A stretch of DNA of 64,000 nt from positions 1-64,000 of the IMG/VR virus record IMGVR_UViG_3300044910_000225; one strand, given 5' to 3'. Under the pieces are notes generated by a model. It saw only the letters and a program-made list of their open reading frames with translations. It was not told the DNA's origin and did no database searches. The DNA is from a virus. The translations under genes were made by a program, and so were the position numbers. Each line of letters opens with the position of its first letter. The first letter of the stretch is position 1. This document shows, in pieces, positions 1-64,000 of the stretch.

Positions 1-304
1 AAGAACTATTCAAACTATCTATATAAAATAGCTCACGCTTCTTTTGGAACACATCAACTACAATTCTTGAATAGCCATCTTCCCAAAAATAGCATAACTC
101 TCCACACTTAGGAGTCCATGCTTCTTTTAGGTCTCTATGACTATCCTTACATATTAGCCATTTACCTTCTGCTGTGAACTCTTCTACCCAGCGACCATCA
201 ATCAAAGCGATAATAGGTTTAATTGTATTAACCCTATCAGTACATAAAATACGTACTGGCTTACCATCGCTGGTGTATTGTTTGTCCATTGATATTGTCA
301 TCAT
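1..304 (-). CDS. Hypothetical protein, C-terminus cut by window edge
   Basis: An open minus-strand frame starts at ATG 304 (or 301) after an AAAGGAG ribosome site and runs off the left edge with no stop, about 101 codons. The product starts MMTISMDKQY and is rich in Trp, Lys and Glu, with no membrane segment or motif that I recognise. The start lies directly behind the transglycosylase stop, so it belongs to the same leftward early operon. Function unknown. Confidence 0.6.
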   Translation of the reverse strand, partial: MMTISMDKQYTSDGKPVRILCTDRVNTIKPIIALIDGRWVEEFTAEGKWLICKDSHRDLKEAWTPKCGELCYFWEDGYSRIVVDVFQKKRELFYIDSLNSS

Positions 305-845
305 AACTCCTTTGAATGATTTAGCACATCTTGTGCTTGTTCTCTACCTAGCTTACATATTCCCTTATAAGCAGTAAGAGCTTTTTTATAATTACCTTGA
401 TACTTATCTAGATTACGTCTTAGTCGTACTGCTGAACATTCAGCATTGCCTTTAAACGTATAAGGACTACAAGGCAATAAGTCTCCATCTTTAATTGATA
501 TACCAAAAGCACCTATCACATAAGGTACAGCATGAGTAACATCTTGTCTATAGTCACTCTCTGACTTACAGATAGATGCTAAAACTTTGGGGATACATTG
601 TTATCCTCAGCAGTATCAATAATAATATTAGCTTCTTTAAGTGAAGCACCATCTTCCATAATCTTTTGAGTAAGTAATAGTCTAGAGATAATCTCATCAC
701 TGTCTTTATACTCTGCTTCACATACAGCCATTTGAGCTTCTAGTGAAGTTATATCTTTAAGATATTCTTTTTCCAATTCATTCTCATGATATACTGCATA
801 TACAGAGAACAATACGAGCATTACGATAACAGTGTCTTTAAACAT
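301..845 (-). CDS. Membrane-anchored lytic transglycosylase (SLT-like), probably made by -1 frameshift
   Basis: Frame one (845 to 579, 88 aa) starts with a hydrophobic signal anchor (residues about 5-20), then a helical stretch, and ends EDNNVSPKF-stop. The -1 frame runs without a stop from about 600 to 301 and reads like a soluble lytic transglycosylase core: VLASICKSESDY (putative catalytic Glu in SES), GAFGISI, then NLDKYQGNYKKALTAYK. Neither half is complete: the second frame has no ATG, TTG or GTG before a GTG at 519, inside the domain. Joined at the heptamer C CCA AAG the product is about 181 aa and continuous in sense (NNVSPK then VLASICKSE). Such enzymes cleave peptidoglycan glycan strands. 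It is separate from the late lysis cassette, and its role in the early region is unclear. A base error or true gene decay are alternatives. Confidence 0.6.
585..591 (-). promoter_or_regulatory. Candidate -1 frameshift heptamer C CCA AAG
   Basis: On the minus strand the zero-frame codons CCA AAG form the X XXY YYZ pattern CCCAAAG, and a TAG stop follows one codon later. A Shine-Dalgarno-like GAGGA lies about 12 nt upstream, close to the spacing that stimulates the dnaX frameshift. A small AGTCA/TGACT hairpin lies about 18 nt downstream, rather far to be a strong stimulator. Confidence 0.5.
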
Positions 846-854
846 ATTTTTCCT

Positions 855-1076
855 TTAAGTGTATACTCTGAAGTGTACTGGTGCATCTAATGCACGTTCT
901 ACAAGCTTAGCTGTAGCATTGTTAAGCTCTCTACTACATTTAGTAAGAGCAGTCTTCTGATCAAGGATAGTACTACGTAATAGAAGCAAGTCTGCTACTG
1001 ATATACGTACTTCTTTGATACCTTCGTAATGGATGGTATTAATACCCTGTAGTATGATGTCAAGTTCTGTCTTCAT
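855..1076 (-). CDS. Hypothetical early protein, 73 aa
   Basis: Compact ORF starting MKTELDI and ending HFRVYT, 9 nt upstream of the transglycosylase anchor gene. Its start overlaps the stop of the upstream 74-aa gene (ATGA type), which suggests translational coupling. Mostly helical, with no membrane segment and no motif recognised. Confidence 0.6.
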   Translation of the reverse strand: MKTELDIILQGINTIHYEGIKEVRISVADLLLLRSTILDQKTALTKCSRELNNATAKLVERALDAPVHFRVYT

Positions 1077-1297
1077 AAGTTGTCCAATAGTTCTTGTAAA
1101 TCAACACCATATTTATAGCACTCCTTCTTAAGGTACTTGTAGGTACTGATCCAATCCATAGAGAGTTCTCGTTGTAACTGTTCTGCTGCAAAGTCAGGGT
1201 CTTGCATAGCTGCATTAAATGCTGCTTCTTCTTGAGCTTCTCTGTAGTACTCCATACGCATATCTTCTTCCCATTCTGCTCGTTCTTCTTGTGTCAT
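1073..1297 (-). CDS. Hypothetical acidic early protein, 74 aa
   Basis: Glu-rich N-terminal half (MTQEERAEWEED) and a C-terminal part ending LQELLDNL. Likely an all-helical soluble protein. The stop overlaps the start of the next gene. No family recognised; coding status rests on length, operon position and coupling. Confidence 0.6.
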   Translation of the reverse strand: MTQEERAEWEEDMRMEYYREAQEEAAFNAAMQDPDFAAEQLQRELSMDWISTYKYLKKECYKYGVDLQELLDNL

Positions 1298-1382
1298 GAT
1301 AAATACCTCTTTATGGTGTTATTAATGTTATGTAAAAAGTGGATATTTGAAAATACCCAGTGTTATTATTGGCATATTATTT

Positions 1383-1613
1383 CTATGCAAAATTCTGCAT
1401 GAATTTAGGTGGAAATGCTATGAGATATAGACTGATTAAAGCTGATGCAATCATAGCAATAGTCATACCTCCAAGAGTACCTCCGAAGAGCCAACTAATA
1501 GCAACTAAACATACAAGATCAAATGCTAAGTCAGCATATCTTTCATGTTCAAACTTCCACTTCAATATGATGAAGTTAAAGAATGTAGCTACTGCAATTA
1601 TTAAGAATTCCAT
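1383..1613 (-). CDS. Small integral membrane protein, 76 aa
   Basis: The start at 1613 is chosen because its ATG overlaps the TAA of the upstream HNH gene (TAATG) and follows AGGA. The product, starting MEFLIIAVATFF, has a first hydrophobic stretch (residues 1-17), a charged loop (KWKFEHERYAD), and two further hydrophobic stretches with a WLFGGTLGG turn, giving two or three membrane helices. It resembles small membrane proteins common in phage early operons, but no function can be assigned. The longer frame up to 1670 lies inside the HNH gene and is unlikely to be used. Confidence 0.65.
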   Translation of the reverse strand: MEFLIIAVATFFNFIILKWKFEHERYADLAFDLVCLVAISWLFGGTLGGMTIAMIASALISLYLIAFPPKFMQNFA

Positions 1614-2056
1614 TAGATCCTGTCTCTCCCATGTCTGATAGCATGGCATGAATGACATACTGATACACACTGTTCTGTGGTGAATGTCATTGATTCTATA
1701 CCATCATAATGTTCATGATGGACCTGTAGTGGGATATCGTAAGCACTGCAATCTACACAGTGATATTTATCCCTCTTGAGTACCTGTTTACGTAATGCTC
1801 TCCATTCTGGAGACTTCAAATATACTGCATATGCTGAGTAGTATTCAGGTGGAACCTTCTGTAGTGGTACATGTACATGATGATCTAAGTCAACTGTATA
1901 TGATGGTGTAGTAGTACTTGTACTTCTAGCTGGAGGTTCTCCTAATAATACTCTGATGAGCAATATGATAGGGATGAATAGTATTCCTGCTACTGTAGTG
2001 ATAGCAAACCAGAAGAATGCTAATACTAATAGCAATGCTTCCAGTATGACTGGCAT
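1613..2056 (-). CDS. HNH endonuclease-like protein with N-terminal membrane anchor
   Basis: The 147-residue product starts with about 35 hydrophobic residues (MPVILEALLLVLAFFWFAIT, then another apolar run), enough for one or two membrane helices. The C-terminal half is a compact HNH domain: SPEWRALRKQVLKRD, CVDC zinc pair, LQVHHEHYDG with the HH core, and CHSCH zinc pair. HNH domains of this type cut DNA. Unlike the homing-type HNH genes elsewhere in the window it lacks NUMOD or AP2 modules and sits in a tightly packed operon. The membrane anchor would place the nuclease at the inner membrane; a role in host or competing phage DNA degradation is speculation. Confidence 0.75.
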   Translation of the reverse strand: MPVILEALLLVLAFFWFAITTVAGILFIPIILLIRVLLGEPPARSTSTTTPSYTVDLDHHVHVPLQKVPPEYYSAYAVYLKSPEWRALRKQVLKRDKYHCVDCSAYDIPLQVHHEHYDGIESMTFTTEQCVSVCHSCHAIRHGRDRI

Positions 2057-2292
2057 TACGCTGCTTTAGCTTTGAATGTAGGACCTGCATGCTTCTCAGC
2101 AATAGTCTCTACATCAACATGATGATCAAGTTCTTCAAGGTCTGGACCTGTAATGAGACCATGATCATATCCTGTACTGAATGCATCAGGAATAGAGGAT
2201 ACTTCCTCAACTACGTAATCGAATGTGTTGCCTACTGCAACTGTAATGTCTTTAGTAATGCCACCTACTGTGGCTGCGATGAATGCTAACAT
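2056..2292 (-). CDS. Hypothetical early protein, 78 aa
   Basis: Start at 2292 chosen for its AAGGAG site seven bases upstream, in preference to the in-frame ATG at 2337. The N-terminus is mildly hydrophobic (MLAFIAATVGGITKD); the rest is acidic and His-containing (DLEELDHHVDVE) and ends FKAKAA. The stop abuts the HNH gene start. Function unknown. Confidence 0.6.
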   Translation of the reverse strand: MLAFIAATVGGITKDITVAVGNTFDYVVEEVSSIPDAFSTGYDHGLITGPDLEELDHHVDVETIAEKHAGPTFKAKAA

Positions 2293-2302
2293 GGTAAACT
2301 CC

Positions 2303-2392
2303 TTATTGATTAGCTGAGAGTGCTTCACGAGCCTCATCAGTAGATACTTCAGTAGTAGAAACTACAACTCCATTGATAACATAATATGACAT
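2303..2392 (-). CDS. Small early protein, 29 aa
   Basis: ATG at 2392 after AAGGAG and a seven-base spacer; reads MSYYVINGVVVSTTEVS and ends LSANQ. Its stop overlaps the ribosome site of the next gene. Good initiation signals and operon packing support it; too short for any family assignment. Confidence 0.5.
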   Translation of the reverse strand: MSYYVINGVVVSTTEVSTDEAREALSANQ

Positions 2393-2465
2393 GATATTCT
2401 CCTTGTATGGTGACTCTACGGTACACCTAATACAATGCAGCTGAGGAGACTGCACTGCGTTAGAC

Positions 2466-2720
2466 TTACCAGCGTTTACCTACTTTAGCCTTTTCGGCTT
2501 TAGTATTAGCACTGTTCATAAGACTAGTATACTTATGTTCGAATAGAGCCTGTTGTAGCTCAACCTGTAACTCTTCTGTCCAATTGTCGCCGAGTGCTAC
2601 TGATAGTACTGGTTCCCATTCCATCTGCCAACTACGTCTACCGTACTCGTCTGCTTGCTTTGCAATAAGTGGATCAAGACCTGATGGTCCCATATCAACT
2701 GCTAATTCTCTGATGTCCAT
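2466..2720 (-). CDS. Hypothetical early protein, 84 aa
   Basis: Soluble protein starting MDIRELAVDMGP, with Trp-rich centre (RRSWQMEWEP) and basic C-terminus (KAEKAKVGKRW). First sizeable gene after the early RNA polymerase and its hairpin terminator. No motif recognised. Confidence 0.6.
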   Translation of the reverse strand: MDIRELAVDMGPSGLDPLIAKQADEYGRRSWQMEWEPVLSVALGDNWTEELQVELQQALFEHKYTSLMNSANTKAEKAKVGKRW

Positions 2721-2852
2721 TAATACTCCTTTAGATTAGTAGGCTTACACCTATCATTTCAAAGAACCGAGTGGATACGAGGTAAAAACAGGTAAGACCA
2801 ATGGTCGTAAAATACCTGCTAAATTCCTTTCATAAAATGTATAACACACAAA

Positions 2853-2921
2853 TCAATGTCTACTAGAACGGATATAACCCCTAAGCTCAGCATTACCTGT
2901 TAGATTGTAGTAAGACATCAT
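2853..2921 (-). CDS. Possible 22-aa peptide
   Basis: ATG ATG after GGAGGG, which is itself the 3-prime arm of the hairpin following the polymerase gene; reads MMSYYNLTGNAELRGYIRSS and stops. The only coding evidence is the ribosome site, so this may be fortuitous. Confidence 0.25.
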   Translation of the reverse strand: MMSYYNLTGNAELRGYIRSSRH

Positions 2922-2923
2922 AA

Positions 2924-2941
2924 TACCCTCCAATGAGGGTA
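2924..2941 (-). terminator. Hairpin after the early RNA polymerase gene
   Basis: TACCCTC and GAGGGTA form a perfect 7-bp stem with a 4-nt loop, 10 nt after the polymerase stop. No long T run follows, so it may act as a partial terminator or an mRNA 3-prime stabiliser. Confidence 0.5.
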
Positions 2942-2950
2942 CTAGATATC

Positions 2951-4765
2951 TTAGTCTTCATAAGACAACGGCATACCTGCCATAATGTCATCTCTACTGA
3001 GACTACCTTTAGTAATACGAAACTGTAGTGCTGGATCAATCTGAATAAGAATATCATGAAGTAAATTCATATCATTAACATCAGCCATAACAGCCTTAAC
3101 AAGACTGAATAACTTCTCTTCATTGCCTTCTTCAATACCATATGAATCATGAATCATACTGATAGCAAAGTCAGCTCTACGGCATACTTCTCTAGCTATG
3201 AACGACTCTACAGAACGTACAATATTAGGAGCTAAGCTTCTGTTATACTTTGTATTATTAGGAACTTTAGCTTCAATAGATACACTGTGAGTCTTACCCA
3301 TTTGAAGGTCAGCATAGTATCCTTTATGTGTAACAGTCTCCATTACATCATAGGATACAACAAAGCCATCAGGCATTGTCCACTGATAGTGTGATTGGTT
3401 CTCATTGTTGAATCTATAGATAAGATTCATAAGCTTAAGTGCTGCAGGAGCAAGCTCTTCTAATGCAGTCATAACGAACTTATATAGACCAGCTTTAAGC
3501 TCCTCTGGAACTAAATCTCTGATAGTATGTGTACCAGCATAACGTACATCATCCTTGATAGTATCAGTATTATCTAGGAGCTGTTTCTCCATACCACCAT
3601 AGAAAGCAATCATAACTAAATGCTTCACTGTATCCTTTACAAAGATACTGCTATTAGTATACTCATTAAGTCTTCTAGCTAATTCAATACGTAAGTCTTC
3701 CAACTCAGTGTCTGAAAGACCTACTCTACTACCTGTCAATGGATCACTACCTAAAAGAGCATATACTTGTAGATTATTATTTCTACAGTCATACTTCTTA
3801 ATAGCATTACCATTGATGGTAAGCATACGCTTCTGAAAGCTGTCACCTTGTGGATTAAGGTATGGACTGCATGAATGCATACGTCCTGAACTATTCTCAA
3901 ATGCATATGGTACATGGAATGTCTCATCTTGAAATCTATGGATATCTTCTACTAACTTATTCCACTCTTTAGCCATGAATACACCATCTTTATCAAACCA
4001 TTTGTCTGAAGTCTTATACTCTTCTAATAAAGGAACTAGTTCTTCATTAGGTATAAGTTTGAATGGTACTGACTGCTGATGATTCAATGCTGATAGTGCT
4101 GCTTCACCTTGTGCTGTAAGACCACTAAGCATAGTCTTACCTGATAAATATGTTCCTCCTTTATTCTCTGTAGTATGTGCTACTAGTCTATAAGCTGCTC
4201 CTCCACTACGTACTGTAGAAGCTTTAAGATAGAGTCCTTCTTCTTGTAGGAAGGCTTGTAACTTATGACTAGGTTCAATGATATTATGAGTATGAGCTTT
4301 GTCTGTCTTAATGATCTTATTTTGTAGAAATCCAGTGTCTTTAAGGAACTGAATTATGTTAGATCCAAGTGTAACTTTAGTGCTATGTGATGAACGTAAT
4401 CGTTTTGTACTTAATGTTATTACTTTGTTACAAAGCTGTTGACCTAGCTTGTAACCAGCAATCCTGTGCTCAAGGTAGCTGTGGCTGATTACAAGGTCTT
4501 CAATGAGGATTGTAAACACTTTAGCCCAGTGTACTTTATGCTGTGATAAGAGCTCATGATGATACTCTTTATGATCTACACTACTAGCTTCTAAAGCAGC
4601 TAGATATGCTGTCCAATTACTGTCTAATGTTTCAGCATTAAGCTTAGAAACACTGTCTTTAATTGCTAGTCTAAGACCTGATAAACTGTAGCTAGCTTCA
4701 TAAGCTTCTTGCTTAGCTACAACTTCACGGATTTGTGCAAATGTAAGTGTTGATAATGTTTTCAT
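2951..4765 (-). CDS. Single-subunit DNA-dependent RNA polymerase (N4 RNAPII type, fused)
   Basis: A 604-residue T7-family RNA polymerase. Motifs in order: SSGR (Arg295) followed by NPQGD at 304-308, equivalent to the T7 DWRGR...NPQG region; motif A with Asp326 (YDCRNNNLQ); motif B with Lys381 and Tyr389-Gly390 at the T7 spacing K-x7-YG; a LAPNIVRS segment as in T7 APN; motif C His539-Asp540 (IHDSYG). The length is well below T7 (883). In N4 the middle-gene polymerase RNAPII has two polypeptides (gp15, gp16); here one chain has all motifs. Start chosen for GAGGAG upstream of ATG 4765. A C(GTA)G hairpin 60 nt upstream suggests transcription by the virion polymerase. Expected to read middle genes. 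Confidence 0.9.
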   Translation of the reverse strand: MKTLSTLTFAQIREVVAKQEAYEASYSLSGLRLAIKDSVSKLNAETLDSNWTAYLAALEASSVDHKEYHHELLSQHKVHWAKVFTILIEDLVISHSYLEHRIAGYKLGQQLCNKVITLSTKRLRSSHSTKVTLGSNIIQFLKDTGFLQNKIIKTDKAHTHNIIEPSHKLQAFLQEEGLYLKASTVRSGGAAYRLVAHTTENKGGTYLSGKTMLSGLTAQGEAALSALNHQQSVPFKLIPNEELVPLLEEYKTSDKWFDKDGVFMAKEWNKLVEDIHRFQDETFHVPYAFENSSGRMHSCSPYLNPQGDSFQKRMLTINGNAIKKYDCRNNNLQVYALLGSDPLTGSRVGLSDTELEDLRIELARRLNEYTNSSIFVKDTVKHLVMIAFYGGMEKQLLDNTDTIKDDVRYAGTHTIRDLVPEELKAGLYKFVMTALEELAPAALKLMNLIYRFNNENQSHYQWTMPDGFVVSYDVMETVTHKGYYADLQMGKTHSVSIEAKVPNNTKYNRSLAPNIVRSVESFIAREVCRRADFAISMIHDSYGIEEGNEEKLFSLVKAVMADVNDMNLLHDILIQIDPALQFRITKGSLSRDDIMAGMPLSYED

Positions 4766-4824
4766 AATATTCTCCTCAGAATAATACAGTCTATGCTGTA
4801 TGTTAATGTTATGGTTGCCTGATA

Positions 4825-4839
4825 GTTCTCGTAGAGAAC
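4825..4839 (-). promoter_or_regulatory. Putative virion-RNA-polymerase early promoter hairpin, copy 1
   Basis: On the plus strand (template for leftward transcription) GTTCTC-GTA-GAGAAC forms a 6-bp stem with loop C(GTA)G, matching the C(GNA)G three-base-loop hairpins recognised by N4 virion RNA polymerase. The element extends to ATAnTTCTCGTAGAGAA-nn-TATTAGG, shared exactly with the copy at 5769. It lies 60 nt upstream of the RNA polymerase start codon. Confidence 0.65.
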
Positions 4840-4913
4840 CTATTAGGTTGTTAGACTATTCACTGATGGTGTTGGACTTATTGACATTGCCTATATATTA
4901 TATTTCTAGTGGG

Positions 4914-5078
4914 TTAGATATCTTCACCTATGTATTTGTAGTCACAATCCCAAGCTTTACCAGCTTCTTCAAGTGCAGTGATATAATCATATACATCTCT
5001 GAATTCTTCCTTACCTACTGTGGTCCATGTATGCTTACCACTTTCATCTGTATATGTAAAATCAAATACTGAGTCCAT
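4914..5078 (-). CDS. Small acidic early protein, 54 aa
   Basis: ATG at 5078 follows AAAGGA with a normal spacer; the product starts MDSVFDFTYTDESG and ends DYKYIGEDI. Soluble, acidic, Trp and Tyr rich. It lies between the two promoter hairpins and is the only good gene in an otherwise sparse 500-nt stretch. Function unknown. Confidence 0.55.
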   Translation of the reverse strand: MDSVFDFTYTDESGKHTWTTVGKEEFRDVYDYITALEEAGKAWDCDYKYIGEDI

Positions 5079-5115
5079 TGTATTTCCTTTGTAGCACTCT
5101 TTCGTGCTTGCTCGA

Positions 5116-5169
5116 CTACATACCTACGATGATGCTGATGGCAGCACTACCGTTAGTGTATGTGTTCAT
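5116..5169 (-). CDS. Possible 17-aa leader peptide
   Basis: ATG 5169 sits behind an exceptionally strong AGGAGG site and reads MNTYTNGSAAISIIVGM. A short hairpin (AGCAC/GTGCT) follows at about 5091-5106. It may be a leader peptide or chance. Confidence 0.3.
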   Translation of the reverse strand: MNTYTNGSAAISIIVGM

Positions 5170-5268
5170 GTTCCTCCTATGGAATATGTGTTAGAGTCTA
5201 TGCTCAACTATTGTGTACTACCACTTGATAATACATCATGCTACCTCCCTAAGGAAGTAGTAGATGGA

Positions 5269-5676
5269 TTATAGAGCGTCTAGTTCTGCTCTCTTAGCTG
5301 CTAGTTTGGCTTCTAGTTCATCTGCTTTAGCCTTTAGTTCTGCATTCATAGAAGACAGTCCTAATGCATCAGCATGAGATATAGATGATCTGATAGCTTC
5401 TCTAGCTGCACCACCTTTAGATTCAACATCTGAGTTATGTTGTTTCATAGATGCTAGTGTGTCTTGACCTTCTAGTGCTAAGGTTGTACCTGCTATACGT
5501 CCTGATTGGTATGATGCTGATGCTGCTCCTTTACCAGCTCTGAACAGATATACAATACCGAATGTAAGCATATTAAGTGTACGTCTAATAACGATAGCTC
5601 TCTCTGATGGTGACATAGATTTAAGTGCACCTACTGCAAAGATAGCAACTAGAATGATGATGATAAGTGTAAACAT
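5269..5676 (-). CDS. Membrane-anchored coiled-coil early protein, 135 aa
   Basis: Start 5676 is preferred over 5748 because AGGAG precedes it. Residues 1-20 (MFTLIIIILVAIFAVGALKS) are one membrane helix. A second, weaker hydrophobic patch (LNMLTFGIVYLF) is followed by an Ala/Ser/Gly-rich segment and a C-terminal Lys/Glu/Ala coiled coil (KAKADELEAKLAAKRAEL). As one of the first genes behind the 5769 promoter it may act at the host envelope early in infection; that is inference from position only. Confidence 0.65.
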   Translation of the reverse strand: MFTLIIIILVAIFAVGALKSMSPSERAIVIRRTLNMLTFGIVYLFRAGKGAASASYQSGRIAGTTLALEGQDTLASMKQHNSDVESKGGAAREAIRSSISHADALGLSSMNAELKAKADELEAKLAAKRAELDAL

Positions 5677-5768
5677 GATGAACTCCTGCCATATAGGACT
5701 TACTTGTATATACTCTATGGTATAGATTGTAGACGTTGGTATGAACATTATCAGTGACCAGCTAATAC

Positions 5769-5781
5769 TTCTCGTAGAGAA
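5769..5781 (-). promoter_or_regulatory. Putative virion-RNA-polymerase early promoter hairpin, copy 2
   Basis: TTCTC-GTA-GAGAA on the plus strand, with loop C(GTA)G, the ATA three bases from the stem on one side and TATTAGG at the same 2-nt spacing on the other, exactly as in the copy at 4825. It is 93 nt upstream of the 135-aa early gene. Confidence 0.65.
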
Positions 5782-5843
5782 TGTATTAGGTATATGTAGA
5801 GCTAGGCTCTATACTACCCACCATATAGATGAGTAGTTAAAGC

Positions 5844-5948
5844 CTAGTGTGCAATGATTGAATAGATCTTAGGAGTCATAATGAATCCAACAATAGTGAG
5901 GAGAAGAGTGCTGTTGTCTACAAGTGTAGAGATGATGATGTGTGACAT
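5844..5948 (-). CDS. Small membrane peptide, 34 aa, first early gene
   Basis: ATG 5948 after AAAGGA and six bases; reads MSHIIISTLVDNSTLLLTIV then GFIMTPKIYSIIAH. A single hydrophobic helix with a short basic tail. It is the most promoter-proximal ORF of the leftward early cluster. A 7-bp inverted repeat (CTAGGCT/AGCCTAG) begins at its stop codon. Confidence 0.5.
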   Translation of the reverse strand: MSHIIISTLVDNSTLLLTIVGFIMTPKIYSIIAH

Positions 5949-6435
5949 GATAGATCCTTTAATAGTAGTACAGCTCTAAGACTGTCTGAATGGAATGGGT
6001 CCCATTAGTTTAAGTGGAGGGGGTACCTTCCCTGTGAAGTTTCCCTACACCTCTACTGGACGCATACAGAATTTTAAAATTTTCCCTAAAGCAAATCTTA
6101 ATTATTTCTTAACAGTAGAGTAGTATAAAGACATGGTGTAGTAGTACATAAGAAGTGGTTGTTGTGTATGTTGAAGAAGTAGATGGTTGCTGTCATGTAT
6201 CCTGCGGATGGCTAAACCGTTCGCTCACTATACCTTACGGTATGGTCGTTCGACTCACTGCAAGAATCAGTCGATGCTCTCCCAGTCGTTAACCATTCAG
6301 ATTCCTGATCGTATCATAGATCGTTATGTATTGTCAAACATAACGCTATAGTGCTCTACTATGCTATGAAAATATACTATAATTTGCATAACAGTAATAA
6401 CATATGGTATGATTCGGTAAAGTTAAGGAGTATTA
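5949..6435. other. Divergent non-coding region; likely genome termini
   Basis: 487 nt with no credible ORF between leftward early and rightward terminase genes. Contains a symmetric A/T block (AAAATTTTAAAATTTT near 6072), short hairpins (ATACC/GGTAT near 6220-6240) and, at its right end, TATAAT at 6378-6383 and TGGTATGAT at 6405-6413 before the terminase gene. In N4 the early-gene end and the terminase end are the two physical ends of the linear genome, so the real termini or terminal repeat probably lie here and the assembly is rotated. No tRNA could be folded. Confidence 0.5.
6378..6413 (+). promoter_or_regulatory. Late promoter candidates before the small terminase
   Basis: Two -10-like elements: ACTATAAT (hexamer 6378-6383) and extended TGGTATGAT (6405-6413), 20-55 nt before the start codon. 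No convincing -35 box. They match the extended -10 pattern seen before other late genes. Confidence 0.5.
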
Positions 6436-7116
6436 ATGGCATTAACATTAGAAGTATTACAGGATAGTCTAGGGAAGAAGAAAGGTAATCTTATTAATCA
6501 AGATACTGTAGAAGAACTGAATAGACTTGTAGATGATCCTGATTATGGTGAAGAATTCGTAGATGCTTATAAGCAATACTTCAATGTACTAGATAAGAAT
6601 GGATCATGGTCTACTCCAAAGTATATGAATGCTATGAAGTTCTTTATATTGATAGAGTCTGATCATAGTATAGTGGATGCATATGTTAAAGTGTTTCCTG
6701 AGAGACTAGCAGCAAGGCATGCTAGGGGTGAATCCAAGAGAGATATAGGAGGAGAAGCTAGTAGATATAATGCTAGTGCTCTAGTGAATGAGATACGTAA
6801 GGTAGCTACTATAGGGATCAAATTGACTCATAGGTTTATGTTGACAGATGCATTAGATGTGACACATAAGCTGATGAATGATAGGAATGTAAGTCCTGCT
6901 GTAAGACAGAAAGCTGCTGAGACATTGATTAGAGAGCTGAAGCCTGATGATAAGACAGAGATCAGTATAGAGATCAAGAATGATGTAAGTGCTATTGATG
7001 AACTGAGAAAAGCTACAGAAGCATTGGTGCTAGAACAACGTAGAAGTATAGAAGCTGGAGTAGCTGTGAAGTTCATAGCAGAATCCAAGATCATAGAAGG
7101 TGAGATATATGAGTAG
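6436..7116 (+). CDS. terS: Terminase small subunit (inferred)
   Basis: A 226-residue, helix-rich, charged protein directly upstream of and overlapping the large terminase gene by 8 nt, with a good AAGGAG site. The N-terminus (MALTLEVLQDSLGKKKGNL) is followed by helical repeats (VRQKAAETLIRELKP) and an acidic C-terminus. Small terminases are poorly conserved and I see no diagnostic motif; the call rests on position, size and coupling. It would recognise DNA ends or pac/cos sites for packaging. Confidence 0.65.
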   Translation: MALTLEVLQDSLGKKKGNLINQDTVEELNRLVDDPDYGEEFVDAYKQYFNVLDKNGSWSTPKYMNAMKFFILIESDHSIVDAYVKVFPERLAARHARGESKRDIGGEASRYNASALVNEIRKVATIGIKLTHRFMLTDALDVTHKLMNDRNVSPAVRQKAAETLIRELKPDDKTEISIEIKNDVSAIDELRKATEALVLEQRRSIEAGVAVKFIAESKIIEGEIYE

Positions 7117-8692
7117 TCCTGAAAAGAAGACAGTAGTAGAATGGATCAATGGTGTAAGCTATGATGTTGATCCTACGTATGTTCCAAGTGACTTTGCACT
7201 GAAGTTTGTTACTTTTATAAAGCTAGTAAATGGGGGTAAAGGTGAAGAGAATAAGACTCCTGTAATCCACTATAAGATGCTAGATCAGATAGCAGGTAAG
7301 AAGCAGAATATCACTAATCTATGCTCAAGGGGTATGGCAAAGACAACTATCATGGGTGAATATATGATACTGTATATTGCTACATATGGCGGTATAGATG
7401 GTTTTGGAGATATACCTCTAGGACTGTATGTAAGTGATAGTATTGAGAATGGTGTAAAGAATATGCGTAAGAATCTAGAGTATAGATGGGAAAATAGTGA
7501 GTTCCTACAGAAGTATATACCAAGGATACGATTCACAGATATAAGATGGGAATTCGAGAATGTAGATGGTAAAGTAACTATCTTTAAAGGGTATGGTGGT
7601 AAGACTGGAGTGAGGGGTAGTAAAGAACTAGGACAAAGACCATATATTGCAATATTGGATGACCTCATATCAGATGAGGATGCAAGATCACAGACAGTAA
7701 GAGCAAGTATAGAGGATACAGTGTATAAGGCTATAGACTATGCTCTACATCCTAGTAGAAGAAAGACTATCTGGAGTGGTACACCATTTAATGCTAATGA
7801 CCCACTGTATAAGGCTGTAGAGTCAGGAGCATGGTATGTTAATGTCTATCCTGTATGTGAAGTATTTCCATGTGAAGAGAAAGACTTCAAAGGTGGATGG
7901 GAAGATCGTTTCACATATGAGTATGTAAAGACACAGTATGATAAGGCACTGAGAGCTGGTAAGATAGATACGTTCAATCAGGAGCTGATGCTGAGAATCA
8001 TGTCAGACGAAGACCGACTGGTACAAGATAGTGATATTGTATGGTATGATAGAAGTACAGTACTGTCTAATAAAGGAAAGTATAACTTCTATATCACCAC
8101 AGATTTTGCTACAAGTGAGAAGACAAGTGCTGACTACAGTGTGATCAGTGTATGGGCATACAATAACAATGGTGACTGGTTACTAGTGGATGGTGTGTGT
8201 AAGAGACAGCTGATGGATAAGAATATAGATGATCTGTTTAGATTCGTAAACTTGTATAAACCTCAGAGTGTAGGGGTAGAGGTAACAGGGCAGCAAGGTG
8301 GATTCATACAGTGGATACAAGATCAGATGCTAACAAGGAATATCTTCTTCAATCTAGCAAGTGAAGGTAATAGTGGTAATCCAGGACTAAGACCAAATAC
8401 TAATAAGATGGTACGATTCAATACTGTGCTACCACTATTCAAAGCTAGAAAGATATGGATGCCTAAAGCAATGGAGACAAGTGATATCATAGTGGAAGCA
8501 ATGGATGAGTTAAGGAATGCAAGTGCAGGGGGATTCAAGAGTAAGCATGATGATTTCATAGATACAGTGAGTATGCTGAGCAGTCTACAGACATGGAAGC
8601 CAAGTGAAGAAGTAGCATATGAGCAAAAGAAAGATGGAGTATGGGAAGAGGTAGACTTTGAAGAAGCAGTACACAATAGTCTAGTATTCTAG
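7109..8692 (+). CDS. terL: Terminase large subunit
   Basis: ATPase-nuclease motor for DNA packaging. ATG 7109 (MSSPEKKT) is preferred to the GTG at 7100 because AGAAGG sits at the right distance. The Walker A-like loop CSRGMAKTT lies near residues 72-80 and Walker B IAILDD near 180-185. The nuclease domain starts TTDFATSEKTSADYS near residue 335 with acidic residues, continues GVEVTGQQGG, and a late acidic HDDFIDTVSML completes the RNase H-like site. Length 527 residues is typical. Followed by a hairpin and a promoter. Confidence 0.9.
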   Translation: MSSPEKKTVVEWINGVSYDVDPTYVPSDFALKFVTFIKLVNGGKGEENKTPVIHYKMLDQIAGKKQNITNLCSRGMAKTTIMGEYMILYIATYGGIDGFGDIPLGLYVSDSIENGVKNMRKNLEYRWENSEFLQKYIPRIRFTDIRWEFENVDGKVTIFKGYGGKTGVRGSKELGQRPYIAILDDLISDEDARSQTVRASIEDTVYKAIDYALHPSRRKTIWSGTPFNANDPLYKAVESGAWYVNVYPVCEVFPCEEKDFKGGWEDRFTYEYVKTQYDKALRAGKIDTFNQELMLRIMSDEDRLVQDSDIVWYDRSTVLSNKGKYNFYITTDFATSEKTSADYSVISVWAYNNNGDWLLVDGVCKRQLMDKNIDDLFRFVNLYKPQSVGVEVTGQQGGFIQWIQDQMLTRNIFFNLASEGNSGNPGLRPNTNKMVRFNTVLPLFKARKIWMPKAMETSDIIVEAMDELRNASAGGFKSKHDDFIDTVSMLSSLQTWKPSEEVAYEQKKDGVWEEVDFEEAVHNSLVF

Positions 8693-8695
8693 CGA

Positions 8696-8712
8696 AGTAT
8701 CTAAAAGATACT
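8696..8712 (+). terminator. Hairpin after large terminase
   Basis: AGTATCT-AAA-AGATACT, a 7-bp stem with a 3-nt loop, 3 nt after the terminase stop. No T tract follows; the next promoter starts 8 nt later, so this is a terminator-promoter boundary. Confidence 0.5.
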
Positions 8713-8719
8713 GAGGTTA

Positions 8720-8728
8720 TGATATAAT
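8720..8728 (+). promoter_or_regulatory. Extended -10 late promoter TGATATAAT
   Basis: TGATATAAT preceded by a short hairpin and 24 nt before the next start codon. The same nonamer occurs at 18813, 25093 and 30368, each between late genes. Confidence 0.65.
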
Positions 8729-8751
8729 ATGCAAAATGAAAAGGAGTAAGC

Positions 8752-9339
8752 ATGATCTATACGAAAGCAAAGATGAGAGAATTCGCTAGAAATCTAGATA
8801 ATCGTTTAGAGAATGATACTGCCTATACTGATACATGGTTAGATGATAGGATAGAGGAAGGAATTGCTTTAGCTCAAGACATAAAGCAAACACTATTCTA
8901 TACTAAAGAAAAGTATGATATAGAAGCTAATCTCACAGTAGATATGCTGGGTGTAGTAGAGATCATACCTCAAAGAGAAGTGCATACTATCTGGGCAGTA
9001 GAATATGATACAGCATCAATGACTGTAGAAGTGACTGCAAATAATCATGTAATACTAAGACGCATAGAAGATGCTCCATTGCCTGAAGACTATACAGTAA
9101 CAATCAGATACTTCTTCTACCATACTCTACCGTTCATTGAGATAGAGATGAGTATGGAAGTGTATAAGATGGTAAAGCATTGTATTGCAGTAGCATGCTT
9201 CCAATGGTTACAGGATCAAGAGAGTGAGCAATATCATACAGCAATAGCAGAAAGTATGGTAGTGAAGAGTACATTCGATATAGAAAAAGATCTAATGGAA
9301 ATACCAGAAGATAGACTGTGGAGAGCATCATGGGCTTGA
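8752..9339 (+). CDS. Probable head-tail connector or adaptor protein, 195 aa
   Basis: Starts after AAAAGGAG. N-terminal helix (MIYTKAKMREFARNLDNRLE), central beta-rich segment and C-terminal helices ending WRASWA. The size and the location among terminase and tail genes fit a connector or tail-completion protein. No diagnostic motif, so the call is positional. Overlaps the next gene by 10 nt. Confidence 0.45.
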   Translation: MIYTKAKMREFARNLDNRLENDTAYTDTWLDDRIEEGIALAQDIKQTLFYTKEKYDIEANLTVDMLGVVEIIPQREVHTIWAVEYDTASMTVEVTANNHVILRRIEDAPLPEDYTVTIRYFFYHTLPFIEIEMSMEVYKMVKHCIAVACFQWLQDQESEQYHTAIAESMVVKSTFDIEKDLMEIPEDRLWRASWA

Positions 9340-9626
9340 TAGTAGAAACAATCCCTGTACATGTTCCAGCCTCAAGAGTATGCACTGACGGTAGCAGCTC
9401 TAGTAACTATGAAGAGACAGGTAGTTTTGATATGAGCATATACAGAATACTGAGTATGCAGAATGATATGAAAACTATAGAGTATCCTATCAAAGTATGT
9501 AATGAGTTTGATCTGTATCTACAGTATGCTGAAGATAATTATGACGGTATTGTGAATGTAAACTTTGATAGCCTAGATGAGTACCTAGGAACTATCGGAA
9601 TAATAACTGAAATGTGTGAGGTATAG
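9330..9626 (+). CDS. Small virion-associated protein, 98 aa
   Basis: ATG 9330 (MGLIVET) has GGAGAG upstream and overlaps the preceding stop; preferred over the GTG at 9318. Acidic, soluble. One of several late proteins with a Met-Gly-hydrophobic-hydrophobic N-terminus. Function unknown; placed between connector-like and tail-fibre genes. Confidence 0.5.
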   Translation: MGLIVETIPVHVPASRVCTDGSSSSNYEETGSFDMSIYRILSMQNDMKTIEYPIKVCNEFDLYLQYAEDNYDGIVNVNFDSLDEYLGTIGIITEMCEV

Positions 9627-9628
9627 AT

Positions 9629-10477
9629 ATGGGCTTTGTAGAAAATGTAAATAAGGTAGCTAACGATCTTACGATAGAACTAGCAGAGAATGTTAATATA
9701 GTAGCTGGTATTGCTGATGATGTATCACAACTTGTGGATCTGTATAATGAGGGACAGTTGCCTCTGATTGATGATACTGTACCATCAGCTGATAAAGTAT
9801 ACAGTTCACTGCAGACTCAGACAATGCATGATGCTCAAGCAGAAGCAATAGGTAATCTAGCTAGTGCAAGTGGTTCTCTGGTAAAGACTGGTGTTCCAGT
9901 AGTACTAACATCAACATTCCAAGATCTAAGCTTTGCTACAAATGTACAATCATCAAATCCACTAGTATTTGAGATAGGTACAAATAATATGATTCTCAAG
10001 TCAAATGGTGATTATAACTTCTTCTCTATAATCACTGTACAGCTTAGCTCTGGTCAAACACAGACCATTCTGTTTGAGGTGTATGATACTGTAAATGCTA
10101 CTGTACTAGCTTCATCTACAGGAACTGTAAATCAGTCCAATGGTGATATCATAGTGTTCCCAATCAATACACTAATGAGTGTGCAGAGTGTACCATATGA
10201 TGGGCAGCTTACAGTCAAAGTACGTGCTAAACTAACAGCAGGTTCTGCTACTACTGTTACTGATTTTTCATCTATGATGGTACTGAGTGGGGCAGCAAGT
10301 AGTGGGGGGCAACTGCTGGGTAAAGCACCTATGAAAGCAGTAGCATACCTAGCAGGTACAACTAGTGAAGTATTAGTAACACCAGATGGTTCTAATAACT
10401 TCTCAATAGACTCACTAGTAATAGAAGATGGTGGCAGTCTAACTGTGTCTAATAACTCAATATATAAGGTACTATAA
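9629..10477 (+). CDS. Tail or baseplate fibre-like protein, 282 aa
   Basis: N-terminal helical or repeat region (VNKVANDLTIELAENVNIV) resembling the trimeric shaft of tail-associated proteins, then a Ser/Thr/Gly-rich beta segment with a tip-like domain (NFFSIITVQLSSGQTQTIL). It directly precedes three tail spikes and overlaps the first by one base. Probably the fibre or adaptor carrying the spikes. Product begins MGFVENV. Confidence 0.55.
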   Translation: MGFVENVNKVANDLTIELAENVNIVAGIADDVSQLVDLYNEGQLPLIDDTVPSADKVYSSLQTQTMHDAQAEAIGNLASASGSLVKTGVPVVLTSTFQDLSFATNVQSSNPLVFEIGTNNMILKSNGDYNFFSIITVQLSSGQTQTILFEVYDTVNATVLASSTGTVNQSNGDIIVFPINTLMSVQSVPYDGQLTVKVRAKLTAGSATTVTDFSSMMVLSGAASSGGQLLGKAPMKAVAYLAGTTSEVLVTPDGSNNFSIDSLVIEDGGSLTVSNNSIYKVL

Positions 10478-11943
10478 TGAAGATAACACATAATGCAATA
10501 CAGTACAATGTAGATTCAGTAGCAGCTCTACTAACACTAGCTGGTGAAGAGAACCAGGTAACAGTAGTGACTGATGAGAACCAAGGTGGGACATTTGTGT
10601 ATAGAGCAGATAATGCTTTAGTTAACAATGGTGGAACTATATTTAATGGGTGGACTAGGCAGTATGATGGCAATGCAAAATATACTTGGTTTGATACAAA
10701 ATCTAATGCTATTATATCTGGTCTTAAACTTGATTTTGTATCAAATGTTACCATTAATGTTCCAGCTGATACTTCAACAATACAAGGTGCATTAAATATT
10801 ATTGGTAGCATTGCTGATGATGTATATGTAACAATTCAAGTTGCAGACGGTACATACGCAATGACAAGCAGTATTAATCTTGATCATCCAAATGGTAGTA
10901 ATATCAGACTAATTGGTAATGAAACAACTGCATCAAGCTGTGTGCTACAAGTTGCTGGAGAGCCAAGTTTTACTATGCTTGTCTGTTCAAATAGCAACAA
11001 ATTTGGGTACATAAATGGATTTAGAATTAATGCTACTACAAAAGCAACATTGGCAAATAACCACTCTGGAATACTTGCATACAATGGAGCATTTATTCGC
11101 TGTGGTGCTGACATTGAAGTAAACAATTTCTACTATGGTATTAACTCATCATATAACTCTACTATTGTTGCAGATTATGCTAAAGTATCAAATGCTGGTG
11201 ATGTTGGAATATGGGCTTTCTGTGGTTCATTTGTATCAGCTAGGTATGCGTATGCAACAGATTGTGCTGATGTTGTTAATGGATGGGGTTATGGAATACA
11301 GGCTGAATATGGTTCTAACGTGAACTGTGAATATGCCTATACATCAGGCAATAATATTGCTGGTATAGCAGCATTATCAAATTCACAAGTTAGAGCATTA
11401 AACGCTACTGCATCACTGAATATAGGAAGTGGATTTCTAGCAAGAGATAATAGTTCTATTGAGTGTCACAGTGGTACAGCTTCTAGTAATTCAAGATATG
11501 GAATTGAAGAGTACACAAGTGGTAGAGTATTTGGAAATAGTATTACAACATCTACTAATACGCTTGGTAATTATGCTCCAGTAGCTCAGATGGATAATAC
11601 AACATTAGGTGCTAGAGTTATATCTAATAACGGTGATTTAAGACTAGATACAGCTGGAGCGAATAATATTTATTTTAATACATCAGGCGGTCTACAGTTT
11701 GGTGTCTCTCATACTGCTTCATCTGTAAATAGGCTTCAAGTGACTGGAGCATCTACTGGCTCGTCTCCTGTTATACAAGCAGCTGGCAGTGACTCCGTAA
11801 TTGACGTAGCGATATTGCCTAAAGGTGCTGGTAGCTATGTAAAACTTGGAGCTGGATATGTAGCAACTCCATCAGCAACAATAGGGTATATATCTGTAAA
11901 AGATAATACTGGTACTATAAGAAAATTAGCAGTAATATCATAA
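10477..11943 (+). CDS. Tail spike 1, right-handed beta-helix
   Basis: 488 residues. Residues 1-80 form a head module shared with the two other spikes: a VTVVTDENQGGTFVYR-like segment and NNGGTIFNGWTRQYDG. Then follows a repetitive beta-helix (many short strands with Asn and Gly turns, Cys and Asn ladders, e.g. YASNCDV-type repeats). The C-terminus (KGAGSYVKLGAGYVATPSAT) resembles tip domains. Beta-helix spikes bind or cut surface polysaccharide; no enzyme residues can be assigned by eye. Body base composition is more A/T-rich than the head module. Confidence 0.7.
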   Translation: MKITHNAIQYNVDSVAALLTLAGEENQVTVVTDENQGGTFVYRADNALVNNGGTIFNGWTRQYDGNAKYTWFDTKSNAIISGLKLDFVSNVTINVPADTSTIQGALNIIGSIADDVYVTIQVADGTYAMTSSINLDHPNGSNIRLIGNETTASSCVLQVAGEPSFTMLVCSNSNKFGYINGFRINATTKATLANNHSGILAYNGAFIRCGADIEVNNFYYGINSSYNSTIVADYAKVSNAGDVGIWAFCGSFVSARYAYATDCADVVNGWGYGIQAEYGSNVNCEYAYTSGNNIAGIAALSNSQVRALNATASLNIGSGFLARDNSSIECHSGTASSNSRYGIEEYTSGRVFGNSITTSTNTLGNYAPVAQMDNTTLGARVISNNGDLRLDTAGANNIYFNTSGGLQFGVSHTASSVNRLQVTGASTGSSPVIQAAGSDSVIDVAILPKGAGSYVKLGAGYVATPSATIGYISVKDNTGTIRKLAVIS

Positions 11944-11953
11944 AGGACAAACA

Positions 11954-13573
11954 ATGAGCAGCAAACTAACACTAAAGAATAGCATAGACACAGAGTTTAG
12001 TATTGAACATACAGATGGCAAGTCAGCTAAGACTATCAAAGGTACTGATATAGTAGTAGCAGTAGATACTATCAATGACTTTCCTACAGTAGCTAGTAAT
12101 GGTGATGTAGTGATTGTGAGAGATAGCAATAGAGGTGGTACATTCGTATATGATAGTACACAAAGTGCTGTAAATAATGGAGGTACTATATTTGATGGAT
12201 GGGTACGTCAGTATAGTGGTGCTGTAAATGTAAAGTGGTTTGGGGCTAAAGGGGATGGGGTTACAGATGATACAGTATCATTAACAAATGTTTTTAATTA
12301 TTGTATAGCTGCAACATATACTATTTATATGCCATCTGGAAACTATATAGTAACTGGAATCTCATTAACACCAAAAATAGTTGGAAATACTCCTATAAGA
12401 ATTGTAGGCGATGCTGGTATTTACGTAGGTAATAACTTCACAACAATGATTACTAATATATCAACAACTGGTACAGATTGTATTTCATTTAATGGCACCT
12501 CAAGTAACGAATTTACTAGAATAGAAATAGAAAACATTAGATTTAAAGGAAATGCACAATCAGGGCACGGACTATATGTTATATATGGAGGAGAACTTAA
12601 TTGTGTTAATTCTTCATTTGACCATCACGGAAAGCATGGGGTATATTATAAAGACTCTTGGGTTCCAAGGTTTACAAAGTGTGACTTTAGATATAATGGT
12701 CAATCATCAGCATTAAAAGATTATCATGGACTATACTTAGAAGGTTCTGCTCTTGTTGGGGTCAATGGCTCGTCATTAATTGATTGTACTACTGAGATGA
12801 ATTATGGTGATGGTATAAAAATAGTTGCCTCTGCAAGTGGTCAAGATTCTAATATAGGAACAATTATTAACTATAATTCAACATCAAATTATGGGGCTGG
12901 GCTTAGGTTGAAAGGAATATCTGCAAGTATAATTGGTGGATTTTCTGAGTTTAATGGCGGAGGAGGAATTGTATCAGGAGTATCAGGAACAACTAGTGAT
13001 ATGTATGGAATAGAGATTTCAGGAATGTTATTTGATTGTTATGATAGAGACAATCTAAATGGTGGTGTTCCAGTAAAAGCAATAGAACTTAATAGGGTTA
13101 GAGGATGCTCAATATCAGGACTATTTATAAGAAATGCAGTCGAAACTATTCCAATATCTTTATCGTCAGATTGTCTGGATATAAGCATAAACATGCCTTC
13201 GTCATGCTCGGTATATAACTGCACAAAGTTTATTATTTTCGGTACTAAAGAAATTGCTTATTCTATGCGTCCAATTAAAATAGGATATAGTGGTACAACA
13301 TATTCTACTGCTCAAACTGATACATTTGACTTACTAGGTGCATTTTCTCCAAAAATTTATAATATACAAAATAATTCAACAGCAACAAATATTCTTGCTT
13401 ATCAATTTAATAGAAGCGGAACTGGGTTATTTGGAATTAGGAACTCTGGTGGTATATGTTCATCAAGCACATCAGTAGCAACAACACTTGGAACTGTATC
13501 AGGTAAAATGCCTGTTTATGGGATGGACGGAGTATTTATAGGATGGCTTCCACTATACGCAACTATAACATAA
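11954..13573 (+). CDS. Tail spike 2, pectate-lyase-like beta-helix
   Basis: 539 residues. N-terminal module VIVRDSNRGGTFVYDSTQ, NNGGTIFDGWVRQYSG, then VKWFGAKGDGVTDDT, the signature that opens pectate-lyase-fold spikes and depolymerases. A long beta-helix follows, then a C-terminal cap (IYNIQNNSTATNILAYQF). Likely recognises or degrades capsule or LPS. Followed by remnants of a holin and a coiled-coil gene, so the gene lies at a recombination site. Confidence 0.75.
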   Translation: MSSKLTLKNSIDTEFSIEHTDGKSAKTIKGTDIVVAVDTINDFPTVASNGDVVIVRDSNRGGTFVYDSTQSAVNNGGTIFDGWVRQYSGAVNVKWFGAKGDGVTDDTVSLTNVFNYCIAATYTIYMPSGNYIVTGISLTPKIVGNTPIRIVGDAGIYVGNNFTTMITNISTTGTDCISFNGTSSNEFTRIEIENIRFKGNAQSGHGLYVIYGGELNCVNSSFDHHGKHGVYYKDSWVPRFTKCDFRYNGQSSALKDYHGLYLEGSALVGVNGSSLIDCTTEMNYGDGIKIVASASGQDSNIGTIINYNSTSNYGAGLRLKGISASIIGGFSEFNGGGGIVSGVSGTTSDMYGIEISGMLFDCYDRDNLNGGVPVKAIELNRVRGCSISGLFIRNAVETIPISLSSDCLDISINMPSSCSVYNCTKFIIFGTKEIAYSMRPIKIGYSGTTYSTAQTDTFDLLGAFSPKIYNIQNNSTATNILAYQFNRSGTGLFGIRNSGGICSSSTSVATTLGTVSGKMPVYGMDGVFIGWLPLYATIT

Positions 13574-13582
13574 AGTATAATT

Positions 13583-13642
13583 ATGAATAAGATAAAGCAA
13601 TTCCTAAAATCAACCTTATGGCACAATAACAATAGCAAATAA
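13583..13642 (+). pseudogene. Truncated holin-like gene start
   Basis: Codes MNKIKQFLKSTLWHNNNSK. The first ten residues equal the functional holin start at 16451 except for I/L, and CAATTCCTAAAATCAA is identical in both, so this is a duplicated and cut copy. Confidence 0.6.
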
Positions 13643-13889
13643 AAAGTGGTAGTATGAAACACGCTGTGGAGATTGACAATATAAAAAGGACTTACGTATC
13701 ACTCAAGACAGTGTTCTGCTTATCCATCAAGACTTAAAGCAGATGAGCAAAGGAATAGGTGAGATGGCATCATCTATGAAAATCATGGTAGATGTGAGTG
13801 GAGAGTAGTGGTATGTAAAGTGTTAAGTTGGATTGATCCTAGGGATGGTAATCATTGTCTAGAAAGCATTGAGAAGATAGATTAAATTA

Positions 13890-13898
13890 TGGTACAAT
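13890..13898 (+). promoter_or_regulatory. Extended -10 promoter TGGTACAAT
   Basis: TGGTACAAT 28 nt before the start of the coiled-coil membrane gene; a one-base variant of the late TGnTATAAT motif. Confidence 0.5.
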
Positions 13899-13925
13899 AC
13901 AAGCAACAAATGTCAAAGGGCTAGT

Positions 13926-14342
13926 ATGGATGAAGCAGTAGTTAGAGAGATGGTAGTGAGACATGATGAAGCAATTGATCATGTATCAAAATCTATTGAA
14001 AGGCTAGCTTCTGCAGTAGAGAAAACTGATGACAAGATGGACAAGGTTATTGATGCCCTGAGTCAGAATGCAGTGATATTAGAACGTATAGCTAACATAG
14101 ATAGCTCGAATAAAGATAGTGTGAATAGATTGCACAAACGTATTGATGATATAGAAAAGACTATTGAGCATAAAGAAGATGCAATGAGCATACGTATTAC
14201 CAGTGTAGCTGTAGATGCTAAGAAAGGTAGAGAGCTGCATGATATGGCTGTCTATACTGTCAAAGCTCTAGCATGGGCATTGCCTTTAGTTACAGGTATA
14301 TTGGTAGGAATATTGTGGTTGATAGATCACTACTCAAAGTAA
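13926..14342 (+). CDS. XhlA-like coiled-coil protein with C-terminal membrane helix
   Basis: 138 residues. Residues 1-105 form a heptad-rich coiled coil (SKSIERLASAVEKTDDKMDK). A C-terminal membrane helix (VKALAWALPLVTGILVGILW) and a short polar tail follow. The layout matches XhlA-type accessory lysis proteins. It stands next to the YkuD-like gene and before holin and spanin genes, so a role in lysis or envelope handling is likely. A decayed relative lies just upstream. Confidence 0.55.
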   Translation: MDEAVVREMVVRHDEAIDHVSKSIERLASAVEKTDDKMDKVIDALSQNAVILERIANIDSSNKDSVNRLHKRIDDIEKTIEHKEDAMSIRITSVAVDAKKGRELHDMAVYTVKALAWALPLVTGILVGILWLIDHYSK

Positions 14343-14351
14343 AGGGTTAAC

Positions 14352-14756
14352 ATGAAGTTAAAGCTAGTACGAGGAAAAGCTACTGCAATATCAGTAGAAG
14401 GTAGATTGTATATTGATGATGTATTTGAATGCTTCACAGTAGAGGACAGACCAAGAGATAAGAAGATCTATGGTGTGACTGGTATACCTGCTGGTACATA
14501 CAATGTTATTGTGTCAGTGAGCAATAGATTCAAGAAGAGACTACCAGAGGTTCTGGATGTTCCAGGATTCAAAGGTATTCGTATCCATAGTGGTAATAGC
14601 TCAAAGGACACTGAAGGATGCATCATAGTAGGTAGTGTCAATGATCGTATGGATGACGACTGGGTAGGTGGTTCTAAGATTGCAATGGATAGACTATTAC
14701 CAAAGATTGATGATGCTTTAGCTGTCAGAGAAAAAGTAACATTGGAGATAGTATGA
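14352..14756 (+). CDS. DUF5675 / YkuD-like protein, candidate lysis enzyme
   Basis: 134 residues, RBS AAAGGGTTAAC. The protein begins MKLKLVRGKATAISVEGRLY and contains IPAGTY, then GIRIHSGNSSKDTEGCI, an His...Asp...Gly-Cys pattern like the L,D-transpeptidase (YkuD) active site. DUF5675 proteins occur in phages and are thought to share that fold. It may be the peptidoglycan-active partner of the holin, or may alter crosslinks. Cys in EGCI would be the nucleophile by analogy. Confidence 0.65.
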   Translation: MKLKLVRGKATAISVEGRLYIDDVFECFTVEDRPRDKKIYGVTGIPAGTYNVIVSVSNRFKKRLPEVLDVPGFKGIRIHSGNSSKDTEGCIIVGSVNDRMDDDWVGGSKIAMDRLLPKIDDALAVREKVTLEIV

Positions 14757-14778
14757 ATACTAATATGAGGGATATAAC

Positions 14779-16449
14779 ATGGCAAGTTCTATAAAGCTAA
14801 AGAATGCTAATGGTAAGACATTAACAATAGAGAATAGTGATACTAATACAGTAGATACCACTATTAACATTATGAATGGAGTATATGCTATTGATACAGT
14901 AGATGACTTTGATACTGTACCAGATGGTATTACTACTGTTATAGTAAAGGATACAAATAGAGGTGGAGACTTCTATTGGGATGCTGTAAGTGTTGAAGCT
15001 GATAATGGTGGTACTATCTTTCAAGTAACTGGAACTACTACTGGTAGATGGAAACGTATTTATAGTGGTAGTGTATCAGTTAAATGGTTTGGAGCAAAGG
15101 GTGATGGAATAGCTTTAGATTCCAGTTCAATACAAAATGCAATTAATACACTGGCATCATTTTCATCAAATTCATTTAATGGGTATAGTGGAGTATATAT
15201 TGGATATTCTCAAGAATTATATTTTCCTCAAGGTAGATATGTTATCAATTCAACTATTACTATTGGTGCTTATGCTGATATGGTCGGCGATAATGCAATA
15301 TTAATACCTGACGCATCTCTTGGCTCCAGTTGGGCTATAACTGGCTCAGGATGGTTGGGTAAAATAGATGGAATTCAATTCATTAATTTTACAAATGCTT
15401 TATATATTAACGTTGGAAATATTGATACTGGAAATACTATTATTAAAAATTGTACATTTTCTAAAAATGGGGTAGCTCTTAAATATAATTCTGTAAGCTC
15501 TATTTGTACAGTTGAAAAATGCCGTTTTGTAGAAAATACAGTAGCTATTTATAACGAAAACTGCGATAGATTCTTTTTACAAAATAGTTGGCTAACCGAT
15601 GGAGTATCTATTAATAATTATGATGCACAAATTATAAATCATGGTTATATGGTTATTCAAAATATACTATATGTACCTTTGCCACAAACAGCACTATATA
15701 CTTCATTAGTAAATAATTACTATTCTATAGAAATAAACAAGTGTAGACTTGGGGGTGAAAGTGGAAACAGAACAATCATAAATAACTATGCAGAAGGTTT
15801 TACAGACAATATTAACATGATAAATGTTTCAATTACTGATTCTTCTATATTTAGTACTGGAGGTACTCCAATTACATTATTTAAGCTTCCAAATAATATA
15901 GTATTTACTGGAAATACTGGCTTGAAAAATCAATCTTATGCTATTGTGTACAATAGTAATATAGCTTCTCTGTCATCTGAAATTACAAGAATAGGTTATC
16001 AATTAAAAATAGTATGTGATATGCTATCTAATAATGGATTAGAGGTTACATCATACTTAAAGTTAGCACCATATATATCTATTTTTAATAATATGGTTAG
16101 CTATGGTTTTTCTAATGAGATTGCAACAAATATTATATCTGATACAATAAAATTTAGACTGAATGTAACAAGTGTAGATTCTGGAGAGTTTGCTAGAAAT
16201 GCAGTATATGAGATTGTTATTGGACTTCTTGGAGATACTGTTGGAACTACATCAAAATATTTAGTTAAAGCTAATTATAGTGGCTCTGATATTGCAGAAA
16301 TAATACCTATTATACAAGGTGCTACAACAACAGCTCCAGTATTATTTAATAATGCTGGTGTTCTTAGTGTAAAAACAAATGGAGCAACATCTGTTCAAAA
16401 CTATCAATATAGTATAACAAGAACTATGTCATGTTTGTTGGTTCCATGA
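14779..16449 (+). CDS. Tail spike 3, beta-helix, inside the lysis cassette
   Basis: 556 residues. Same N-terminal module as the other spikes (VIVKDTNRGGDFYWDAV, DNGGTIFQ, YSGSVSVKWFGAKGDG), then a beta-helix body that has no obvious similarity to them, and a C-terminal beta-rich head-binding or trimerisation part. The body is strongly A/T-rich compared with flanking genes, which suggests import. It separates the DUF5675 gene from the holin and probably was inserted there. Confidence 0.72.
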   Translation: MASSIKLKNANGKTLTIENSDTNTVDTTINIMNGVYAIDTVDDFDTVPDGITTVIVKDTNRGGDFYWDAVSVEADNGGTIFQVTGTTTGRWKRIYSGSVSVKWFGAKGDGIALDSSSIQNAINTLASFSSNSFNGYSGVYIGYSQELYFPQGRYVINSTITIGAYADMVGDNAILIPDASLGSSWAITGSGWLGKIDGIQFINFTNALYINVGNIDTGNTIIKNCTFSKNGVALKYNSVSSICTVEKCRFVENTVAIYNENCDRFFLQNSWLTDGVSINNYDAQIINHGYMVIQNILYVPLPQTALYTSLVNNYYSIEINKCRLGGESGNRTIINNYAEGFTDNINMINVSITDSSIFSTGGTPITLFKLPNNIVFTGNTGLKNQSYAIVYNSNIASLSSEITRIGYQLKIVCDMLSNNGLEVTSYLKLAPYISIFNNMVSYGFSNEIATNIISDTIKFRLNVTSVDSGEFARNAVYEIVIGLLGDTVGTTSKYLVKANYSGSDIAEIIPIIQGATTTAPVLFNNAGVLSVKTNGATSVQNYQYSITRTMSCLLVP

Positions 16450-16450
16450 C

Positions 16451-16651
16451 ATGAATAAACTAAAACAATTCCTAAAATCAAAGTCAATTAACTTTGCACT
16501 CGTTATGGGTGCATTAGGTGTAATTGAATCATATACTGGAGAAATCAAAGATAAGCTAGGGGATACTTATGGTTTAGCTTATGCGATAGTATTCTCTATT
16601 GGTATGATTTATCTACGTTCTATCACAAGTACTTCACTAAAGGATAAATAG
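16451..16651 (+). CDS. Holin-like small membrane protein
   Basis: 66 residues, MNKLKQFLKSKSINFALVMG, with two hydrophobic stretches (INFALVMGALGVIESY and LAYAIVFSIGMIYLRS) separated by a charged turn, and the tail RSITSTSLKDK, which resembles holins ending LRxVTTxPLSEK. It precedes the spanin pair and would permeabilise the inner membrane to start lysis. A truncated copy of its start lies at 13583. Confidence 0.7.
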   Translation: MNKLKQFLKSKSINFALVMGALGVIESYTGEIKDKLGDTYGLAYAIVFSIGMIYLRSITSTSLKDK

Positions 16652-16983
16652 TGTGGATGAATATCTTACTTCAATACTGGAAATATGTTTTAGTGCTGGT
16701 ATTCTTCTTGCTATTTTCAGCCTCATTGGGATGGATGAAGATATCAAATACTGAGTTAAGAGCTGAGAGGGATATGTACTCTGCAGCACTGGAATACCAG
16801 AATGCCTCATTGCTCAAGCAGAAGAAAGAGTATGATGAGAAGTTATCAAAGCTACCTACAGAGATTGAAAAGATCACTGTAAGATACAAAGTCATCTACC
16901 AAGGTATTGATGACTGGAAAGGAGATGAGAATGCAACAGATGGTGAAAATGCTGGTAACTACCTTCGTAGTTTTAATTATTAG
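16651..16983 (+). CDS. Inner-membrane spanin (Rz-like)
   Basis: 110 residues: one N-terminal membrane helix (YWKYVLVLVFFLLFSASLGW), then a periplasmic coiled coil (ELRAERDMYSAALEYQNASL) and a polar tail. An o-spanin gene is nested in its 3-prime end in another frame, the classical Rz/Rz1 layout. It would join with Rz1 to fuse inner and outer membranes, which implies a Gram-negative host. The predicted start abuts the holin stop. Confidence 0.85.
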   Translation: MWMNILLQYWKYVLVLVFFLLFSASLGWMKISNTELRAERDMYSAALEYQNASLLKQKKEYDEKLSKLPTEIEKITVRYKVIYQGIDDWKGDENATDGENAGNYLRSFNY

Positions 16984-17167
16984 TGGATGTAGTCATAAGC
17001 TGCTATATGTTCCTAGTGAGTGTAATATCCCTGACTACTCAGAAGTGGTCTTAGATCTAACAGATAGGAATACAACTCTAGGAGAATCTAAGAGATGTAC
17101 TATCAACTACACAAAACAAAAAGAAGCTAATGAGAAGATGGTGAAAGCCATAAAGCTATGTCAATAA
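16931..17167 (+). CDS. Outer-membrane lipoprotein spanin (Rz1-like)
   Basis: 78 residues from ATG 16931 (AAAGGAG six bases upstream). The signal peptide MQQMVKMLVTTFVVLIISGC ends in a lipobox (LIISGC), followed by a short periplasmic domain with Pro and Cys. It overlaps Rz by 53 nt in a different frame. It would be lipidated at Cys20 and pair with Rz in the last step of lysis. In-frame upstream starts (16910, 16925) are possible. Confidence 0.8.
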   Translation: MQQMVKMLVTTFVVLIISGCSHKLLYVPSECNIPDYSEVVLDLTDRNTTLGESKRCTINYTKQKEANEKMVKAIKLCQ

Positions 17168-17177
17168 AGGAGACAGA

Positions 17178-17534
17178 ATGGATCGTATAGGTAAGATAAT
17201 AGGACTACTAATGATGAGTAGAACAATGGCTCATAAAGCTCATCTAAAGACAGGAAGCTATGCTAAGCATAAAGCACTGAATAGATTCTATGATGATGTA
17301 GTAGATCTTCTGGATGAGTTAGCAGAAGCATCACAAGGTAAGTATGGTCTCATTGAAGTAGTAGACATGGATGAGAAGGGTGATATAGAGGATCCTGTAG
17401 CAATGCTAGAATCTCATCTGAAGATGTATCAGAATCTAACTAAGAGTATTGATGATAGGTTTCTACAGGGTATCTCTGATGAGATAGAAGCATTGTATTA
17501 CAGTACTCTGTATAAGCTAAAACATCTGAACTAA
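17178..17534 (+). CDS. Hypothetical late protein, 118 aa
   Basis: RBS AAAGGAG. Helical protein: LMMSRTMAHKAHLKTGSYA, FYDDVVDLLDELAEASQ, and a second helix pair ending YSTLYKLKHLN. It resembles small Dps- or ferritin-like helical bundles common in phages (the AHLKTGSYAKHKAL segment), but no metal ligands can be assigned with confidence. Confidence 0.55.
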   Translation: MDRIGKIIGLLMMSRTMAHKAHLKTGSYAKHKALNRFYDDVVDLLDELAEASQGKYGLIEVVDMDEKGDIEDPVAMLESHLKMYQNLTKSIDDRFLQGISDEIEALYYSTLYKLKHLN

Positions 17535-17545
17535 AAGGGAAACCT

Positions 17546-17587
17546 ATGGCATGTAAGTCAAAGACACCTAAGCCACCTAAGAAGTGA
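17546..17587 (+). CDS. Possible 13-aa basic peptide
   Basis: ATG after AAGGGA; reads MACKSKTPKPPKK. Its Lys/Pro-rich makeup and ribosome site suggest it may be translated; nothing else supports it. Confidence 0.3.
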   Translation: MACKSKTPKPPKK

Positions 17588-17639
17588 GAATACTGTGCAC
17601 CTCTAGGGGTGTATAACTATACTCATACTAAGGACACAT

Positions 17640-18815
17640 ATGACTGTGAATAGACTGAAAGAGTTGCTGCAATACGCTAATGAGAGTCAGAGGAAGTATA
17701 TTGAAGCAGCAATAGCTGCTGAGGGTAACTGGGTTAAAGCAGGTAAGCTGATAAATGTACCAGAAGCAACAATACGTTCTTCTGTGAAGAGATTGGATCA
17801 TACAGTGGCTAAAGCAGGGTTCGACCCTGAAGGAAGCCTACAGCATAAAGCTCCAGCAGGATTCAGTATAGACAGGGTAAGTTCTTTCATAGATGATGAA
17901 GGTAAAGTACAGAGACAATGGGTAATAGCAAATAGAGATAAAGAAGATCAATTCAATGCAATGATGGATGCATGGAATCAAGTCTGTGTAGATCTACCTA
18001 AGATTGAGCTAACTAAAGTACCTAAGAGTACTACAAAGAATCTGCTATGTGACTATACCATAGGTGATAACCATACTGGTCTATACAGTTGGGCTAAGGA
18101 AGCAGGAGATGACTGGGATCTAGACAAGAGTGTAGACATTCTACGTAAAGCAATGAATCACCTAGTGTATCATGCTCCTGCTGCTGAGACAGCATACATA
18201 CTGGATGTAGGTGATTTCTTCCATGCTGATAATCAGAGTAATGAGACAAGCCATAGTGGTAACAAACTAGATGTAGATGGTAGATATGCTAAGGTGCTAT
18301 CTGCTGGGATACAGTGTGTATGTGATCTCATCATACTAGCACTACAGAAGCATAAGAAGGTAGTGTATAGAAGTGTAATAGGGAATCACAATGAACATAG
18401 TGCTGTTATGATGAACCTAGCAGTCAAGATGCGATTCCATGATGAACCAAGACTAGAAGTATTGGATAGCCCTAATCATCATCACTACTACCAGTTTGGT
18501 ACTAACCTACTGGCTGATACTCATGGGCATACTACAAAAGCTGATAACCTACCTCTCCTAATGGCTGTGGATGTTCCAGAGATGTGGGCTAATACTACAA
18601 ACAGAGTGTGGAGGACTGGGCATATACATCATCTATCACAGAAAGAGTACTCAGGATGTACAGTAGTGTCATACAGAACACTAGCTCCAAAGGATGCATG
18701 GCATAGTGCAAGTGGCTACAGAAGCAACAGAGAGATGCAAGTAACTGTATATCATAAAGATAAGGGTAAGGTAGGAGCATCATTCGTGAATCCTTCAATG
18801 CTAGGATATACGTGA
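17640..18815 (+). CDS. Metallophosphoesterase with N-terminal helix-turn-helix
   Basis: 391 residues. Residues about 5-55 form a helix-turn-helix-like region (NWVKAGKLINVPEATIRSSV). From about residue 135 the calcineurin-type phosphoesterase motifs appear in order: GDNHTG (D-x-H), DVGDFFHADN (GDxxH), IGNHNEHS (GNH), DTHGH, and TGHIHH (GHxH). All metal ligands look present, so it should be catalytic on phosphomonoesters or diesters. Similar proteins occur in phage late regions with unknown substrate. The HTH part suggests nucleic-acid binding. Confidence 0.8.
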   Translation: MTVNRLKELLQYANESQRKYIEAAIAAEGNWVKAGKLINVPEATIRSSVKRLDHTVAKAGFDPEGSLQHKAPAGFSIDRVSSFIDDEGKVQRQWVIANRDKEDQFNAMMDAWNQVCVDLPKIELTKVPKSTTKNLLCDYTIGDNHTGLYSWAKEAGDDWDLDKSVDILRKAMNHLVYHAPAAETAYILDVGDFFHADNQSNETSHSGNKLDVDGRYAKVLSAGIQCVCDLIILALQKHKKVVYRSVIGNHNEHSAVMMNLAVKMRFHDEPRLEVLDSPNHHHYYQFGTNLLADTHGHTTKADNLPLLMAVDVPEMWANTTNRVWRTGHIHHLSQKEYSGCTVVSYRTLAPKDAWHSASGYRSNREMQVTVYHKDKGKVGASFVNPSMLGYT

Positions 18816-18821
18816 TATAAT
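18813..18821 (+). promoter_or_regulatory. Extended -10 late promoter TGATATAAT
   Basis: TGATATAATGTCAA, identical over 14 nt to the promoter at 25093. It overlaps the stop of the phosphoesterase gene (T18813-A18815) and lies 28 nt before the portal start. Confidence 0.65.
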
Positions 18822-18848
18822 GTCAATACTAAAATACAGGACTAAAAT

Positions 18849-20825
18849 ATGGTAAAGAAAAGTGAACTAATAGCAGCATTCAAATGGGATCTGAAACAAT
18901 CAGAGATCAAGAAGAAAGAACTAGATGGTAAGATAGCTATATGGAAGAAAGAATATAATGGTGAACCATACGGTAATGAACGTAATGGTAGATCTAAGAT
19001 AGTATCTAGAGACATCAAGAAGCAGAGTGAATGGCAACATGCTGCAATCATAGATCCGTTTGTAAGTAGTAATGATATCATCAAGTGTAGTCCTGTAACA
19101 TACGAAGATAGAGAAGCTGCTATACAGAATGAGATCATACTCAATACACAGTTCTGTAGACAATTCGGTAGATACAACTTCATGACAAAGATGCTGAAGG
19201 TACTGGATCAAGAAGGTACAGCAGTAGTACAATGTGGATGGGAATACGAAGATGCAGAGGAAGAAGTAGAAGTACCTGTATACCAACTAGATCCAATGAC
19301 AATGCAACAAGTACAAGTAGGTACAGAGATGCAGAAACAAACTGTGATCAAGAAGAATCAACCTACTGCTAAAGTATGTAGAAATGAGGATATCTTCATA
19401 GACCCAACATGTATGGACAACATGGATGAGTGTCAATTCGTAATACATAGATATGAGACTAACATGAGTACTCTCAGAGCTGATGGTAGATACAAGAATC
19501 TAGATAAGGTAAATCTAACTAGTGCTGAAGCTACTAATAATGGTGAACAGTACTATCCAGAAGACAAGACATACTTCAGATTCAAAGATGATCCTAGGAA
19601 GAAGATCGTAGTATATGAATACTGGGGTAACTATGATATGAATGAAGATGGTATAGCAGAACCAGTGGTATGCTGCTGGGTGAATGATACCATCATAAGA
19701 CTGGAGAGCAATCCATATCCTGATGGTAAACCACCATTCATAGTAGTACCGTTCGCTAGTGTACCATTCCAGCTACAAGGTGAAAGCCATGCTGAGATGC
19801 TGAGTGATACGCAGAAGGTAAAGACTGCTATCCTCAGAGGTGTCATAGACAATATGGCACAGAGTACAAATGGTCAGAAGGGTGTGAAGAAAGGTGCACT
19901 AGATATAGCAAATAGGAAGAAGTTCCTAGGTGGTGAGAACTTCGAGTTCAACAATAGTCCACAAGACTTCTGGGATGGATCATATAATGAGATACCAGCT
20001 AGTGCATTCAACATGTACACACTGATGACAGGTGAAGCTGAATCAATGACAGGAGTAAAAAGCTTCGGGCAAGGTATCAGTGGACAATCACTAGGAGCTA
20101 GTAGTGCTACAGCCGCAAGAGGTGCTCTAGACGCTACAGCAAGCAGAAGACTTAACATAGTACGGAATGTAGCAGAGAATGGTATCAAACCACTGATGAG
20201 AAAGTGGATGATGTACAATGCAGAGTTCCTAGAAGAGGAACAAGTAGTACGTATAACCAATGATGAATTCGTACCTATCAAGAGAGATGATCTAATGGGT
20301 GAGATAGACATAGATATTCAAGTAAGTACTAATGAAGATAATGCAGCTAAAGCACAAGAGATAGGATTCGTACTACAGACTATCGGACCAAATGAAGATC
20401 CTGGTATCAGACGTATACTCATGAGTGAACTACTACGACTACATCGTATGCCAGATGCAGCTAAGAAGATAGAAGAGTATCAACCACAACCAGATCCGTA
20501 TGTTGAGCAGATGAAACAGCTAGAGATGCAGAAACTACAAAGTGAGATAGCAGAGAGACAATCTAGAGCAAGTGAGAATGGTGTGGATATAGAAGTCAAG
20601 ACTGCTAAAGCTGAACTCGATAGAGCAAAAGCTAGAGCTACAGGGAGCAAAGCAGATCTAGATGATCTCAACTTCCTAGAGAAAGAGAGTGGTATTGATC
20701 ATCAGAAACAAATGGAGATGCAAGACCATAAGAGACTAGGTGATATGGACAAGCTAGCAATGCAAGGTATGCAGAAAGAACGTATAGAAAAGATGAAACC
20801 TAAACCTAAAGGACTAGCAAGATGA
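18849..20825 (+). CDS. Portal protein
   Basis: 658 residues, located between terminase/tail and scaffold/capsid genes. Typical podovirus portal features: charged helical N-terminus, a central region with FIDPTCMDNMDECQFVIHRY and FRFKDDPRKKIVVYEYWG, a helical crown segment with SGQSLGASSATAARGALDA and ASRRLNIVRNVAENGIKPLM, and a long charged C-terminal helix (EMQKLQSEIAERQSRAS-like). Forms the dodecameric ring through which DNA enters and leaves. Overlaps the next gene by ATGA. Confidence 0.8.
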   Translation: MVKKSELIAAFKWDLKQSEIKKKELDGKIAIWKKEYNGEPYGNERNGRSKIVSRDIKKQSEWQHAAIIDPFVSSNDIIKCSPVTYEDREAAIQNEIILNTQFCRQFGRYNFMTKMLKVLDQEGTAVVQCGWEYEDAEEEVEVPVYQLDPMTMQQVQVGTEMQKQTVIKKNQPTAKVCRNEDIFIDPTCMDNMDECQFVIHRYETNMSTLRADGRYKNLDKVNLTSAEATNNGEQYYPEDKTYFRFKDDPRKKIVVYEYWGNYDMNEDGIAEPVVCCWVNDTIIRLESNPYPDGKPPFIVVPFASVPFQLQGESHAEMLSDTQKVKTAILRGVIDNMAQSTNGQKGVKKGALDIANRKKFLGGENFEFNNSPQDFWDGSYNEIPASAFNMYTLMTGEAESMTGVKSFGQGISGQSLGASSATAARGALDATASRRLNIVRNVAENGIKPLMRKWMMYNAEFLEEEQVVRITNDEFVPIKRDDLMGEIDIDIQVSTNEDNAAKAQEIGFVLQTIGPNEDPGIRRILMSELLRLHRMPDAAKKIEEYQPQPDPYVEQMKQLEMQKLQSEIAERQSRASENGVDIEVKTAKAELDRAKARATGSKADLDDLNFLEKESGIDHQKQMEMQDHKRLGDMDKLAMQGMQKERIEKMKPKPKGLAR

Positions 20826-20992
20826 AAGGACTAGCAGGAACAAGAAGCAGTATGAGAGAGTACTGCCTAGGTAAAGGATATGATGGTATCACTGATGACT
20901 GCATCAAGAAAGCAAAGAAGAGTGGTAACAAAGAAGTACGTAAGCTAGGTACAAAAGCAATGAGTACTAAGAGATTGAATAAAGGAGACTGA
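20822..20992 (+). CDS. Small basic protein, 56 aa
   Basis: ATG overlaps the portal stop (ATGA). Product MKGLAGTRSSMREYCLGKG then TDDCIKKAKKSGNKEVRKLG, with two Cys and many Lys/Arg. Possibly nucleic-acid or capsid binding. Support comes from coupling and packing between portal and the next ORF. Confidence 0.5.
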   Translation: MKGLAGTRSSMREYCLGKGYDGITDDCIKKAKKSGNKEVRKLGTKAMSTKRLNKGD

Positions 20993-20993
20993 T

Positions 20994-21176
20994 ATGTTAA
21001 AGCTACTATGCATGATACTACCAATGAAGTACAAGAAAGCTCTAGTGCTAATGCTACTAGATGATATACTAGATAGTAATACTACTACTGTAGATAAACA
21101 ACTAGGAGAACTGATAGTATCTAAAGTGATAAAAAGTACAGGTAACAACATAACAGCATTCATCGTAAAGGACTGA
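20994..21176 (+). CDS. Small late protein, 60 aa
   Basis: Starts two bases after the previous stop, behind AAAGGAG. MLKLLCMILPMKYKKALVLM then an acidic and Ser/Thr-rich part ending ITAFIVKD. Function unknown. Confidence 0.5.
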   Translation: MLKLLCMILPMKYKKALVLMLLDDILDSNTTTVDKQLGELIVSKVIKSTGNNITAFIVKD

Positions 21177-21177
21177 T

Positions 21178-21423
21178 ATGACTACTGAAGATATCCCACT
21201 ACAGAAAGATGGTCTATGGGTAGGAATACCACTGATCAGTGAAAGTACTAGTATATACAATGCATCTACTAATGACATGCTGGTAAGACTAGGTGCAAGC
21301 AGTACAAGCTATGGTATCACAGTACCAAAGGGAGCAACAGTACTAGTAGATGAGACAGTATACGTAAGACCACTGAAGCATTCTAATGTACCAAATGTAG
21401 GCTACATCATGGTGACAAGATGA
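21178..21423 (+). CDS. Small beta-rich protein, 81 aa, probable fibre base or decoration
   Basis: Starts just after the previous stop. Beta-rich sequence (TSIYNASTNDMLVRLGASST, SYGITVPKGATVLVDETVYV) resembling small virion decoration or fibre-attachment proteins. Overlaps the collagen-like fibre gene by 4 nt, which suggests the two products act together. Confidence 0.5.
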   Translation: MTTEDIPLQKDGLWVGIPLISESTSIYNASTNDMLVRLGASSTSYGITVPKGATVLVDETVYVRPLKHSNVPNVGYIMVTR

Positions 21424-22394
21424 TAGCACCTGATAATACAATAGATCTACGAAGACCTGCAACAGGTACAGGTACTACAGAAGTAGTGGTTGGTAGTGAT
21501 GGACTATCTGCGTATCAGCTAGCTGTGAACAATGGATTTGTAGGTACTCTACAACAATGGCTCCTATCACTCAAAGGAGCTGATGGGACAATAGGGCAAG
21601 ATGGTAGTCCTGGTACTAATGGGCTAGACGGGGCAGATGGATACACCCCTGTGAAAGGGATAGACTACTTCGACGGTGCTACAGGTCCAAAAGGAGACAA
21701 AGGAGATACTGGTCTGCAAGGTCCTCAAGGAGCACAAGGTATTCAAGGCATACAAGGACCTCAAGGACCTCAAGGTATCAAAGGAGATACGGGTACAGCA
21801 GGCACTAATGGAACTAACGGTACAAATGGCGTAGGAGTGCCAGTAGGCGGGACAGCTGGTCAAGTCTTATCCAAGATAGACGGTACAGACTACAACACAC
21901 AATGGACTACACCATCAGTAGGTGGCGGAGGTTTGACTGCTCAAACAGCAATACTTACTGCAACACAAGCCTCTACTGTAGTCACTATGGCAAACGTGAC
22001 AGCATTAGCTTTACCTATGGAAGCCAATGCAGTGTATCAAGTTGTTTGCTTTGTGACATTTCAATCTGCCGCAACTACAACTGGATTAGGCTTAGGCTAT
22101 ACCTCACCATCAGGGTGTAGATGTATGTGTGAGATAGTAGTGCCATTAACAAGTACAGCTGTAGCCTCTCAACTACGTACAATATTTCCAAGTGCTGCAA
22201 TAGCTACTAATACTGGAAGCGTGTTAGGTACTGGTGTAACTGCTATCAACTCTAACCATACTGCAATGATAAGGGGTATCATTCGCAATGGAGCAACTGC
22301 TGGTAACTTCCAAGTACAGTTTAGAAGCGAGATAGCCTCAAGTGCTGTGACTTTGCAAATAGGTAGTGAGCTGCAGCTCATACGAATAGCTTAA
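21420..22394 (+). CDS. Collagen-like head or tail fibre, 324 aa
   Basis: Residues 1-50 are an attachment part. About residues 55-130 consist of Gly-x-x collagen repeats (GPKGDKGDTGLQGPQGAQG and GTNGTNGTNG), forming a trimeric shaft. A Gly hinge (VGGGGLTAQ) leads to a C-terminal jelly-roll-like tip of about 150 residues. Such fibres decorate phage heads or tails and bind surfaces. Its position between portal and scaffold favours a head or neck fibre. Confidence 0.7.
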   Translation: MIAPDNTIDLRRPATGTGTTEVVVGSDGLSAYQLAVNNGFVGTLQQWLLSLKGADGTIGQDGSPGTNGLDGADGYTPVKGIDYFDGATGPKGDKGDTGLQGPQGAQGIQGIQGPQGPQGIKGDTGTAGTNGTNGTNGVGVPVGGTAGQVLSKIDGTDYNTQWTTPSVGGGGLTAQTAILTATQASTVVTMANVTALALPMEANAVYQVVCFVTFQSAATTTGLGLGYTSPSGCRCMCEIVVPLTSTAVASQLRTIFPSAAIATNTGSVLGTGVTAINSNHTAMIRGIIRNGATAGNFQVQFRSEIASSAVTLQIGSELQLIRIA

Positions 22395-22483
22395 TTGACA
22401 ATAGCACTAAGTTTCAGCTAAGATTCCAATAACACACCAGAATAGGTATGTGTATAAACTGTCTCAATCTAATAGGAGTCACA

Positions 22484-22798
22484 ATGACCACCCAAACAGA
22501 AGTAGAATTAGAAATGGTAGAAACTCAACAATGGGTATCTAGATATGAAGCATTACAACGGTTAGAGAAGAATGCTGATTTCATCAATGTAATCAGTGAA
22601 GGTTATATCCGTGACAGAGCACTCAATGGTGTGAGTATGTTGGCTAATGAGGGTGTTAAACGCCAAGGACAACGTGGAGACATCATGGAGATGTTAGTAG
22701 CTGTAAGTGCATTACAAGACTACTTTGGAATGCTAAAGAACCTAGGTGCTATTGCTAAAGATGATATGGACGAGGAAACTGGTCCACTAGCTGAGTAA
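22484..22798 (+). CDS. Hypothetical head-region protein, 104 aa
   Basis: ATG 22484 (MTTQTEVELEMVETQQWV) is chosen because AGGAG lies eight bases upstream; the in-frame ATG at 22448 has no site. Helical, acidic, ending DDMDEETGPLAE. It lies just before the scaffold gene and may assist head assembly. Confidence 0.55.
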   Translation: MTTQTEVELEMVETQQWVSRYEALQRLEKNADFINVISEGYIRDRALNGVSMLANEGVKRQGQRGDIMEMLVAVSALQDYFGMLKNLGAIAKDDMDEETGPLAE

Positions 22799-22808
22799 GG
22801 AGTAAAAC

Positions 22809-23831
22809 ATGAGTACCACTGAAAGTGACTTCATGGAAGTAGATCCTGAAATGGAACGTATCTGGAGAGAAGATGATGAACCATCATTCTCTGAAGTACG
22901 AGCTACCATGGCTAATGAAGAAGAGACGGTAGAAGAAGAATCGGAACAACCTACAGAAGAAGTAATGGATTCCGTAGAAGATGAAGCTGTAAGTACTGAG
23001 GAAGTAGAAGAGGAGTCAGAAGACGAACCAGAAGCTACAGAAGAGAAAGCAGTAGAAGATAACAGTACGTTCAAGATCAAAGCTAGTGACATGGAACTGG
23101 ATCTCACATTAGATGAGTTGAAAGCTCTAGCTAGTAAAGGTCTAGACTATACAAAGAAGACACAGACACTTGCTCCTTGGAGGAAGACAATCTCAGCACT
23201 GCAAGAGTCAGGACTGGGAGAGACTGATGTCAGTCTAATGATAGATGTACTGAAAGGTGATAAGCATGCTATTGCAGAAGTATTGAATCGAACAAAGGTA
23301 GATCCTCTCGAACTAGATACTGATAAAGTAGAATACACACCTAAGTCATATGGTAAGGATGATACTCAACTAGCTATAGAAGATGTAGTTAATGAGATCA
23401 GTATGGACAAGGAATACGAAGTCACTGCTAAGGTAGTAGATGAAGTATGGGATAGTGAGTCTAGACAAAAGATGGCTAAGAATCCAAGTCTTATTCGTGG
23501 TCTACATGAAGAAATCAAAATGGGTAGATATGAAATCGTAGCTCCTATAGCGATGAAGATGAAGACAATGGATATGGTACGTGGAGGACAAGTACAGAGT
23601 GATCTAGACTACTATCAATCAGCTGTGGATGCATATCTACAGTCAGCTCAGCAACAACAAGCTGCACAAAAAGAACAGGGTAAGCAGAAAGATGTACAAG
23701 ATAGATCTACTGCTAGGAAAGCAGCTACTACTACGAAGAGAATGAGTGGTGGTAAATCTGTAATAGACTACCTAGATGACAATGATGATGACTTCGACAA
23801 GTGGTTATCAGATGTCAAAGCTAGAGCATAA
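22809..23831 (+). CDS. Capsid scaffolding protein (inferred)
   Basis: 340 residues, directly upstream of the capsid gene. The N-terminal 80 residues are extremely acidic (EEETVEEESEQPTEE); the middle is helical; the C-terminus is Gln/Lys-rich (SAQQQQAAQKEQGKQKD) and ends in basic then acidic residues. Composition, length and position are typical for podovirus scaffold proteins (N4 gp57 position). No sequence motif proves it. Confidence 0.7.
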   Translation: MSTTESDFMEVDPEMERIWREDDEPSFSEVRATMANEEETVEEESEQPTEEVMDSVEDEAVSTEEVEEESEDEPEATEEKAVEDNSTFKIKASDMELDLTLDELKALASKGLDYTKKTQTLAPWRKTISALQESGLGETDVSLMIDVLKGDKHAIAEVLNRTKVDPLELDTDKVEYTPKSYGKDDTQLAIEDVVNEISMDKEYEVTAKVVDEVWDSESRQKMAKNPSLIRGLHEEIKMGRYEIVAPIAMKMKTMDMVRGGQVQSDLDYYQSAVDAYLQSAQQQQAAQKEQGKQKDVQDRSTARKAATTTKRMSGGKSVIDYLDDNDDDFDKWLSDVKARA

Positions 23832-23845
23832 TAAGGAGAATTAAC

Positions 23846-25069
23846 ATGGCAACAAATATTTATGGGAATGGTACTACAACTGCAACTGCAGGTGCTAATA
23901 CTGTTGTACACTACTACGACAAGGCAGGGGTAAAAGCTGCTAATGAAATCAATGTATATGCACAATGGGCTGATCGTAAAGAAATGCCATTGAATATGGG
24001 TAAGACATTTAAGATCAGTAAATGGTTACACATCTATGATCGTGAGTTGACTGATACTGATTTCAGTACTAAAGGTTATTTGACTGCAAGAGATATCGCT
24101 GATGTCACTGCTGGTTTGACTGCTACTGATGGTTCAGGTGCTAAGCTCACTGAAGGTGCTGGTGCAACTAACAAGCGTTCTATCAAAAAGATCACAATGG
24201 AAACTGCATTCTCTCGTTATGGTGAGATGGTTGATTATACTGATGAAGTAACAATGTTCTCTGAAGATATCATCCAAGTACGTTACCGTGAAGAGCTAGG
24301 TCGTTTGGCTAATCGTCGTTCAGAGGATTTGGTACAATTGGATATGTTAGGTACTACTAACATCATGTATGCAGGAGTTGCTACAGGTATTTCTGGTATT
24401 GGTACTGGTGTTGCTGCTAATGGTTCTGACGATGTTGACTTCAAAGTGTCATATGACTTGATCCGTAAAGCTGCTCGTAAGTTGGTACGTAACCGTGCTG
24501 AGAAGAATACAGAGATCGTAACTGGTTCTACTAAGATCGATACTCGTACTATCAACAAAGCGTTCTATGCTATCATCGGACCTGAAGTTAAGTATGATCT
24601 TGAATCATTGGTACGTAACAGTGGTCAATATTCTGAAGAGATCGCATATGTTCCTGCATACAAATATGCTGGTGCTGCTAACCTCGCTGAAGGTGAAGTT
24701 GGTGCAATGCAAGATGTTCGTTTCATTGAATCAGAGTCTGCTGTTGTGTATGCTGGTCAAGGTGCAGTTCCTCCACAGAACTACGTAGGTACATTGTCTA
24801 TCACTGGAGCTACTGACTTGACTTCTGCTACTGCAGGTGATCGTGGTAAGTTTGATGTATTCCCTATCTTGTTCCCTACTAAAGGTTCATTTGCAACTGT
24901 AGGTCTCAAAGGGTACAACAAGATCAAGTTCAATGCAGAGTCTCCAGAGACTATCAGCTTGACCAATCCGTTTGGAACTAATGGTTTCTTCTCATACTCA
25001 ATGTGGTATGCAGGTATCATCCTCCAACCAGAGAAATTGTTGAAAGTATATGTTGCTGCTACAGCCTAA
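23846..25069 (+). CDS. Major capsid protein, N4-gp56 family
   Basis: 407 residues, about the same length as N4 gp56 (401). Features include an N-terminal MATNIYGNGTTTATAGANTV arm, EMPLNMGKTFKISKWLHIYD, and INKAFYAIIGPEVKYDLESL, which I recognise from the N4-gp56 capsid family with the HK97 fold. Codon use is clearly different from its neighbours, with CGT, GGT, TTG, ATC and AAG in place of AGA, CTA and ATA, as expected for the most abundant product. Ends before a GATCCC-TTCG-GGGATC hairpin. Confidence 0.85.
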   Translation: MATNIYGNGTTTATAGANTVVHYYDKAGVKAANEINVYAQWADRKEMPLNMGKTFKISKWLHIYDRELTDTDFSTKGYLTARDIADVTAGLTATDGSGAKLTEGAGATNKRSIKKITMETAFSRYGEMVDYTDEVTMFSEDIIQVRYREELGRLANRRSEDLVQLDMLGTTNIMYAGVATGISGIGTGVAANGSDDVDFKVSYDLIRKAARKLVRNRAEKNTEIVTGSTKIDTRTINKAFYAIIGPEVKYDLESLVRNSGQYSEEIAYVPAYKYAGAANLAEGEVGAMQDVRFIESESAVVYAGQGAVPPQNYVGTLSITGATDLTSATAGDRGKFDVFPILFPTKGSFATVGLKGYNKIKFNAESPETISLTNPFGTNGFFSYSMWYAGIILQPEKLLKVYVAATA

Positions 25070-25074
25070 TAACT

Positions 25075-25090
25075 GATCCCTTCGGGGATC
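25075..25090 (+). terminator. UUCG tetraloop hairpin after the capsid gene
   Basis: GATCCC-TTCG-GGGATC, a 6-bp stem with a UUCG loop. No T tract follows; it may protect the capsid mRNA 3-prime end or attenuate. A promoter follows 2 nt later. Confidence 0.6.
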
Positions 25091-25092
25091 TA

Positions 25093-25101
25093 TGATATAA
25101 T
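25093..25101 (+). promoter_or_regulatory. Extended -10 late promoter TGATATAAT
   Basis: TGATATAATGTCAA, same 14-mer as at 18813, 37 nt before the next start codon, directly behind the capsid hairpin. Confidence 0.65.
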
Positions 25102-25137
25102 GTCAACTAACACATAAACAACCCAAAGGGATTTATA

Positions 25138-25671
25138 ATGGATAAAACACTAGAAGAATTAAAAGCTGAAGCAGATGTACTTGGAGTAGAGTATAGTCCG
25201 AACATTGGTGCTAAGAAGTTAAGTGATAAAATTGAAGCCTACTATATGAATCAGGCAGCTGGTGATTCAGTTAAAGTACAAGCTGAAGTAAAAGAAGATG
25301 AGCCTGCAGTAACTACGACTACTAGCTCTAAAGGTGAGACAGAAGCTCAACGAGTAATTCGTAAACGTAAAGAGGTAATGGATGCTAAGACTGCTGCATT
25401 CAAGACAAGAGTAGTAACTGTATCAAATAATGATACAAGAGAAAACAGTGTAATCACTGCAGACTACTTCGGATTTGAGAATCAGCATTTTGGTAAGTCA
25501 CTACTAGTACCCTTCAACGTACCAGTAGAACTGCCACAAGGTATCATTGAGATCATCAAGTCTACACCAATGACAATCCATACGGATGAGATCATAGGAG
25601 GTAAGCGTACTGGTAACAAGGTAGCTAAGCATGCTAAGAAATATAACATCTCATATGAAGATATGAAGTAA
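25138..25671 (+). CDS. HeH/LEM-domain head protein, 177 aa
   Basis: Residues 3-38 (TLEELKAEADVLGVEYSPNI and GAKKLSDKIEAYY) match the helix-extension-helix (HeH/LEM) domain common in phage proteins next to capsid genes. A linker with Thr/Ser repeats and a basic middle follow, then a beta-rich C-terminal part. Possibly head completion or internal DNA-binding protein. The domain binds DNA in some families; here that is inference. Confidence 0.65.
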   Translation: MDKTLEELKAEADVLGVEYSPNIGAKKLSDKIEAYYMNQAAGDSVKVQAEVKEDEPAVTTTTSSKGETEAQRVIRKRKEVMDAKTAAFKTRVVTVSNNDTRENSVITADYFGFENQHFGKSLLVPFNVPVELPQGIIEIIKSTPMTIHTDEIIGGKRTGNKVAKHAKKYNISYEDMK

Positions 25672-25677
25672 CTATAG

Positions 25678-25695
25678 TGCCCTCTACGGAGGGTA
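25678..25695 (+). terminator. UACG tetraloop hairpin
   Basis: CCCTC-TACG-GAGGG with extra outer pairs, loop of the UNCG class, 7 nt after the HeH gene stop. Like the capsid hairpin it has no T tract. Confidence 0.55.
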
Positions 25696-25720
25696 CTGCT
25701 AGATACTACAAAGGAATAAC

Positions 25721-26494
25721 ATGGGAATACCTTCAGCTACAATCAATCTATCAAATAACATCCTCACTACTACTACAACATCAGTAGTAACCATATCATT
25801 CAGTGAAGCTGTGACAGGATTTACAGTAGGAGATATAGCAGTATCCAATGCAACACTAGGCACACTGACAACTACAGACAATATCAACTTCACAGTGACA
25901 ATGACAGGTGCCAGTAACGTACTGGATAATAGCAATACTGTATCCATAGCAGATGCAGTGTGTACAAGTGTATCAACCAGTCAAGCCAATACAGCAGCAA
26001 CAAGTACAAACTACACAGTCAATACAGTAGAAGTAGTAATAGATCCAAGTGTAGTAACTGATGGTACAGCGAGTGTAACAGGAGATGGTGTATTTGATGT
26101 GTTCATGCAAGCAATAGCAGCACATCTCAAAGTAGAATATGATGCAAGACGTATCACATCAGATACATATCCTACAGTCTATCTAGGAGCACTACAGACA
26201 GCACTGACACAAGCAGTGACATTCTCACTACAAAGACCACTGATAGAGAAACAAGCTAATAGTGAAGATGCTAAGAAAGCACTCATAGAGAGACAGACAA
26301 AAGGATTTGATGATGATGCTAAACAGAAGCTATTGAAGCAAGCTCTAGATTCATGGTCAGTAGCATACTCAGTGGCTCAAGATGCAAACTCAATCCCTGA
26401 TGCTATCAAGGTCAATCCGATAGATAGTATCATGAAGAATGCAATGGACAGTCTAGCTATCGTCAAAGGTAATAACCCTCTAGGAGAAATCTAA
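25721..26494 (+). CDS. Ig-like virion protein, 257 aa
   Basis: Residues 1-95 look like a bacterial Ig-like domain (VVTISFSEAVTGFTVGDIAV, a Big-type pattern). The C-terminal 150 residues are helical, with VFDVFMQAIAAHLKVEYDAR and SLQRPLIEKQANSEDAKKAL. N4-like phages place a structural protein here (gp54 position). RBS AAAGGAAT. It starts MGIPSA. The stop overlaps the ACP start codon (TAATG). Confidence 0.6.
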   Translation: MGIPSATINLSNNILTTTTTSVVTISFSEAVTGFTVGDIAVSNATLGTLTTTDNINFTVTMTGASNVLDNSNTVSIADAVCTSVSTSQANTAATSTNYTVNTVEVVIDPSVVTDGTASVTGDGVFDVFMQAIAAHLKVEYDARRITSDTYPTVYLGALQTALTQAVTFSLQRPLIEKQANSEDAKKALIERQTKGFDDDAKQKLLKQALDSWSVAYSVAQDANSIPDAIKVNPIDSIMKNAMDSLAIVKGNNPLGEI

Positions 26495-26745
26495 TGGAAG
26501 TACTAGAGTTTCTAAATAAGAAGATAAGAGAAGAACATGGTAACAAAGTCACAATAGAGTCAAAGTGGACTGATGCAGGTATAGACAGTTTTGGATCTAC
26601 AATGGTACTGTGTGACATGGATGCAGAATATGGATGCTTTGATAAAGAATGGTTCAATACTACAGACTTCTATACGTTGACCATACAAGATATAGTCGAA
26701 AGGGTTATCAATGAAAGTCCTAAGCTACAAGTACCTACTGCCTAA
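26494..26745 (+). CDS. Acyl carrier protein
   Basis: 83 residues with the layout of an ACP: helix 1 (VLEFLNKKIREEHG), loop, AGIDSFG with the predicted phosphopantetheine serine Ser32 at the start of helix 2 (DSFGSTMVLCDMDAEYG), and a final helix after TLTIQDIVERV, the usual ACP ending. The canonical motif is DSL; here DSF. It is translationally coupled to the Ig-like gene upstream (TAATG) and overlaps the ketoacyl synthase gene by 35 nt. A host holo-ACP synthase would have to charge it. It would carry acyl chains for the two following enzymes. Confidence 0.82.
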   Translation: MEVLEFLNKKIREEHGNKVTIESKWTDAGIDSFGSTMVLCDMDAEYGCFDKEWFNTTDFYTLTIQDIVERVINESPKLQVPTA

Positions 26746-27544
26746 TACTGAAGGTATCATAGAAGAACTGGATAGAGATGGATATATGACTACACAGTAT
26801 ATCAGACTGGTAGAAGACTATATCAATACTATAGAACTAAAAGGTAAAGTAGCATTCCTGTATGCAGGTGGTGTAACAGCTACTGTCAGTGAATGTAGAA
26901 ATGCTGTGAATACTGATAAGTACAGAGAGAAGCTAAAGCCAAGTGGTATGGGAATACGAGATCTAGCAGCATACAGTATGCATAAGTGGGTAGGTATGAT
27001 GAATGGGAAAGAGAACATATGCTATGCTAATATAAATGGTAATACATGTGCAAGTAGTATGTACTGTATATACGAGGCTCAGGAGCTACTGAAGAATGGA
27101 TATGATGAAGTTATCATAGTAGCAGAAGAAAAGACCTCACACAGTACTCTACGTGTGTTTGATGAGCTACGTATAGATATCAAGATAGGAGAAGCTCTAG
27201 CAATCATACATCTCGGTAAAGGTACTGGTATAAGCAACTGCAAAGTATGGTATGAGTACAACAGCAATCCATTCGGAGTAACACCAACAGGATACTGTAA
27301 AGTGGTGTCAGATAGTGACTATATCAATCCTCATGGCACAGGTACAGCTATCAATGAATGTGCTGAGTCTGAAGTATATGGGGATACTCCACAACTACGA
27401 TACAAAGAGACTATAGGGCATACACAAGGTGTCAGTGGTCTAGTAGAAGTATGTATGGTACTTGATGAAGATGTGAGTGGTAAAGTACTGTGTGTCTCAA
27501 GTGGTCTCGGAGGGTTCTATGCCTCATGCATCGTACACAAGTAA
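26711..27544 (+). CDS. Minimal beta-ketoacyl-ACP synthase (KAS)
   Basis: 277 residues with thiolase-fold condensing-enzyme motifs in order: NTCASS with nucleophile Cys113; YDEVIIVAEE matching the family AD-x-I-x-GG strand; IGEALAII (Glu161) as in GEGA; NPHGTGT with His208; YKETIGHTQG with Lys232 and His237 at K-x4-H; and a C-terminal SGLGGFYASCIV like the FGFGG motif. The Cys-His-His set matches elongating KAS I/II, not KAS III (Cys-His-Asn). Usual enzymes have about 410 residues, so insertions and cap segments are missing. Start at 26711 with AAAGGG upstream. It should condense acyl and malonyl units on the adjacent ACP, or may have been repurposed for acyl transfer. Confidence 0.85.
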   Translation: MKVLSYKYLLPNTEGIIEELDRDGYMTTQYIRLVEDYINTIELKGKVAFLYAGGVTATVSECRNAVNTDKYREKLKPSGMGIRDLAAYSMHKWVGMMNGKENICYANINGNTCASSMYCIYEAQELLKNGYDEVIIVAEEKTSHSTLRVFDELRIDIKIGEALAIIHLGKGTGISNCKVWYEYNSNPFGVTPTGYCKVVSDSDYINPHGTGTAINECAESEVYGDTPQLRYKETIGHTQGVSGLVEVCMVLDEDVSGKVLCVSSGLGGFYASCIVHK

Positions 27545-28007
27545 TGGTGATCTCTACTGTGTAGAGAAAGTCACAGACCACTCAGAAGTAGCAACAGATG
27601 TATTGATGATACTGGCAGATGCTGAGATAGAGAATGTAGATGAATATAGTGCTAGAATGCATGAAGCAATAGACCAAGGACTAGCATACCATATAAAGAA
27701 GAACGGTGCAACAGTAGGAATCATGTACAACAGAGTCCATGAGGGTAAATATGAAGGATCCTGCATATACTGCAAGAATGATACAGTAGGTATGATGATA
27801 CTACTAAAGACAATGTTTGAAATTAATGATGCACATAAGATATACGTAATGCCTTACAAAGGCAGTATTAAATACTTCCTATCACTAGCAACAGAAGCAA
27901 GCATAAAAGCATATCATGTTAAAGAAGCACCACTAGTAATAGTGAAGAATACAATAGTACCAAAAGGTACAAGAGCTTTCAGATACCTAGAGATAGAGGA
28001 ACTATAA
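27519..28007 (+). CDS. GNAT-like acyltransferase (putative)
   Basis: 162 residues from ATG 27519 (MPHASYTSNGD), chosen for GGAGGG five bases upstream and a 26-nt overlap with the synthase. The fold pattern resembles small GNAT proteins: helices at 20-50, strand pair (LAYHIKKNGATVGIMYNRV), a strand-turn-helix (GSCIYCKNDTVGMMILLKTM), and a C-terminal strand with FRYLEIEEL. The acyl-binding R/Q-x-x-G-x-G/A loop is not clear, so the call is tentative. GNAT-fold enzymes that use acyl-ACP to modify proteins are known (HlyC/ApxC). Adjacent to ACP and KAS, it is a natural acyl-acceptor enzyme. Confidence 0.5.
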   Translation: MPHASYTSNGDLYCVEKVTDHSEVATDVLMILADAEIENVDEYSARMHEAIDQGLAYHIKKNGATVGIMYNRVHEGKYEGSCIYCKNDTVGMMILLKTMFEINDAHKIYVMPYKGSIKYFLSLATEASIKAYHVKEAPLVIVKNTIVPKGTRAFRYLEIEEL

Positions 28008-30361
28008 TGGGAGCAGTAGTAGATGTAGTGGAAGATACACTAGAAGACTTCGTAGCTATAACAACAATCATACTCATCAACATGTTTCCAGGTGAGGCAC
28101 TGATACTAGCATACCTGTGTGATGAGTGTGAATCATTCATGAGTGATCAGATAGGTATAACACTAGGATGGTTAGGCATAGAAGAAGAAGATGTCATAAC
28201 AGTACAGATGCAAGATCAGCTACTGATACAAGACCAGGACTTCTACAAGAACCTCATGACACAAGTAGCAATAGAACACCAAAGAACTCAGAAGGGAATC
28301 ATAGACCTACTAGCTGTAAAGTCACAAGGTGTAAGAGGATCAATGAATAAATACTCAAGTTATGGTAAGAGTACATTCCTAGATGGTGAACCTACTACGA
28401 CTGTCAATACTGTAAACATAGATGAGAGTGTGGTAGAGTTAGCAATAGAGACTGATACTGGCGAGAACATAACTGTGACATCACTATCAATGAGAGTACC
28501 AACAGAGACAGAATGGGTAGGATACAATCTGACATTCACACATGACTATAATCCTACCACAGGAATACTGATATATACTGGTGTGAGATACATGGTATTC
28601 TCAAGTACATATAACTATGGTACAGGTAAGTATGATGTGGAGATAGGCAGAGAATGCATACAGACAGTGACAACAACTGTGACAGTAACAAACATAGACG
28701 CTACAACAGATAATGTGCATACAGTAGTAGAAACAATAGTTACAGCATATGAGGGTATAATCAGCACAACAACAAATACAACTGATGTTGTAGTACCAAT
28801 CGGGACAGTCTCAAACAGTACAAATGTAGTAACTACAAACATAGTGGTGGGAACAACACTGTTATATGTAGATGACTTCTTACCAAATCTAGCATATGTA
28901 GCACACTACACAATCGTAGGAAGCAGTGATGAGTACTACTGGATATACTTCGTAGGATCAGGAAATGCAGCTCTAGACAATGCAAGAAACTACCTCACTG
29001 ACCTTGATATGCTACCAATAGTAGAACTACGAAGTAATGCTACATCAATCACAGCAGACAAAGAAAGTACTAGGTACAAGCAATCAAAAGAGATACTAGG
29101 ATTCATAGGCATAGATGTAGATACAATGTGTGAAAGCATAGACAGCAATCCAAATGTGGATGGTATAGCAGCAGCATATGTGTACTTCGGAGCAGAACTA
29201 GGAAGCAATGACCCAATCCAAGCAGAACTGATATATGCAACAATGGAGTATATCTATGATGATCCAACTCTAGTAACAGATGGTGTGCATACCATACGAG
29301 TACAAGAAGGAAACTACAACTCATCAATATCATGGGATGAACAAGAACGTCTAACAGTATCAAGAACTGGAGTACCAGTAGGAACGTATGAAGGTGGTAT
29401 AGGGGATATAGCAATAGTAGAGGATGTGCCAGATGAGGAAGGTAATGTAATAGATACAGAGACTAAGTATAGATACTATGCATGGGTACGAAAGCAAGTG
29501 ACTAGCTCATACTATGTAGAATACAGAGTATATAATGTGTCAGCAATAACACTGATCACCAAAGGTGCAATGTATGATACAGTATTCAAAGTACTATCTC
29601 CTGACAATACGATAGTAATACCACTGAGCATATACTTCCTGAACAAGCTGACACCAATAGAGCAGGGAGTAGTATTCCCACAGATACTGAGAATGGTAAC
29701 ATACGCTGCTGATATACAGCATCTAGACTACTACCAGACGGAAGCATTCTTCAACCTGATACAAGTTGTAGTAGTAATTGTAGCAATAGTAATATTCATA
29801 TTTACATGGTACACAGGTGGAGCAACATCAGCAGCATTCATGACAGCAGTAGAGGGTCTACTGATAGGAATGGCAATAGGCTATGCACTACAGATGCTAC
29901 TGGCTGCAGTAGACAATCCCTACCTAAAAGCACTGATAGTAGTAGTAGCTGTGATAGTAGCAGTATACACAAACCAATTCAATGGGGATATGCTAAAAAC
30001 CGTAGTGTTCTCAGCAGATCTACTACTGACTGCAGTAACACAATATGCAGACTCAATACTAGAAGGAGGATTCTCAGCACTAGCAATGGAATCACAGAAC
30101 TTCTTGGAGAAAGCAAAGGAAGCAGAAGATAAACTGAATGAGTATACTGATATGATAGCAAGTGTACTCAGTACAGAGGAAGTACAAAGATTATCTAGAA
30201 TGCAAGAAGCTAAAGCATACATAGAAGGATTTGAGCTACAACGATATAGAGCAAGCGTAGACTTCATGTGCAACTGGGATCTAGTAAAGTCAATGAAGAT
30301 GAATACAAACATATATGACTATGATCAACACTATAAAGTGAATGTACTAAGCATAGGCTAG
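28007..30361 (+). CDS. Large internal virion protein with membrane segments, 784 aa
   Basis: Start overlaps the previous stop (TAATG), so it is translationally coupled to the acyl cassette. An N-terminal amphipathic region (ITTIILINMFPGEALILAYL) is followed by a Thr/Val-rich beta region (about residues 140-330) and a central acidic part. Strong hydrophobic segments lie near 585-650 (VVVVIVAIVIFIFTWY, LIVVVAVIVAVY), followed by a coiled coil. It matches the position of N4 gp52-type structural proteins. Membrane-inserting segments suggest an ejected channel-forming protein. It begins MGAVVDV. Confidence 0.65.
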   Translation: MGAVVDVVEDTLEDFVAITTIILINMFPGEALILAYLCDECESFMSDQIGITLGWLGIEEEDVITVQMQDQLLIQDQDFYKNLMTQVAIEHQRTQKGIIDLLAVKSQGVRGSMNKYSSYGKSTFLDGEPTTTVNTVNIDESVVELAIETDTGENITVTSLSMRVPTETEWVGYNLTFTHDYNPTTGILIYTGVRYMVFSSTYNYGTGKYDVEIGRECIQTVTTTVTVTNIDATTDNVHTVVETIVTAYEGIISTTTNTTDVVVPIGTVSNSTNVVTTNIVVGTTLLYVDDFLPNLAYVAHYTIVGSSDEYYWIYFVGSGNAALDNARNYLTDLDMLPIVELRSNATSITADKESTRYKQSKEILGFIGIDVDTMCESIDSNPNVDGIAAAYVYFGAELGSNDPIQAELIYATMEYIYDDPTLVTDGVHTIRVQEGNYNSSISWDEQERLTVSRTGVPVGTYEGGIGDIAIVEDVPDEEGNVIDTETKYRYYAWVRKQVTSSYYVEYRVYNVSAITLITKGAMYDTVFKVLSPDNTIVIPLSIYFLNKLTPIEQGVVFPQILRMVTYAADIQHLDYYQTEAFFNLIQVVVVIVAIVIFIFTWYTGGATSAAFMTAVEGLLIGMAIGYALQMLLAAVDNPYLKALIVVVAVIVAVYTNQFNGDMLKTVVFSADLLLTAVTQYADSILEGGFSALAMESQNFLEKAKEAEDKLNEYTDMIASVLSTEEVQRLSRMQEAKAYIEGFELQRYRASVDFMCNWDLVKSMKMNTNIYDYDQHYKVNVLSIG

Positions 30362-30367
30362 ATAGTA

Positions 30368-30376
30368 TGATATAAT
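30368..30376 (+). promoter_or_regulatory. Extended -10 late promoter TGATATAAT
   Basis: TGATATAATATCGAAAAG, 57 nt before the next start. An inverted repeat AAAGCTA/TAGCTTT lies just downstream in the leader. Confidence 0.6.
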
Positions 30377-30432
30377 ATCGAAAAGCTAAATAGCTAATAG
30401 CTTTAATGTAAATATAAAGTGAGGATATAATT

Positions 30433-31137
30433 ATGGCAGGACTAGCAGGAATGACTCCTATCCAACGGATAAAAGCAATACAAGGTAACAATGCATTAGC
30501 ACTAGAACTTCCTGGTAATATGAGAACTGCTAGCCAGCCTAGAGCTAGTAACCTAGTATCAGGTGAGTATGGTCTGAATACCACAGTACCAACAGTGGCT
30601 AATACTCAAACTAATGGACTAGCAACAGCACCACAAGGTGCAACAGGATGGCAAGCAACTGCTAATAAGTATCTAGGTACTGGTTTTGGTAATAAGAGAG
30701 GATTAGAAGGTAATAACTACATGTTTACTAATACAGATGGCACACAAGGCAGTCTAGCTATTGACCCTCAATATCTGCAAGGAGCTGAAGGAGCTGCTGT
30801 GTATGATGCTATCAACAATCCAACACAAGGTTCTGAAGGTTCAGGAGCTGGTGGCATGGGAGACTACATGGGTCTAGCTAATCTAGGTGTAAATGCATTC
30901 AATGCCTACAACAACTACACACTAGGCAGAGAGAACCTAAAGATGGCAAGAGATAAGTTCGGATTTGAGAAAGCAGCTACCACTGCAAACTATGCTAACC
31001 AAGCTAAGCTGGCTAATAATCAGATACAGAATGCAGGTGAAGTAGGTATGGGTCTAGCAGGTAATACAATGGATGCTACAGCTAGAGCTGCAAGACAAGC
31101 ACAGATGGATGCATCTAAAGTACGAGAGACAATATAA
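30433..31137 (+). CDS. Internal virion protein, 234 aa
   Basis: Gly/Ala/Asn-rich, low-complexity protein (GGMGDYMGLANLGVNAFNAY) with helical C-terminal part (AARAARQAQMDASKV-like). Composition and location match small ejection proteins of N4-like phages (gp51 neighbourhood). RBS GTGAGGA. Precedes the 393-aa gene with a 9-nt gap. Confidence 0.55.
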   Translation: MAGLAGMTPIQRIKAIQGNNALALELPGNMRTASQPRASNLVSGEYGLNTTVPTVANTQTNGLATAPQGATGWQATANKYLGTGFGNKRGLEGNNYMFTNTDGTQGSLAIDPQYLQGAEGAAVYDAINNPTQGSEGSGAGGMGDYMGLANLGVNAFNAYNNYTLGRENLKMARDKFGFEKAATTANYANQAKLANNQIQNAGEVGMGLAGNTMDATARAARQAQMDASKVRETI

Positions 31138-31146
31138 AGGATCATC

Positions 31147-32328
31147 ATGCCGATACCAACACAATGGAATAATATAATGCCTAACTTCAGTGGTAGTGCT
31201 CAAAGCATGAATACTGCTACTGAGAACTTCAACCAAGTAGGTAATGTAGCAAATCAATACATGCAAGGGTTAAAACAGGAACAAGAGCGTAAGGATAAAC
31301 TAGCTAGAGAAGCAAAGCAAGATGCTCAATGGGATAAGCAATTCTCTCTACAAGAGATGGCAAATACAAGAGCAGGTCTACAGGCTGATAGAGAAGCACA
31401 AAAGTATGTGCAAGAATTAGCTACAGATGAAGCTCAAGCAAAAGCAAGTGAGTACCTCAACGCAGCGAGATCAAATGTGGTGACACCCCAACAAGCAGAT
31501 CAAATCCTAGCAGCATATAATAAGAACCCTAAAGCAGATGTTTTAGGGCTACAAGCAAAAGCTGTTAAACAGTACGAAGCATCTCCAACTATGCAGAAGA
31601 ACTTCATTGGAAATGTAAGTATAGATCAAGGACCAATGGAAAAAACCATACAAACTATAGATCCTACTACAGGTGAAGTTGTAGATAAAATTCTACAAGC
31701 TGCTCCAGATATGAAAGAAGCTCAGGCTAGAAAGGATATGATACTCTCTGACTTAGATAAGAAGATCCAACAAGACTCACTAATGGCATGGGATAAAGAG
31801 AAGTTTGGTACAGAAGTTGGGTTTAAAAAGCAAGAACTAGGGTTAAGAAGGAAAGCACTAGAAGTTGATAAAGCCCCTAAGTTTCAGCCATATACAGTAA
31901 CTGTAGGTTATGACAGTAAAGGTCAATATACAAATGATCCTTCTAAAATTGCATATAAATCACAAGTCAATATAAATAGTCCTAGAATGGAAGCTGCTGT
32001 ATCAGGTAAATACGGTACTGATGCACTACAACTTGGGACTCTCAGTGACTTCATACCTAATAGGGATAGAACAAGTAAGACTCAAAAGAGTGTGTACAGT
32101 GGAGGTATGCTAAAAACTATGCAGGATAGATGGGGAGGATACGATGCATCTAAAATACTCAGTATGGCAGAAGTTGTTCTAAAAGCAAACCCTAATATAA
32201 GTCCAGATGCAGCAATTGGTGTTGTAGAGGATGTGGCTTCTAAAGGGGTTACTGATGCTGTATATGTCAAAGATGTAAATGATAGACTATTAGATCTTGG
32301 ATATACAGGTACTATACTGAAAAAATAA
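31147..32328 (+). CDS. Internal virion protein, 393 aa
   Basis: Long helical, Gln/Lys-rich protein: MQGLKQEQERKDKLAREAKQ, then ASEYLNAARSNVVTPQQADQ. The middle has an acidic linker and the C-terminus contains KILSMAEVVLKANPNISPDA. No enzyme motif. Likely ejected or core protein packed with the virion polymerase that follows. Confidence 0.55.
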   Translation: MPIPTQWNNIMPNFSGSAQSMNTATENFNQVGNVANQYMQGLKQEQERKDKLAREAKQDAQWDKQFSLQEMANTRAGLQADREAQKYVQELATDEAQAKASEYLNAARSNVVTPQQADQILAAYNKNPKADVLGLQAKAVKQYEASPTMQKNFIGNVSIDQGPMEKTIQTIDPTTGEVVDKILQAAPDMKEAQARKDMILSDLDKKIQQDSLMAWDKEKFGTEVGFKKQELGLRRKALEVDKAPKFQPYTVTVGYDSKGQYTNDPSKIAYKSQVNINSPRMEAAVSGKYGTDALQLGTLSDFIPNRDRTSKTQKSVYSGGMLKTMQDRWGGYDASKILSMAEVVLKANPNISPDAAIGVVEDVASKGVTDAVYVKDVNDRLLDLGYTGTILKK

Positions 32329-32335
32329 ACAACTA

Positions 32336-32382
32336 CCATATGCTATAATGCTATAATCAATACACAAAGGTATAGCATATGG
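32336..32382 (+). promoter_or_regulatory. 12-bp inverted repeat holding the virion-polymerase promoter and start codon
   Basis: Perfect arms CCATATGCTATA (32336-32347) and TATAGCATATGG (32371-32382), with a 23-nt loop containing the AAAGG ribosome site. The first arm overlaps two tandem -10 elements (TGCTATAAT at 32341-32349 and 32349-32357). The second arm contains the ATG at 32379. Transcripts from upstream would fold and hide the start; those starting at the local promoter would lack the first arm. Confidence 0.65.
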
Positions 32383-35300
32383 GACTCCTAGAAGACTTCA
32401 CCAATACAAACAATTCCTCATCCAAAGCACAAAACCTACTACAAAGAAAAGATACAAAACTGTTAGAGATGATGGGTGCACCAAAAGTACCATTAGAGCA
32501 ACAGCTAAGACAGTTGGACACTCAGAGAGATATTGCATTAGAAAATGCACAAGGAGATGAGCTTAAAATAAATAGAATACTCAGTGAACATACAAATGCA
32601 ACTGGAGATGCTATATCAAGTACCTCTCCTACTCCCTATCAAAATACCTCATACTCTTCTCCTTCAATAGCAGAACTCCGTAAGCGTAATGAAGAATTGA
32701 ATGGTGGAGGTGATCTACTGAATCTCCCTAAAGCTGCTGGAAGTGGTGCACTTAACCTATTCTCTAAAGGTGCTCAGCTAATAGGAAAAGGTGGTGAAGT
32801 TCTAGGTGATAGCATATCCGCAGTAGGAGACATGCAAGAGAACTTTGATGCAAAACATACAGTTCCTGGTAGTGGTATGGACACTCTCGGTAAACTCTTT
32901 ACTAAAGGTACAAGAGCTGTTGGAGACTTCATTTCAAATGAAGCTATACAACTGCAGCAAGAACAGGCACAGTCTAGAAAGTCTGGACTATTTGATAAAG
33001 TAGTAGGGTATAATCCAGAAACAGTACGTAAAATGGGGAGTCAGTTCGCTGATGATGTTCAAAAAGGTGAGTACTTCACTGCTGTAAGAAATGTACTATC
33101 AAATCCTGAAGGTATGGCTACTGCTTTTGTACAGAGTGCACCAGAAATGGCTGCTATGTGGACACCTATAGGATTTGCTGCTACAGCTACTTCTAACGCT
33201 AATGCAGCTGTATATGATTTAGAGCAGAGTGCTCAAGCACAAGGCAGAGAAGCTACTGTAGCCGAAAAAGGAATAGCAACTGGAATATCTGTAGTATCCA
33301 CATATTTGGATAGACTTGGAGATAAAGTATCTATGGGTGCTGTTAAAATATCAGAACCTGCTAAAGATACTCTAATAAAAACAATCAATGCTATGACCCC
33401 TGATGTAAAGAATGCGGTACTCAAACAGTTTGGAGGCACTCTTGCTACTATAGGGTTAAAAGGAGGAGAATTTCTTGGTAAGGCTGGAGTAGAAGGTGCT
33501 ACTGAATATGCTCAAACTATAGGAGAAGGTAAAGCTTCTGATGTCAATAAATTGAATACTGAGCTGTCTGATGTAGAACATCGTCAAGGGTTAGAAGCTA
33601 TGGGGATAGGATTTGGAGCTGGGGGTGTACCTGCTGCTGCAACAACTATACCAGGTGTGGTATCAAGTGTATCCGATCTCACCAATAAAGGATTAGATTC
33701 TATAGCCAAAGACTATCGTACTGGTAAAGTAGCAGATATAAATGCTGCTAAAGCTGAAAGAGAAGCATTCACTGCTGATATAGACTCAAGACGAGTACCT
33801 ATCACTGAAGACATGAGTGAAAGAGATGTGAAACTAGCAGAAGGTATCAATGATCATATAGACAAGATTCAAGAGCTAGATCCAAAGACTGAAGCATATA
33901 GTGATACTGTGTCTAAAATGATAGAAGACACTAATAGATGGAAAGCTAAAATGGATACTGCAGTGACTCCTACTACAACTACAGAAGTAGAGTCTACTAC
34001 TGCTGAGGAAACTATACCTACAGTACAAGAGTCTAAAGTACAAGTAGAAGAAGATACTCAACTGGATGAGGTGCAGCAAGAGAGACTGCATAAAGCTGGT
34101 ATGTCAAAGATCACTACGCTCAATGATAGAACATCCAAAGTAAAGGTATCTCCAATAGAAGGTACAAGAGTATCAGAGACTTCAAAGAAGAAGGGTAAGC
34201 TATTTGATCCTATGAGTACTACTGATGAGAAGATCAATGAAGTGGTAGCAGAAGGATATGATAAAGACAATAAAGATACTACATTCATGAAACGTATAGC
34301 AAAGAAGCTAGGATACGGTAAGCAAGAACATACACAGATACAGAACCTAGCAAAAGAGATAGAAGGTAAACTGGATGTAGCACAAGAAGCTATGTCTAAT
34401 ATTCTACCAGATGGTGAGACAGCTACTGTGGCTAATGTACTAAGAGCTGTAGCAATAGGTATGAGCAACATAAGAAGTGGTCAGACTGCAGAGTATGATA
34501 TCAGTAACAAGTATGGTATGGAACATAAGACAAGTGGTGCAAGAAAGCTACAGCTGGTGAACCAGATAGGACAAGCATACACTAATGCATTCGGATTCAA
34601 GCTAACAGGTACAGCAGAAGATGTAGCTAAAGCGTATGCTGAGAGAGGTCAACATATCATACAGCTGATGCAAGATCTAGGTATGGTAACAGAGACTGAA
34701 GAGAATCTTCCAGTGCACAATATTGTAGAGAGTGATCCTATGAATCCTGCTATGAGGTATGCTGATAAGAAGAAGCGTACAGCTATGATGAAAGTATTGA
34801 CACTAACATCAAATGAGAGTACTGGCAGTAGAAAGAATAAGAATAGATTGGTAGATGCAGTGAGTACATTCAGTAAGCTGTTCACTCCTCCTAATGTGGA
34901 AATACCTGCTACAGAAGGGCAGACTGCTGTAGTAATGTCAAAAGGTGCTGAAGATGTAAAGATCTCAAAAGAACACCAAGACATCATAAAACAGTACAGT
35001 GAGCTGAAATACAAGATCAAACCAGAAGCAATGAGTATACTGAAAGATCTCAAGAAGCTATATGATAAGCATGATCAGGATATTGACAAACTCATAGCAG
35101 AAGAAAAGGATGTAGTAGAAGCACTGCAACTGGTAGATGGAAACTCAGCATTGACTAAGATGAGTGAAGTAGGACGAAAGATAAATCGTACTGGAAACCT
35201 AGCAGCTGTACTTGAAAGTCTGGATGAGATAGAAGCTATGATGTCAGAAGAAGGTGGATTCAACTACCACTATGAAAGTGCTATCAATGAACGTATACAT

Positions 35301-38300
35301 GTACTGCAGACTGTGCTGGAGTTCCAAGGTGATAAGTACATGGCAAGACAGATGGTGACAGGTGGTGAGTACACTACAGCCAATGAGGATGCATTCAACA
35401 TACTGGTAGCAAATGTGGCTGATGAGATGGGAATATCAGAAGATGAAGTGAAGAATCCTACTGGTAAACTGGGTAAGGTCATAGAGAGCATAAAAGGGAA
35501 GAATGGAACAATATCTCTAGCAGACCTGGTGTATCTATCAGGAAAGTTCGATGTAGGATCACCATTCAAACTACTGTCTCTACTGAGAGCTGTACATGAT
35601 ATCAGTAAAGCAGATGGCTACAAAGTGACTACATCATACATGGTAGAGAGTGATGCTACTGCAAGTGGTGTGGTAAATACTCTATTGAACATCTCAGGGT
35701 TTGAATCTATCCAGAAGATACTAGGGAAGCTAGGTATAGGAAAGTATGCTGTAGAAGGTGAAGTACAAGATCCATACAACATACTATCAGATGTAGCAGT
35801 GGCTAATGATACCATGAGATACAATGAAGAGGTCAAACCTATAGTGGACAGACTGACTACTGTAATGTCAAATGGTAAAGAAGGTGGTGCTAATAAGTTC
35901 CTACGTGAACTGGTGAAGTATGCAATGATGCCCTGGTTCTACGGACAGAAGGGGGACAATACAGGACACAGCATGGGTAACTCTATAGCAGTGGATATGG
36001 TGAAGTCAGCTATCAATGGTAATGCTCCTGCACTGAAATGGGTGAATGAGATACTAGGTACAGAATATACTACAACAGATACAGCAAAGATCAGCAGTGT
36101 GACAGGAAAGCTACAGCCTATGATAAAAGAAGTATCTCAAAAGGATATAGAGACTCTATCAAAGTTCTTCGGTGAGACTGTTGGTGATCACTATGTTCGT
36201 ACTCTAGAAGATACCTTCAGTGATGTCAAAGAGTACAGAAAGATGATGAATGATATGTATACTCTTCTGGACAAGAGTGGAAAGTGGGAAGGTACTATCA
36301 AGAGTGCAATGGGTACAGAACTAGGAACAAATGAGAAGATGTCCATACAGAAGCTCAAGTCAATGACTCTCAAAGACATCGACAAAGAACTTCTAGTAGT
36401 GAACAAGATGCTGAATAATAAGACATCATTCAACGTCAACCTACAACATGCTACAGATGCTGCTCTACTACTACTGACATTGAGAGATGTAATGGCTTCT
36501 AAAGGTAATACTGATGGAATCATGACAGTGCATGATGCACTCTATTCAGATGCTAATACAGCAAAGAGTATCATGAAAGCATACAACAAATATACGGTAC
36601 AACTGGCAAAGGACTATGACTACCTCACTGCTGCACTGAATGAAGTGGAGGAAGTATATAAAGACAATACTTCTAAAGCTGTAGCAAAACAGATCCAGAC
36701 TCTAAAGGATAAGATCACTGAGCTAAAGAAGAATAAGGTAGAGTTCCTATCTCCAGTAAAGACAAACATACTGGGGCAGAAGGATGCTGTAGATCTATGG
36801 GGAACTGAAACTGAAGTAGAGACTGATGCAGAAACAGTAGTCCAGAATACAAATACTGAAGCAAAAGAAGGAATCAAAAGACTACTGACTCCAATACGAA
36901 AAGACATTAGAGATGGAGATCTACTTGGAGCACTACAGAAGATTGAAGAACTACCTATAGATGAGAGTCATAAAGAGCTTCTAGGTAAGGTAATGAAAGC
37001 ATTAAAGGAAGGAGTACAATTAAAGATAGGAAAAGAGTTTGCAGGAGCATATGGTGAAGTGACTGTAGGAAACATGAAAGGACTCACTCCTAATACACTC
37101 GTAGAAGTACTGGCACATGAAGTAGATCATGCTATTCAATTCCAATGGATGCAGCATAATCTTGATAGCATAGAAATGAAGTACTTAGGAAGAGTGCTGA
37201 ATAAACTACCATCTATGAAAGGTAAGGTATCAGCAGATGTACAGGCACGTATAGACTATATCCTAGACCCAAAAGTCTCCTATAAGAAACCTGAGCATAA
37301 GAGACTGTATCAGACAGCTGAGCTAGTATCTATACTATCAAATGAGCCTAAGATATCTGAAGCTATTCTAGGACAATTTGGAACGTCTCAGAAGACTATA
37401 ATGGAAGTGATCAAAGATCTCATAATAAAAGCATACAAAGCATTCAAAGATCTGGGAGATATCAACAGTCTAGAACTGGATACAGATACAATCATGAGTG
37501 CAATACAGTCTATAGATGACAATGCTAAGCTGAATGCTACTGTGAGCACTAAGAAGCTCTCTCCTGCTAACATGGTGAAGGAGACTGATCATAATGGTGG
37601 AATCATAATGGCACCATATAATGCTATCAATGATACTATCTCTAAGAGTAACAGCTTCATGTCAGACTGGATGATAATCTGGGGTGATACTATGGTGGGG
37701 CATATGGGTCCTCCTCTGAAGAAAGCACATGTCAACATGAAGAGAAACTCTGCGCTGTATAAGACTGCTGTGAGTATGCTACGTAATGGATTCTACAGTG
37801 GAGACTTCGCTCAACGTATGCACTATATTCTAGGACTGGCAGGAGATGTGAAAGATAAAGTGGTGAAAGAAGCACTGAAGCTATCCAATCAGTATCAGCA
37901 AGAATCAGTGAAAGAACTGGAGAATATGGCTAAGCTGGATAGACTACTGAAAGATACATACTCTAAAGGAGATCAGAAGAAGATCCATAGAATGTTCGCT
38001 GATACAGGCATAGCAAATCTGGTATTGAATGAGACAATGTTCAATAATATTCTGGAAGGCAAGATCACCATAAAAGAGGCAATGGTAGAGGTAAGCTCTA
38101 AGATGACTGCTGAGAGCATATCAAAACTGGATGATGTAGCAAACTACTGGACTACAGGTGAGACTGCCGCCAATAAGACGAATGTGTATGCTACAGGAAT
38201 CTTCAGCAAGGAAGCACTGCTGTATACAACACTCAAAGCAATGAGTACAATCCCTGGAAGTCAGAAGCTACTACAGGATATGGATACTGATACTAGAAAC

Positions 38301-40352
38301 TGGATGATGTCTCTAGCATTGATCAACAAGAAGATGAATGATGAGCTGAATGAGAAGGGTGTAGACTACAGAGGAATGAACTACTCTGATGATGCAGGAT
38401 ATCATGGTATGTATGATGGAAGCTATAGCATGGATATCCATGATAAAGTCTTCGAGTACAAAGCAGTAACATTGTCTGAGATGAGAAGAAGTGATAACTC
38501 AAGTGAGAATGGGTGGATAGTAGTAAAAGAAGCTACAAAAGATACTGTAGGAATCCTAGCAAGAGAGAACTATGAGTCAGGATACAATACTGGTGTAGGG
38601 CTAGAACTCAACAGATACTCCAATGGTGCACTGCTATCAAGAGATCAAAGCAAACCTATAGTGGATAAGCTACGAACACTCAACAGTGATGAAGCAAGAG
38701 AGTCATGGTTATTCCATAATGGCATGGTACAAGAAGGATCAAGATTCAGAGTGCTACTGAGCAAAGAGATGAAGACAGAGAAACTACATATGGTAGAGAA
38801 TGCTGCTCATAGTCTATACAGAACATATCTCCATAACAAAGATCTGATAGCATCAGAAGCAGTACGAAGAACTCTACTGGAGAATGGTACAAGAACTATC
38901 AAGAATGAAAACGGCATGAAAGAACTGGAAAGAATACTAAAGCAGAATGATAGAGTAGGTCTAAAAGGTGAAAGAACAGAAGTAGAACCATTCATCAACA
39001 TAGACTATACTGCTCCTTCACTGAAGCATATCAAAAGCTTCGATGATCTAAAGAAAGAATACCCTATGATAGCTCAATACTATAGAACTCCAGAAGGACT
39101 GACAACATTCAACAACTTCAACAAGAAAGTATCTCTGGTAAAGAGAGGTGTATCAGAAGTACTACTGGGATATAAGAATGGACAGATATTCGGTAATGAT
39201 AATAGAGATGCTGCAAGATGGGAGAACATGTTCAAGAAGATGGTGATATTGGCTAAGCAGAAGATGGTAGTAATGAATCCAGTGAAACTACTGAATGATA
39301 CTGTAACGAATGTGGGAGTACTATCTATGATGGACATGACACCTACAGAGATCTACTATGGTATGAAAGATGGGTACAGAGCATACGGTGAATACTCTAA
39401 AGCAAGAGGTAAGCTGGTAGAGCTACAGATGTCTGCTAGAATGGCAGATGCTACATATGAAATGAACAAGACAAAAGAGAATGAGACTGCTAAGAAGAAA
39501 GCAGTGAATGTTCTGGATAAGCATATAGCAGACATGAAAGAAATGGACTTCCATGAAGCATACAATGCAGGATTCGTACAATCATACAGTACAGATCTGG
39601 TAATAAAAGAGTTCGATACTATCAGTGGTATACAAAAAGATATAGACAATGTTATTGATAAGTATACACATGATAAGAAAGGTAATCCTAATAAGCTATT
39701 CGATGCTATCAAGTGGTTTGCAAACACTGGTCCTCAAATGGATGAGTGGCTGATAGCAGCAGGTACAAGTTCTAAAATGAAAGGTACTGATGTAGGAACT
39801 GAACTGGTAGAGATAGCTGAGAGATTGAAGAATAAGAAGAATGATAAGGAAAGTGTGAGCAGATATGTAAGTGAATTCCTAGGAAGTCCAGCATCAGAAG
39901 CTGCAGCATATGGTAGTGCCTACATGGTACTGGGAGATGTAATGGCAAAGTATACACTGGCTAAACATCTGATAGGAAGAGAGAATCCCAGAAGTGGTTC
40001 AAGAGGAAACAGACGAAAGTATACGAGTGAAGAAGCATATGCTCTAGCAAATGATACATTCATAGACTACAGAGCAAATCTTCCTAAAGAGATCAAAGTA
40101 CTTAGTGACTATGGTATCCTGATGTTCCCAGCATACTGGATGAGAGTACAGAAGGTGATAGCAGGACTACTAAGATATCATCCTGTAAGTGCACTGGGAA
40201 GCTATGCTGTAGAGACTGCAATGGGAGTGGAAAATCTGAATGTACTAAATCAGAATATCGTGACTAAAGCTGGAGGATACTATGGTATAGTCCACAGTCC
40301 TACTGAGACTATATCGTTAGAATCAGTACTACTGGGAGCTGGGATGTTCTAA
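32379..40352 (+). CDS. Virion RNA polymerase, N4 gp50 type, 2657 aa
   Basis: A giant protein at the gp50 position. Single-subunit RNA polymerase motifs are spread over the middle: T/DxxGR-like INERIH with Arg972; motif A ESDATASG with Asp1092 (T7 D-x3-SG pattern); motif B RELVKYAMMPWFYG with Arg1176, Lys1180 and Tyr1188 at the T7 spacing; motif C TVHDALYS with His1385 and Asp1386. Their order and spacing parallel N4 vRNAP. The N-terminal 900 residues are helical with Ala/Gly-rich stretches. After the polymerase comes HEVDH (His1580, Glu1581, His1584), a zinc-protease-like motif, then a long helical C-terminal region ending in an LPD38-like segment (FIDYRANLPKE, ILMFPAYWMRVQ). It is injected with the DNA to transcribe early genes from hairpin promoters. 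N4 protein is 3500 aa, so this is shorter. Confidence 0.88.
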   Translation: MGLLEDFTNTNNSSSKAQNLLQRKDTKLLEMMGAPKVPLEQQLRQLDTQRDIALENAQGDELKINRILSEHTNATGDAISSTSPTPYQNTSYSSPSIAELRKRNEELNGGGDLLNLPKAAGSGALNLFSKGAQLIGKGGEVLGDSISAVGDMQENFDAKHTVPGSGMDTLGKLFTKGTRAVGDFISNEAIQLQQEQAQSRKSGLFDKVVGYNPETVRKMGSQFADDVQKGEYFTAVRNVLSNPEGMATAFVQSAPEMAAMWTPIGFAATATSNANAAVYDLEQSAQAQGREATVAEKGIATGISVVSTYLDRLGDKVSMGAVKISEPAKDTLIKTINAMTPDVKNAVLKQFGGTLATIGLKGGEFLGKAGVEGATEYAQTIGEGKASDVNKLNTELSDVEHRQGLEAMGIGFGAGGVPAAATTIPGVVSSVSDLTNKGLDSIAKDYRTGKVADINAAKAEREAFTADIDSRRVPITEDMSERDVKLAEGINDHIDKIQELDPKTEAYSDTVSKMIEDTNRWKAKMDTAVTPTTTTEVESTTAEETIPTVQESKVQVEEDTQLDEVQQERLHKAGMSKITTLNDRTSKVKVSPIEGTRVSETSKKKGKLFDPMSTTDEKINEVVAEGYDKDNKDTTFMKRIAKKLGYGKQEHTQIQNLAKEIEGKLDVAQEAMSNILPDGETATVANVLRAVAIGMSNIRSGQTAEYDISNKYGMEHKTSGARKLQLVNQIGQAYTNAFGFKLTGTAEDVAKAYAERGQHIIQLMQDLGMVTETEENLPVHNIVESDPMNPAMRYADKKKRTAMMKVLTLTSNESTGSRKNKNRLVDAVSTFSKLFTPPNVEIPATEGQTAVVMSKGAEDVKISKEHQDIIKQYSELKYKIKPEAMSILKDLKKLYDKHDQDIDKLIAEEKDVVEALQLVDGNSALTKMSEVGRKINRTGNLAAVLESLDEIEAMMSEEGGFNYHYESAINERIHVLQTVLEFQGDKYMARQMVTGGEYTTANEDAFNILVANVADEMGISEDEVKNPTGKLGKVIESIKGKNGTISLADLVYLSGKFDVGSPFKLLSLLRAVHDISKADGYKVTTSYMVESDATASGVVNTLLNISGFESIQKILGKLGIGKYAVEGEVQDPYNILSDVAVANDTMRYNEEVKPIVDRLTTVMSNGKEGGANKFLRELVKYAMMPWFYGQKGDNTGHSMGNSIAVDMVKSAINGNAPALKWVNEILGTEYTTTDTAKISSVTGKLQPMIKEVSQKDIETLSKFFGETVGDHYVRTLEDTFSDVKEYRKMMNDMYTLLDKSGKWEGTIKSAMGTELGTNEKMSIQKLKSMTLKDIDKELLVVNKMLNNKTSFNVNLQHATDAALLLLTLRDVMASKGNTDGIMTVHDALYSDANTAKSIMKAYNKYTVQLAKDYDYLTAALNEVEEVYKDNTSKAVAKQIQTLKDKITELKKNKVEFLSPVKTNILGQKDAVDLWGTETEVETDAETVVQNTNTEAKEGIKRLLTPIRKDIRDGDLLGALQKIEELPIDESHKELLGKVMKALKEGVQLKIGKEFAGAYGEVTVGNMKGLTPNTLVEVLAHEVDHAIQFQWMQHNLDSIEMKYLGRVLNKLPSMKGKVSADVQARIDYILDPKVSYKKPEHKRLYQTAELVSILSNEPKISEAILGQFGTSQKTIMEVIKDLIIKAYKAFKDLGDINSLELDTDTIMSAIQSIDDNAKLNATVSTKKLSPANMVKETDHNGGIIMAPYNAINDTISKSNSFMSDWMIIWGDTMVGHMGPPLKKAHVNMKRNSALYKTAVSMLRNGFYSGDFAQRMHYILGLAGDVKDKVVKEALKLSNQYQQESVKELENMAKLDRLLKDTYSKGDQKKIHRMFADTGIANLVLNETMFNNILEGKITIKEAMVEVSSKMTAESISKLDDVANYWTTGETAANKTNVYATGIFSKEALLYTTLKAMSTIPGSQKLLQDMDTDTRNWMMSLALINKKMNDELNEKGVDYRGMNYSDDAGYHGMYDGSYSMDIHDKVFEYKAVTLSEMRRSDNSSENGWIVVKEATKDTVGILARENYESGYNTGVGLELNRYSNGALLSRDQSKPIVDKLRTLNSDEARESWLFHNGMVQEGSRFRVLLSKEMKTEKLHMVENAAHSLYRTYLHNKDLIASEAVRRTLLENGTRTIKNENGMKELERILKQNDRVGLKGERTEVEPFINIDYTAPSLKHIKSFDDLKKEYPMIAQYYRTPEGLTTFNNFNKKVSLVKRGVSEVLLGYKNGQIFGNDNRDAARWENMFKKMVILAKQKMVVMNPVKLLNDTVTNVGVLSMMDMTPTEIYYGMKDGYRAYGEYSKARGKLVELQMSARMADATYEMNKTKENETAKKKAVNVLDKHIADMKEMDFHEAYNAGFVQSYSTDLVIKEFDTISGIQKDIDNVIDKYTHDKKGNPNKLFDAIKWFANTGPQMDEWLIAAGTSSKMKGTDVGTELVEIAERLKNKKNDKESVSRYVSEFLGSPASEAAAYGSAYMVLGDVMAKYTLAKHLIGRENPRSGSRGNRRKYTSEEAYALANDTFIDYRANLPKEIKVLSDYGILMFPAYWMRVQKVIAGLLRYHPVSALGSYAVETAMGVENLNVLNQNIVTKAGGYYGIVHSPTETISLESVLLGAGMF

Positions 40353-40355
40353 TGA

Positions 40356-40373
40356 CAGTCTCCTAAGAGACTG
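40356..40373. terminator. Hairpin between converging operons
   Basis: CAGTCTC-CTAA-GAGACTG followed by CTTTA, just after the virion polymerase stop and before the end of the leftward replication operon. Probably ends late transcription, and perhaps the opposite strand too. Confidence 0.6.
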
Positions 40374-40405
40374 CTTTAGATAATCGACAGATAGTATAGT
40401 CTGGC

Positions 40406-40939
40406 TCATATAAGGAATCTGCTGGTTGTGACTTCCACTTCTGGAGATATAGCATTAAGTTCTTTCAAAAGCATTTCCTGGACTACAGCTGAAGCTTCCT
40501 CAGGTGTAGCATAACTACCTAGATACACTTCTTTAGAACCTCGTCTAACACGAGCTACAAATCTTCCACTTTTATTGGACACACCATAGTATCCTGTGGC
40601 ATTATTACTATACTTTATACCAACAGGCTTCAGGCCTGTATCTCTCATATGTTTAAGATTATCTATGTTAGAACACCATTCTAAATTGTCTACAGAGTTG
40701 TCATGCTTAACACCATTCTTATGATTGATATGTTCTCCATCAAAAGGTGGTATGAAAGCTTTGCCTACCTCACGATGTATCTTCTTACAAAATACTTTAC
40801 CATTAAGTTTTATGTTAACAGTCATATATCCATTTTTATCAGGTACTAGTTTGCGTTCTGTAACATTCCCATTCTTGTGGAATAAAACTCTACCATCCCT
40901 AGTTATTTCATATCTATCTTCAAAGCCTTTAATCCACAT
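40406..40939 (-). CDS. Homing-type HNH endonuclease with AP2 domain
   Basis: 177 residues. N-terminal NUMOD4-like part (WIKGFEDRYEITRDGRVLFH), an HNH core (INHKNGVKHDNSVDNLEW), and a C-terminal AP2-like DNA-binding domain (SGRFVARVRRGSKEVYLGSY, the usual Y-x-G-x-Y/A pattern). It has its own TGGTATACT element upstream. It sits at the very end of the leftward cluster. Homing endonucleases of this class spread into related phages. No obvious stub of a host gene flanks it. Confidence 0.85.
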   Translation of the reverse strand: MWIKGFEDRYEITRDGRVLFHKNGNVTERKLVPDKNGYMTVNIKLNGKVFCKKIHREVGKAFIPPFDGEHINHKNGVKHDNSVDNLEWCSNIDNLKHMRDTGLKPVGIKYSNNATGYYGVSNKSGRFVARVRRGSKEVYLGSYATPEEASAVVQEMLLKELNAISPEVEVTTSRFLI

Positions 40940-40968
40940 AATACTTCCTTATACATTTAGGTAAGTGG

Positions 40969-40977
40969 AGTATACCA
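40969..40977 (-). promoter_or_regulatory. Promoter of the 40.4-kb HNH gene
   Basis: Minus strand TGGTATACT, an extended -10-like element about 30 nt upstream of the HNH start. Comparable elements precede most HNH genes here. Confidence 0.5.
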
Positions 40978-40997
40978 TTTACCTTCTTATAGTATTC

Positions 40998-41450
40998 TTA
41001 TAGTGTATCTCGTTTATCAAGGATCTTCTGTAGCTCAGCTTCTGGTCCAACAAATGAATCAGGTTTAAGCTGTTTACCCTGCTCATCTTTGCCAGCATGA
41101 AGTTTCTGCATATTAGCTTGCATAACAATCTCAAGCGCATGTGCTGCTTGCTGAGGTGAAAGACCTAATTTAAAAATAGAGCCAAAGCAAAACACAATAG
41201 CATCAAGATGTTTATCTAATCTCTCTACTTCTCTCATATCCATAGGTACTGACACTAAGTGCATGATATGACGAGAAATGCCTTTAGGTCCTACATCAGG
41301 TATGCCTAATGATTGGGATAGCTCAGAAGTAACAAGCCCTTCAAGCATCTCCTCAATAGGATAAGCACATTCTCTCTCATCAATATATCCTTGATCTAAA
41401 AGCCCTGCTTCCAAGTTAAACTTATAGATGGTTTTAATAGGGTTATTCAT
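40998..41450 (-). CDS. Hypothetical protein, 150 aa
   Basis: Helical soluble protein (MNNPIKTIYKFNLEAGLLDQ, PQQAAHALEIVMQANMQKLH, ending ILDKRDTL). Starts on an overlap with the upstream gene stop. Last non-mobile gene of the leftward operon. No domain recognised. Confidence 0.55.
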   Translation of the reverse strand: MNNPIKTIYKFNLEAGLLDQGYIDERECAYPIEEMLEGLVTSELSQSLGIPDVGPKGISRHIMHLVSVPMDMREVERLDKHLDAIVFCFGSIFKLGLSPQQAAHALEIVMQANMQKLHAGKDEQGKQLKPDSFVGPEAELQKILDKRDTL

Positions 41451-41743
41451 TTGCCTTCTCCATGAAGTTCATCTACTACAAGCTGGGCATAGCCTGCAAT
41501 GTCAATCCATGAGTCATCATAGAAAGGATCTCCGTTACCAATACGACCAATCTTATGGAAGATCATATCTAAGGATTCTCTCATGGCAGGAGTAAGTCTG
41601 CTGAAGTTGTTAGAGTGCTTAATGAAAGCATCTTTCAATGCTTGAGTAAGCTCTGCATGACCTGAGAACTTACCATAACGATTACCTCGTTCTAGTAGAA
41701 TATCTTCTACACCTGTATACTGTTTTTCTAATGATGGTGACAC
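41447..41743 (-). CDS. DUF6378-type protein, 98 aa
   Basis: Contains the pattern ERGNRYGKFSGHAELTQALK, then MRESLDMIFHKIGRIGNGDP and DSWIDIAGYAQLVVDEL, which I recognise from the phage DUF6378 family (RGxxYG...KxxRI.G....D.W.DIAGY). Family function is unknown. It follows the ribonucleotide reductase genes, where small nucleotide-metabolism proteins are common. Confidence 0.65.
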   Translation of the reverse strand: MSPSLEKQYTGVEDILLERGNRYGKFSGHAELTQALKDAFIKHSNNFSRLTPAMRESLDMIFHKIGRIGNGDPFYDDSWIDIAGYAQLVVDELHGEGK

Positions 41744-41926
41744 TTAATCTCCTTTAGGTAGGTCTGGTGCAGAGTCAATTATGACCTGCATGGCTTTAAA
41801 GTATACGCCTTTGTATTGTTCATTCAGTTTAGCAAGTGCTTCAGCTTTCACTTTAGCAGATGCTTCTGATGTAGCAATAGCATCATACTTCTTACTGTAT
41901 TCTTTTGGTGTCATACACTGCTCCAT
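41744..41926 (-). CDS. Hypothetical protein, 60 aa
   Basis: Helical (MTPKEYSKKYDAIATSEASA...). Start overlaps the end of the nrdB second exon by 16 nt and the stop is adjacent to the next start. Tight packing supports it. Function unknown. Confidence 0.55.
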   Translation of the reverse strand: MEQCMTPKEYSKKYDAIATSEASAKVKAEALAKLNEQYKGVYFKAMQVIIDSAPDLPKGD

Positions 41927-43972
41927 TTACTATAGTCTATGTCTTCCCAATCACCATCTACAGATTTGCTGTAGGTTGTTACACGACCACTGAAGAAGTC
42001 AGTGAGCACTGTACCTACAACATCATCCATGTATGGTAATGGGTTGACAGTAGTATTATAGTTAGGTTTCATACCAAGTTCCTTTAAAGCAATATCAGCA
42101 CGATACTGAATGTAACGCTTCAAGTCACTGTTGGCAATGTGAGCATAATCAAAGTAATCTACTAGAGCTTCTTCATATGCTACCATCTCACGGATACCCT
42201 GATAGATATCGTACTTCAACTCATCATCCCAAATATCAGGATTCTCAGATATGAATGTACGGAACAAGTAACAGTTTCCAATGAAGTGCATATTCTCTTC
42301 TCTTCGCTGTATTCACTACGTGACGCTAATACGTAGCAGTTCTCTTATGAACTTCTGTATATTTCTATACAGGCTGGACTATATCATACTCCTTATGGAG
42401 TGGTTCCGCTTCCCATCGCTTGACGGTACTCTACTAACTCTGATGGTGTCATCAGGTTTTCGATAGTCTCTGAACTTTGTTGTTTGTAAATATTTAGTGC
42501 ATCAACCCATGCAGGTTTACTTCTAGTTCTAACCCTAGAAATCCCAGATGGATGCACATTAAATAATTCCCCTATACGTTTATTAGATATAGTTGTTGTT
42601 AATGCGAAGTGCAGTATTTTCAAAATATTATTAAGATTATTTCCACTTGTCAAAGGACTCTTTGGAGGAATATAGCCTTTAAACTCATCTTCATCAAAAA
42701 TGAATTTCCATCGAGTCTTGTACCTTATTAAAGATACATGCTTTGGTTCCATGTAATACTTTTCACCTAATTCTATATTTGATACTACACTATTATGCAT
42801 TATATCTCTTATGATATTTCTAACTGTCTCTGCTGTAATAGTAGCACATCCATTTAATTCGCCTTTCTTAGGCGCACATAGACCAGTAGCAAAAGCATGT
42901 AGAGTGTTCTCTTTGTAAGTTATTTCCTCTAGATTAGAAATAGCATTATTGAGCTTATTCCCGTCTATATGGTTTATAACAAAACCATCTCTAATAGGTC
43001 TTCCTAGAAAACACTCATAGATAAATCTATGTGCTCTGTACTGCTTTTGTTCATTACCTTCGCGTAATGTAACTACTGCATAACCAGTTGTCTTATTTGT
43101 CATTACAGATACCATTGGTTTTCTAATACCATAGATATTGCCATCTGTATCTGCACTATATCTTTTAAACTTATGATGAAACTTTCTCATGTATGTCCTT
43201 CGTGTATTATTTCATCACTATAACATATGAATGATTAGTTTCATCTTAGGGTAGCAACCTTAGCTGCTGATTACCATATGCTTATGCACTTAGGCTTCCC
43301 AGCAATTCAAAACCTTTTAATTCGACTAGTGTCTTCGTTAATCGAATACTCTACTATGGTACAAAGACCAGGGTATTTCCCAGAGAACTGATACTTAAGG
43401 AGTGCTGCAAACTGTGCCATGAGAGAGATACCTTCAGCACCTCCCGCATAGATGGCAAGCATACGAGCTACATCTCTACGAAATACTTTATCAAGAGCAA
43501 GCTCTGATAAGTTCATAGCCTTGTACTCTTCGTACTTCTTCACCTTAGCTTTCTCAAGGTAATCAGCTTTAGAAGCCATAACAGGTATATCAAGGAAGTC
43601 CTGATAAATACTGTTAGGGAGTCCTATGGTTTCAGTGAATAGAGAGTAGTTCTCAATGTGAGTGAACTCTCTAGCCATGAAGTTCGATAGCATAGCCTGT
43701 ACTTCAATAGGTTTGAATATACGAAGTAAGACTGCATAGCCATTCTCAACTGAGACTTCCTGCTGAGTAAAGAGTCTCATGGTACGAGTGATGTCATCCT
43801 TCTCTTTAGGAGAAGCTCTATCAAAGTCCTGAATGTCTTTAGCCAGTGATATGATATCAGCAGTCCAGTGAGCACGATCATGTTCTTTGTAATAGTTCCA
43901 GAATTCAGGGTATCGGAAGCCTTTAGAAGACTTGAATGTGGGAATACCATTAATGTGAATTAGGGTACTCAT
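41911..43972 (-). CDS. nrdB: Ribonucleotide reductase small subunit, split by a group I intron
   Basis: Exon 1 is about 43972 to 43341, exon 2 about 42301 to 41911; joined length 340 aa, normal for class I beta subunits. Ligand-type motifs: FMAREFTHIENYS with Glu102 and His105 (E-x-x-H), GAEGISL with the next Glu, and the second E-x-x-H restored only by splicing (SI + EENMHFIG). Intact parts before and after fit NrdB. The junction follows from a P1-like U-G pair and an intron-terminal G. Start overlaps the nrdA stop by ATGA. It makes the radical cofactor that NrdA needs to reduce ribonucleotides. Confidence 0.85.
42302..43340 (-). mobile_element. Group I intron in nrdB, 1039 nt
   Basis: Exon end ATTCGAT pairs with intron AGTCGAAT (43320-43327) to form P1, with a U-G wobble at the splice site. 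The 3-prime core element GATATAGTCC (42376-42385) is the conserved P7/S region of group I introns. The last base is G and exon 2 resumes with the missing iron-ligand motif. An HNH gene (42393-43190) is nested in it with its own TGTTATAGT element. Boundaries could shift by a few bases. Confidence 0.8.
42393..43190 (-). CDS. Intron-encoded HNH endonuclease
   Basis: 265 residues. NUMOD-like start (KRYSADTDGNIYGIRKPM), HNH core YECFLGRPIRDGFVINHIDG and LNNAISNLEEITYKENTLHA, then two C-terminal helix-turn-helix-like stretches (TAETVRNIIRDIM, NKRIGELFNVHPSGISRVRT). Located wholly inside the nrdB intron, so it should cut the intronless nrdB allele to spread the intron. Own promoter-like element TGTTATAGT at 43217-43225. 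Confidence 0.85.
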   Translation of the reverse strand: MRKFHHKFKRYSADTDGNIYGIRKPMVSVMTNKTTGYAVVTLREGNEQKQYRAHRFIYECFLGRPIRDGFVINHIDGNKLNNAISNLEEITYKENTLHAFATGLCAPKKGELNGCATITAETVRNIIRDIMHNSVVSNIELGEKYYMEPKHVSLIRYKTRWKFIFDEDEFKGYIPPKSPLTSGNNLNNILKILHFALTTTISNKRIGELFNVHPSGISRVRTRSKPAWVDALNIYKQQSSETIENLMTPSELVEYRQAMGSGTTP

Positions 43973-45771
43973 GTGCAGCCCAAGCAGGTATCAGACATCA
44001 TATCTATTTCCTTATGTTGTATTTGTTTACGTTCACCTGATGCAGTAGAAGCGGATACTCCTGCTGTAGAACGAACGTAGTATAGTGACTTGATCTTCTT
44101 CTTCCAAGCAAGGATATGAAGGTCTGAGATGTACTGAACTGATGATCCTGCTGGAATGAAGATGTTAAGGGATTGTCCCTGATCAACCAGTGGTGAACGA
44201 TCACCAGCAAGCTCTAGGAGCCAACGCTGATCTAACTCAAATGCAGTCTTGAATACATCCTTGATATCCTGTGACATCCAATCCAGATGCTGTACAGAAC
44301 CACCGTTCTTCTTGATGGAATCCCACTGCTGCTCAATCCATACATGTTCATAACGATCATCAGGTGTAGCGAGGAATCCTGCATTAGCTTCTATAACTTT
44401 CTCAAGATATTTATTCTTAATAGCAAAAGATCCCTGCTTAACCTTCTTAGTGAAAGCATTCGTAACCCAAGGCTCAATACCACTAGAAGTAACACCACAT
44501 AGTGATGAGATACTCATGGTAGGAGCTATGGCTGTGACATGAATGTTACGCTTGTAGTCAGTACCATTAGTAGTGCGTCTAGCTAGGGGACAACCTGATC
44601 CACCTGCAATAAGGTTATGCTTATCAGCTGATTCCTTAATCATACTGAAGATCTTCATGTTGAGACCTTTAGCAATAGAAGATTCCCAGGGAATAAGCTT
44701 AGACTGAAGCAGTGAATGGAAGCCCATTACTCCAAGTCCGATACTTCTTTCATCAATGGCTCCAGCTCTAGCTCGTTCAAAGCCAGGAAGATTCTCTGTC
44801 GAGTCTATAAAAGACTGAAGTACATTGTCAAGATAATCAGAGCAATCAGCAATGAACTGATCAAAACAATGTTGATACTCATCCCAATACTCAAGATTAA
44901 TGCTACCAAGACAACAAACTCCACTATGGTTATCGTCAGTTCGAAGCGTAATCTCAGTACAGAGGTTAGATGTTGTAACTTTGATGTTTTCATGTTTATA
45001 CTCCTCTGGTGCTAAGTCATTGACAGTATCAATGAATAGTAGGTATGGTTCTCCTGTAGTAATACGAGCTTCTAGGATCTGAGACCATAGCTTACGAGCT
45101 GATACAGTACGGATAGACTCACCAGTCTTAGGAGATGTAAGTACCCACAGTTTATCTTCAAGCACTGACTCCATAAATAAGTCTGATATTACAACACCAT
45201 GATGAAGGTTAGGAGTACGTCGGCTACTGTCACCAGTCTCTTTACGAATGTCAATGAACTCCTCAATCTCAGGATGTGAGATATCAAGGTAAGCTGCTTC
45301 AGAAGCTCTACGAAGTCCCCCCTGAGATATGGCAAGGGTACTACGGTCTGACACTCCAAGGAAAGGGATAAGTCCAGAAGACTTACCACCATGAGTACCT
45401 ACAGATTCATTCACTGAACGAACAGCAGACCAGTCAGTACCAATACCTCCACCATAAGCACCAAGGTTAAATGCTTCGTTATAGTTCTGGAAGATAGAAG
45501 GTTTGTTGTCAGCAACACTCTTAGTGAAGCATGATATAGGAAGTCCTCTATCTGTACCAGCGTTAGATGCTATAGGTGTGCTAGGATGGAACCATAGAGA
45601 CTGCATGTATGATCTCATCCGAAGACCATGAGCAGTATCATTCTGATATGCTGATGATACTCTATCTAACCATCCATCGTAATCTTCTGATGGTAGGAAG
45701 TAAGTCTCCTTATAGAGAGCCTGTGAGAAAGCTGGGAGAGTGTTCCAATCTCTATTCATTTGCATTTGCAT
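43969..45771 (-). CDS. nrdA: Ribonucleotide reductase large subunit (class I)
   Basis: 600 residues with the class I alpha set: LPISCFTKS (Cys81), TSNLCTEI (Cys271 with Glu273), GVCCLGSINL (Cys286 or 287), and a C-terminal redox pair CLGC (Cys596, Cys599). The N-terminal ATP-cone allosteric domain is absent (about 90 residues missing), as in several phage enzymes, so dATP inhibition may be lost. Pairs with the downstream nrdB. Provides dNTPs for phage replication. Start overlaps the upstream 101-aa gene by 20 nt. Confidence 0.9.
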   Translation of the reverse strand: MQMQMNRDWNTLPAFSQALYKETYFLPSEDYDGWLDRVSSAYQNDTAHGLRMRSYMQSLWFHPSTPIASNAGTDRGLPISCFTKSVADNKPSIFQNYNEAFNLGAYGGGIGTDWSAVRSVNESVGTHGGKSSGLIPFLGVSDRSTLAISQGGLRRASEAAYLDISHPEIEEFIDIRKETGDSSRRTPNLHHGVVISDLFMESVLEDKLWVLTSPKTGESIRTVSARKLWSQILEARITTGEPYLLFIDTVNDLAPEEYKHENIKVTTSNLCTEITLRTDDNHSGVCCLGSINLEYWDEYQHCFDQFIADCSDYLDNVLQSFIDSTENLPGFERARAGAIDERSIGLGVMGFHSLLQSKLIPWESSIAKGLNMKIFSMIKESADKHNLIAGGSGCPLARRTTNGTDYKRNIHVTAIAPTMSISSLCGVTSSGIEPWVTNAFTKKVKQGSFAIKNKYLEKVIEANAGFLATPDDRYEHVWIEQQWDSIKKNGGSVQHLDWMSQDIKDVFKTAFELDQRWLLELAGDRSPLVDQGQSLNIFIPAGSSVQYISDLHILAWKKKIKSLYYVRSTAGVSASTASGERKQIQHKEIDMMSDTCLGCT

Positions 45772-46057
45772 TTCCTCTAGTGAATGATGGTTTATTGAGT
45801 GTAGGAAACTCTGGTTTTTCTACTACTACTCTAGTTAAGTCATATGCTTCTTCCCATGTAATACCATCTGTATTAGCTGGAGGCTTATAACCAATGATAG
45901 GATCTAGTGTGGCTTCTATACGAGTCCCAGCACCACTATCAGTACGTCCAGCAATAGTACGAGTACTAATACTGTAACGGTCAGTACTGAAGCCTTGCTC
46001 CTTGAGCCAAAGTAGTACAGCCTCATCGAATTCCTTTGTGTTAAGTGTGATAGTCAT
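45752..46057 (-). CDS. Hypothetical protein, 101 aa
   Basis: Starts MTITLNTKEFDEAVLLWL; alpha/beta sequence with a Gly/Thr-rich centre and a C-terminus ending TRGNANANE that overlaps nrdA. Located directly upstream of nrdA, so a nucleotide-metabolism link is possible but not shown. Confidence 0.6.
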   Translation of the reverse strand: MTITLNTKEFDEAVLLWLKEQGFSTDRYSISTRTIAGRTDSGAGTRIEATLDPIIGYKPPANTDGITWEEAYDLTRVVVEKPEFPTLNKPSFTRGNANANE

Positions 46058-46162
46058 TTATACTCCAATGTGACGTAATACTTTACGTTTAGTCATACTA
46101 GCAATAATGCTAATAATGGTAGAGATAAGTACTCTCCATGCAAATTTCAAGAAGAGAGCCAT
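46058..46162 (-). CDS. Small membrane peptide, 34 aa
   Basis: ATG 46162 overlaps the stop of the histone-like gene (TAGATGG); its own TAA is followed at once by the next gene's ATG. MALFLKFAWRVLISTIISII then ASMTKRKVLRHIGV: one membrane helix with basic ends. Packing on both sides argues that it is real. Confidence 0.55.
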   Translation of the reverse strand: MALFLKFAWRVLISTIISIIASMTKRKVLRHIGV

Positions 46163-46333
46163 CTACTCTCCCTTGTCTGCCGCTAATAGTTCTGCTTTAG
46201 CTGCTGTAGCAATCTTCTTCATCTGGTTGATGAGACCACGTAAACGCTTAGATGATGCCTTAGTAGGCTTAGAAGCATATAGTGATACTTCAGACTGATA
46301 CTTCGATACGAGTGTGTTGAATTGTTCTAACAT
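46163..46333 (-). CDS. Histone H1-like DNA-binding protein, 56 aa
   Basis: MLEQFNTLVSKYQSEVSLYA then SKPTKASSKRLRGLINQMKK and IATAAKAELLAADKGE. The spacing of Lys/Arg and Ala, including SKRLRGLINQMKK, resembles the bacterial histone H1-like Hc1 domain seen in many phages. It would bind DNA nonspecifically. RBS AAGGATCACC. The frame is short enough to be missed by length filters. Confidence 0.65.
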   Translation of the reverse strand: MLEQFNTLVSKYQSEVSLYASKPTKASSKRLRGLINQMKKIATAAKAELLAADKGE

Positions 46334-46341
46334 GGTGATCC

Positions 46342-46893
46342 TTAGATTTGGTTGTTATTTTGTTTAGAGGTATTTAGTTTTATCCACTTAAATCCTCCTG
46401 CCGTTTTTTGTTTCCCTGCTACTGCTAGAGAGATGTATCTGAAGTCAACTCCAGTATGCAATGCTGCATCTGTTTGTGAGATAAACTCTTTTATCAGTAC
46501 GCCTTCTAACGTTAACTGTGCGACAGGTACTAGCCCATTATGAGGCAGCATATGATAGCTATGCATAACGTTGTTAAAAGAGGTAGCCCATTCTAGATTT
46601 GTTATAAAGTTATTTTCTTTATTCCCATCTATATGATTAACCTGTTTCTTATTAAGGGGATTAGGTATAAAAGTCTCAGCTACTAATCTGTGTACATTAC
46701 AGAGTTTCCCACTTAATACTTTTTTATTAACTCTATCCCTAACTCTTAAGTCATAGTATAAATAACCAGTTTGTTTATTCTTTTGTGGTTTAAGGTATTG
46801 TGCTTTTCCGATAGAATATACTCTACCATCATTAAAGACTATGTATTTATCATAAATGATAACTCCACCACTATTCAATAATTCATTTAACAT
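46342..46893 (-). CDS. Homing-type HNH endonuclease
   Basis: 183 residues. NUMOD4-like start (YIVFNDGRVYSIGKAQYLKP), HNH core QVNHIDGNKENNFITNLEWA, a NUMOD1-like C-terminal part (GGFKWIKLN). Own TGATATACT element at 46921-46929. The last residues KQNNNQI-stop echo the C-terminus DNNQI-stop of the 58-aa gene upstream, which suggests insertion at the 3-prime end of that gene. Confidence 0.85.
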   Translation of the reverse strand: MLNELLNSGGVIIYDKYIVFNDGRVYSIGKAQYLKPQKNKQTGYLYYDLRVRDRVNKKVLSGKLCNVHRLVAETFIPNPLNKKQVNHIDGNKENNFITNLEWATSFNNVMHSYHMLPHNGLVPVAQLTLEGVLIKEFISQTDAALHTGVDFRYISLAVAGKQKTAGGFKWIKLNTSKQNNNQI

Positions 46894-46920
46894 TAATACT
46901 CCTTATTGGGTTCTCCCAGT

Positions 46921-46929
46921 AGTATATCA
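46921..46929 (-). promoter_or_regulatory. Promoter of the 46.3-kb HNH gene
   Basis: Minus strand TGATATACT, extended -10 type, about 28 nt before the start codon and right behind the stop of the upstream gene. Confidence 0.5.
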
Positions 46930-46938
46930 GAGTTAAAC

Positions 46939-47115
46939 TTAAATCTGGTTATTGTCACTCCAATACTTTAGTTCATTATATAAAGCTCTAGCAATAGTAG
47001 GATCAAGATCCTTCAATGCCTGAGCAACTAAGTGTGAATTCTCAAATGTAATAGTAGTAGCAATGATGCAAGGATCTACATCAAAAGCATCTATTGCTTC
47101 TGATACGAGTTCCAT
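46939..47115 (-). CDS. Hypothetical protein, 58 aa
   Basis: ATG 47115 overlaps the TAA of the upstream gene (TAATG). Reads MELVSEAIDAFDVDP then helical segments ending YWSDNNQI. Coupling and reading-frame quality support it. The 3-prime end may have been renewed by the neighbouring HNH insertion. Confidence 0.55.
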   Translation of the reverse strand: MELVSEAIDAFDVDPCIIATTITFENSHLVAQALKDLDPTIARALYNELKYWSDNNQI

Positions 47116-47318
47116 TACTTCTTCTCCTGTAGATGGATATGCTGTAAATCACTAGCTTTAACCCATCCTTCAATGTGAACAAGGTTATGCTTAGTACGAT
47201 ATTCACTCATATTAAAGTCATGAGCAAAAATACTGCCCATACCATACATAGCAATGACTGCTACGATGAATAAGAATAGAGGTCCTCCCTCTATATTTCT
47301 GTTGATCCAATCTTTCAT
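47115..47318 (-). CDS. Single-pass membrane protein, 67 aa
   Basis: Membrane helix near residues 12-31 (GPLFLFIVAVIAMYGMGSIF), charged on both sides, with soluble C-terminus (HNLVHIEGWVKASDLQHIHL). Its start overlaps the SSB stop. Function unknown. Confidence 0.6.
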   Translation of the reverse strand: MKDWINRNIEGGPLFLFIVAVIAMYGMGSIFAHDFNMSEYRTKHNLVHIEGWVKASDLQHIHLQEKK

Positions 47319-48004
47319 TACTTTTTACCGAATGATGGCTTACCGAAAGATGCTTTAGGTGCTGCTTTGGTTGTGGCTGCTGGAGCTGATCCAGAGTCAC
47401 GTCCACCAGCAATCCATGCAGTGATAGCTTCTTCAGTTAGACCATCTTTGTATGTGACGTTCTCAGCATATGCTAAGTCTTTAGCAAGCTTGACACCAGC
47501 TTCTGTCTCATTGAGGATCTCTTCTGCTGAAGCACCAAAGTCTGTATAGAATGCTTTGATGACTTTCTTCTCAGAGATCTGTCCTGCTTTAGCGTAGCCT
47601 TCTGGAACGATAGAGTATTCCATCTGTACACGCATCTTAAGTTCGATGTCCTGGAAGTCAGGAAGGATAGCTACTTCTTTCATAGCTCCACCTTTAGCGA
47701 TAGGGAGTTCTGCTTCTTCTGGATCAGAGATGTCTTCGATATTACAGACTACTGCTAGTTTAGAGAAGAGACTTGCTTGGAAGTTAGGTGTACCATCGTT
47801 GTTATCAAGACGGATAGCACCATACATTACTTGAGCTGTACCGTTGTTGTCTACGAATAGATTAAGAGTACGAGCACCTTTGTCGTTGATGTCAACGATG
47901 ATGTTCTTGAGTGTGACATCATAGATGCCTGACTTATTAATGGTATTGCTACCGCCTTCGTTCTTGGATGCGGCAGCGAGATCAACTTTGAAAAAACTTG
48001 ACAT
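47318..48004 (-). CDS. Single-stranded DNA-binding protein, N4 gp45-like
   Basis: 228 residues. Beta-rich core (GIYDVTLKNIIVDINDKGAR, TLNLFVDNNGTAQVMYGAIR, MYSIVPEGY-like) followed by a low-complexity tail SGSAPAATTKAAPKASFGKP and basic end. Located after the RecA-like ATPase as in N4 (gp44, gp45). N4 SSB acts in replication and recombination and activates host sigma70 polymerase at late promoters through its C-terminus. If conserved, this would link to the extended -10 late promoters in this window. The tail here is Lys-rich rather than acidic. Confidence 0.7.
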   Translation of the reverse strand: MSSFFKVDLAAASKNEGGSNTINKSGIYDVTLKNIIVDINDKGARTLNLFVDNNGTAQVMYGAIRLDNNDGTPNFQASLFSKLAVVCNIEDISDPEEAELPIAKGGAMKEVAILPDFQDIELKMRVQMEYSIVPEGYAKAGQISEKKVIKAFYTDFGASAEEILNETEAGVKLAKDLAYAENVTYKDGLTEEAITAWIAGGRDSGSAPAATTKAAPKASFGKPSFGKK

Positions 48005-48039
48005 TATATTATTCCTTTTATATTTAAACTCTATGAGTA

Positions 48040-48531
48040 TTAGGCTGCACCATGATTCTCATGAAACATGTACAGCACCTCAGCTTCTTTACGTAACTCT
48101 ATTGCTTTAGTCATATCCTTAGACCTACCTAAATGCAATCTCTTTTTATTAACTGTTATCTGAGCTTCCCATACTTTATCTCTTTTATGCCATTTCACAC
48201 CCATAACACCTGATGTGTTAGATGAGTACATAGATAAATTTTGACAATTTATTTGTATTGGTACTTCTCGTAGGTTACTGAGGGAGTTATTACTTCTATC
48301 ATGGTCTATATGGTCAATATGCTGAGTAGGTATGTAACCATACATATACAACCATACTAACCTATGAGCAAGATAATTCTCCCTCTTAACTTTAATAGCA
48401 ATGTACCCTTTATTATGAAGAGCACCAGCTATAGATCCTATTTTTACGTGGTTAGAACTTACCTTCCAACGGAAAATACCTGTAGCAGGATCATAAGATA
48501 GTAGTTCTTTAAGTGTTTCTTGTGTGAGCAT
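48040..48531 (-). CDS. Homing-type HNH endonuclease with AP2 domain
   Basis: 163 residues. N-terminal helical part (LTQETLKELLSYDPATGIFR), HNH core IPTQHIDHIDHDRSNNSLSN, C-terminal AP2-like domain (SGVMGVKWHKRDKVWEAQIT). Its RBS lies in the 3-prime arm of a hairpin (CCTTAC/GTAAGG), and a TGTATAATT element lies upstream near 48613. Sits freely between the Sak4-like gene and SSB; no stub of a neighbouring gene was found. Confidence 0.85.
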   Translation of the reverse strand: MLTQETLKELLSYDPATGIFRWKVSSNHVKIGSIAGALHNKGYIAIKVKRENYLAHRLVWLYMYGYIPTQHIDHIDHDRSNNSLSNLREVPIQINCQNLSMYSSNTSGVMGVKWHKRDKVWEAQITVNKKRLHLGRSKDMTKAIELRKEAEVLYMFHENHGAA

Positions 48532-48723
48532 ATTAACCCCTTACGTGATGTAAGGTTCTGGAACTGTGTTTCAAGTTCCTTGTGAGACCTGCCTTGTTAT
48601 AGGACTTATACCACAATTATACACCAACTATTATTTAACAATACTTAGTTTCAGCACATTTCGGTGCAACATGCCGTGAACGATACTGTTAACGACATCA
48701 ATGTCGTCGACATGTATCAACTA
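48532..48723 (-). other. Structured leader between Sak4-like and HNH genes
   Basis: 192 nt without a gene. On the minus strand: CGACAT-TG-ATGTCG, then GCAC-CGAAAT-GTGC just after the ATPase stop, a promoter-like GTGTATAATTGTGGTATAA at about 48606-48626, then GGAACT...AGTTCC and CCTTAC...GTAAGG. Likely terminator or processing hairpins plus the HNH promoter. Confidence 0.45.
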
Positions 48724-49494
48724 TTAAAATGACCACTCAGCTAGATCTGTCTGCTGTGAAAGTAGGAGATCAATGTGAGCTTTAAGTGAGAAGTATTCTT
48801 CACCTTCTTTGAGTGACTTGCTTTTAGATGGGTCTACTGTGTTGGCTACATACATCTTATCTGGAAGATCAATGATAGCTGTACGAGCTTGCTTGTCTTC
48901 ACCTCTCATGTGTACTGCACGATGTTTCATCTCAGATACAAGAGTGATAGATTCATTGACTGTGCTGTAGAAGCCACCCTTCTCAAGGAACTTTCCAGAT
49001 CCAAATGAGATGTAGTTACCAGTAGTCTTACCATCAGCTTTCTCTTCAATAACATGATTGAGTAAGATGACAGAGATGCCATTGAGTTCTAATGTCTCAT
49101 GAATGAAGCTAGTGAGGATAGCCATCTCTTTAGTGACTTCAGCTCCCTGGCTACCATAGACGTTAGGCTTCTGTGAAGCTTTATCAATGACATCCATGAA
49201 GATCTGAGATACTGAATCAATAGCAACAATTTCTGGGTATGATCCAAAGCGTTCATTGAACAGTTCTAGCTTATCCATGATACCATCAATGTGAGTCTTC
49301 TCTCCATCTACTATGATGTCTCCACCAAAGCAGAGAGTCTTCATATCATAGAATGTATCTACAAGCATATGAGGGACTTTTAATGAGAAAGACTTAGCAT
49401 CTCTAGATACAACGAATGATTCTTTTCCTAGGGTACGTAGAAGGTCTGTCTTACCAGCTCCTGCTTTACCATTGATTAGTAATTTAACTGCCAT
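48724..49494 (-). CDS. RecA-like ATPase (Sak4-like)
   Basis: 256 residues. Walker A NGKAGAGKTDLL (residues 8-19), Walker B VAIDSVSQI near residue 90, NHVIEEKADG after strand 4, and further RecA-core spacing. It is short, as for Sak4-type single-strand annealing or recombination ATPases. The N4 counterpart is gp44. With SSB and the PD-(D/E)XK nuclease next to it, this is the phage recombination module. Overlaps the nuclease gene by 11 nt. Confidence 0.75.
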   Translation of the reverse strand: MAVKLLINGKAGAGKTDLLRTLGKESFVVSRDAKSFSLKVPHMLVDTFYDMKTLCFGGDIIVDGEKTHIDGIMDKLELFNERFGSYPEIVAIDSVSQIFMDVIDKASQKPNVYGSQGAEVTKEMAILTSFIHETLELNGISVILLNHVIEEKADGKTTGNYISFGSGKFLEKGGFYSTVNESITLVSEMKHRAVHMRGEDKQARTAIIDLPDKMYVANTVDPSKSKSLKEGEEYFSLKAHIDLLLSQQTDLAEWSF

Positions 49495-50296
49495 TAGTAT
49501 TTTCCTTTAGTGACATTGATTTGAATATGATGTGTGTTAGTTCTGGGTAAGAACGGACTGCTTGTATGGATTCTGCCATGAGTGTAAGAGTATCAGTTAT
49601 CATCTTCCAGTCATCTTCTGTAATGACTTCTGTGAGTACTGTAACTCTAGGTGGTGTAATCTTCCCAATAGGCTTCCCTGTCTTATCAGAGATGCTTCTT
49701 GTGTCGATAGGACGGTTAACATATACTAGACGTATTCTGTTAATGGGGATGCCATTGTAGCGAAACATGAAAGCATATGCAAGAGCTTGGATCTTATAAT
49801 CAAATGAGATCTTAGTAGGCTCAGTAGCACTGCTATATGATTTGTAGTCTATGATGGTGTCACCTGTACGGTTGTCACAAGTACCACCAATGTAGATGTT
49901 ATCTAGGATAGGACACCATAGAGAACGTTCTACTTCAGTAGGTGGATTGTGACGGATGTAATCGTTGATGAGAGTCATAGCCATATCAGGATAAGCATTA
50001 CGGATAGTGTCTAACTGTATAGCATCTTCAGTGAGAGGTTGCTTCTTAGCAGTCTCAGTGATGTACTCTTCTACCATCTCTCTGGTGAAAGTAGTCTTCT
50101 CTGCATAGCTCTGAGCTGCTGCATGTACAATAGTTCCTAATACTGTAGAAGTAGAAGCAGTAAATGACTTCTCTCCTAATACGTTGTCCTTATACCATAC
50201 CGAAGGGTATGAAAAGAACTTGCCTATAGATGAAGGACTGATCTTGAAGGAACAGTCAGGAATACTCAATTTTTTATATGTGAAAATGTCATGCAT
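49484..50296 (-). CDS. PD-(D/E)XK nuclease, Cas4/RecB-like
   Basis: 270 residues from ATG 50296 (MHDIFTYKKL), chosen over 50323 because the latter lacks a ribosome site and overlaps more. Motifs: SPSSIGKFFSYPSVWYKD, LGTIVHAAAQSY (His of motif I), GGTCDNRTGDTIIDYKSYSS with D and DYK of motifs II/III, then KIQALAYAFMFRY (Q-x-x-x-Y motif). N4 gp43 has the same position. It would resect or process DNA ends. No Cys cluster seen, so no iron-sulfur centre. Confidence 0.75.
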   Translation of the reverse strand: MHDIFTYKKLSIPDCSFKISPSSIGKFFSYPSVWYKDNVLGEKSFTASTSTVLGTIVHAAAQSYAEKTTFTREMVEEYITETAKKQPLTEDAIQLDTIRNAYPDMAMTLINDYIRHNPPTEVERSLWCPILDNIYIGGTCDNRTGDTIIDYKSYSSATEPTKISFDYKIQALAYAFMFRYNGIPINRIRLVYVNRPIDTRSISDKTGKPIGKITPPRVTVLTEVITEDDWKMITDTLTLMAESIQAVRSYPELTHIIFKSMSLKENTNGS

Positions 50297-50453
50297 AATA
50301 AATATCCTCGTACTCAAAACCATACTTATCAGCTACAGATCGTAGCACATCATTAACATACCACTCATCATGGTAGCATTCTAACGCTGCTATAACAAAC
50401 CTATCAAATTCTTCTTGAGTGATAGGAACTCTTTGTGTTAAATCTTCATGCAT
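50289..50453 (-). CDS. Hypothetical protein, 54 aa
   Basis: Start MHEDLTQR at 50453 chosen for AAAAGGAG. Acidic helical sequence ending FEYEDIYYA, overlapping the nuclease start by 8 nt. Coupled on both sides. Confidence 0.55.
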   Translation of the reverse strand: MHEDLTQRVPITQEEFDRFVIAALECYHDEWYVNDVLRSVADKYGFEYEDIYYA

Positions 50454-50919
50454 TATTCTCCTTTTGTTTGGGTTGAATACGTGGATGTACAATACCCTTC
50501 TTGATAGTTCCACCAAGATGATAGATCATAGCAGTGACTGAAGCTTCTGTACGTTCAGGGAATAATGCTCTGATCATATCGAATGTACGATCAATACCAT
50601 AATACTTCCCAGTCATAAAGATACGATTGGTAAGCATTTCTTTGTCCCTAATACTCCATCTAACAGAAGTGTGTTCTTCCCTAGTGGTATCAGTAGGATA
50701 GGCATGTGTACGTAGTACTTCCATAGCAGTATTGTATGCTTCAGTATGTTCATTAGTTAGTAGATCAGAGAATTTGTACTTAAGCTGTAAGTCATAAATA
50801 TCTTTATTCAATGATTTAATCTCTTCTGACAATTCAGCAATACGTTCTTTGTATTCTGCAATGTCATCTCTCATGTCCATGTACTGATGAGCTTCCTCAT
50901 CTACAAGTATAATCTTCAT
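50446..50919 (-). CDS. Coiled-coil protein with Myb/SANT-like C-terminal helix bundle, 157 aa
   Basis: Residues 10-55 form a coiled coil (YMDMRDDIAEYKERIAELSE, EIKSLNKDIYDLQLKY). Residues about 95-145 (MTGKYYGIDRTFDMIRALFP, ERTEASVTAMIYHLGG) resemble a SANT/Myb-type DNA-binding helix set with the FPERTEASV signature of such phage proteins. Possibly transcriptional, though this is inferred. Overlaps neighbours by 4-8 nt. Confidence 0.55.
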   Translation of the reverse strand: MKIILVDEEAHQYMDMRDDIAEYKERIAELSEEIKSLNKDIYDLQLKYKFSDLLTNEHTEAYNTAMEVLRTHAYPTDTTREEHTSVRWSIRDKEMLTNRIFMTGKYYGIDRTFDMIRALFPERTEASVTAMIYHLGGTIKKGIVHPRIQPKQKENNA

Positions 50920-51113
50920 TTGATTTCCTTTATTTTCATAATTGTTTCATCAATCCCGTACTCTTCTGCTACTCTATCAAATTCTCTAAGACTGAAATCT
51001 CCTGCAGTACCTCCGTCATTAGCATGATACACTGTATACTCCAACTCACCATCTGAGTTCTCAAATCCTATGATGACTTTCTCATCATCATATGCTATAT
51101 ACGTTTTAGACAT
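50916..51113 (-). CDS. Hypothetical acidic protein, 65 aa
   Basis: Short alpha/beta protein (MSKTYIAYDDEKVIIGFENS ... EIK). ATGA overlap with the next gene. Function unknown. Confidence 0.55.
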   Translation of the reverse strand: MSKTYIAYDDEKVIIGFENSDGELEYTVYHANDGGTAGDFSLREFDRVAEEYGIDETIMKIKEIK

Positions 51114-51122
51114 GGTATTCCT

Positions 51123-51557
51123 TTATTGTAAATTATCACGGTAGAATTTACCGAGAATGTTAATGTTGAGATACTTCTCATCCTCAATAGCATTAAGACA
51201 GAAGAGAGCTTTACACTCCATGTAGGTGAGTTCTCTTTTAGATATACAAAATGCTAGTATTGTTTTCCGTATGATAGTCTTCCCTTTAGTAAGGTCAGAA
51301 GATCCTTTGTATGATTTCCAGTTGTTCTCTTTACGCATAACATCAAACTGTACTCTCTTGCCTTTTATGTTACGACCAATACGATACAGTGATCCTGGTC
51401 TAACAATGCCTGACTTCAATGCTGGAAGATGAGTCTCAGAATAGCACTGCTTCTTTCCGAGATACATAGTACCATCATCATACTCTATCTGATAAATGAA
51501 ACCATAAGTGTCCTCTGGTAGAGACTCTACTGGCTGATCCTCATATGTCCAAGTCAT
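51123..51557 (-). CDS. GIY-YIG-like endonuclease, 144 aa
   Basis: ATG 51557 overlaps the upstream stop (ATGA). The start of the domain (YGFIYQIEYDDGTMYLGKKQ) gives the GIY...YIG strand pair as FIY and YLG. RIGRNIKGKRVQFDVMRKEN, NWKSYKGSSD, MECKALF and NINILGKFYRDN follow, comparable to the Arg, Glu and Asn positions of GIY-YIG nucleases. It is of the short, seg-like type without the N-terminal NUMOD parts. May cut DNA during replication or host degradation. Confidence 0.6.
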   Translation of the reverse strand: MTWTYEDQPVESLPEDTYGFIYQIEYDDGTMYLGKKQCYSETHLPALKSGIVRPGSLYRIGRNIKGKRVQFDVMRKENNWKSYKGSSDLTKGKTIIRKTILAFCISKRELTYMECKALFCLNAIEDEKYLNINILGKFYRDNLQ

Positions 51558-51946
51558 TTTAAAGATCCAATATATTCCCATACTGCATCTAATATTTTCT
51601 CCATATCAGCAGCTATCTTAGCAGCAATCTCTCTATCTTTCTGTATACCATTATCAACTGATGTGATATGAGCACCTCCTCGATAGTAAACCTCATAAGC
51701 CTCTTTAAGAGCGTAAGCCTGTTTAAAATACTCAAGTATTTTGTACCAATCATTCTGAGTTATTATGGTTAATCTGAAGACATCTGAGATATTGAAATGC
51801 TTACCATCAAGATATTCTTCAAAATGGTAATGCATATTATTGTTACCTAAGTAACCCATTCCCCAATACCAATCACAATCCCATGTATGCTTAGTAAGGT
51901 ATATTTTTTCATTATCTAAATCTATCCCTAGTAGAATCTTACCCAT
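51554..51946 (-). CDS. Hypothetical protein, 130 aa
   Basis: Begins MGKILLGIDLDNEKIYLTKH and contains a Trp/Tyr-rich stretch and a C-terminal helix (DREIAAKIAADMEKILDAVW). Overlaps neighbours on both sides. No family recognised. Confidence 0.55.
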   Translation of the reverse strand: MGKILLGIDLDNEKIYLTKHTWDCDWYWGMGYLGNNNMHYHFEEYLDGKHFNISDVFRLTIITQNDWYKILEYFKQAYALKEAYEVYYRGGAHITSVDNGIQKDREIAAKIAADMEKILDAVWEYIGSLK

Positions 51947-54138
51947 CAGAAAATCCTTTTAATCATAGTATGAATATTACGTATAGCATTATCAGATGCA
52001 GGTTCATCCCAGTAAGCATTGACTGCTTCAACTAAGTCAGAGGTGTAATCAATGTCAGCACCTAAGTCATGAGCATGGTATACAAGTCGCACTAAAGAAC
52101 GGTATCGTTCTCCAGGGACTGCATTGTATGCATATGAGAATGTCTCAAGTTCATCAGAGAGCAATGCTCTAGACTGAGCAGATGAAAGCTTCTGAGGTTC
52201 CTTACGTGGTTCTGTAGATGATGCTACAAGAAGGTGTTCCTTCACTTCTATAGGAGACTGATCAGTGACTGATAGTACTGTTCGTCCTGTATAAGCAAAG
52301 TAGATCTGAGACTTCGGTAGAAGGTCAGTCTTCAGCGATAGAGATTCAGCAATGGACTTAATGAATGGTCTCCACTGCATATCAGGAATGTCAACTACAG
52401 CATCAAGCTCTAGAAGGATACGGAACTTGAATGGGTTGGTACTGTCTGAAGTACGGGCAATATGGTGGTTAATGTCCTGAAGGATGAAGTGGCATTCTTC
52501 GTCAGTGATAGCAGAGTCATCAATGTCAAGACATATCCACTTACAACCACCAATGATGTTCTCCTTAGAACGCTTACCACCTTTGAAGTTAAATGGTGAA
52601 TATGCTAAGTCATACTTGAGTACCTCGTCTAAGTCTTTGAATAAAGTCTCAGAGAATTCATATCCTGAAGCACACTGAGACTGTCGTTCTTCTTTAGTGC
52701 CTGAGACAGTGAGGTATGATACTCCAATAACGTCAGTCTTCTGGATGGCTTCATAACAGATACCATCATCACATATGGTGTAGATACCTGTCTTATCATA
52801 TGATGTAGCAAGTGTTACAAGCTCCTTCATCTTAACAGCAGGTACTCCAGTGGTAGGAATGTAACCATGCTTACGAAGTTCATGGAGGCTGATGAAGGAT
52901 CGTCCGTCTTTAGATTTGGTGTGCATGAAGTCAACGAAGAGTTCGTATGGTTCCTTCACCATAGCTACCTCAAAGTTGATCATGTCTTCATCTAGCATCT
53001 CACAATATGTTATTGCAGCAATGTAGTCTTCTGCTAGGATGCTGTTGTGCTTGTTGAATATTGCAATAGCTCCAGAGAACTTCAGTGCTTTCCACTGCAT
53101 ATGCATACGTACAAGCTTAGAGATCTTGAACTGAGGATCAAGTGTTGCTGAGAGTTCCTCGTTGTATCTCTTGTAAGTGATGAAGAGTTCTCGTACTTCT
53201 GGTGATACTTCTAATGGTGCTCCAGCTCCTTTAACAGCTTCTGCTGCTATGGTCTTGATGAGACCTGATACATGCTTTCTAGCTGCTAATGCTGCATCCT
53301 CAGCTGCTGTCTCAGCCGCTAACATCTCAGATACTGTAGGGTATTGAATGGACGGTACAGTGGTAGGTGAGAAGTTGAAGAATGATCTACGAGCAAGCTT
53401 AGTGGAGAACTCTCTGTCGAATATCTTCTTCACTGGTGCTTCATACAGAATGTTGTCCTGAGAACCTACGAAGAGAGCAGTAACAGGAAAGTTCTTCAGA
53501 GGCTTACCCTGTTCTTCCTTGTTACCAATAAGCTTCACTTCTTTAGAACCTTCATCATAGACTTCAGACATGAACTGCAGAAGTGGTACGATAGAGCCAG
53601 ATGTGAGTTCTCCTCCGAATTCACCTGAGTAGACGAATCCTCCTCCAATACCAGATTCTTCTAGGGTGTTGAAGTGCTTCATGAGACCCTTCTGTGTACT
53701 ATCTACTGATGCAAATAGTTCTTCAGGTTTCTCATAGAATTCCTTGTAGGTGTTCCATTCAGTAGGGTCAGGCTTACCAGCAAGCTGAGCAGAACGTATA
53801 GCATTGGATGTGGCTACTGCTTTACGCTTGTCTTCTATGATGCTGTAGCCTTCATTGAAACACTTACGTGCTGCATTAACTGCTGAGTCTTTACCAAACC
53901 CACTAGCTGCAATAGCAAAGGAGATAGCATTGATAGGAATCATAGATCCATTCCAATGCTTGATGTTACGTCTAAGATGTGATGCAAATAAGACGAGTTC
54001 TGATGCAGCAATGGTAAGCTTAAAACGGTATGGAGCTTGTGGATTGTTAATGGAATCAACGGTCTGCCTAACAATGTCAGGCAATGCTCCAGAGAAAGCT
54101 CCTTTAGCCTGGAGATCTTGTTTAAGTAGGTCTAACAT
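51946..54138 (-). CDS. DUF3987-type ATPase/primase, 730 aa
   Basis: N-terminal half contains the DUF3987 pattern (ISFAIAASGFGKDS, a Walker A-like loop with FGKDS near 79-85; ESGIGGGFVYSGEFGGEL; FPVTALFVGSQD). The C-terminal half has a DxD-type archaeo-eukaryotic primase core near residues 530-610: WICLDIDDS, TNPFKFRILLELD, SQIYFAYTGR. N4 gp42 occupies this position in replication. Here the ATPase domain precedes the primase. It would prime lagging-strand synthesis and unwind or translocate. Start MLDLLKQDLQ overlaps the upstream gene. Confidence 0.75.
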   Translation of the reverse strand: MLDLLKQDLQAKGAFSGALPDIVRQTVDSINNPQAPYRFKLTIAASELVLFASHLRRNIKHWNGSMIPINAISFAIAASGFGKDSAVNAARKCFNEGYSIIEDKRKAVATSNAIRSAQLAGKPDPTEWNTYKEFYEKPEELFASVDSTQKGLMKHFNTLEESGIGGGFVYSGEFGGELTSGSIVPLLQFMSEVYDEGSKEVKLIGNKEEQGKPLKNFPVTALFVGSQDNILYEAPVKKIFDREFSTKLARRSFFNFSPTTVPSIQYPTVSEMLAAETAAEDAALAARKHVSGLIKTIAAEAVKGAGAPLEVSPEVRELFITYKRYNEELSATLDPQFKISKLVRMHMQWKALKFSGAIAIFNKHNSILAEDYIAAITYCEMLDEDMINFEVAMVKEPYELFVDFMHTKSKDGRSFISLHELRKHGYIPTTGVPAVKMKELVTLATSYDKTGIYTICDDGICYEAIQKTDVIGVSYLTVSGTKEERQSQCASGYEFSETLFKDLDEVLKYDLAYSPFNFKGGKRSKENIIGGCKWICLDIDDSAITDEECHFILQDINHHIARTSDSTNPFKFRILLELDAVVDIPDMQWRPFIKSIAESLSLKTDLLPKSQIYFAYTGRTVLSVTDQSPIEVKEHLLVASSTEPRKEPQKLSSAQSRALLSDELETFSYAYNAVPGERYRSLVRLVYHAHDLGADIDYTSDLVEAVNAYWDEPASDNAIRNIHTMIKRIF

Positions 54139-54147
54139 AATGGTCCT

Positions 54148-54330
54148 TTAATCTGTGTGAAAATCTTCTAAGTATCTAGTGTAGGCATCCCACATATCAT
54201 CTATAACTGCTGAGCCATGTTCTTTGACCCAAGCAGTAGCCTTCTTCTCAGTGAAATCGTAGTTGTCCATAAGATCATCTACAAGCATCTCTAAGATAAC
54301 TTCATCATTGATAGCATAACCTTCTGCCAT
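54148..54330 (-). CDS. Hypothetical protein, 60 aa
   Basis: Start MAEGYAIND at 54330 chosen for the AAGGA site in front; 54411 lies inside the upstream gene. Helical, acidic (MLVDDLMDNYDFTEKKATAW). Function unknown. Confidence 0.55.
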   Translation of the reverse strand: MAEGYAINDEVILEMLVDDLMDNYDFTEKKATAWVKEHGSAVIDDMWDAYTRYLEDFHTD

Positions 54331-54340
54331 AGTGTTTCCT

Positions 54341-54805
54341 TTAGTCGCATGAAATAGTTGAGTAAGACATAGCTCTAGCTTTGTATTTACTATTGGATAC
54401 TGCTCTACCATTTACCTTCTTGCTGTAATACTCCTGCAAAGCTGTAGTAGCCTGACAGTAGTATAAATGTTCAAGCTCAGGAATGAACTTCTTGTACTGC
54501 TTATCATCATGGAAGATATGATCACACTTATCTTTCAATAGCTTGTAGTTCTCAAGTGTCTTAATCTTCTTAGCTTCATATTGTTCTTTAGCTAGCTTAG
54601 TAACATGAGACTGTTCTTTTTTAGACATGTCTGCAAATGACTTATACTTACTATGATAGCTATTGATAGAGAAGAAGCTATCAGCTAGTGTAACAACATA
54701 GTCATGTTTGAATGTAGCAAAGTACTTCTTAGCATCAGAGACCACAGCTTCTTTAATGATGTCTTCTACTTTGTAGTTATTAATATCAAACTCTCTGGTT
54801 TTCAT
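54341..54805 (-). CDS. Hypothetical protein, 154 aa
   Basis: Lys/Tyr-rich helical protein (MKTREFDINNYKVEDIIKEA, KSFADMSKKEQSHVTKLAKE). No enzyme motif, no membrane helix. Between the AAA/VWA-like genes and the primase. Unknown role. Confidence 0.55.
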   Translation of the reverse strand: MKTREFDINNYKVEDIIKEAVVSDAKKYFATFKHDYVVTLADSFFSINSYHSKYKSFADMSKKEQSHVTKLAKEQYEAKKIKTLENYKLLKDKCDHIFHDDKQYKKFIPELEHLYYCQATTALQEYYSKKVNGRAVSNSKYKARAMSYSTISCD

Positions 54806-54813
54806 AGTGGTCC

Positions 54814-55629
54814 TTATTTTATGATTACTTTGTCTAGAATAGACTGGCAGAATTCAACTTCATCTAGCGTATCACCAACATTAATAACGTCAGGTACTGT
54901 AATAGCAATACCATAGTTACTATTGAGAGTGGTTCCAAATGTATCTTCTAATACTGCAAAGAAGAACTTACGTAAGAGTCTATCGTTGAGGACTGCTGAC
55001 ATGGTAGCAATGGACTTCTGATCTCTGTGAGAGAAGAGTGGAATAGTAGCAAGAAAATTCTTCTTGTCTCCTGAGCTACATGACTGGTCAGGGAATACAA
55101 GTGAGATCTTGCAGTAGATGTGTTCACGTTCTAGCAGTTCTATCGTAGCAAGAATCTTCGCCATGTTCTCACGGATAGTACTGTTAGAAACATAGTGAGG
55201 ATAGGAGATGCTGATGTATAGCTCATAGAAGTATGAGATGTATTTCTCAGTAGGAACTAGGAAACAAGCAGGGTCTTCTGCAATGACTTTAGCAACATCC
55301 CAGAGTTCTCCCTCTACATCATAGTGATATGACTCATATACTGATTCAGAGATGAGTCCTCGTTTAAGCAGAGACTGCTTCACTCTGTTCTTGATGATCT
55401 CATACTCACCTTCAGTGATAGTAGGAGTATCAGTAAGAAGCTGCTTCAATGCAGAATCGTATGATATTCCACAAGATGAAGGATCTGCCTGAGTCAGAGT
55501 CTTCACATGTGACTTAAAGTGTAGAAGATTACGGTAATTGAATATCACTGTATCTTTTGTAGGAAGCTTCTGTAGCCACGACTGTGGGTGAATATCTGGT
55601 AGAGCTGAATGTGTAATGATAGGTTTCAT
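54814..55629 (-). CDS. Possible VWA-like partner of the MoxR-type ATPase, 271 aa
   Basis: Contains MAKILATIELLEREHIYCKI and SLVFPDQSCSSGDKKNFL, a Rossmann-type strand and turn like VWA-related phage proteins (DUF7192 pattern), then LNDRLLRKFFFAVLEDT. The MIDAS motif DxSxS is not visible, so the fold call is tentative. A VWA protein next to a MoxR-type AAA gene is common, and N4 has such a pair (gp24/gp25). Overlaps the 61-aa gene by 4 nt. Confidence 0.45.
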   Translation of the reverse strand: MKPIITHSALPDIHPQSWLQKLPTKDTVIFNYRNLLHFKSHVKTLTQADPSSCGISYDSALKQLLTDTPTITEGEYEIIKNRVKQSLLKRGLISESVYESYHYDVEGELWDVAKVIAEDPACFLVPTEKYISYFYELYISISYPHYVSNSTIRENMAKILATIELLEREHIYCKISLVFPDQSCSSGDKKNFLATIPLFSHRDQKSIATMSAVLNDRLLRKFFFAVLEDTFGTTLNSNYGIAITVPDVINVGDTLDEVEFCQSILDKVIIK

Positions 55630-55811
55630 ATAGTTTCTCCTGAATAAAAGTCATCAAACCAGTACTGAAGTTCTCGTACTGGTTGATCATTATCTACTTC
55701 ATACATATCTATAGATATGCCTACATTGTTATGCTTGATATGTAAAGTAAGATTGTTAGATACTACAATAACAGTATCATCCTCATCTGTTTCTAATGTA
55801 AAAGGTTTCAT
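55626..55811 (-). CDS. Hypothetical protein, 61 aa
   Basis: Acidic beta-rich protein (MKPFTLETDEDDTVIVVSNN...). Sits between the AAA and VWA-like genes with an ATGA-type overlap. Function unknown. Confidence 0.5.
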   Translation of the reverse strand: MKPFTLETDEDDTVIVVSNNLTLHIKHNNVGISIDMYEVDNDQPVRELQYWFDDFYSGETI

Positions 55812-55821
55812 TGTTGTGCCT

Positions 55822-56838
55822 TTAGAATGGTATGAATTCTGACTCTTTAAATATAAACTCTGTATTGCTAGGGATATGCACAGTTCTGTAGCTAGTATAG
55901 TAAGGATTCTCTGCTGAAGCAGTTCTTTTCTCTACTGACCAATCAGCTGGTGGTTTGAATACACCAGAGGTGTCAGATATTAAGTTCTGTATGATTAGAT
56001 GAGCATGCTCTCTGCTAATAGTATCTTCAGTACCATAATCTACTGTTGTAGTATATTGTGCTTCTCGTTGAATGACTTCCCATAGCTCATCTACTGATGT
56101 AGCTTCTGATTGTGTCATAGACTTCTTCTTAGCTTCTGTAGCTTTAAGGTTAAGCTGCATATTAAATTCACGATATAGGTCTGTATGCTTATGGAATACA
56201 ACATCATGGTAGATACAGTCTGAGATATCAAGCTGTGATAGCTGATGCATACGGATAGCATCCCTCATGGTAACTGTTGAGGTCACACCATGAGATGATA
56301 GAATAGATCTTGCAATATCAGCATGTTCTACAATCTCAGGGGAAGTGAGTGAGAGTTCAAGCTCAGGGTCTCTATCAAGTGTGATGTGGAAGTATCTATC
56401 AATAGTACTAAAGTCTAGTTTAGAACGTCCAGTATAAGTGGCATGAGCATCTGCTGGATTGGATGTAGCAATGAGTCTGAAGTCAGGATGCATCTTAATG
56501 ATACCATCAGGGAATGAAATGAATCCATTCTCTATGGTGTTCAAACAGAGAAGTACGTTAGGGTCAGCAGCATCAATCTCATCAAGGAGAAATACTTTAC
56601 CGTTCTCAAATGCATCTCTGAATTGTGTAGGAATGTATACTCCGTTGATAGAGATGAAGCCAAGTAGAGCATTTACTGACATCTGCTTCGTACATGATAC
56701 TGACGAGAAGGGTAAGTCTAAATCTTCTGCTATCTGCATAGCCATAGTGGACTTTCCACTACCAGCAGGACCAGATAGAAGGACTGGCATACCTGATGAT
56801 ACTACTTTTTTAACGTAGGAGTATTTACTGTGGTGCAT
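55822..56838 (-). CDS. MoxR-type AAA+ ATPase (N4 gp24-like)
   Basis: 338 residues. Walker A LLSGPAGSGKSTMAMQIAED (GPAGSGKS at 23-30), FSSVSCTKQMSVNALLG, Walker B KVFLLDEIDAADP, sensor 1 RLIATSNPADAH, and sensor-2-like Arg near the end of the AAA core. MoxR family proteins are chaperone-like and usually act with a VWA partner, here probably the 271-aa protein. The role in N4 replication is unclear. Overlaps the 226-aa gene. Confidence 0.8.
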   Translation of the reverse strand: MHHSKYSYVKKVVSSGMPVLLSGPAGSGKSTMAMQIAEDLDLPFSSVSCTKQMSVNALLGFISINGVYIPTQFRDAFENGKVFLLDEIDAADPNVLLCLNTIENGFISFPDGIIKMHPDFRLIATSNPADAHATYTGRSKLDFSTIDRYFHITLDRDPELELSLTSPEIVEHADIARSILSSHGVTSTVTMRDAIRMHQLSQLDISDCIYHDVVFHKHTDLYREFNMQLNLKATEAKKKSMTQSEATSVDELWEVIQREAQYTTTVDYGTEDTISREHAHLIIQNLISDTSGVFKPPADWSVEKRTASAENPYYTSYRTVHIPSNTEFIFKESEFIPF

Positions 56839-57505
56839 CTGAGCCTCCTAATGTGAATGGTTTAATAGATATTCTTCTAGAATAGTCAAAGATATGATTA
56901 TCTGAATCCTCAAGGTAATCATACATGTACTTACCAAGGCTACGTCGTACATCTAACTGAGACGTTACCATCTCTGGTACAAAGTTATCATGGATAGCAA
57001 AGATATCAGAATACTTCTCAGCAATGATATCATTACCATAGTACCAAAGCTTATATGCTGTGATGGATTTAGAGATAGGTCTAAGATCCCCTACAAGATG
57101 ATTCTCTTCCATCTCAGTAGCAGTCTCTCTATCAAAGAGTTTCCCCCATAGATCTGCTTTAACAGCACCTAACTGCTTCATCATGTAGTATGGAATGTAC
57201 AACATATGGTCTACCCATAATGGTAGATCTGCTGGTGGTACTCGTAATGGAGATGCTGGCTGTGCTGAGGGGAGAACAAGAAGATCTTTAACAGCTACAT
57301 AAAGTTCAGTAGTTCTAGACTCGTAATTGTTGCACAGTTCTTTAGCTGCTTTGAAGTCTTCTCGTAACTGAAGTACAACAAACATATAGAATCTGATCTC
57401 ATCTACAGTGTATCCTGAAGTGGCTGTGATGTCATGATGACAAAGTGTACCCCAAATGGTAGCTGCATTAGGCTTGACTGTAGTGAATTGAAATAGTGGT
57501 TTCAT
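56825..57505 (-). CDS. Hypothetical protein, 226 aa
   Basis: Helical protein (SGYTVDEIRFYMFVVLQLRE, LWGKLFDRETATEMEENHLV), ending LGGSDAPQ, overlapping the AAA gene start. ATG 57505 has AAGGAA in front. The frame is open 46 codons further upstream, with coding-like sequence (WQIDLTWKDLKEAAKQASRH) but no proper start codon. Possibly a component of the MoxR/VWA unit. Confidence 0.55.
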   Translation of the reverse strand: MKPLFQFTTVKPNAATIWGTLCHHDITATSGYTVDEIRFYMFVVLQLREDFKAAKELCNNYESRTTELYVAVKDLLVLPSAQPASPLRVPPADLPLWVDHMLYIPYYMMKQLGAVKADLWGKLFDRETATEMEENHLVGDLRPISKSITAYKLWYYGNDIIAEKYSDIFAIHDNFVPEMVTSQLDVRRSLGKYMYDYLEDSDNHIFDYSRRISIKPFTLGGSDAPQ

Positions 57506-57711
57506 AGTAGGTTCCTTTTCTTGGTGTTGTGTATACTCAAAATAGCTTTGATATTTTTCGTCAAATGATACTTCTGCAAATGGGTGTCTGCTAGCTTGTT
57601 TAGCTGCTTCTTTGAGATCTTTCCACGTTAAGTCTATCTGCCATATGACTCCTTTGAAATATAATAAAGTATACCAATGTATACTATGGTATATCCCAAA
57701 AGGGATACACT
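57506..57711 (-). other. Interval with a frame anomaly and a hairpin
   Basis: A strong AAAGGAG site precedes ATG 57644, which opens a 14-codon frame (MADRLNVERSQRSS-stop). The +1 frame is open from before this point through to 57505 and beyond, coding WQIDLTWKDL onward in the same frame as the 226-aa gene. A GTATCCC-TTTT-GGGATA hairpin near 57694-57708 follows the upstream gene, with a TATACT/TATTATATT promoter-like stretch after it. Confidence 0.45.
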
Positions 57712-58056
57712 TTAGATGTACTTACTGCTAGTTGTAACAGCAAGATTACAAAGGATAGGGCATACTGCAATGAGAGCCTCAATCTCTTTATCAAGGACTG
57801 CTCCTTGTGTAGATTCACAGATCTCAACTGCTTCTACTGTAGCATCACGTACTGCTTTACCAGCGTATACTACTTTAGATTCTGCATCAAGATACTTGAA
57901 AGATACTGTACCTTCAGGTGTATTGACGTAAGGGATGTCAATCTCAACGTCTGAATTACCATACTCTTTACGAATACCAGCAACTAATGCTGTAAGGTCT
58001 GTTAGTTTGGCTTCTGCTGAAGCATCTTTGTTTTTAAGAATATCGTTGAAAGTCAT
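57712..58056 (-). CDS. Hypothetical protein, 114 aa
   Basis: Mixed alpha/beta: MTFNDILKNKDASAEAKLTD, then YGNSDVEIDIPYVNTPEGTV and LIAVCPILCNLAVTTSSKYI at the end. Comes directly after the DNA polymerase and a 309-nt intergenic region. Function unknown. Confidence 0.55.
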   Translation of the reverse strand: MTFNDILKNKDASAEAKLTDLTALVAGIRKEYGNSDVEIDIPYVNTPEGTVSFKYLDAESKVVYAGKAVRDATVEAVEICESTQGAVLDKEIEALIAVCPILCNLAVTTSSKYI

Positions 58057-58365
58057 TTAAGACTCCTATAGTGGGATGGTGGATTGCTCCATATAAAAGT
58101 TTAGCATGGGAGCTTACCACATGCTGATTTACACTATCCTAAGAATCACCAGAGGAATCATGCACAGGAGCTTGCACCTGAATACATTTTCTACTTAAAG
58201 CCATATGAGTATGTTAAACTACTATCTGCAATGTGTGATCTGCTACATTTCGTTATCTGATATTCGTACTGAAGGTTCGGACTGATCAAGTCATACTAAC
58301 TTACTGCCAGGTGTCTGATTCTCAAAGTAACCACCATAACAATCTCCGAAGAGAGTGCTAGGTGG
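58057..58365 (-). other. Structured non-coding interval after DNA polymerase
   Basis: 309 nt without an ORF. On the minus strand: AACCACC...GGTGGTT closing an inner TCTC-TTCG-GAGA hairpin just after the polymerase stop, then a long stretch with several short helices, and AGCATG...CATGCT near the downstream gene. I could not fold a tRNA. Candidates are a processed terminator or an untranslated regulatory RNA. Confidence 0.4.
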
Positions 58366-60468
58366 TTAATGAGTGGAAGACCAATCAGGTCCAGATGTAG
58401 CATCAGCACGAATGGGAAGATTCATACTGAACTGCTGTGTGACCATAGCTGCTCCATCTTCAAGACACTGCATGAGAGTAGAGGTGTGCTGTGGTAAGAC
58501 TGTGCACTGATATTCATCATGAATGTATGCTGACTGCCAATAGTCTCTTCCTAAGACGAGATCATTCTCTGCTGCAAGATGATGGTAGTTCACCATCCAC
58601 TGCTTAGCGATGACACCAGCTGATCCCTGTAGGAGGAGGTTCAAAGCTGAGTGTGGAGATCTGCTGTATAGCAGACGACCATCAATAGCTTTAACATATC
58701 CTGTGTCTTTAGACTGTTTAGCACAATCAGCAATGAGTTCTTTGATTCCAGTCATACGTTCCAAGAAGGTGTCAGCAATACGTTTACCATAGATAGTCTT
58801 CAAGATGAGAGACTCATCATAGACAACATACTCATCCTTTTTAAGCGGGAACAATGTCATATCGTTGATTGTGACAAGACGCTTCTGAATACGTTCATTA
58901 GCTAGATCATACTCTTCTTGAGCGTAGTCTGGTAGACAGTCATCAGACCATAGAGTATGACCACGAATGGTATCACCCTGACCATAGAGATATCCGAAGA
59001 AGAATCCCTTGGACTTAGCTCTAGCTTTCTTATGAATAGGATTATGTTCATCATAGTCAATGTCAGGTTTGATGAATCCAGCTATTCCAGCATGATACCA
59101 ATGCATGTCCTTCGATAGGACAGCTTCAGCATATACTCCACCATCATATGGATAGAGGTAGTGAGCAAGTACTCGTACTTCAATGTTAGCAAGATCAGCA
59201 CCTACAAGTACCATACCAGGAGGAGCAGTATAAAGCTTTCTGAATGAAGGGTCTTGTGAAGTCTGAGCAACATTAGGTGAACTGTGGGTACAACGATGAG
59301 TAGCTGCTCCAAGAGTATCAACTCTACCATGTACTGAATGAGAATGTTCTTTAACTATCTCAAGGATACCTCGTACTTCAGAGATATCTTTAGTAACTTT
59401 TAGATAACGCATAAGGTCTTTAGCTGAATCACCAAGGAACTCAAGCTGATCACCATCTACCTTAGCATTACCTTTATCAGTATACGTACTGAATTCAAAA
59501 TCATACTGCTGCTTAAGCCAATGACGAATCTTATGACGAGAACCTGGATCAAACTTCGTAAGCTCTACTGGAGTGTAATCACCACCACTGTAGTGTGTGT
59601 ATACAATACGATGAGGTCTATCAAACCAAGCATACTTCTTGAAACGTATCTTCTTATTCTTCAGTATGGTGTACTGAAATGGATGATATGCTATAGCAGT
59701 GAGATACTGATAGTTCTCATCAGGAATATACTGCTTAGTCCTACGAGGCTTAGCAGGAGTAACGTCAGGACCTTTACGTAGAATCAAAGGCTTGAATGTA
59801 CGTGACAGTCTGATAGAGATACTAAGCTGTTCATGCATGAGCTTCTGCATCAAAGCTCTGCCATTATCTACGTCATAGTAGAAACCATAATGTACCTGCT
59901 GAGCAATGAGATATGCTACTTCATGCTCCAAGTCAATGACTGACTGAGACGGGAAGTTCTTAGCTGACAGCAAGTTCTGGTAAAGCTGATACGTAACGTC
60001 TACGTCCTGAATACAATACTTCATCATAGAAGTAGTAAGTTTACTCCAATCAGAATGAGAACCTTTAGGATACTGCATACGATCACCAAAGGCTTCAAGT
60101 GAGAATGAACCATACTTTGATTTATTGAAGTCAGGTATGGTATAGTCAAGTTCTGATAGTTCATCCTTGGTGTAGATAAGCTTAGCAAGAAGCATAGTAT
60201 CAAGACATGGAGTGTGGAGAGTTCCTAGTATGTTATTCACAACGATACAGTCAAAACCAATACCATTATGAGCTATAACGAGATCAACGCTATTAAGTAC
60301 CTCTAATGCGTTCCTTAGAGTACCACTACTACCAGGAAGATAATGTGATGTATAGATCTGTGTAGGATTATCGTCTACTTTAATAGCAATACAATGGATA
60401 TGGTCTACAGCATATACACCTTCTACTGGGATGGCAGATGTTTCAATATCGAATACTGCTGTAGTCAT
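58366..60468 (-). CDS. Family A DNA polymerase with 3'-5' exonuclease
   Basis: 700 residues. Exonuclease: MTTAVFDIETSAIP with Asp7 and Glu9 at motif I, DLVIAHNGIGFDCIV at motif II, then MLAKLIYTKDELS and YCIQDVDVTYQLYQ at motif III. Polymerase: LVGADLANIEVRVLAHYL (motif A), HKKARAKSKGFFFGYLYGQGDT (motif B region, K and YG) and AYIHDEYQCTV (motif C). T7-like size (704). N4 gp39 is the counterpart. Main replicative polymerase. Ends 300 nt before the next gene. Confidence 0.92.
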   Translation of the reverse strand: MTTAVFDIETSAIPVEGVYAVDHIHCIAIKVDDNPTQIYTSHYLPGSSGTLRNALEVLNSVDLVIAHNGIGFDCIVVNNILGTLHTPCLDTMLLAKLIYTKDELSELDYTIPDFNKSKYGSFSLEAFGDRMQYPKGSHSDWSKLTTSMMKYCIQDVDVTYQLYQNLLSAKNFPSQSVIDLEHEVAYLIAQQVHYGFYYDVDNGRALMQKLMHEQLSISIRLSRTFKPLILRKGPDVTPAKPRRTKQYIPDENYQYLTAIAYHPFQYTILKNKKIRFKKYAWFDRPHRIVYTHYSGGDYTPVELTKFDPGSRHKIRHWLKQQYDFEFSTYTDKGNAKVDGDQLEFLGDSAKDLMRYLKVTKDISEVRGILEIVKEHSHSVHGRVDTLGAATHRCTHSSPNVAQTSQDPSFRKLYTAPPGMVLVGADLANIEVRVLAHYLYPYDGGVYAEAVLSKDMHWYHAGIAGFIKPDIDYDEHNPIHKKARAKSKGFFFGYLYGQGDTIRGHTLWSDDCLPDYAQEEYDLANERIQKRLVTINDMTLFPLKKDEYVVYDESLILKTIYGKRIADTFLERMTGIKELIADCAKQSKDTGYVKAIDGRLLYSRSPHSALNLLLQGSAGVIAKQWMVNYHHLAAENDLVLGRDYWQSAYIHDEYQCTVLPQHTSTLMQCLEDGAAMVTQQFSMNLPIRADATSGPDWSSTH

Positions 60469-60476
60469 AAGTCCTC

Positions 60477-60526
60477 CTATTTGTTAATGTATATAGCATT
60501 ATTCAGCTGCAGTCTAGTACGACTGT
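60477..60526 (-). pseudogene. Stub of the resident helicase 3-prime end
   Basis: Right after the HNH stop, the frame reads SRTRLQLNNAIYINK-stop, matching the helicase C-terminus SRSRLQLNNAIYLNK-stop at 61510 by residues but with many synonymous base changes. The stop is part of the polymerase ribosome site (TAGGAGG). It is therefore the leftover end of another helicase allele. Confidence 0.7.
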
Positions 60527-61450
60527 TTAGTAGTATTTCCATATGAAGCCTCCAGCTGTTTTTGCTTTTCCGTTACAGACCTTAGAGATGTTTCCAGATC
60601 TAATGTTAGTAGCTTGTGAAGCCTCACTCATAGAAGTGAAGAGATTAATGACTTCTCCTTCTAATGATAATTGAAGTATAGGTTTAGGTAGGTACTTTGT
60701 ATTCACGGTAACTATAACTTCTTCTGGGGACAAATAGCTCTTACTCCAAAAGAATCCATTGTGAGTATAGTAGTCTCCTCGTATGACACTACGAACTTTC
60801 ATCTGTTCAAACTCAGGTTCAGGTATTTCTACTATAGAAGAGTACACTTCTACAATATCTCCTGTGATAGGATCATACTGAAATATCTCACATAAGTAAG
60901 ACTCATTGACTATAAGAGGAGGTATGCTAGGTCCTTCATCTGTATATAACCATACATAACCATAAGCTGTAGGAATTTTACCTTGACAGCAACTTGTGAT
61001 ATTACGTTGATCTAATGTGGAGTCTTTTCTACAAGCTTCAGCAATAGAAAGATGCTTAGCAACAAATTTCCCAGAAGCTAAGTATTGATATACAGTAGTC
61101 TGGGTAGTATTTATGATGTTATTTTTAACATCTCTATTTGCTCGCTCTTTATTTACCTTCCAAGTGACTAGTTCAATGTTAGAGAATGAGTATCCTTTAG
61201 AATTATCTAGTCTATCACAAGATGGTCTAAAGTCAGATGTAAAGTTTGAATCAACCCAGTCATTATATAAAGCTTCAAAGTTTGGTTGGGATATAAGCCA
61301 CTTAGTGAGTTCTTCTTTAGTATACAATGGAGGTATATGCCCTCTGCTTTTAGAGCTATAGCATTGATCATAGAATATTCTATAGCATAATCCTTTAGGT
61401 GTCCTTTCATAAGGTCTATTTACGTAACAGTCTGTAGTTCTTCTTTTCAT
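60527..61450 (-). CDS. Homing-type HNH-like endonuclease between helicase and polymerase
   Basis: 307 residues. N-terminal CYRIFYDQCYSSKSRGHIPP, then FTSDFRPSCDRLDNSKGYSF and SNIELVTWKVNKERANRDV, which looks like an HNH core (DRxDxxxGYSxxNIxxxxxxxN). C-terminal NUMOD1 repeats (ILQLSLEGEVINLFTSMSEA, GNISKVCNGKAKTAGGFIWK). Own TATACT element near 61475. It carries with it a new helicase 3-prime end. Confidence 0.8.
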   Translation of the reverse strand: MKRRTTDCYVNRPYERTPKGLCYRIFYDQCYSSKSRGHIPPLYTKEELTKWLISQPNFEALYNDWVDSNFTSDFRPSCDRLDNSKGYSFSNIELVTWKVNKERANRDVKNNIINTTQTTVYQYLASGKFVAKHLSIAEACRKDSTLDQRNITSCCQGKIPTAYGYVWLYTDEGPSIPPLIVNESYLCEIFQYDPITGDIVEVYSSIVEIPEPEFEQMKVRSVIRGDYYTHNGFFWSKSYLSPEEVIVTVNTKYLPKPILQLSLEGEVINLFTSMSEASQATNIRSGNISKVCNGKAKTAGGFIWKYY

Positions 61451-61509
61451 GAGTATCCTTTGATTGAGTACCTAAGTATACTCTATGTTATATAAAACTA
61501 GTCTTAATG

Positions 61510-62987
61510 CTACTTATTCAAGTATATAGCGTTGTTTAACTGTAATCGAGACCTGCTTGCGCAGACGTAATACAAACGTAGCTCTTCCTCTTCTGAGTGA
61601 GAGCGTTCTGATGGTTTCATCTCAAGGATGTCAGCAAGATCAAAGTCATGAGCTATGGTCACTGAATCAAAAGTAAGCCCCTTACTGCTGTGGCAGGTAC
61701 TTAAGGTGATGAAGTGATCGTCAGGATGCTTCTCTGCCTGCTGAGCATGCTTGTATGCATCATAGATCTTAGATGCTCCATGTCTCATGATAGTCTGTGC
61801 TGCTGTCTTTATGTTACGGTCCTCTTCACCATGAAGCATAAGGATGTATGCAAGACAAGTACGATACTTCCCAGGTAGAGTCTTCGATGAATAGTAATGA
61901 TCAACATCCTTCTGAATATACTTCAAAGCATTGTCATATATTTTACAGTCCTTCTTCAAGTTCATCAGAGTAAGCATATTAGAGAATATCTCCTTAGCCT
62001 GTCTGGTGAGGTTGAATGGTGTATGCTGAGCAGTGAGGGTGATCATGTATTCAATGAGACCACTATTGGTACGAGAGATGATGGCTTCACTACGAATGGT
62101 AGTGTCAGAATGATCTGTACCTTTGAATGCAATGGTATCATCAAGGTGACGATGGATGAAGTCCTCAATGCTACTAGCAATGGCTGTAGAGCAACGAAAG
62201 GACTGAGATAGGGTTTTGGTCACTCCAACATTAGCAAGAGCTTTAAAGCCATTAATGGTGTGATTAAAGCTATAGATATTCTGTAGTGGATCACCTACCA
62301 TGATCTTCAGGTTAGCTGGAAGTAATAGGAAGATCTCAAGAGTAACAGCGTTAATGTCTCCTGCTTCATCCAACATGATGACATCAAATGGAACATCATA
62401 ATGGATACAACCAAGATCAAGAAGCATATGATAAAGCTTCAGATAGAATGCATGAGTACATGGTATAGTCTTATTGACCATAGCATTGAAATATCTAGAT
62501 ATGATCTGCTGATTAGAAGGTTCATGTTCATCATAGTATTGCTGAAGAGTAGTGTATTTGGATAGACAGAATGCTTCTAGATGCTGAACTACTAATACCT
62601 TATCATCATAGTCTATTCTCTCAGAGATGTCACGATATGTGAATGATGCAACTTCTCTCTTCTTCCCAACATCACCCTCAAGTGAAAGACCATGAGTAAC
62701 GGTAGGAAGATATGCTAAAGAGTGGGTAGTCTTACATGCTACGTATGAAGGGAACTTAGACTTAGATTCATCAGCAATAGCTTTGTTGTATGCAAGATAG
62801 AGCTGTGCAGTATGAGGCAATGACTCAGCTACTTTCAGTAGAGTATAAGTTTTAGAAGCTAAGCTCCCGCAACAGCTGATATTTTAAGTATGTTGCTAGT
62901 TGCGGGAATTCCTCCTGTGTTGGAGTTAGACAGTTGAATAGCTGTCTCTATAATAGATTCTTGTTCTTGTGTTAATTTGTACGGCAT
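61510..62987 (-). CDS. UvrD/Dda-like helicase with interrupted Walker A
   Basis: The 5-prime frame from 62987 reads 42 residues (MPYKLTQEQESIIETA ... KISAVAGA) then TAG. The rest reads SKTYTLLKVAESLPHTAQ onward to 61510 in another frame. Joined (AVAGA then SKTYTLL) the protein is about 490 residues with helicase motifs: Walker A-like AVAGASKT, VIMLDEAGDINAV (motif II), VGDPLQNIYSF (III), SQSFRCS (IV), TCHSSKGLTF (V), LYYVCASRSR (VI). The break is exactly a 5-bp tandem duplication (AAGCT twice on the plus strand, 62856-62865). Either it is bypassed during translation or the helicase is inactive; a read error is possible. N4 has a related helicase (gp37). Confidence 0.72.
62866..62906 (-). repeat. 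Inverted repeat just before the helicase frame break
   Basis: In the mRNA CCCGCAAC (62899-62906) pairs with GTTGCGGG (62866-62873), loop 25 nt. The 3-prime arm ends one base before the take-off codon GCU, which is followed at once by UAG. Eight perfect base pairs inside coding sequence are unusual. Confidence 0.6.
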
Positions 62988-63622
62988 TTTGATTTTCCTG
63001 TTCCACCTAATCTGCTACCACATGATTGGCATACATGTTGTTTATCTTGATTTAACTGGTATCGTTCTTTACTAATAACTTTACCAGAATTACATAATGT
63101 ACAAGTACATTGTAACAATATACGTTTATGCCCTGTTACCCTGCTAATACGCTCTTTTACATAAGGCAATACTTTCAAGTATCCAAATACTTTATGATAG
63201 TAATTTGTTTCAATATCCCGCATAGTTGTTTCATATTTAGCAGCAACAGAAGCTGCTTGAGCTTTACGAGTAGTCTCAGTAAGTCTGCCTTGTTTACCAG
63301 CATGTAGCATATTCTCAGAGTGTGTAACCCATTCTAGATTAGATACATGATTATTAGTTCCATCATTATCAATATGATTTATATGCAACTTATTTTCTGG
63401 GTTAGGTATGAATGCTTTCGCCACTAATCTATGTACAGAAAAAGTAGTAGCTTTACCATACTTGCTTAGTGCAACTGTATGGTAAGACGTATGATTCTTT
63501 TCTTGTATATTTAGGTTTAAGAACTTTGCTGGCTTACCATCAAGAGGAGTAGAATAAACTCTCCCATAGTTTGATATCTGGTATCTGCCTTCATATTCTT
63601 CTATATCTTTAAACTCTTCCAT
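62972..63622 (-). CDS. Homing-type HNH endonuclease upstream of helicase
   Basis: 216 residues. NUMOD4-like EEFKDIEEYEGRYQISNYGR, HNH core FIPNPENKLHINHIDNDGTN and NLEWVTHSENMLHAGK, a basic C-terminal part with two CxxC pairs (LQCTCTLCNSG, VCQSCGSRLG), a probable zinc ribbon. The ORF end overlaps the helicase ATG by 16 nt. Own TGCTATAAT element at 63649. It splits a resident helicase gene, whose start lies just upstream. Confidence 0.85.
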   Translation of the reverse strand: MEEFKDIEEYEGRYQISNYGRVYSTPLDGKPAKFLNLNIQEKNHTSYHTVALSKYGKATTFSVHRLVAKAFIPNPENKLHINHIDNDGTNNHVSNLEWVTHSENMLHAGKQGRLTETTRKAQAASVAAKYETTMRDIETNYYHKVFGYLKVLPYVKERISRVTGHKRILLQCTCTLCNSGKVISKERYQLNQDKQHVCQSCGSRLGGTGKSKCRTN

Positions 63623-63648
63623 GTGTATCCTTTTATTTATATAATAAG

Positions 63649-63657
63649 ATTATAGCA
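63649..63657 (-). promoter_or_regulatory. Promoter of the 63-kb HNH gene
   Basis: Minus strand TGCTATAAT, identical to the elements at 32341 and 32349 on the other strand, 27 nt before the HNH start codon. Confidence 0.6.
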
Positions 63658-63681
63658 GTAGCATCCTTAATGTTTCATTAT

Positions 63682-63777
63682 TTAAGCAACAGCTGATACC
63701 TTCAGGATAGATCCTACTGGTAATAACTGAGCTGTTTGTATGATGTCGTTCTGTTCATCAGTGAGAGTATATGACAT
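63682..63777 (-). pseudogene. Stub of the resident helicase 5-prime end
   Basis: ATG 63777 after AAAGGAA; reads MSYTLTDEQNDIIQTAQLLP, VGSILKVSAVA then stop. It parallels the active copy (MPYKLTQEQESIIETA ... ILKISAVAGA) but differs at most positions, and both share ATCAGCTGTTGC at the break. It is the leftover start of another helicase allele cut by the HNH insertion. Confidence 0.7.
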
Positions 63778-63795
63778 GAAGTTCCTTTATGGTAA

Positions 63796-64000
63796 TTAAT
63801 AGACTGGACTATGAATAACATCATAATAACCCCAGTCATTGTATCGTTCAATACTAGCCCATTTACTTGCAGTTAATTCATAATAATCAGTATCTTCTGT
63901 TTTATGTTTAATCAACATACCTGGTTTAGGATAGCTTTCTTCTAAAGCATATAACTCATTCAGATGTTGTTGTGTTCTAATAATCTCAGTATGTAAAGAA
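63796..64000 (-). CDS. Hypothetical protein, start beyond window edge
   Basis: Open frame entering from the right edge and ending at TAA 63796-63798: ends ELTASKWASIERYNDWGYYD then VIHSPVY. About 68 codons visible. Hydrophilic. Lies directly upstream of the helicase stub. It does not join in frame with the gene cut at position 1. Confidence 0.55.
   Translation of the reverse strand, partial: SLHTEIIRTQQHLNELYALEESYPKPGMLIKHKTEDTDYYELTASKWASIERYNDWGYYDVIHSPVY

What the first reader, a model, noticed from the sequence alone, without database searches (positions are those of the whole stretch)
26494..28007. Phage late operon encodes an acyl carrier protein, a ketoacyl synthase and a GNAT-like protein
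Three coupled genes (TAATG and 26-35 nt overlaps) sit between the Ig-like virion gene and a large internal virion gene. ACP: DSF serine Ser32 and helix order. KAS: Cys113, His208, His237, Lys232, HGTGT and K-x4-GH motifs. Third protein: GNAT-like strand and helix order. I do not know of this trio in N4-like phages. It could modify fatty acids to acylate virion proteins, or rewire host lipid or signal synthesis. Being in the late structural operon it must act during assembly or be packaged.
Basis: partly seen in the sequence, partly recalled or inferred. Interest (0 to 1): 0.92.

Follow-up and report, generated by a model that had tools for sequence, protein, structure and literature searches.

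The report
Phage kit for fatty-acylating ejection proteins
This phage, and many unrelated short-tailed phages, carry an acyl carrier protein, a ketoacyl synthase and a GNAT-fold transferase next to the gene for a protein that is injected into the host envelope, so these viruses probably attach fatty acids to their own entry machinery, which nobody has shown for a bacterial virus.

Summary
The window's KAS passes the PF02801 cut-off, and Cys113, His208, Lys232 and His237 are invariant in 22 relatives, but it is short (277 aa). The ACP matches solved ACPs by profile (NodF best, E 3e-7). The third protein has a GNAT fold in AlphaFold2/Foldseek; its best PDB match is the N-terminal acetyltransferase Naa50. 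The gene below is a homologue of N4 gp53, a predicted internal/ejection protein with hydrophobic segments.

The module is not unique to this phage. ACP accompanies KAS in 134 of 135 viral loci, in N4-like and in unrelated P22-like phages. The GNAT gene is directly followed by an ejection-protein gene in 97 of 97 testable loci. Those proteins share an N-terminus, M-[S/G]-A-V-V. In one phage with ACP and KAS elsewhere in the genome, GNAT still sits before the ejection gene. Relatives carry GNAT alone, GNAT plus ACP (cultured Alteromonas phages), or all three.

Best reading: the phage ACP donates a fatty acyl group, loaded or extended by the KAS, and the GNAT transfers it to the ejection protein, probably at its N-terminus, before packaging. 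No acylation has been shown. The closest working parallel is ACP IacP acylating translocon SipB. Rivals: host lipid rewiring, a non-catalytic chaperone, a small-molecule product.

The parts
25721..26494 (+). N4 gp54-like virion protein with an N-terminal bacterial Ig-like (Big_12) domain; upstream flank of the module
   Evidence: Pfam Big_12 7e-17; phrog_2050 virion structural protein 1e-32; same gene order in N4-like phages
26494..26745 (+). Acyl carrier protein, 83 aa, phosphopantetheine serine Ser32 in a DSF motif
   Evidence: Profile of 21 relatives matches NodF 1fh1 3e-7 and many ACPs; D31-S32 invariant; no Pfam hit for the window protein alone, 3 of 21 relatives match PF00550
26711..27544 (+). 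Short beta-ketoacyl-ACP synthase, 277 aa, Cys113, His208, Lys232, His237
   Evidence: PF02801 22.7 bits against cut-off 20.8; FabF-type chains in PDB 1e-17 by profile; catalytic residues invariant in 22 relatives
27519..28007 (+). GNAT-fold protein, 162 aa, proposed acyltransferase; lacks the canonical CoA-binding motif
   Evidence: AlphaFold2 pLDDT 76.8, GNAT order of strands and helices; Foldseek best hits Naa50 and other N-acetyltransferases; [QR]xxGx[GA] absent in 13/13
28007..30361 (+). N4 gp53-like internal (ejection) virion protein, 784 aa, N-terminus MGAVVDVVEDTLEDF, hydrophobic segments; proposed substrate
   Evidence: phrog_2220 6e-37; tblastn to gp53 of N4-like phages; an ejection-type gene directly follows the GNAT gene in 97/97 testable loci

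Best explanation
The genes encode a phage-owned, ACP-dependent protein acylation pathway for an ejection protein. The host's AcpS (the phage record has no recognisable one) puts phosphopantetheine on Ser32 of the phage ACP (inferred). The phage KAS, with a complete Cys-His-His-Lys active site, loads or extends an acyl chain on that ACP (inferred). The GNAT protein transfers the acyl chain to the ejection protein made from the next, translationally coupled gene (inferred), most likely to the alpha-amine of its second residue (Gly, Ser, Ala, Thr or Cys) after methionine removal. The acylated protein is packaged and, on ejection, inserts into the host envelope more readily to form the DNA channel. 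Shown here: the identities, conserved catalytic residues, conserved gene coupling, and the shared N-terminal motif of the putative substrate. Not shown: any acylation, the donor, the site, or membrane insertion.
For: KAS and ACP identities. GNAT fold for the window's third protein and, with pLDDT 94, for its P22-like counterpart. ACP with KAS in 134/135 loci, the exception a contig edge. The GNAT gene is followed within -21 to +10 nt by a large ejection-type gene in 97/97 testable loci of two phage kinds. Where ACP-KAS lie elsewhere (contig of L021), the GNAT remains just before an ejection-type gene starting MSAVG. Ejection N-termini: position 2 is S 35, G 25, A 8, P 4, T 2, C 1, R 1 of 76, against 15.6% G+S in other ORFs; consensus M-[SG]-A-V-V. 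Only 23/76 have Lys and 3/76 Cys in the first 30 residues, so the alpha-amine is the one nucleophile always there. The CoA motif is absent from the window's GNAT family. Stepwise gene content: GNAT only, GNAT+ACP, GNAT+ACP+KAS. Parallel: dedicated ACP IacP serves acylation of translocon SipB and binds the KAS FabB (PMC5279801).
Against: No chemical evidence of acylation in any phage. Gly2 is also common (35/44) in gp53 homologues from the N4-like survey, almost all without a detected module, so Gly2 alone is not a signature. Three N4-like contigs have an extended N-terminus with no GNAT between gp54 and gp53 (L163, L167, L235). Four of 76 substrates have Pro at position 2. The two GNAT families share no detectable sequence similarity. 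The window GNAT model is only of moderate confidence. Why a GNAT would need its own KAS is not explained by the anatomy alone.
Confidence: 0.5

Rival explanations
1. Auxiliary metabolism: phage ACP and KAS alter the host's fatty acid pool or membrane during infection, and the GNAT is an unrelated virion-assembly gene beside them.
For: KAS and ACP are complete fatty-acid proteins by motif; a FabZ-like ORF joins them in L023 and L033, and there ACP-KAS lie outside the structural operon. The R22Y authors read the ACP this way (PMC11705849); prophages with acpP-fabF-fabG are reported (PMC8224337).
Against: In N4-like and P22-like phages the genes sit, overlapping, between virion genes and directly before an ejection gene. 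PT11-V19 and R22Y keep ACP with the GNAT but no KAS next to it. A 277-aa KAS without FabG, FabZ or FabI in the module cannot complete a cycle alone.
Confidence: 0.22
2. The GNAT-fold protein is a non-catalytic chaperone or scaffold for the ejection protein (like the 'probable scaffold' T7 gp13), and ACP-KAS act as structural or allosteric partners rather than enzymes.
For: T7 gp13 is filed as a probable scaffold protein (PF11090) and lies in the same place before gp14. The canonical CoA motif is absent. ACP can be a structural subunit elsewhere (established knowledge).
Against: KAS catalytic Cys, His, His, Lys are invariant across very divergent phages; ACP Ser is invariant; P22-like GNATs keep invariant polar residues Glu39, Asn52, Asp73, Asn77.
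Confidence: 0.15
3. The trio makes a small molecule, such as an N-acyl amino acid or a signal: GNAT-fold enzymes of the LuxI and FeeM type use acyl-ACP.
For: Gene content resembles FeeM (GNAT-type N-acyl amino acid synthase) with its ACP FeeL (from memory, not tested); SbzI, a GNAT acting with carrier protein SbzG, is among the fold matches.
Against: Does not explain why the GNAT gene is always immediately before an ejection gene or stays there when ACP-KAS move.
Confidence: 0.08

Closest known systems
IacP-SipB: dedicated ACP for acylation of a type 3 secretion translocon (PMC5279801)
   Same: A dedicated ACP encoded with a membrane-perforating protein; a KAS (host FabB) binds that ACP; acylation promotes membrane insertion
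   Different: The acyltransferase is unknown there and the site is an internal cysteine; here a GNAT and a KAS are part of the gene set and the setting is a virus
HlyC-type RTX acyltransferases (GNAT superfamily, acyl-ACP donors)
   Same: GNAT-fold protein of similar size next to its membrane-active substrate gene, with acyl-ACP as donor (from memory)
   Different: No HlyC (PF02794) match; HlyC uses the host ACP and modifies internal lysines
T7 gp13 - gp14 and the GNAT next to internal virion proteins in cobaviruses and phage G11 (PMC6775973, PMC10142737)
   Same: Small GNAT or GNAT-like gene directly before the first ejection-protein gene; gp14 N-termini are MC in 9 of 11 phages examined, as in L004 (MCDP)
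   Different: No ACP or KAS; no detectable sequence relation to the two GNAT families here
Alteromonas phages vB_AmeP_PT11-V19 and R22Y
   Same: ACP and 167-aa third gene between gp54 and gp53
   Different: No KAS beside them; R22Y's ACP published as an auxiliary metabolic gene
Eukaryotic N-myristoyltransferase acting on viral capsid proteins
   Same: GNAT-fold enzyme putting a fatty acid on an N-terminal glycine of an entry protein (analogy, from memory)
   Different: Acyl-CoA donor, two GNAT domains, host-encoded; the site here is unproven

Membership tests
Beta-ketoacyl-ACP synthase (FabB/FabF type, PF00109/PF02801) | Significant match to the C-terminal domain | tested here: met
   22.7 bits over cut-off 20.8; 22/22 relatives
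Beta-ketoacyl-ACP synthase (FabB/FabF type, PF00109/PF02801) | Cys-His-His triad and the K-x4-H lysine | tested here: met
   C113, H208, H237, K232 invariant in 22
Beta-ketoacyl-ACP synthase (FabB/FabF type, PF00109/PF02801) | Full-length double thiolase fold of about 400 aa with the N-terminal domain PF00109 | tested here: not met
   277 aa; PF00109 matches only 9 of 22 relatives and not the window protein
Beta-ketoacyl-ACP synthase (FabB/FabF type, PF00109/PF02801) | Condensing activity | not testable with these tools
   needs enzyme assay
Acyl carrier protein (PF00550) | Conserved Asp-Ser phosphopantetheine site | tested here: met
   D31-S32 invariant in 21
Acyl carrier protein (PF00550) | Profile match to known ACPs | tested here: met
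   NodF 3e-7 and many ACPs
Acyl carrier protein (PF00550) | Pfam match of the window protein itself | tested here: not met
   no PF00550 hit; 3 of 21 relatives match
Acyl carrier protein (PF00550) | Phosphopantetheinylation | not testable with these tools
   needs mass spectrometry
GNAT superfamily | GNAT fold | tested here: met
   Foldseek probability 1.00 to Naa50 and others, to SpeG and PseH for the P22-like family
GNAT superfamily | [QR]xxGx[GA] CoA-binding motif at strand 4-helix 3 | tested here: not met
   0 of 13; 5 of 50 in the P22-like family have a match, apparently at other positions; also lacking in acyl-ACP-using GNATs (from memory)
HlyC-type toxin-activating acyltransferase (PF02794) | Sequence match to the family | tested here: not met
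   no hit up to E 5 for the window protein or E 1 for relatives
IacP-SipB-like dedicated-ACP protein acylation | ACP encoded with a membrane-inserting delivery protein | tested here: met
   gene order in the complete loci of the two module-bearing lineages
IacP-SipB-like dedicated-ACP protein acylation | Acylation of that protein | not testable with these tools
   needs mass spectrometry of virions
Phage_T7_Gp13 (PF11090) | Sequence match | tested here: not met
   no hit and no profile-profile relation

The most novel reading that the evidence does not exclude
Short-tailed phages run a general N-terminal fatty-acylation system for ejection proteins: a GNAT next to the first ejection gene is the core (perhaps including T7 gp13 acting on Cys2 of gp14), and some lineages bring their own ACP, KAS and even FabZ to supply a chosen acyl chain. 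This would be the first virus-encoded N-terminal lipidation pathway.
Probability: 0.25. Interest if true: 0.95.

Novelty: new variant of a known kind. Interest (0 to 1): 0.85.

Why it matters
How short-tailed phages get soluble, packaged proteins to insert into the host envelope as a DNA channel is a long-standing question. A dedicated acyl carrier protein, condensing enzyme and transferase beside the ejection gene suggests lipid anchors as part of the answer, gives the GNAT genes next to internal virion proteins (T7 gp13 among them) a testable job, and re-reads a class of marine phage 'auxiliary metabolic genes' as virion-maturation enzymes. Cultured phages with the genes exist, so mass spectrometry of virions can decide it.

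Tried and rejected
Sequence searches of the third protein: no hit in phages by tblastn, no significant Pfam, NCBIfam or PDB sequence match; only fold comparison placed it. Profile comparison of the two GNAT families with each other and with T7 gp13: no relation. DUF5751, ssDNA-binding, RNase II and histidine kinase hits to the third protein rejected as weak partial matches. Search for the phage KAS in 84,980 species genomes with two queries: none, so no host or prophage context. KAS tree with bacterial FabF-like rows: poorly resolved, one bacterial row taken in the wrong frame, so origin left open. The idea that the N-terminal extension of gp53 occurs only with the module failed: L163, L167 and L235 have one without an adjacent GNAT. 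An acylated lysine or cysteine near the N-terminus rejected as the general site since neither is conserved there. Many 'Listeria' and 'Enterococcus' phage records matching KAS look like bacterial FabF sequence and were not used as evidence. Literature searches for acylated phage ejection proteins found nothing in the open library.

Full report
Observation. The window lies in a 67.7-kb record of an N4-like phage (portal, major head protein and gp53/gp54 homologues; terminase, RNA polymerase and replication genes). The three genes at 26494-28007 are present and overlap as described. The third gene most likely starts at ATG 27519, since homologues align from there.

Identities. The 277-aa protein matches Ketoacyl-synt_C above the curated cut-off, and all 22 aligned relatives do match that family. 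A profile finds FabF-type synthases in the PDB at 1e-17. Cys113, His208, Lys232 and His237 are invariant. The protein lacks much of the usual N-terminal half. The 83-aa protein has no Pfam hit on its own, but its family profile finds NodF (3e-7) and many ACPs, and Asp31-Ser32 is invariant. The third protein is invisible to sequence searches. Its AlphaFold2 model (pLDDT 76.8, 13 sequences) has the GNAT order of elements, and its best PDB matches are human Naa50, other N-acetyltransferases and, further down, SbzI, which works with a carrier protein. The corresponding protein of P22-like phages models at pLDDT 94.3, and its 44 matches at E up to 0.001 are N-acyl or N-acetyltransferases.

Distribution. 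A tblastn hit in a P22-like phage genome, MW202545.1, showed the same series in an unrelated virion: small ORF, KAS, small ORF, large ORF, and further on an SLT transglycosylase gene. Scans of viral contigs gave 135 loci with the phage KAS; 134 have the ACP immediately upstream and the exception starts at a contig edge. Neither KAS query matched any of 84,980 bacterial and archaeal species genomes, so this looks like a phage family. In a third lineage ACP and KAS sit beside a helicase gene, with a FabZ-like ORF (recognised by eye) after the KAS in L023 and L033. In one such phage (contig of L021) the GNAT gene is about 20 kb away, and the gene after it encodes a 1151-aa protein starting MSAVGNALAAI.

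The substrate argument. Of 107 loci with a GNAT gene, the 10 without a following large ORF end within 263 bases; the other 97 all have one, nearly all starting -21 to +10 nt from the GNAT stop. In the N4-like lineage it is gp53; in P22-like phages it is the first ejection-type gene. These proteins are unrelated over most of their length but share the N-terminus M-[S/G/A/T]-A-V-V-x-x-V (for example MGAVVDVVEDTLED in the window and MGAVVEFVEDAGDF in L093). Among 76 distinct N-termini position 2 is Ser 35, Gly 25, Ala 8, Pro 4, Thr 2, Cys 1, Arg 1; Gly plus Ser is 15.6% in other ORFs of the same loci. The sequences are related, so no probability is attached. Within 30 residues Lys occurs in 23 and Cys in 3 of 76, so the alpha-amine is the only nucleophile always at hand. 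Caveat: Gly2 is also frequent in gp53 homologues of the N4-like survey, almost all without a detected module (35 of 44, mostly MGLFS-KK).

Order of assembly. Canonical N4-like phages have gp54 directly followed by gp53. L184 and L187 have a GNAT alone of the window's family, L166 a GNAT with a canonical CoA motif followed by MGGFIDDVFDFVEDVV. PT11-V19 and R22Y have ACP plus GNAT. The window lineage and the P22-like lineage have ACP, KAS and GNAT. This gradient, with GNAT as the constant partner of the ejection gene, suggests that ACP and then KAS were added to supply its acyl donor. In agreement, the CoA-binding motif is missing from the window's GNAT family (0 of 13) and shows only scattered matches in the P22-like one, as, from memory, in GNATs that take acyl-ACP. 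No recognisable AcpS occurs in the phage record, so the host enzyme would have to activate the ACP.

Mechanism. Best reading: host AcpS activates the phage ACP, the phage KAS loads or extends its acyl chain, the GNAT acylates the ejection protein as it is made, and the lipid helps it enter the envelope on infection. The nearest demonstrated case is Salmonella IacP, a dedicated ACP serving acylation of the translocon protein SipB; IacP binds the KAS FabB, and acylation promotes membrane insertion (PMC5279801). Every step in the phage is inference from anatomy. The general claim (ACP-dependent acylation of the ejection protein) is put at 0.5; the N-terminal site is less certain.

Known and new. 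An ACP in R22Y has been published as an auxiliary metabolic gene (PMC11705849), and a GNAT next to internal virion proteins has been noted in cobaviruses and in phage G11, with T7 gp13 suggested as its counterpart (PMC6775973, PMC10142737). I found no report of an ACP-KAS-GNAT set, of its link to ejection proteins, or of acylated ejection proteins; the library holds open-access papers only. T7-like gp14 proteins begin MC in 9 of 11 phages examined, and none of 507 background ORFs has Cys2; this is a lead, not a test.

Limits. No structure of complexes, no chemistry, moderate confidence of the window GNAT model, unresolved KAS phylogeny, and three N4-like contigs with an extended gp53 N-terminus but no neighbouring GNAT.

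Noticed in passing
L143:3729-4319, L150, L151, L153-L158: T7-like gp14 internal virion proteins start MC(W/E/D/V) in 9 of 11 phages, directly after the gp13 (PF11090) gene; Cys2 is otherwise very rare.
   Followed up: partly
L023:6953-7384 and L033:4168-4632: A FabZ-like dehydratase ORF (recognised by eye from its sequence) follows the phage KAS in a lineage where ACP-KAS sit beside a helicase gene.
   Followed up: partly
L019:5657-6852: A 128-kb viral contig has an ACP-KAS pair next to an AAA-type ATPase ORF and no detected GNAT or ejection gene nearby.
   Followed up: no
L166:10174-11447: A close relative (73% capsid identity) replaces the trio with a GNAT bearing a canonical CoA motif, followed by a protein starting MGGFIDDVFDFVEDVV.
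   Followed up: partly
gp53 homologues in L179, L193, L202, L222 and others: N4-like gp53 proteins without the module very often start MGLFS-KK, resembling eukaryotic myristoylation signals.
   Followed up: no
window 25721-26494: The gp54-like protein carries a variable N-terminal add-on: a Big_12 Ig-like domain here and longer or absent N-terminal regions in relatives.
   Followed up: no
window 21420-22394: Collagen-like Gly-X-Y repeat protein matching phage tail fibre families, encoded between the portal gene and the capsid gene.
   Followed up: no
L152:1346-1756: Escherichia phage Ro45lw has an endonuclease VII gene between gp13 and gp14.
   Followed up: no
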